Positions 1 to 23,647 of a DNA stretch of 23,647 nt are shown here, one piece after another. Under the pieces are notes generated by a model. It made no database searches. It was not told the origin of the DNA and saw nothing but the letters and a program-made list of their open reading frames with translations. Position 1 is the stretch's first letter. Every line of letters starts with the position of its first letter. Made by a program: the position numbers and the translations under genes. This DNA comes from Linderina pennispora (taxonomy: Eukaryota > Kickxellomycota > Kickxellomycetes > Kickxellales > Kickxellaceae). The stretch is from positions 1 to 23,647 of the forward strand of contig NW_024468409.1 in the NCBI RefSeq assembly GCF_002104995.1. The letters are read 5' to 3'.

Positions 1-455
1 ATGGGCGAGGATCCGAAGCAGATCCCGAACAACCTGATGCCGTATGTGTCGCAGGTGGCCGTGGGCAAGCTGAAGGAGGTGCATGTGTTTGGCACCGACT
101 ACAACACGCGCGACGGCACGGGCGTGCGCGACTACATCCACGTGATGGACCTCGCCGAGGCCCACGTTGCAGCACTCAAGCGCCTGCCGGATAACCACGG
201 CTACGAGGTGTTCAATCTAGGCTCAGGCACCGGCCAGTCTGTGCTCGAGATGATCGACGCCATGTCGGTTGCGTGTGGACACAAGATCCCGTACGTCAAC
301 GACCCGCGCCGTCCTGGCGATGTCGCCACGGTTATCTGCAACCCGGACAAGGCTGCCGGCGAGCTGGCTTCAAGGTCAGCCGCGACCTCAAGTCGATGTG
401 CGAGGACCTGTGGCGCTGGCAGGAAAACAACCCGAACGGCTTCACCCAGGAGTAA
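1..455 (+). CDS. GAL10: UDP-glucose 4-epimerase, C-terminal part (5' end outside the window)
   Basis: Interconverts UDP-glucose and UDP-galactose in the Leloir pathway, in the cytosol. The visible part is the substrate-binding half of an extended short-chain dehydrogenase/reductase. It opens with [20 protein letters not shown], then [19 protein letters not shown] (the RDGTxxRDYIHV epimerase signature), [11 protein letters not shown], and a C-terminus ending in [13 protein letters not shown], all matching the epimerase domain of yeast Gal10. The NAD-binding Rossmann half and the catalytic YxxxK lie upstream of base 1. The frame is broken near 366-367: one base is missing between GELG and FKVSRDL, and reading resumes in frame 3 to a TAA at 453-455. 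No mutarotase domain follows, so this is a stand-alone epimerase, unlike the fused S. cerevisiae Gal10. The identification is secure; the break is probably a sequencing error. Confidence 0.93.
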
Positions 456-596
456 AAAGCCTTCAGCATGTCAGTACATAAATGTGTTTCAGCCCATTAT
501 CAGCGCGATTTCTGGACCGTGCATGAATCCAGGCATTGGCGGCCCGCCGAATGATGGTCCGCCACGAACTCTCCTTTGTTGTTTTATAGCCAGCGC

Positions 597-1045
597 ATGG
601 ACGCCTTTACACAGATCTCACGCAACCTTGACCTGAGCCAGCTCCTGCTGGTGCATACTGGCCTTGCGCTCGTCAGCGCCCTGGGCACCGCACCCACCTA
701 CAATCTGCCTGTGGCCCTGTTCGGTCTATTGGTTCTGCGTGGCGAATTCGACGGTGTGCAAATGAAGCGGCTTGCTGTCATCCTAGCTGCTACAGGGGTC
801 CTCGACGTGCTGTGGGATTCTGGCGAGGGGTTCGCCTCAACTTTACGCTGCTATTCGTACTGGCCAAATCTGCTGGTTAAGCCCCTGTCGGTTTGCCTGT
901 GCCGTGGCAGTCGCTGCAGAACAGCGGGGCGGGGATCCCGGGCCTGTCGTTCCGGAGCGACGCCTATGAGGCCATGGGCGGCGAGGATGAAGACCATCCA
1001 GATGCCGCCGTCATCAGCATGCCCCGTGCGCTGAACAGCCCATAG
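597..1045 (+). CDS. AGTRAP-like small multi-pass membrane protein (frame broken)
   Basis: A small membrane protein of about 150 residues that resembles type-1 angiotensin II receptor-associated proteins (AGTRAP). The start at 597 gives [20 protein letters not shown]. Hydrophobic segments follow: one around [15 protein letters not shown], one around [11 protein letters not shown], and one around [15 protein letters not shown]. After a frame change come NFTLLFVLA and then [10 protein letters not shown], which corresponds to the LLLKPLS segment of AGTRAP. The soluble tail, read in frame 2, includes [20 protein letters not shown] and ends at the TAG at 1043-1045. At least three single-base shifts are needed, near 835, 866 and 895; the apparent stop at 878-880 disappears when these are allowed. 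Fungal members of this family have no settled role; the animal protein is a vesicular/ER membrane regulator of a GPCR. The assignment rests on spacing and short motifs recalled from the family, so it is moderate. Confidence 0.55.
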
Positions 1046-1311
1046 AGTTCTTGGTCATATGTTTCTCTCTCCATTATAATATGCCTTTAGCAGGAGCGAG
1101 ATCCAGGAAAAATGTGTGCGCCAGTGACATTCTGGAGCACGGTGCTTGAGGCACATTAACGCGTGGAAAGCGCCTCTCCAATTTTACGCTTTCTCTTGTT
1201 GTCCCGCCCTTCGAGCACTTATTTTTATCCCTTCTTTTCTTTCGCATTCACAAAATTCTCCTGGATGGTCACTAGTTGCGCGGTCAATTTAACACAGACG
1301 GGTACAAGGCT

Positions 1312-2025
1312 ATGAACGACTCTATTACATTCTTCATTGCGCTGGCATAATCTTTGTAGTCCTCCGCTGGCTTGCTTGGTAAGTGCGCCCTGGAGGGAAA
1401 TGACAGCAATCGGTGCCCGTGTAGCTAACTGTGTACTGCTACCGTGTAGGCCAGGGTGGTAACGACCAGGGACACGGCGGCGCAGCAGGGCGAGAGCACC
1501 GGCGACTGGCACATCGTACGACCGGAGCACGTACAGACAATCCAGGCCATGTTCCCCGATATCCCCGAAGCTTGCCATCCGTCTGGACCTGTCTCGGACG
1601 GGCTCACCGGTAATCACCAGTGACAACATTCTGCGCAACGGCGGAACGCTGCCTATGCCGCCCGAGGCGCGACAACCGCAAGCGAGGCCGGTGATGATTG
1701 GTGAGACTACAGTGACTCTAAACTCGGGCACCGGCCAGCGACGGACAGCGGAATCGGGTGGCACATCGTCGGGCGTCCAGCTTAATGCGGCTCAGTCGCC
1801 GTTGGTCAGCCGGTTGAGGATCTCAAAGGACGCGGATGCAGAGCCCCTGCCGCCCCAGCCACCGAAGGTATGGGAAACAGATGCGGGCAAGCGCGCCGAG
1901 GTGCTGATGAAGCGCAAAGGAGTTTTATGCTGATGGAGGCCCGCAAAAAGTTCCTCGACAAGAAAAAGCAGAGCAAAGCGGCCGAGAAGGCACCAGCTGC
2001 GACAGCCTCGACGACTGCCGAGTAG
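1312..2025 (+). CDS. CUE-domain protein of the ER membrane (Cue1/Cue4-like)
   Basis: CUE domains bind ubiquitin; the Cue1 type anchors and activates the E2 enzyme Ubc7 at the ER for ER-associated degradation. Exon 1 (1312-1378) encodes MNDSITFFI followed by a membrane segment AGIIFVVLRWLAW. An intron at 1379-1454 has a GTAAGT donor, a GCTAAC branch site and a CAG acceptor, and keeps phase. Exon 2 contains the CUE domain: VQTIQAMFPDIPE, then AIRLDLSRTGSPVITSDNIL, with the MFP and DL...TGS hallmarks. A low-complexity linker follows, then a basic tail, EARKKFLDKKKQSKAAEKAP, ending at TAG 2023-2025. Frame breaks lie near 1340 (one base missing), 1572 (one extra T) and in the T-run near 1925. One N-terminal membrane helix plus a CUE domain matches Cue1/Cue4 architecture. 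Which of the two it is, and whether it binds Ubc7, cannot be told from sequence alone. Confidence 0.72.
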
Positions 2026-2187
2026 AGCACCTTTGCAATTTTTGCAGTAAAAAACACAAATTTGTCGCTGTGGATTAGGGTGCCGCTATAGACAATTCAT
2101 CCTCCGCACTGGCACAGCGAACTCCCTCGCTCTTCTCTCCAGTTTCCTTCAGCCGATTTGAATTTTGTCTTTATATAAATCTCCCAA

Positions 2188-2603
2188 ATGGTTTCAAAGC
2201 TTGCTGCCGACTGCCTCTTCTGCAAGATCATCAAGGGTGAGATCCGTCTGTGAAGCTCGCTGAGACCGCGCACAGCTTCTCGTTCCTCGACATCGGACCG
2301 GCTCTCCGAGGGCATGCCCTGGTCATCCCCAAGTACCATGCTGAAAAGATGCACGAGCTGCCCGACGAGTTCTTGGCCGACGCTATGCCTGTCGCCAAGA
2401 AGATTGCTACGGCCCTGGGTGCGGAGAACTACAACATCCTGCAGAACAACGGCCGCCTGGCTCACCAGGAAGTCATGCATGTCCACTTCCACGTTATTCC
2501 CAAGCCCAATGCCGAAGAGGGCCTGGGTGTCGGCTGGCCTACCAAGCCGGCCAACATGGACAACATCAAGGCTCTGGGCGAGAAGCTGAAGGAGAAGCTC
2601 TAA
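2188..2603 (+). CDS. HNT1: HIT-family nucleotide hydrolase (Hint/Hnt1-like)
   Basis: Histidine-triad hydrolase that cleaves adenosine phosphoramidates such as AMP-lysine or AMP-NH2. The ATG at 2188 starts MVSKLAADCLFCKIIKGEI, the typical CxFCKIxxGEIP opening of HIT proteins. After a one-base deletion near 2245 (the ORF otherwise hits TGA at 2251) the frame resumes with VKLAETAHSFSFLDIGP, GHALVIPKYHAEKMHELPDE, ENYNILQNNGRLAHQEV and the triad HVHFHVIPKP. The alternating histidines of HxHxHxx are all present, so the catalytic site looks intact. About 138 residues, the usual length for Hint/Hnt1. A TATATAAAT stretch lies just before the start (about 2171-2180). The gene is intronless and follows the CUE gene by about 160 bases on the same strand. 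Confidence 0.92.
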
Positions 2604-2630
2604 GTTGCTTGTAGTTGGTTATGTTGTTAA

Positions 2631-3756
2631 CTAATGGATGCACTTCTGAATATGACTGGTCACTATGCGCGGTCGGCCGTGGGCCAAGAACGGCACATGC
2701 AAGAATAGCCTGGAGCTGCTGGCCGATGAAGGTAGAGGCCGGCCATATATTATTGTATTCGGCTGCTTGAGCCTTTCTAGCGGGTACTTGGTCAAGGCTG
2801 TCGGCGCCTTTTCCCGCCGATAGTCGTCTGAATCCCGGTGATGCCCACTAGCTCGTTGATGACGGTGATGGTGATGGTGATGGTGGTGATGATGCCGTCG
2901 ATCACGGTCGCCTCTGTGCCTTCTGGGCCTGGACCGCGAGCGTGAATGTGAGTGATTACTGGGCCGGTCTGTACGTGGCGACCTTGAATGGCGTCTGCGT
3001 GAGTGCATATGGCTAGATTTCTCGCGTCTTGACAATCTGTCATGGGCATCTAGCTGCTCATACAGACTGTCAACGAAGTCAAGTAGAGCAGCATCAGCGG
3101 GATCTGGCAGCATGAACAACAGCAGCAAGTTTGTCTGCGTCTTGGCGGGCCTTCAACATATGATTTGGTACGGATCAGTCTACATATAGGAGGAGTAGGT
3201 TAGGCTTAGTGCATATAGTGCCAAATGTCTATTTCGGCAGTGCCGCTCGAGGGTATACTCACAGCATGGCCCGCATTTTGAGCGCTGCTATGCACTCTGG
3301 GTCGACAAGGAGCGCATGGTCGAGCTTTTGCATAACCTGGTCATTACTGCATTCGTCAATGCTATCTGGTAGGCTCTTCACTCTACAGCGGGCTATATAG
3401 TTAGTAAGGACATCCTCTGCTCAGTTACATGGTTGTATATATCTGGCAATCACATACATGGTATCTGCCCAGCCTCTGTTTTGCAGTTTCTGCAAATGCC
3501 GGTATGAGCAAATGTCGCCATTCCTATCACACAGTTCCTTGGGGACTTTTGCAGACGATGAGCTGCAGAACCCGGGAATCTCCAACAGCTCTTCAGCCGC
3601 AGACAACAGGTCCGGGCAGCTAATTAGTGAATCCCCTTCGTCTTTACGGTGGGACCAGTACGACCGCCACGCGCTCGACTGAAACCGTGGCATTGGGAAG
3701 GCTGGGTCGCTCTGGGCTTGACCATTGGGCGTCATGGACATGTTATTGATGGACAT
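2631..3756 (-). CDS. Unrecognised Arg/Ser-rich, poly-His protein, three exons
   Basis: I do not recognise the family. Three exons join without any frame correction to 312 residues: 3756-3458, 3382-3263 and 3150-2631. Intron 1 (3383-3457) has a GTATGT donor and an ACTAAC branch; intron 2 (3151-3262) has a GTGAGT donor and a TAACC branch. The N-terminal two thirds look folded, with helical stretches such as CPDLLSAAEELLEIPGF, MQKLDHALLVDPECIAALKM (TPR-like in spacing) and AALLDFVDSLYEQLDAHDRL. The C-terminal third is disordered: SRRRHSRSPR, SRSRSRPRRHRGDRDRR, then a run of ten histidines and more Arg/His/Asp. RS dipeptides and His tracts are known nuclear-speckle targeting features, so a role in pre-mRNA processing is a reasonable inference. 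The divergent neighbour is an RBM25-like splicing factor. The very end after the His tract is less certain. Confidence 0.6.
2842..2895 (+). repeat. GATGGT/CAC-type microsatellite encoding the poly-His tract
   Basis: A run of GTGATG/GGTGAT-like triplets on the plus strand reads as CAC/CAT codons on the minus strand and encodes the ten-histidine stretch of the RS/His-rich protein. Both His codons are mixed in, so it is not a pure single-codon expansion. Length variation would change the His count without breaking the frame. Confidence 0.6.
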
Positions 3757-4095
3757 GTGCGTGGTATGTCCATGGACGGGGGCGGTGGTTAGCGAGCGTG
3801 CTCATCAGTGAGAGCGGGAAAAGGGGTGAATAGGCGAAGCAAACGCTGTGGCGATGCGGGTGCCATGTCTTCGCTGTTCATCAGCTGAACCAGCCGGCAT
3901 GGGGCTTCTATGGGTGTCGATCGAACCGAGCCGACTGGTAGGGGTTCAAGCCTGCAAAATCAATCGACGAATGTCAAAAGCATAGCCGACGTTTTTTTCT
4001 TCGGCTTCTCTGCTTCGCAACTGCTCTTGCTCCCCCCCTTTTTGCTTACATTTGTCCCGTCCTCTAGAACTGTAAATTATACCCCGAACTTTGTA
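3757..4095. promoter_or_regulatory. Divergent promoter region between the RS/His gene and the RBM25-like gene
   Basis: The two genes are transcribed away from each other with 339 bases between their start codons. The right half is pyrimidine-rich on the plus strand (C and T runs at about 3991-4050), as is common in fungal core promoters and leaders. No clear TATA box is seen. Short open frames here lack coding character. Confidence 0.45.
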
Positions 4096-5845
4096 ATGAG
4101 CCCGTACCAACCACCACCACTAGGTAAAATCTGCCCAAAGCCATGCAGCGCAACACACCTAGAAAGAACAGACCACTAACGACATTTGCATACTATAGAC
4201 AGCTATGGCGACGTACCACCCATGCAGTACATGAACACCGAGCCACGGCGACCCTCCGGCGGCTTTGCGCCGCGTGGCCCGCGACCAGCGCCACCAGACA
4301 TGTTTGGCGGACCGATAGTGAACACGTTCGGGCCGGGCGAAGGTCTAGATGCACCAGGCGCCGACGCACAGCTAGATCGACGCAGCTCACTCAGCGACCG
4401 TCCCGTGACAGTATTCGTCGGCAACATCACGGGCGGCGTCACTGATGAGTGGGTCGAAAAGGTACTGGGGGCGTGTGGGACTGTCACGAGCTGGAAACGC
4501 GTGTATGACGCTGACGGCAAGCCGCAAAAATTCGGGTTCTGCGAATTCGCCACGCCGAGGGATGCTATGTGTGCACTGCTGGTGCTTGGCGAGGAAAAGT
4601 GCGAGCTGCCGGGAACCGAGCCCCGGAAGCTAGCAGTCATTGTCGATGCGAACATGCGGAGGACATTGGACATGCACCGCGATCGGCTTGTTTCGATTGA
4701 GGCCGGCAGCGACAGTGATCAAAAGACTGCAGTACACGCAGCGAAAGAGGCGGTGGAGAGGATCAAAGAGGAGATGAAGGACCAAGCACCGGCTGAGGCT
4801 GGTGAAGGCACGGAAGAGATTAAAGGCAAGCAACCGACAGGCCAGTCCACTCTTGAGCGGGCATCCAGTTCATCTGACAGAAAGACACGGTCGAAATCAG
4901 CCACCCGCAGTGGTGTCGCGCGCTCGTCCCACTGACCACGAGTCGATCAGCCTTGAGGACGAAGAGGCTTGGGAGAAGCAGCAAGCAGAGGCGCACAGGA
5001 AACGGCTGTACCTGGACGATGTTGCTGAGCGTGAGAACCGGTTGGCTCGTGACGAAGCAGACCGTGCAAGGCACATTGAGAAGCTGCTGCTGCGCGATCT
5101 GGACCGCATCGAGGAGCGCGGAAGGGCGCGTGACACTATGATGATGCGGTTTGCGGCCTGGGACGACGACGCAGAGGCGCGCATGGGCGATCACGAGTAC
5201 TACAGGGATCGCGAGCGCTGGTGGCATCACCGCAAAGCAGTGAGGGAGCGCGAGATCGAGTTGGATGTGGCAGATAGGAGACAGCAGAGACACGAAGAAG
5301 AGAGGCTGGCCGAGGAGGCGCGAAAGAAGCAGCAGCAGGGACAGCAGCAAACCCCTAGGCACTCGTCGAAGGCACCTGAGGAGAGGAACAAAGCTCCTGC
5401 TGAGAAGCCTGCCCTGGAGCCTATTGAAAAGCCTGCCGAAAAGCCTGCCGAAAAGCCTGCCGAAAAGCTTGCTGAAAGACCTGCTGAGAAGCCCGATCCG
5501 CGGCGCACCAAGATTGAGCAACTGATTGCTGAGATACCCTCAGAGCCTGACGCGCTGTTCGCATGGCCCATCAAGTGGGACCATGTCGATGAAGAGCTGG
5601 TGCATGGGAAGATCGAGCCGGCCACACGCAAGCGGTTGGTCGAGTACCTGGGCGAGGATGAGGAGGACTCCTCGCTAGACGAGCTCTCGAAATTCGTTGC
5701 TGACCATATGCTGGCACACAAGCCGCCGCATGGCTTGGTTGAGGAGCTGGCAGCTATCCTGGACGATGAGGCATCGACGTTTGTTGCGCGCATCTGGCGC
5801 GTTGTTGTCTATGAGTCGGAGGCACATGCAAGAGACATAAACTAG
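4096..5845 (+). CDS. RBM25-like splicing factor (RRM plus PWI)
   Basis: RNA-binding protein of the RBM25/Snu71 type, associated with the U1 snRNP and splice-site choice. Exon 1 (4096-4123) encodes MSPYQPPPL. The intron at 4124-4198 (GTAAAA donor, ACTAAC branch, TATAG acceptor) restores phase into DSYGDVPPMQYMN. The RRM spans about residues 79-155, with RNP2 TVFVGNI and RNP1-like KFGFCEFA, plus the family-typical TSWKRVYDADGKPQ. A long charged helical region rich in Glu/Arg follows (around RARDTMMMRFAAWDD and RDRERWWHHRKAVRERE), then an EKPA repeat (about 5395-5500). The C-terminal PWI domain, about residues 450-548, contains LFAWPIKWDHVDEELV and ends near VARIWRVVVYE. One inserted base near 4915-4925 breaks the frame after the RRM half; without it the protein is about 557 residues. 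The RRM, ER-rich region, PWI order is diagnostic. Confidence 0.92.
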
Positions 5846-5903
5846 AATCAGCCGTATATTGAACTTTTAAAAATGAATTGCTGCCATTCTGCCAAGCCAA
5901 TGC

Positions 5904-7952
5904 TTACAAGAATTTTGAACAGTTGAGGCAGTTGGCTGCACAGATTCGGTACTTGAAGGCCTGCTGCGGCGACGCGGTCTCCAGCTGCGCATATTCCTTC
6001 TTCAGGTTCTCAAGCCGAGATGGGTCAACCACATAGTGCGACGCAACGCGCTCGGCGAACTGGTACACAAAATACACTGCGCTTTCCTTGTTCTGGATCG
6101 GCACACGACCGGCATCGGCGGTCGCATAGCCTGCACTTGCGCGGTGAGCCAGCATCGTGTTGCTGTATTCTGCTGCCAGAACACCCTCAAACTCGGTCAG
6201 CAGCACAATGGCCTGCTCGTGTGCGGTATGGCGGACCTGGCCCACCGCATCCAGCAGATTCAGCAGAGGGATGTCAATACTATCAATATTCTTCTGCTGA
6301 GTCTGCTGGTCAAGGCAGTTTGCAATCGTGTTCAGCAGCGTAGCCGACACACCCTTGTTGCTGCAGATTGACGACACAAGGCTTTGAATGAATGCGTCTA
6401 TTTCAAACGCAGGTATCTCGTTTTCCACGGGAATGGCCGCCTGCGGTGGATTAGCCCCAGACGCGCGGCCCTCGCAGCTGCCTGCTTCGAGCGGGTCCTT
6501 GATCGTGCCTTCGGGCAGCCCCAGAAACTCGGGCAGCCCCTTGCCGATATAGGGTAGCCACACATTAAGCATGCCAAGATCACCAGCAGCCACGCGCTTC
6601 AGCAGGTACGCATACAGAACCTGGCGGGCCAGCTCGCTGGAATTCAGAACAATCACATCGTCTTGACTAGGCCGCAGCCCACTCTCCTCGGTAACTGCCA
6701 CCACCGCAGTGCCGCTCCTGCCGCTATACGCACCCGCTGAATCGCGGCGCGCCCTCTTGACTCCACTGCCATAGGCATCGTCGTCGTGGACACCGACAGC
6801 ACGGTCAAATTTGATCGATTCCTTGATGAACGATATCAGCGACGGGTAGAACTTGCCTCGAACATTGCGGTTAATGGCCGGGATCTTTGGCCTGTCCTGC
6901 ACCAGCAGGCTTCCGGCCGAGAGCCCAATGGTCAGTATCAGGCTAGGCCATGTAAGGTCACGGTACTTTGAGCTGGCTTCAGAATTCGGTGCAATGTCCT
7001 CTAGAATGTTCAGCACGCACTGCGCCAGTATGTGCCGCGAGTACGGGCTGCTTAAAATGAGCGAAATTTCGCCATATGGTGGGTCAGTCGGGTCGAGGTT
7101 GTCAAAGTACCTCTGCAGCTCTAGCACGCGTCGCGGGTCCATCGTCTGCCGCATGATACACGCATCCAGCGACCACGCCAGCCCATGGCACACGTCACTC
7201 TCGATGATGACCGACACGTCAGAGTCGTGCATCACCATCGCCAGGTCCAGCCGCAGCGTGCCCAGAGCCGGATCCTGCGTCTTGATAAACAGCTCGCGGA
7301 TCATTCCCAGCGTTGCATTGTACAGATGCAGGTCCGTGTTGATTGCATGCGAAATCTCGAGAAGCACCGGGTGCTGACGCCGTTTGCGCGAGTACTCCTG
7401 CACCTTGATTCCGTATATCTCTTGCGACATTGAGCGCAGCTGCGCGTCTGCGACATACTTTGCCAGCAGCGGCCGGATATGCTGCTGGAACAGTGGTAGG
7501 TCCTTGCGCCACAGCGTGCGCCTCACATCCAAGCTACACGCTTCGTACAGCTGCATGCTGCCACGGATTGCTTCACGGTAGTCATCAGGCACATTATCCG
7601 GCCACTTTGCCAGCAGCATCAGCGGGATTTTCTGCAGCTGTGGCACTGCAAAGTACCGCTTCACCTTGGCCAGCAATGCCAGGTGCTGGTCTAGTGGCAG
7701 TCGCTCGCCCTGTATGCGGCTCATTGCCGCACACACTACAGAGTCAAGTACTGCTGTGTGGATGTCGCGGCGCTTGTGGCCCAGTGAATCCAGCAAGCCG
7801 TAGATTGACTCGCTGGCTGGGATGTCCAGGCCGTTGTCGTTGCCAAAATCAAGTATCACCTGCTTGGGCTTGCCCAGGCTCATCATGCGCTTAATCTGCT
7901 CACGGCCCTCAGCGCCCACCAGATATGTTTTGTCGCCGCCTGTGTTTCCCAT
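5904..7952 (-). CDS. NELFB: Negative elongation factor subunit B (NELF-B/COBRA1) homologue
   Basis: NELF-B is a scaffold subunit of the negative elongation factor, which with DSIF holds RNA polymerase II in promoter-proximal pausing. A single uninterrupted frame gives 682 residues from the ATG at 7952, slightly longer than the animal protein (about 580). I chose this start because it follows a TATACATACTATAG stretch and the upstream in-frame sequence looks non-coding. Family-specific segments are LYEACSLDVRRTLWRKDLPL (residues 135-154), PLLAKYV, LYNATLGMIRELFIKTQ (about 210-226), TLRLDLAMVMHDSDV, and CHGLAWSLDACI (about 255-266), matching the CHKFTWCLDACI region of animal NELF-B; then ELQRYFDNLDP and GEISLILSSPYSRHILA. 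A basic, Ser-rich insert near VKRARRDSAGAYSGRSG (about residues 440-475) is not in animals. No frame breaks are seen. S. cerevisiae and S. pombe lack NELF, so a fungal copy is notable. Confidence 0.88.
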   Translation of the reverse strand: MGNTGGDKTYLVGAEGREQIKRMMSLGKPKQVILDFGNDNGLDIPASESIYGLLDSLGHKRRDIHTAVLDSVVCAAMSRIQGERLPLDQHLALLAKVKRYFAVPQLQKIPLMLLAKWPDNVPDDYREAIRGSMQLYEACSLDVRRTLWRKDLPLFQQHIRPLLAKYVADAQLRSMSQEIYGIKVQEYSRKRRQHPVLLEISHAINTDLHLYNATLGMIRELFIKTQDPALGTLRLDLAMVMHDSDVSVIIESDVCHGLAWSLDACIMRQTMDPRRVLELQRYFDNLDPTDPPYGEISLILSSPYSRHILAQCVLNILEDIAPNSEASSKYRDLTWPSLILTIGLSAGSLLVQDRPKIPAINRNVRGKFYPSLISFIKESIKFDRAVGVHDDDAYGSGVKRARRDSAGAYSGRSGTAVVAVTEESGLRPSQDDVIVLNSSELARQVLYAYLLKRVAAGDLGMLNVWLPYIGKGLPEFLGLPEGTIKDPLEAGSCEGRASGANPPQAAIPVENEIPAFEIDAFIQSLVSSICSNKGVSATLLNTIANCLDQQTQQKNIDSIDIPLLNLLDAVGQVRHTAHEQAIVLLTEFEGVLAAEYSNTMLAHRASAGYATADAGRVPIQNKESAVYFVYQFAERVASHYVVDPSRLENLKKEYAQLETASPQQAFKYRICAANCLNCSKFL

Positions 7953-8813
7953 CGTGCTATAGTATGTATAAAAAAGGCTTTGGTTGCAAGAGCTGCAGAG
8001 ACAAGAGGTGAGTCTGTTTATGGCTCGCACAGTGCGCCAGCTGGTGACCTCGCCACCCAGAGCGAAAAACAAGAGCGCCGATCACCGATCAAATCTTACA
8101 ATCAAATGATTTAGCTCGGGATTGCCGAACTCCGCAAGTGCCAGCGGTGTCTCGATCACGTCACGTCGGGTGCACTTCAGTGCGAACGCACTCGTCCCCA
8201 AGCCCCGTCCATGGCTTGACTGCCGATCCCTCCACCTTCTCCGGGGATTGGATTCATGCTTATCAACGGAGTGGCGGCCAAGTGCCTCGTCCGCCGCTAG
8301 GAGCGGGATGCGCAACAATGCACAGGCAAAATATTCCTACATCCCAATTTCTACACATCTGCACCTGCGCAACTCCGTGTATATCCCTTCGTTCTCCTGC
8401 GCAGGCAGCCCGATATCCCCCTGCCACCACCTGATGCCAGGCACAGCCTGGCTCCAGCAGTTGGCTTCAGTAGCGACTGCTGTTGCCAGCAGCCCACTCG
8501 GACTCACGCGCCCTCGATCCCCCACCGCCTGCCTGCATCTCTGCCCCGTCGGATGTTGGGGAACAGAATTCCACTGGAATGAACCGTGTAGCCCTAGCCA
8601 TTCGAATTGGGCCCTCGGAGGGAGCCTGTGGTTTCCATTTGCACCTCAGCCTGAGCTATGTGGATGATCACTGACGAGAAAGATATTTCGCCGCTAGTCA
8701 GCGACCCCGCACCACCCCCACCTTGGCCAAAGTTGGCCCATTCCGAGATGGGCCAGGAAATCCTGCTGGATACACAGGGGTTGCAGCTGGCCAATAGACT
8801 TTCCGGATGAGGC

Positions 8814-8819
8814 AACGTG
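8814..8819 (-). promoter_or_regulatory. CACGTT core upstream of the phosphate transporter
   Basis: Reads AACGTG on plus, CACGTT on minus, about 350 bases before the transporter start. CACGTT/CACGTG are Pho4 bHLH sites in yeast phosphate-responsive promoters. A six-base match is weak by itself; a second copy lies at 8910-8915. Confidence 0.25.
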
Positions 8820-8909
8820 GGGTCAGCATCTTAGTCGTGAGGATGCTTGGGTGCTGAAAATCGAACGCTTTAAAAGAACAACGGGCGCTTCGTGGCCTAC
8901 CCGAGAGCA

Positions 8910-8915
8910 CACGTT
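8910..8915 (+). promoter_or_regulatory. Second CACGTT core upstream of the phosphate transporter
   Basis: CACGTT about 255 bases before the transporter start, the second candidate Pho4-type element in this promoter, 96 bases from the first and in opposite orientation. Binding is inferred from yeast; no Pho4 homologue is visible in the window. Confidence 0.25.
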
Positions 8916-9166
8916 CGCCATTCCTCGCTTGCTACCGGTTCCCAAGTCTTCCCTCTCTTCTGTCGCTTCCAGCGTAGAGCTTTCTGTACTCCTTTATCTT
9001 CTTTCCTGGAACTCTCGAGGAGACCACCTGCTGTCCCGGTTCACAGCCTGCTTTGAAATCCGGATTACTGCAAGCGCATTGTACCTTCCATCTAATTTAC
9101 CCGCATCTGTGGATAAAGACAGGCCCGATTGCTCCGAAATCCTGCCTACATATAGCACATTTCACC

Positions 9167-10847
9167 ATGTCACATCTGTCAGAAATATCTGAGCAGAACA
9201 GCTCTGCCAACATAAAGGAGCTCAAATCCCATGATATTGACATTGAGCTGTACCAGCGGCAGCAGGAGCTGGAGGAAATTGACGATGAGCTGCACTCGCG
9301 CTGGCAGATGATCAAGTCGTTCCTTGTCTGTGGCGCCGCCTTTTTTGCCGACGCCTACCTCATGTTCTCAGCAAACATCCTGGTCATGATCATGGGCTAC
9401 GTATACTTCCACGACGCCGAGGGCTCGGCCAAAAACGTGGTCCCCAACAACTGGTCGACGCTCGTCAAGGTCGGTGTCCAGGTCGGCTGCCTCCTTGGCC
9501 AGCTGATTTTGGGCCGCCTTGGTGACAAGTTTGGTCGCACCAGCGTGTTTTCGATGGGTGCCATCCTGGTTATCATCTCCACCGTCGGCGCGTCCTTCTC
9601 GTCAAGCGCGGTCCGCGGCGCTAACGCTTTCGTATTCCTGTTCATCTGGCTTGTGTTTGTCGGCATTGGTGTCGGTGGCGATTACCCGCTGGCCGCAACC
9701 ATTACCAGCGAATATGCTGAGGTCTCTTCCCGCGGCAAGTACCTGGCCGCTGTGTTCGCCTGCCAGGGGTTCGGTAACCTGGGCGCCTCGATCGTCGCTA
9801 TTATTGTCCTGGCATGCTTCAAGGGCGCTATCCGTGATGACGTCTACGCGCTGGACTACGTCTGGCGCATCTGCCTCGGCTTTGGTGCCATCCCCGGCGC
9901 CATCACCCTCTACTGGCGCCTGACTATGAACGAATCCAAGCAATTCCAGGCAGAGGCCGAGAAGCGCGAGGCCCAGACTGAAGCCATCAAGGCTGAGGAC
10001 GAGCTGCTGCTGGCCAAGAAGGCTGCACAGGAGTCTGACATGACGCCGGCTGCCGGCTCTTCAACCGTGTCGATGCAGAAGGAGGCTATCAAGGACTTTA
10101 GCCAGTTCAACGAGCATATGGATGAGCTTGTCGAGAAGGCGCAGAAGAAGGGCAGCAAGCGTGCCGAGACCTTCAGCGAGTACTTCGGGCAGTGGAAGAA
10201 CATGAAGGTTCTGCTCGGCACCTCGATTGCCTGGTTCGTGCTCGATGTGGCGTTCTATGGAATCAACCTGAACTCATCCGTCGTCATCAGCGCTATTGGC
10301 TTCTCCGGCGACGTGCAGAACGGCGATCCCTACAGCGTCCTGTCGCGCAACTGCCTTGGCAACATCATCATCAACCTGCTCGGCTCTGTGCCTGGCTACT
10401 GGATCACCGTGTTCACCATTGAGCGGCTTGGTCGCAAGAGGATCCAGCTCATCGGCTTCGCTGCCCTCACCGTGCTGTACGTTGTAATCGGCTTTGCCTA
10501 CCACCAGATCCTGGATGCCTCGAACGTCGGCTTCATTGTGCTGTTCACGCTGGCCCAGCTGTTCCAGAACTTCGGCCCCAATGTCACTTGCTTTGTGTGG
10601 CCCGGAGAGGTCTTCCCGACTCGCTTCCGCTCCACTGCCCATGGCATCTCCTGCCGCCGCTGGTAAGCTTGGTGCTATTGTCGCCCAGGCTGGCCTGATG
10701 ACTCTGAAGGACCGCGGTGGCCCGAATGCCTGGATTCCTCACCTCATCGAGATCTTCGCCCTCTTCACTCTCATCGGGTTCTTTGTGACCTTCTGGATCC
10801 CGGAGACCAAGGGAAAGTCGCTGGAGGAGATCACCGGCGAGGAGTAA
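9167..10847 (+). CDS. PHO84: High-affinity inorganic phosphate:H+ symporter (Pho84-like, MFS)
   Basis: Plasma-membrane phosphate importer of the major facilitator superfamily, phosphate:H+ symporter family. The ATG at 9167 (MSHLSEISEQN) precedes a hydrophilic N-terminus and the first helix region SFLVCGAAFFADAYLMFSAN, where the FFADAYD-like motif is typical of the family. Helices 2-3 carry GQLILGRLGDKFGR, the MFS loop motif. GIGVGGDYPLAATITSEYA (about residues 166-184) is the Pho84 signature. A charged central loop (EAEKREAQTEAIKAEDELL to about KGSKRAETFSEYF) separates the two six-helix halves. The C-half has ERLGRKRIQL, NVTCFVWPGEVFPTRFRST and WIPETKGKSLEEITGEE. One extra T at 10652 breaks the frame after HGIS; without it the protein is 559 residues. 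No intron. The start is well separated from NELF-B, and two CACGTT cores upstream fit phosphate regulation. Confidence 0.93.
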
Positions 10848-10978
10848 GATACACACACGCTCTAATCTTTTACACTTTATATTACGCATTTCGTATTACA
10901 TATTCAACCCCTGTATGCACAAAGCATATACGATGGCATGTATTCGGATACAATCTCGTTTCTCGGGATATCGAGGTG

Positions 10979-13918
10979 TCATGGCTCGTCAGGGCGCTTG
11001 CTGCCTGTCTCCGATCTGGGCTCTGCCGAGGTGGCTGGTGACATGGGAGCTGGCTCACCCGCATCTTCATGCTTGGACACTGTGTTCTCGTTGTCATCAG
11101 TCTTGATATAGGCATCGCTTGCAGCAGCCGGATCGGGATTAGCTGCTTCATCCTTGGAGGGCAAGCCCTTCTTGGTTTGCTCATCTAAACGCACATGCTG
11201 GCCCTTCGTGTCTTGGGCTGCTGCAGTCTCTGCTGGTTCCTTGTCCTGATCTGCTGCTGCCCCATCTAGTTTTTCGTCCTGATTGGCAAAGGTGTCGGCA
11301 GGCTCTTCGCCTAGGCTACTGTCCGCCTCCTTGCTGATTCCATCCACTGCTTGTGAGTTACTGTTCCCATCCGTAGCCGCTTTGGCGTCCTTGTTGCCCA
11401 TATCTGGAGCATTGCCAGATATCACTTCCTCGTAGGCATCTTCTCCAGCCGGTTTCCCAGTCACTGGAACTGACGGTAGATCTAAATCGCTCAGCCCTCC
11501 CGACCCGCTGCTGTCCTCACTGGAGCTTGAGCGAATACTGACACTATCATCCGATCCCTCACTGCTCTTATCGCTGACACTGTCCAAAACATCACCAGCT
11601 TCTGCCTCTGTTTTCTGACGCGTCTTCAAGCGAGCTGCTTTGCAAAGGATCAAGAGCTGACGATTGGAGGTAGTCAGGAACGCCATGTTCATCCATCTTG
11701 GTCTGCTCGGTGGCCAGGAATTGACCCAGGAAGTCGTCGACTGAGGGGAGCTGCTCGGCATCGACATTGTCTGCGTAGACATCATCGGCCTGCGAAGAAA
11801 CTTCGCTGGTTTCATGGCTGATCCGGTACGCATTGAGCGGCACCTGCACCTGCATCGACCCGATATCTGACTCGACATCCCGCTGGTCGTGGTCTCGAGC
11901 TGCCAGGTGTCTAGTAAAAGTAGTGGGCTCAGACAATACTGAAGGCGGCGCAACCAGTGGTGTGCACGACATTAGGCGTAGCCGAGCTTGACTGCAATAC
12001 AGCCTCGCTCTCTGACGACTCGCTGCGCTCCAAGAATATCCCGGCCTCGGATGCCAAGGGCGTCTGGAATGCGCACGCTGGCCGAGCGTATCAGTCCAGT
12101 GGAAAAGAACGGCCGTGTCAGAATCCAGTGTTGCAGTGACGTATCCCGAACAGACAGCTGCGTTGCGCGTGCCGTCGACATGCTGGGCGTATGTGGTCTA
12201 GCTGGCTCCATAGAGCAGCCGGTGTCTATGAGCTCACTGAGCGTCACCGGCATATATGTCTGGTAAACATTATCGCCAGCCTCAACAGTGTATATTCCAG
12301 GCATGTATGTGTGCTGACGCGACCGGTGACGCAGGTCGTGTGGCGAATGCGATCCTGCTTTGGCACTGCTATGAATGCGACACCAGCCAAAAACCCGCTT
12401 TTCCTGGTCAAGCAGCTGTGCGCCTGGTGCTGATAGCAGGACTTGGGATCCGTCAGCTGACATAGTGTACATGCTGTAAAGACGGCGTAGGCTGCTGATG
12501 CTGCGTGGCATATATGGAATGGCAACAATCAGCGATTTCGCGGTCTGTGAGTGTATGTCCAACGGATTGCCTGTATACCGGGTCTTCAATTCTGCTGCCA
12601 CCGCCTTCAACGTGCTATGGTACCGCGCCTTCGTCGATGGTATGGAGCCGCCCAGCCTCCTCGCCTGCCGACCCTGATGGACCTAGGGCAATGCAGCCGA
12701 CAGAGGCGGACTGCATACCAGTCATACCGCACAAATCCTCGAGAAGCCCCACGGTTTGCTGGTCCACATGCCTCCATAGGCTTTGCAGCCGCCGGATCTC
12801 AGGCAGTGTCAGTGCCCAGAGTACCGCAATTCCGCCATTGAAATCGCCAAACACGCGCACAAGTATGTGTGTCAACACAACCAAGCAGGTTACAATATGT
12901 GGATGCCCCTTCAGGTTAGACAGCGACGACACTGCGTGCCTGTCCCGATGCTCACTCTCCATGCTACGTCTGGGTGCTGGTAGCTGGAGACCGGGCGCTA
13001 GGAGGTGCCAGGTTTGAAGCTTGCACCTTTAGCCTATCCGATGCTGCTGTGTCCAGTAGTATTCCAGCTGCAGCATGGCCAAGGAACACGGCGAACCCTG
13101 CACAGTTCCTCACTGAGCTCGCTACATCAACCTCAGCTCCACCCGACTGCGTCGCCCGGCTACGGACAACCATATCCTCGGGCACCTGGACATGGGCAAA
13201 CAGCTGCGTGTCGATTCTAGGCGATCTCACGTGCGATCGCACAAACATCCCAGGCGGTCAAGCTAAGTGCCTCGACTGCTCGTAGGTGCTGCGACAGTTT
13301 GTCGAGGTCTTCGCGGCCAATCTGCTCTTCCTCCATTAACCGCCGCGCGTGTGCCTGTGTCAGCTCTTCCAATCTGCGCCTTGCGCTGCTGCATGGCCAT
13401 GGTCGCAGCATAGGTGCGCATGATTACCAGCTTGGACAGGTCTGACAGCGGAATCGGCGGTAGGCGACCCGTGGGCTCAGCACTCCCGCTCTTTCTACCT
13501 GGATTATGATCGCTACTCGAGTCGGGGTCACTGGCGTTGCCTCCGGTTAGCGATGCAGTCGGCGGCAGCGCGATGGCTGATCTCCCGAGCGTGTCATAGA
13601 TATCTTCGAGACGGGTTATAACCTGCTGCAAGTCTTTGAAGGTCTGGTGTGCGCCGTCAACGTCCACCGTATGCTGTCGCAAAACAGACTCACGCATGGA
13701 GAGTGCCGCGTTTCCAACATACTCGAGATATGCTGCTGCTGCTTCCTAGCACACGAGCTCATAGTGTTAGAACAACATTGCTGTCAAGGTACAGAGGCAT
13801 TTCCGTTGCATTTCCGTTGCATTTCATTGCTTGCTTGTCCTGTGCAGCAGCTTCTTACCCTGAGTTGTCCGTTATGAAACTTCCGATGGCCAGCTACGAG
13901 CAGACGTGGGTCTGTCAT
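10979..13918 (-). CDS. Probable RasGEF-domain protein with MIT/TPR-like N-terminus (frame broken)
   Basis: Exon 1 (13918-13859) encodes MTDPRLLVAGHRKFHNGQLR. The intron at 13746-13858 (GTAAGA donor, TTCTAACAC branch, CTAG acceptor) is phase 0 and joins to EAAAAYLEYVGNAALSMRES, a helical hairpin like a MIT or TPR unit. Coiled coil follows (FKDLQQVITRLEDIYDTLGR; LEELTQAHARRLMEEEQIG). Around 13250-13180, IDTQLFAHVQVPED resembles the opening of a RasGEF catalytic domain. Near 12870-12800, VFGDFNGGIAVLWALTLPEI, then RRLQSLWRHV, resembles its conserved NFNSLMAIxxGL...RLKKTW block. The rest is Ser/Thr-rich, with an acidic tail (SSSEDSSGSGGLSDLDL) ending at TGA 10979-10981. At least six frame changes are needed (near 13395, 13230, 12965, 12610, 12040-11960 and 11630), so the internal sequence is uncertain. 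If correct, it would load GTP on a Ras-type GTPase. I am sure a long minus-strand gene is here, less sure of the family. Confidence 0.5.
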
Positions 13919-14268
13919 TAATAATTGGAGTGTAAAAGGATTGCAAATGGTAAAAAGGTGGACTATCGCTAGGAGAAGAAAGAAGCCGAGAACACAGACC
14001 CACACTGCATATCTGCGTCATCAGCCGAGGGAAGCAGGGAAGGGGAGTGTGGCTCAGCCTGGTTTGGGAGCTTTTGGAACACGTGAACCACAGAAGTACC
14101 TTCAGGCCAGCAGTGTTGTGGTGAAAAAGCTATGTTTTTAAGGGGTTCGCTGAAGAGAGAATATGAAAATACGCTAGGGATAAAATGACATAAAGTGCAA
14201 CTAAAGGACGCCAGGTCTCGCTCAGGACAGGGGCCCAGGCAGGGAGAACAACACGGAGGAAAATGCTG
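13919..14268. other. Intergenic region upstream of the RasGEF gene
   Basis: About 350 bases between the start of the RasGEF gene and the stop of the repeat-protein gene, both on minus. It should contain the RasGEF promoter and the 3' untranslated region of the repeat gene. I see no RNA gene, repeat or coding sequence here. Confidence 0.4.
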
Positions 14269-16829
14269 TCATTCTGAAGAGCAGCCGTAGGGGTAGGGCC
14301 ACCCTGGCACAGTGGCCGTCGGGGTGGAACGAGCGGCGTTGACGCCGAAAGCTGACATCGGGATGAAGACAGCAACCTGCGACTCGTTGATATGCTCAGT
14401 GAACACACCCTGCTTCGGGGCATTGTCACGCTTGAGAAGGTTGCCCGAGTCATCGCCAGAGTCGAGAATGTGAGCAGTGACGGTCGGTGACGCCTGGATG
14501 GTAAGCACTGACATCACCCAGAAGGTTGGGGACAAGGCCGTTGCCGTCATCAGTCGTGCTGGATGTTGGCAACAATGTTGATAGGAGCAACAGCGCTGGC
14601 AATAACCTCGCCAAGAAGGTTAGGAACAAGGTCGCGCTTGAGAGGAGCGCTGCTCACAGCCTCCTGGTCAGGATCAAAGATGTGCACAGTGACAGTAGGG
14701 TGAGCCTGGACGGTAGCGCTGATTGCACCAATAAGGTTCGGGACAAGACCATTGCCATCCTCATCCGGGTTAATGTTGGCGACGACATCTACAGGAGCGA
14801 ACGGCACTAGCAACAACTTCACCGAGAATGTTTTTCAGCAGGTCGCGCTTGAGCAGGTCACCCGAGTAATCGATCAGCATCAAAGATATGAGCAGTGACA
14901 GTCTGGCGACGCCTGGATGGTGGCACTGACGGCGCCAATGAGGTTAGGGACAAGACCATTGCCATCCTCATCCGGATTAATGTTGGCGACAATGTTGAGC
15001 GGAGCAACAGCGCTGGCAATGACCTCGCCAAGAATGTTGTTCAGCAGATCGCGCTTGAGAAGGTTGCCCGAATCATCGCCAGAGTCGAGAATGTGAGCAG
15101 TGACTGGTCGGCTGACGCCCTGGATGGTAGCACTGACATCACCCAGAAGGTTGGGACAAGACCGTTGCCGTCATCATCGTGTCTGGATGTTGGCAACAAT
15201 GTTGATAGGAGCAACAGCGCTGGCAATAGACCTCAGCCGAGAAGGTTAGGAACAAGGTCGCGCTTGAGTAGGTCACCCGAGTAGTCGTCAGCATCAAAGA
15301 TATGGACAGTGACAGTCGGCGACGCCTGGATAGTAGCACTGACGGCGCCAATGAGGTTAGGGACAAGACCATTGCCATCCTCATCCGGGTTAATGTTGGC
15401 GACAATGTTGAGATGGAGCAACAGCGCTGGCAATGACCTCGCCAAGAATGTTGTTCAGCAGATCGCGCTTGAGAAGGTTGCCCGAATCATCGCCAGAGTC
15501 GAGAATGTGAGCAGTGACTGTTGGCGACGCCCGGATGGTAGCACTGACATCACCAAGGAGGTTAGGAACAAGACCGTTGCCGTCATCGTCGTGCTGGATG
15601 TTGGCAACAATGTTGATAGGAGCAACAGCGCTGGCAATGACCTCACCGAGAAGGTTAGGAACAAGGTCACGCTTGAGCAGGTCACCCGAGTAATCATCAG
15701 CATCAAAGATATGAGCAGTGACAGTCGGTGACGCCTGGATAGTGGCACTGACGGCGCCAATGAGGTTCGGGACAAGACCGTTGCCATCCTCATCCGGATT
15801 AATGTTGGCGACAATGTTGAGAGGAGCAACAGCGCTGGCAATGACCTCGCCAAGAATGTTGTTCAACAGATCGCGCTTGAGAAGGTTGCCCAGTGCATCA
15901 GCGCCCTGAGGTTGCGATATGCCGACATGGGCATTGGCAGGCAGGATCACACGAGCAAACACCTTCCCGAGCACCTCGTACAGCAGGGCCTCGCTGCCCA
16001 GGTTCTTGGTAGTGGCGTCATCGATCAGGTTGCTCGGAGTGTCGCGCTTGTGCAGCGGCACCGCAGCCTGGCTTGCCTGCGGGATAGAGACGGGCAGGCG
16101 AAGAAGCATGTACGTCTGGCCGTTGATGTTGAACACCATGGCACCGTTGCCATTTACCAAATTGATTGATGGCAGACTGCTCGATGCTGCGCTTATTGAA
16201 CTTACTAGCCTGGTACGACGGAGTGGCAGGGACAGTAGGCGCAGGAGTGGGTACAGGAGTGGGCGCAGGTGGAGCACCTAGGTACAACCTCGGTGACGGC
16301 AGGAGGGGCACTAGGCACGACTTCGGTGACAGCAGGAGGAGCACTAGGCACAACTTCAGGTAACGGCAGGAGGGGCACTAGGCACAACTTCAGGTGACTG
16401 AAGGCTGAGGGGGCTGCGGGAGGATCACAGTAACGCTGGGCTGGGCCTGGCTGAGGCACAATGACTGTGACACCGGGCTGGGCCGGCTGCGGGACCACGG
16501 GTGGCGGGCTAGCCACGTAGGCCGGGCCCGGAACAGCCGGGACATCGGTGATGACCGGCATCGGGGTGGGGAGGGCGGGCTGGGAACCAATGCCGCCGCT
16601 GGTAGGCGAGTACATGAAGTCAGCAACAATAATCGAGATTTGGTTCATTGGAACCGACTGGATGATCGTGACAACAGCGGGTGGCTGGGGGGCTGGCTGG
16701 ATAACGGTTACCACAGCAGGCGGCTGGGGAGCTGGAATGGCCGGAGGACTGCTAGCCACGTAGTTGCCGCCAGCAGCAGCAGTGGCAGCAGGCGAAAGCC
16801 AGGGCGAAGATGGTGTTAGTAACCTTCAT
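14269..16829 (-). CDS. Secreted Kex2-processed tandem-repeat precursor protein
   Basis: I know no named family for this protein. The ATG at 16829 encodes MKVTNTIFALAFA then an Ala-rich stretch, a clear signal peptide once one extra base near 16788 is discounted. Next is a Pro/Val-rich segment (AIPAPQPPAVVTVIQPAPQ, QPGVTVIVPQ) with an 11-residue repeat EVVPSAPPAVT. A first dibasic site, KFNKR/S, lies at about 16189-16194; another, HKR/D, is at 16044-16049. Seven units of about 68 residues follow, each starting KRD, with type A (KRDLLNNILGEVIASAVAP, then INPDEDGNG, ending DADDYSGDLL) and type B (KRDLVPNLLGEVIASAVAP, then IQHDDDGNG, ending DSGDDSGNLL). The end is KRDNAPKQGVFTEHINESQV and a tail finishing YPYGCSSE, TGA at 14269-14271. 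Kex2 cuts after KR in the Golgi, so secretion of separate peptides is expected. Several frame breaks fall in the proximal Pro-rich region and in the distal units. Confidence 0.72.
14428..15878 (-). repeat. Seven tandem 204-base coding units bounded by Lys-Arg-Asp (A-B-A-B-A-A'-B)
   Basis: Lys-Arg codon pairs lie at 15873-15878, 15669-15674, 15465-15470, 15260-15265, 15051-15056, 14845-14850, 14634-14639 and 14428-14433. Spacings are 204, 204, 205, 209, 206, 211 and 206 bases. The first two units are exact 68-codon repeats; the sixth (A') is truly 70 codons and diverged (LLKNILGEVV..., ends DPDQEAVSSAPL); the other excesses are indels. Units alternate between types A and B, so the duplication step was probably a 408-base AB pair. 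Within each unit LVPNLLGEVIASAVAP and LVPNLLGDVSATIRASP are related, showing an older 34-residue duplication. Confidence 0.85.
16283..16398 (-). repeat. 33-base tandem repeat encoding EVVPSAPPAVT
   Basis: Three full copies and a partial fourth of a 33-base unit in the Pro-rich part of the repeat precursor. On minus each encodes EVVPSAPPAVT. One extra T at a unit junction throws the first copy out of frame with the next. Pro/Val/Ala-rich repeats of this kind are typical of extended wall or linker segments in secreted fungal proteins. Confidence 0.7.
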
Positions 16830-17666
16830 TTTGGGAGATAATCGGGATGAGAAGGGGGCGGATGTGTGCCTCTAATGTGCCTTTGCGCGCGCGAAATGTA
16901 GCCTCAAGCCAGAAAAGACAGGGTGAATGTAAAAAGGAAGGAAGGGATTGCAAAAACGAACCACGACCAAGAGATAGAGGGGAGAAGAGGATGTGGGAGA
17001 AAAATGTAGGTGGAAGAAAGAGAAAACGGTGAAATGCGCTATGAGGATGGATACTATATTCTGGAAATGGCAGTGTGCGGCAACCAGAGGCTTTATATTC
17101 AATAAGTGTCTAGGGCACTTGGGTCTGGGATGCTTTGCTGCTCCAAACCGGTGAAAGCATGGTGAGATGTTGTTGTTGTTGTTCTCCAGCTGGATGGTGG
17201 GGGGAGAAGGCAGCCGTATAGATAAAAGATGCAAACTTACTACCTTCAAATGCCGTTTGGTTGTCTGGAGGCTGGCCAAAAGCAGCAGCATTCTCTTACT
17301 CCGCGCAACAGAAAGAATATTAGAGCTGTTTACATATTCCCCTGTGCCAGCCAGCAGCTAGCCGGTATGAGAGGGTGAGGCACCTGGAATAGAGGGTGAG
17401 GCTAGAATGTGGAAGTATATGAGCGGGAGCAACGTTGGCGGTCTTTTGCGGGTAGGGAGGGCTTGTCAGCATGCTGAATGTCAGTAATGCAGCGGGTCTG
17501 CGTTTCCTTGTCGAGCGCGATAGCATTTGGGACTGGATTACTGCTAAGCAATAGCAGTCAACCATTCCTGGACAGCAAAGCGAATCTCAAGATGCCCCTA
17601 GCATATATCCGCAAAAAGAATTACGTAGGTGGCATCTGGTATCTTGCATGTATTGGCAAAAAAGAA
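16830..17666. other. Intergenic region upstream of the repeat-precursor gene
   Basis: About 840 bases between the repeat-precursor start and the GT15 stop, both on minus. Next to the precursor start the minus strand is strongly pyrimidine-rich (16900-17030), like a fungal promoter or leader. A 12-base direct repeat, AGAGGGTGAGGC, occurs twice near 17370-17402. Open frames here are Leu/His/Phe-rich by composition and do not look coding. No RNA gene is seen. Confidence 0.4.
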
Positions 17667-18951
17667 TCACAGAGCTAGCCAGTCCTTGGTGCAGGAATCG
17701 CTGTTAAAGAGCATGGAGCGGTTGGCGCTGCAGAAGCAGTACTGGGCGTTGTAGGTTGGGTCGGTAGGGCAGTTCTGGAATGGGTTGTGGTAGTATCCGA
17801 TATCGCCAAAATAGTGTACCTGGGACTTGTTCAGGAACATAGCTACGGCCATGGTGTGCACGGGTGCGTCTCCCCAGCGCTCCATGAAGAAGCCGCCCGC
17901 GCGATCCAAAAAGTTGAAATATGCCATGTACTTTTCCGAGCGCAAAAACTCGAGGCTCCCGATCTCAAAGTTTGACCAGAAATGGCACATGTTGTAGTCG
18001 CCCGAGTCGTTGGTCAGCCAGGACAGGGTGTTGTTGGGCGAGACGTACTCGGGATATGCGGCGCGGAATGCGTTGGTTGTGCTCCACAGGGACCTTACGG
18101 TTATCGGAAACTCGCGCAAGGTGATGGTGAACCCGTACAGCTTGTTGTTGTCGGCCATGTATTTGAAGGGGTCGTAGGGAATGGCGCAGCTGAACTCGAC
18201 GCCAGGCTCGACTCGCCAGTACCAGTCGAACTGGTCCAGCAGCGGGTGGCGGAAGAAGAAGCCTGATTCGAACCTATTCTCCGAGCAAACAAAAACGCCA
18301 GGACAAGTGGTTAGCACATGACAGCTTGAACAACCGGGATTTGCGAGTTTGCATGCATGCCAGATACCAATTAGTGCACCAGTGCAATATACACGTGCAT
18401 AGGATGTTCAGGCAGATGCCGGCAATTTGTTTTCTTTTTGTTTTGAGCGATTTATACCTGCACATTTTGCGGTAGCTTTCGCTGTCTCCATATGGCACCC
18501 GGTTCCCCATCTTGCGCATCTCCCAGCGAGCCCTGACCCGATCGATCCACGGCGGGATCGACCAGTGCTCGTAGGGCACCAGGCCAAAGTGGCAGTCGCC
18601 TGACGTCGCCCATTCCATGTTCTGCTTGAACTCGTCCGTGAACGGCTCGTCGTTCAGAAACACATATGGGTAGCGATACCTGTGGTTGAACTGATCCTCG
18701 AGCTGGCGCACGGTGGCACGCAGGTCGTGGAGCTCAGAGTTGCGTGCCAGGATCACGAATGCGGCGCGCACAGGGTGGTTAATGCGGGCATTCTCGGGCT
18801 TCAGGCGCACATCCTCATGCTGTTTTGGATGGGTGAGGGCGCGGGCCTGTTCGATCGGCGATGGGCATGCTATAAAGAGGATCAGCGCACAGAGCCCGAC
18901 GACCAGGAGAAACCACCGGGACAGCGTGACGGCCTTGACTGACGGCTGCAT
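17667..18951 (-). CDS. GT15 alpha-1,2-mannosyltransferase (Kre2/Mnt1/Ktr family)
   Basis: Golgi type II membrane enzyme that adds alpha-1,2-mannose from GDP-mannose to O- and N-linked glycans of secreted and wall proteins. Exon 1 (18951-18458) starts MQPSVKAVTLSRWFLLVVGL, a short cytosolic tail and one membrane anchor (about residues 12-30). It continues with AAFVILARNSELHDLRATVR, QLEDQFNHRYRYPYVFLNDE and FGLVPYEHWSIPPWID, all family hallmarks. The intron at 18274-18457 (GTATAA donor, GTGCTAACC branch, TAG acceptor) joins KMC-R to FESGFFFRHPLL. Exon 2 (18273-17667) has YWRVEPGVEFSCAIPYDPF, YNMCHFWSNFEIGSLEFLRS and GGFFMERWGDAPVHTMAVA, the catalytic-core segments of GT15, and ends CTKDWLAL. 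Total 366 residues, near Kre2 length, with no frame breaks. Which Kre2/Ktr paralogue it represents cannot be decided here. It could mannosylate the adjacent secreted precursor, but that is only suggested by proximity. Confidence 0.95.
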
Positions 18952-19282
18952 CTGGCGAGCGAAAAGAGCAAAAAGGACGGAGGAGGAAAATAGCAATTTG
19001 GAACACTCTGCTGGATTGTCGCACCGGCAAATTTGCTCCGTAAATGGGATAGGGCCATGGGACGAGAGTGGGTTGTGTGTGCACGTGAGATGCCACACCT
19101 CCAATGTGAAACAATGGGGCCAAGGCGACGTACAAAAACAACGCTGCTGGCAGCTGCTGTTTGCTGAGGCGGTAGTACTTTCTCCTCCCTTTCTCTCTCC
19201 CTCCCTCTACTTTCCACCTACTAGCACACATCCACCAAAAAAGTTTGTATTTTTTGTCACTCTTGCACCACCAAAAAAAAGC
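18952..19282. promoter_or_regulatory. Divergent promoter between GT15 and the small Ser/Pro-rich gene
   Basis: 331 bases between two divergent start codons. A palindromic CACGTG E-box lies at 19083-19088, roughly central. The right side is pyrimidine-rich (TCCTCCCTTTCTCTCTCC region, about 19180-19210), a common fungal promoter/leader feature. No TATA box is obvious. Which gene the E-box serves cannot be told. Confidence 0.35.
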
Positions 19283-19937
19283 ATGTCTTCCAGCGACAAG
19301 CCTTCTGACCCCATGCCCATTCCGGCACACCGCCGCAACACGTTCACCGGGTGGCCGGGAACGTTCTTCACTCCCATGGCTACTGCGCGCCCCAACGGGA
19401 CCATGGGAATGTCGCCCTCCAGCGGCATGCCGTCGGGGAGCACGGCCCACTCATTCTCGGGCCAGCCAGCCATGGCCAGCTCGCCGCCCAGCGATCAGGC
19501 CATGTCGGCGTTCTCGGGCATCGGCCTGTTCCGCCGGTTCTCGGCATCGGCAGCCAGCGGTGGCCCCCCTCCCAACCAGGTACGTTGTGGGTTTCTTGAG
19601 CCATGTTTACCAGCGCATGTACTTGGTGTTCAGCTAATTAACAAGCACATCCTGTAGCCACTCCAGCATCCGGTTGACCAGGCGCAGCATCTGCACGAGG
19701 CGTTTCCGGCCAGCGACTTTGGATTCCGTAAGTTGGGAAAAAAGCCCAGTCTTGTATGGCAGGTTGTATTGCAAATGAGGCCCCTCACTAATCCCGTATG
19801 TTGCCTGCGTATTCTAGACAAGGATCAGCATCCAAGGTCCAAGATCCTGAGCGAGGTCCGCGAGCACGACGATCCTCCCAGCCGGCCTGACTCGCGTATG
19901 CGCAACCTGATGCTGTCTGGTCCAGTTTATGATCTAG
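19283..19937 (+). CDS. Small conserved-looking fungal Ser/Pro-rich protein, three exons
   Basis: No function is known to me. Exon 1 (19283-19579) encodes MSSSDKPSDPMPIPAHRRNT, FTGWPGTFFTP, Met/Ser/Pro-rich text and GIGLFRRFSASAASGGPPPNQ. Intron 1 is 19580-19657 (GTACGT donor, GCTAAT branch, TGTAG acceptor); exon 2, 19658-19727 (HPVDQAQHLHEAFPASDFGF); intron 2, 19728-19817 (GTAAGT, CACTAATC, CTAG); exon 3 from 19818 (HKDQHPRSKILSEVREHDD, RPDSRMRNLMLSG). Deleting one C at 19922-19923 gives the ending LSGQFMI and TAG 19935-19937; otherwise the frame runs on to 20050 through sequence without coding character. The layout (RR..FxGWP near the N-terminus, GLFRRFS in the middle, a short MxxLMLxGxF end) resembles small phosphorylatable fungal proteins seen widely but poorly characterised. 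The RRFS motif fits a basophilic kinase site. Confidence 0.6.
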
Positions 19938-20464
19938 GCCAGGACACGCCATCTTCTTGTTCGCTGCCTTCCATCTTTCCATGTAGTTTTATGATCATGT
20001 CCGCATCCAAAAGCCACTCTAAAAACGATCAAGGGCGGACATGTCGTTAGTCACTCGAGCGAGTACTGAAAAAGGTTTTCTCTTTTTTTGTGTGGCAAAT
20101 AAACAACCCTCACCCCTCATCCCAGGACGTCGTGACCTTAGCATACCCGGTTGAATGTGCCAATCGCCCTGTGCCGAGGCAAAGGGCCCTACCGCTGCAG
20201 CGGCATTGGCAAAGAAATGGACCGGGTGGTGTGATAATGTGCGGGACACATAGAAGCAGCGACGTCAGAATGCGTCGCTGTGCACATCGGCTAATTTCCA
20301 AAATGCGATTCTGACAAACCCCTACCGGCAGTTCCGAGGGGATGTGGCCTTTCGCAGCTTCCACACAGCAAGAACCCGGACCCTCCAGTGCTACCTGTGC
20401 TCCGGGGCAGCAGACACGGCCAGATCAGGCGCAGAACGTGATTTCGCTCTGAATTGCGGCGAAA

Positions 20465-20471
20465 TTACTAA
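20465..20471 (+). promoter_or_regulatory. TTACTAA, Yap1-type oxidative stress element
   Basis: TTACTAA is a standard binding site of the AP-1-like factor Yap1/Pap1. It lies about 100 bases before the TATA box and about 215 before the start of thioredoxin reductase, a classic Yap1 target in yeasts. The match is exact but short, so binding is inferred. Confidence 0.4.
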
Positions 20472-20563
20472 TCACTCCAGCTGCGCGGGCATTTTACACG
20501 ATCCAACTTTCTCCAATGGCACTGAGGCTTTTGTGGGGGGACCGATTCTCAGCATCTTCTCAG

Positions 20564-20570
20564 TATAAAA
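20564..20570 (+). promoter_or_regulatory. TATA box of the thioredoxin reductase gene
   Basis: TATAAAA about 115 bases before the start codon at 20684, followed by a CT-rich leader. Sequence and distance are those of a TATA-containing, stress-inducible fungal promoter. Confidence 0.6.
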
Positions 20571-20683
20571 CTCTGGCTATGTTTCTCGCAAGCCTCCGTC
20601 GCCCACTACATCTCGCTTTTTCTTCCTCACTCTCCTCTATCTCTCACCATAGACAGTTTCTCTCACACACAGCAATTCTCAAA

Positions 20684-20749
20684 ATGCACGCCAAAGTTGT
20701 AAGTACCCTGCTGAATGACCAAAGGAAGCGGGATTTGCCAGAGATTCGG

Positions 20750-20803
<54 letters not shown>

Positions 20804-21821
20804 CTAATGCAGACATTGTCTCGTTTTCTAGATCATTGTTGGTTCCGGTCCCGCTGGACACACTGCAGCTATCTACGCAGCGCGGGCAAACCTCGAGCCG
20901 GAGATGTTCGAGGGCATGATGGCCGGCGGTGTGGCGCCCGGTGGACAGCTGACGACGACCACGGACGTCGAGAACTTCCCCGGGTTCCCCGCGGGCGTGA
21001 TGGGCGGCGAGCTGACAGACAAGTTCCGCGAGCAGTCGGAGCGGTTCGGCACCAAGATCCACACGGAGACGATCACGCGCGTGGACCTGTCGTCGCGGCC
21101 GTTCAAGCTGTGGCGCGAGTACGCCGACGGCCCCGAGGACAAGCCCGACACGTGCGATGCGCTGATCATTGCCACCGGAGCGACAGCCAAGCGCCTGTTC
21201 ATTGCCGGCGAGGACACGTACTGGCAGCGGGGCATGTCTGCGTGTGCTGTGTGCGACGGCGCTGCGCCGATCTTCCGCAACAAGCCGCTGGTGGTCGTTG
21301 GCGGCGGCGACAGCGCCTGCGAGGAGGCGACGTTCCTGACCAAGTATGCCAGCCATGTCTATCTGGCCTGTGCGTCGCGACGCGCTGGCGTGCCTCTGAT
21401 ATCATGGCCAAGCGGGCCATTGCCAACCCCAAGATCACCGTGCTGTGGAACACCCACGTGACTGAGGCCAAGGGCGACGGCGACCTGCTCAGCCATGTTG
21501 TGCTCAAGGACGCCAAGACCAACGAGACGCGCGAGCTCGAGGTCTCGGGTCTGTTCTATGCCATCGGCCATACCCCCAACACTGCCTTCCTCAGCGGCCA
21601 GCTCGAGACCGACGAGTCCGGCTACCTGCTGGTCCAGCCCGGCACCTCGCTGACCAACATCAAGGGTGTCTTTGCTGCCGGCGACGTCCAGGACAAGCGC
21701 TACCGCCAGGCCATCACTGGCTGCTGGCTCCGGCTGCATGGCTGCTCTCGACGCCGAGAAGTACCTCGAGGAGCTCGAGGCCGAGGAGCGCGAGAAGAAG
21801 GAGAAGGACAAGCAGCAAGCT
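20684..21821 (+). CDS. TRR1: Thioredoxin reductase (NADPH), low-molecular-weight type
   Basis: FAD enzyme that reduces thioredoxin with NADPH. Exon 1 (20684-20698) encodes only MHAKV. The intron at 20699-20831 (GTAAGT donor, CTAG acceptor) contains a CAG run and joins to [19 protein letters not shown], the FAD-binding GxGxxG. Next come [30 protein letters not shown], the redox-active CxxC in [16 protein letters not shown], the NADPH-binding [51 protein letters not shown] and [20 protein letters not shown]. Two or more frame breaks lie at about 21370-21392 (between ASHVYL and [10 protein letters not shown]), and one extra T near 21722. The end is unsettled: after KEKDKQQA at 21821 a GTAAGC suggests a last intron with a tiny terminal exon, since continued reading to 22202 lacks coding character. 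A TATA box and Yap1-type site lie upstream. Confidence 0.93.
20756..20803 (+). repeat. (CAG)14-CAA-CAG microsatellite inside intron 1 of thioredoxin reductase
   Basis: Fourteen CAG triplets (20756-20797), then CAA and CAG, within the first intron, about 30 bases before the acceptor. The unspliced message is open in this frame and would read as polyglutamine, but the 133-base intron is not a multiple of three, so retention would destroy the FAD-binding frame. Confidence 0.9.
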
Positions 21822-22525
21822 GTAAGCGTCCAGCCGACTTTCTGCGGGCTTTTTTTTTCTAATACATGTCTTCATTTAATCTCGGGAGGAACAGGCCTCC
21901 TGGCCTTGGGGGAAAGTAATAAGCGGGGTGTGGCGATCCGCCGCCTATTGGTAGTGGCGGAAACTGCGAGCTCTAGTCGGCGGGGGCTACTAGCAGACGC
22001 GAGGCAGGGCTCTGCGCTTGCACGCGCTGGCTGTCTCTTCACTGGGCAGTCCTGGCAGCTGCAGTGTGACGACGGCCGAGAGCAGAGTATGCTACAGCCA
22101 GCGCCCAATTCTGCGCTTTCTCCAGGCGCACAGATGCCCTGGCTGCCCCGATGGGCGACAGCTCCGTCGAATCACAGGGCGGTGGGCAGAGGCGCTCCGT
22201 GACTGTTTTTCAAATGCACATGAATGCCTTCTGGCCTGCTCAGCAAGCAGGCGCCCTCAAAGTCACTCGGAGCAAATCCAAACTGCCAGCCCCAAAGCTG
22301 GCCCGCGCCGCACGCCGCCTATTGGGCTCGTCCCAACAATTTTTCCTCGCCCTGGGTTTGTTATCGCTCCATGCAGAGCTGATATCGCGTCCGCCGTATA
22401 AATTGCAAACGGACGCCCGACGGCCGCTCCCCGAGTTTCCTCTTCACCGTTCTTCTTGCATCTTCTTCTCCTCCCCTCCTTTTTACTTTTTTCTCTTAAC
22501 TCCTTAAGGAAAAAAAACACACAGA
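21822..22525. other. Region between thioredoxin reductase and the ADP/ATP carrier
   Basis: About 700 bases. It probably holds a terminal intron or 3' untranslated region of thioredoxin reductase at the left (T-run and CTAATAC near 21850-21866) and the carrier promoter at the right. The plus frame continuing to 22202 shows compositional rather than protein-like sequence. No RNA gene or repeat is seen. Confidence 0.4.
22397..22403 (+). promoter_or_regulatory. TATA box of the ADP/ATP carrier gene
   Basis: TATAAAT about 123 bases before the start codon at 22526, followed by a strongly CT-rich leader (22440-22500). Position and context are nearly the same as for the TATA box of the thioredoxin reductase gene. 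Confidence 0.55.
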
Positions 22526-23435
22526 ATGTCCGAGTCCAAGAACAACGCGCTATGTCCTTCGTCGCGGATCTGGCCGCTGGTGGTATCTCCGCCGGTGTGT
22601 CGAAGACCATCGTCGCCCCCATCGAGCGCGTCAAGCTGCTGCTCCAGGTCCAGGCCTCGTCGGACCAGATTGCTGCTGACAAGCGCTACAAGGGTATCAT
22701 GGATGCCTTCCGCCGTATCCCCGCCGAGCAGGGTGTCGGTTCGTTCTGGCGCGGTAACCTGTCGAACGTCATCCGTTACTTCCCGACCCAGGCTCTGAAC
22801 TTTGCCTTCAAGGACAAGTACAAGGCCATGTTCCCCAAGTACAGCCCCAAGACCGACTTCTGGAAGTTCTTCGGTGCCAACATGGCGTCGGGCGGTATGG
22901 CTGGAGCCACCTCGCTGCTGTTCGTGTACCCTCTTGATTTCGCGCGTACCCGCATGGCTGTCGACATCGGCACTGGCGCCAACCGTCAGTTCACCGGTCT
23001 CGGTAACTGCATCTCGACCATCTACAAGAAGGACGGCATGGGCGGTCTGTACCAGGGCTTCGGCATGTCGGTCGCCGGTATCATTGTCTACCGCGCTGCG
23101 TACTTTGGTGGTTACGATACTCTCAAGCAGGTTGTGTTCGGCAACAACAAGAACCCGAACTTCTTCGCTTCGTGGCTGGTTGCCCAGACCGTCACTGTCG
23201 TTGCCGGTCTCATCTCGTACCCTCTGGATACCGTCCGTCGTCGTCTCATGATGCAGTCGGGCCGTGCCGAGAAGCTGTACTCGGGTCCCTTCGACTGCCT
23301 GCGCAAGCTGTACCAGGAGGCTGGTATGAAGGTGTTCTTCCACGGTGGTCTGTCCAACATCATCCGCGGTACGGTGGTGCTCTGGTCCTGGTCTTCTACG
23401 ACCAGCTCCAGAAGTGGATGGGCATCAAGAACTAA
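22526..23435 (+). CDS. AAC: Mitochondrial ADP/ATP carrier
   Basis: Inner-membrane antiporter exchanging cytosolic ADP for matrix ATP. The ATG at 22526 gives MSESKNNA; one base is missing near 22547-22551 and reading resumes with [20 protein letters not shown]. The three mitochondrial-carrier repeats each carry their PxD/ExxK/R signature: [20 protein letters not shown] and [10 protein letters not shown]. Other carrier-specific segments are [40 protein letters not shown] and [19 protein letters not shown]. Near 23375 one base is missing after NIIRGT; the frame then gives [20 protein letters not shown] and TAA at 23433-23435. About 302 residues, no intron. The nucleotide-carrier hallmark is RRRLMM here instead of the usual RRRMMM. 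Codon use is strongly biased to C-ending codons, as expected for a highly expressed gene. Confidence 0.94.
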
Positions 23436-23647
23436 ATCGCCTAATCTTGTCACTTTTATGCTGTTCTGCAATATATCCCAACTCCAAAAACGCCCTAGGT
23501 AAAATTTTTGCTGCTCCACGCATCACCGTAAGCACGCCATTGTGGCATGCACGAACTGTCTTTGTGACTGCGATTGGGGATCAGATCAACGGCGGCTGAT
23601 AATCAGAGACACACGCCACCTGCTGGCATCACCCATGTGCCCAGTGT

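Follow-up and report, generated by a model that had tools for sequence, protein, structure and literature searches.

The window analysed here, 23,647 bases long, is the entire contig C70 of the Linderina pennispora assembly (26.2 Mb in 222 contigs). A gene for a putative secreted precursor lies on its minus strand, from 16829 to about 14240, with the layout signal peptide, Pro/Val-rich pro-region, KR, segment N1, KR, segment N2, KR, seven tandem units, KR and C-terminal segment. These are the features for which the sequence-only reading had given a signal peptide, a Pro/Val-rich pro-region, regular KR sites and seven units, and all of them were found, with ten KR sites in context. Their coordinates are as follows.

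16771..16829 (lower bound approximate), minus strand: signal peptide (M...ATAAA), recognized by eye from a K near the start, a hydrophobic core and an A-x-A end
16195..16770, minus strand: Pro/Val-rich pro-region with short imperfect repeats
16050..16188, minus strand: segment N1, 46 aa in P0015, between KR 16194-16189 and KR 16049-16044, kept in relatives
15879..16043, minus strand: segment N2, 55 aa, its last part similar to the first half-module of the units
15675..15872, minus strand: unit 1, type A, 66 aa, open, after KR 15878-15873
15471..15668, minus strand: unit 2, type B, 66 aa, open, after KR 15674-15669
15266..15464, minus strand: unit 3, type A, frame broken, after KR 15470-15465
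15057..15259, minus strand: unit 4, type B, frame broken, after KR 15265-15260
14851..15050, minus strand: unit 5, type A, frame broken, after KR 15056-15051
14640..14844, minus strand: unit 6, diverged type A, frame broken, after KR 14850-14845
14434..14633, minus strand: unit 7, type B, frame broken, after KR 14639-14634
14241..14427, minus strand: C-terminal segment (NAPKQGVFTEHINESQVAVFIPMSAF...), end provisional, after KR 14433-14428

The repeat array and its second copy

The ten KR sites start at 16194, 16049, 15878, 15674, 15470, 15265, 15056, 14850, 14639 and 14433, and the spacing of the last eight (204, 204, 205, 209, 206, 211 and 206 bases) bounds the seven units. An independent tandem-repeat analysis returned a period of 204 at 75% matches and one of 414 at 86%, the better-matching longer period being in line with two alternating unit types; the tandem array is far beyond chance. 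The seven units are of two types: units 1, 3 and 5 open with DLLNN, units 2, 4 and 7 with DLVPN, and unit 6 with DLLKN. A single frame stays open from end to end in units 1 and 2 alone, the other five being frame-broken. Units 1 and 2 have 51 of 66 residues in common, and their dN/dS of 0.14, from this one pair, supports purifying selection between them. The computed monoisotopic masses are 6709.43 for unit 1 (D...GDLL) and 6665.45 for unit 2 (D...GNLL).

At the 5' end, the start ATG at 16829 is followed by MKVTNTIFALAF, and an extra base near 16790 relative to a second contig, C1, shifts the frame and breaks the signal peptide in the window. The unbroken N-terminus is seen in P0015 (DL89DRAFT_20406), a near-identical L. 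pennispora protein; the signal peptide is intact in P0015 and P0024, and clear by inspection in P0015, P0035, P0054 and others. At the 3' end, a tblastn search with the last 105 aa of P0035 matched 14478-14347 at 48.9% (E 1.5e-11). The gene had been taken to end at 14269, where a stop does stand in one frame; a sequence similar to the last conserved strand of the family (QNDSIFLRVV), however, occupies about 14276-14247 in a different frame, and does so on C1 too.

These frame problems are best read against C1. Window positions 2067-23647 and 869-2100 align with C1 at 98.0% and 97.0%, respectively, the longer alignment having 21,620 columns, 316 mismatches and 93 gap openings; the C1 portion compared was 2441000-2470700, and window positions 1-868 fall outside it. 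From these alignments, C70 is a redundant, error-rich copy of a C1 stretch. Along the precursor gene, C70 and C1 disagree at 27 mismatched positions and at 22 single-base indels, of which 14 add a base to C70 and 8 remove one; the reading frame is broken on both contigs. The breaks that differ between the contigs are most simply consensus errors and, given the 22 indels, most of the frame breaks read as assembly errors. Unit 5 shows an identical net shift in both contigs (206 bases), so that its break is possibly an error common to the two copies or a real frame break in L. pennispora. Long open relatives of the precursor exist. The window sequence was analysed as it stands, free of frame repair, and the segment lengths and masses are those of P0015 and of window units 1 and 2.

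Because C70 is redundant and departs from C1 by single-base indels, the unit number, or the array itself, could also be suspected of being an artefact of assembly. We consider this extremely unlikely: the same seven units occur in the same order on both contigs, as do the ten KR sites, and relatives carry up to 8 near-full units. Within the L. pennispora genome, the precursor query matched only the C1 and C70 copies, that is, one locus, such counts being lower bounds.

Two other window genes look frame-broken, namely a mannosyltransferase spread over two ORFs at 17667-19104 (an intron is alternatively possible) and a thioredoxin-reductase-like gene at 20516-21862. The window also holds a homologue of NELF-B (COBRA1) at 5904-8072 on the minus strand (E 1.2e-45), and a NELF-C/D (TH1) homologue is found elsewhere in the genome (locus L013, E 3.3e-58). 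By similarity, both would be core subunits of the pausing factor, present here in a fungus; according to a preprint, NELF-B and NELF-C/D are widespread but lost in yeasts (PMC11482795).

Relatives and dibasic junctions

Three homology searches returned 34, 65 and 32 proteins, 66 of them different, all from Coemansia, Linderina or Kickxella and none longer than 886 aa; two, P0015 and P0024, are from L. pennispora. The searches yielding 65 and 32 proteins scored only the roughly 8000 candidates that had the most words in common with the query, and distant relatives may therefore be missed. Many of the 66 proteins are partial gene models on short contigs. None of the matches was a hydrophobin, a pheromone, a RiPP precursor or a Ustilago protein, and a plasmid tblastn search gave no match. 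Several candidate assignments were set aside. DUF6383 on a window ORF scored under the Pfam cut-off. DUF1652 (P0035, P0037 and P0045) and DUF3247 (P0035 and P0037) passed the whole-protein cut-off, but no single stretch passed and the stretches span 24 to 35 residues, so we took both for sums of scores from several repeats. P0015 is named "FAS1 domain-containing" in UniRef, a name that its lack of any Pfam family at E <= 0.5 does not bear out.

A CUE-domain gene lies at window positions 1510-1977 on the plus strand, about 12 kb from the precursor and on the opposite strand. In several Coemansia gene models (e.g. P0010, P0018, P0034 and P0040) the precursor is fused to a CUE protein. These are probably gene-model fusions of neighbours, in which case the precursor/CUE pair is linked but rearranged.

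The position of dibasic pairs in the family was scored with a unit profile built from segments cut at such pairs, the pairs themselves being absent from it. Run on the 66 proteins, this profile lacking dibasic columns matched 65 and delimited 164 near-full units; the unit core was defined as the matched unit minus its first 5 and last 14 residues. A dibasic pair was present at all 122 scored unit-to-unit junctions (next profile match within 25 residues), which are not independent, as units within one gene probably co-evolve and the Coemansia strains are related, so that the effective sample is three genera. No pair was present in any of the 164 unit cores, the acidic linker between the half-units included. 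The background K+R content leads one to expect a dibasic pair in about 5% of 20-residue junctions. Over all testable unit ends, 160 of 163 are dibasic (RR 108, KR 48, KK 4); 41 of the 163 have no further profile match within 25 residues and stand outside the count of 122, and 38 of these are dibasic and 3 are not. The three exceptions belong to P0038 and P0043 (both Coemansia), where one unit continues directly into the interior of the next and no dibasic pair marks the junction, and to the C-terminal end of P0055. In some Coemansia the last junction is KK, a poor kexin site.

The best test comes from Kickxella, where the number of consensus residues retained by five compared units is 21-33 out of 58 and where P0054 and P0055 have RR at each within-chain unit boundary; the dibasic pairs thus persist although the unit sequence drifts. 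Both Kickxella alabastrina proteins, P0054 and P0055, lack the conserved C-terminal segment, their chain stopping just past the last unit. As for the protease, a single match to the P-domain typical of kexins was found in the L. pennispora genome; inspected by eye, its neighbourhood holds subtilisin-like fragments and, towards the end, a hydrophobic segment, and we take it to be one predicted kexin-type gene.

Dibasic pairs at 122/122 junctions and in 0/164 cores, their persistence in Kickxella and the presence of a kexin-type gene together argue that the precursor very probably belongs to a known class, the Kex2-processed repeat proteins (KEPs). That cutting does happen at these pairs is, judging from sequence comparison, something we hold with high confidence. 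The earlier proposal of a Kex2-type precursor giving several copies of two related peptides of about 66 residues thus gains support from the junction counts, the diverged Kickxella relatives, the single kexin-type gene and the purifying selection between units 1 and 2.

A wall or matrix protein acting uncut or partly cut would account for the same architecture if the dibasic pairs sat in exposed flexible linkers and processing were incidental or confined to the pro-region. Acidic linkers, Pro-rich regions and extended arrays of repeats are frequent features of wall proteins, and the fused units of P0038 and P0043, together with over-long units of 78 and 88 aa in P0004 and P0023, fit such a protein, although the long and the fused units may be assembly or gene-model effects. 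It is harder to reconcile with dibasic pairs kept at every scored junction while the surrounding linker varies and the Kickxella units drift, or with unit cores devoid of them even in the acidic half-unit linker. We therefore regard an uncut wall protein as unlikely and retain the Kex2-processed reading.

Modules, predicted fold and charge of the units

Internal repetition was assessed on eight units with 2000 shuffles each. The two halves of the unit are alike in the two window units (z 5.3 and 10.2), in one Coemansia unit (z 6.7) and in one L. macrospora unit (z 9.2), a likeness reached by 0/2000 shuffles in each case; among four Kickxella units, one gave z 5.5 (2/2000) and the other three z 3.0, 1.7 and 0.2. 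By these scores the Linderina and Coemansia unit looks like two diverged modules of about 34 residues, a duplication that seems to have faded in Kickxella. Segment N2 of P0015 resembles the first half of the unit (z 5.2 for unit 1, with 0/2000 shuffles, and 4.6) and shows no resemblance to the second half of either of two units (z -0.5 and 1.5). N1 (16050-16188) and the C-terminal segment (14241-14427) each read as a beta-hairpin with a terminal hydrophobic residue and Pro, then a helix-like stretch; from inspection by eye and a low-confidence model of a relative, they may be related modules.

The structural model of a unit contains two beta-hairpins, at residues 10-25 and 40-55, with a mean pLDDT of 65.7 and block confidence of up to 81; the model of the full precursor, at a mean pLDDT of 28.9, is unreliable. 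Each module is accordingly modelled as an amphipathic beta-hairpin, the two being joined by an acidic linker. Across 30 aligned units, hydrophobicity alternation at 180 degrees was reached by 11 and 4 of 2000 column shuffles, and at 100 and 160 degrees it was not above column shuffles (three angles tried); beta-alternation in single sequences at 170 degrees was mixed, with 19 to 1058 of 2000 shuffles reaching it over six stretches. Searched against solved structures, the unit model gave 132 fold matches at E <= 10 and none at E <= 0.001, and the unit profile gave a single match at E 0.58. Pore-protein names among the fold matches (E >= 1.2, probability score <= 0.41) were given no weight.

The linker between the modules follows D-x-D-x-[DN]-G in 95 of the 113 distinct units and in 1/9 Kickxella units; among shuffled sequences, 6 of 2260 do so. 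A published calcium motif, Dx[DN]xDG (PMC3123361), fits 12/113 distinct units, and the acidic position 12 of an EF-hand loop occurs in 0/113, which is why we put calcium binding at the linker forward as a suggestion only.

Every one of the 113 distinct units carries a net negative charge (-4 to -12) and is free of Cys. This bears on the idea that the peptides act on membranes or on other microbes, a defensive role for which amphipathic hairpins, as modelled here, would be suitable, and for which there is precedent in cytolytic KEP products such as candidalysin (PMC9769878). Against it stand the acidic charge and lack of Cys, as well as a core conserved across Coemansia where a fast-changing one might be looked for. 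Typical antimicrobial peptides are cationic, and a defensive role is in our judgement quite improbable.

Known repeat precursors and possible roles

KEPs have been surveyed by Le Marquer 2019 (PMC6339444) and Umemura 2020 (PMC7329392). They are defined by a signal peptide and by tandem repeats, no fewer than three and each 8-100 aa long, that are flanked by KR, KK, RK or RR (PMC7329392). In the L. pennispora precursor, KR sites flank seven units of about 68 aa, and the signal peptide is judged by eye. Since repeat lengths from 3 to 352 aa occur among KEPs (PMC6339444), a 68-aa unit is within the class, although at the long end of repeat length; the present family further differs in the internal duplication of the Linderina/Coemansia unit and in its relatives, those found coming from three Kickxellales genera only. 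The two-module units with an acidic linker in Linderina and Coemansia, and the Cys-free acidic character of the units, are new details. Literature searches on Kickxellales or Zoopagomycota combined with Kex2, secreted or repeat proteins gave no paper whose title and abstract describe the family, and Linderina, Coemansia and names in Kickxell- do not occur in the main texts of PMC6339444 and PMC7329392. One of these two surveys counts 185 KEPs in 16 Zoopagomycota strains, and the family, called undescribed in the sequence-only reading, may therefore already be listed among them.

A close parallel in design is found in Rep1 and Hum3 of Ustilago maydis, which likewise consist of amphipathic repeats bounded by Kex2 sites. 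Rep1 products are 35-53 aa long and form amyloid-like fibrils (PMC4617103), and Hum3 repeats are 31-36 aa; the units here differ in being 66 aa long and acidic, with two modelled hairpins and a DxDx[DN]G linker. Repellents of the Rep1 type are characterized by surface-active fibrils of this amyloid-like kind in the hyphal wall. Precursors of ustiloxin-type cyclic RiPPs share the KEP layout, but the repeat here is far longer. No match to UstYa (PF11807/DUF3328) or to the hydrophobin profile PF01185 was obtained in the L. pennispora genome; as control genomes were equally empty for both profiles, these empty results show nothing. The 113 distinct units are devoid of Cys, in contrast to the eight-cysteine pattern of hydrophobins (PMC6784888). 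According to the same paper, hydrophobins had been described only in Dikarya until its report of them in Caulochytrium and Mortierella (PMC6784888).

Ascomycete alpha-pheromone precursors also repeat their peptides between kexin sites (PMC6339444), and the released peptides could be signals used by Kickxellales, in mating or development for instance. The single locus in the L. pennispora genome, the strong core conservation within Coemansia and a C-terminal segment that starts X-A in 25 of the 39 found, loosely like a Ste13 dipeptide, would agree with this. However, 66 residues are far above the 9-24 of known alpha-pheromones (PMC6339444), and 0/113 distinct units start with X-A or X-P; a signalling role of this kind does not strike us as probable.

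Returning to a Kex2-processed protein, its products could be made and used as follows. The chain would enter the secretory pathway via its signal peptide, a Golgi kexin would cut after the dibasic pairs, and carboxypeptidase trimming would probably strip the KR, giving the pro-region, two N-terminal pieces, a C-terminal piece and seven peptides of about 66 residues, in which the types D-LLNN... and D-LVPN... alternate. Every peptide so freed would be two linked beta-hairpin modules, acidic and Cys-free. Most likely, such peptides would associate with one another to form a beta-sheet coat or matrix outside the hypha or spore, with calcium at the acidic linker as a possible influence on assembly. 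Self-association at the surface is favoured by the many copies, the predicted amphipathic beta structure, the lack of Cys and of cationic charge, and the Rep1 precedent. By analogy with Ustilago Rep1, a structural or surface-coating role is thus plausible, at somewhat less than even odds in our estimate. It sits uneasily with a core conservation within Coemansia that exceeds what a generic coat would seem to need, and a specific partner or signal role is also possible. Taken as a whole, a Kex2-processed repeat protein whose peptides form a surface coat is the best explanation we have, and we put it at about an even chance. A more specific version, in which the coat covers aerial hyphae or sporangiola, is switched or stabilized by calcium at DxDx[DN]G and represents an independently evolved substitute for hydrophobins and repellents in an early-diverging order, is rather unlikely.

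The function of most KEP products is not known (PMC9769878). What distinguishes this single-locus family is that its cut sites outlast the peptide sequence across three genera, which makes processing a strong prediction, for which the two exact masses are given above. If the peptides do coat hyphae, they would illustrate a way for an early-diverging order to build aerial surfaces without typical hydrophobins.
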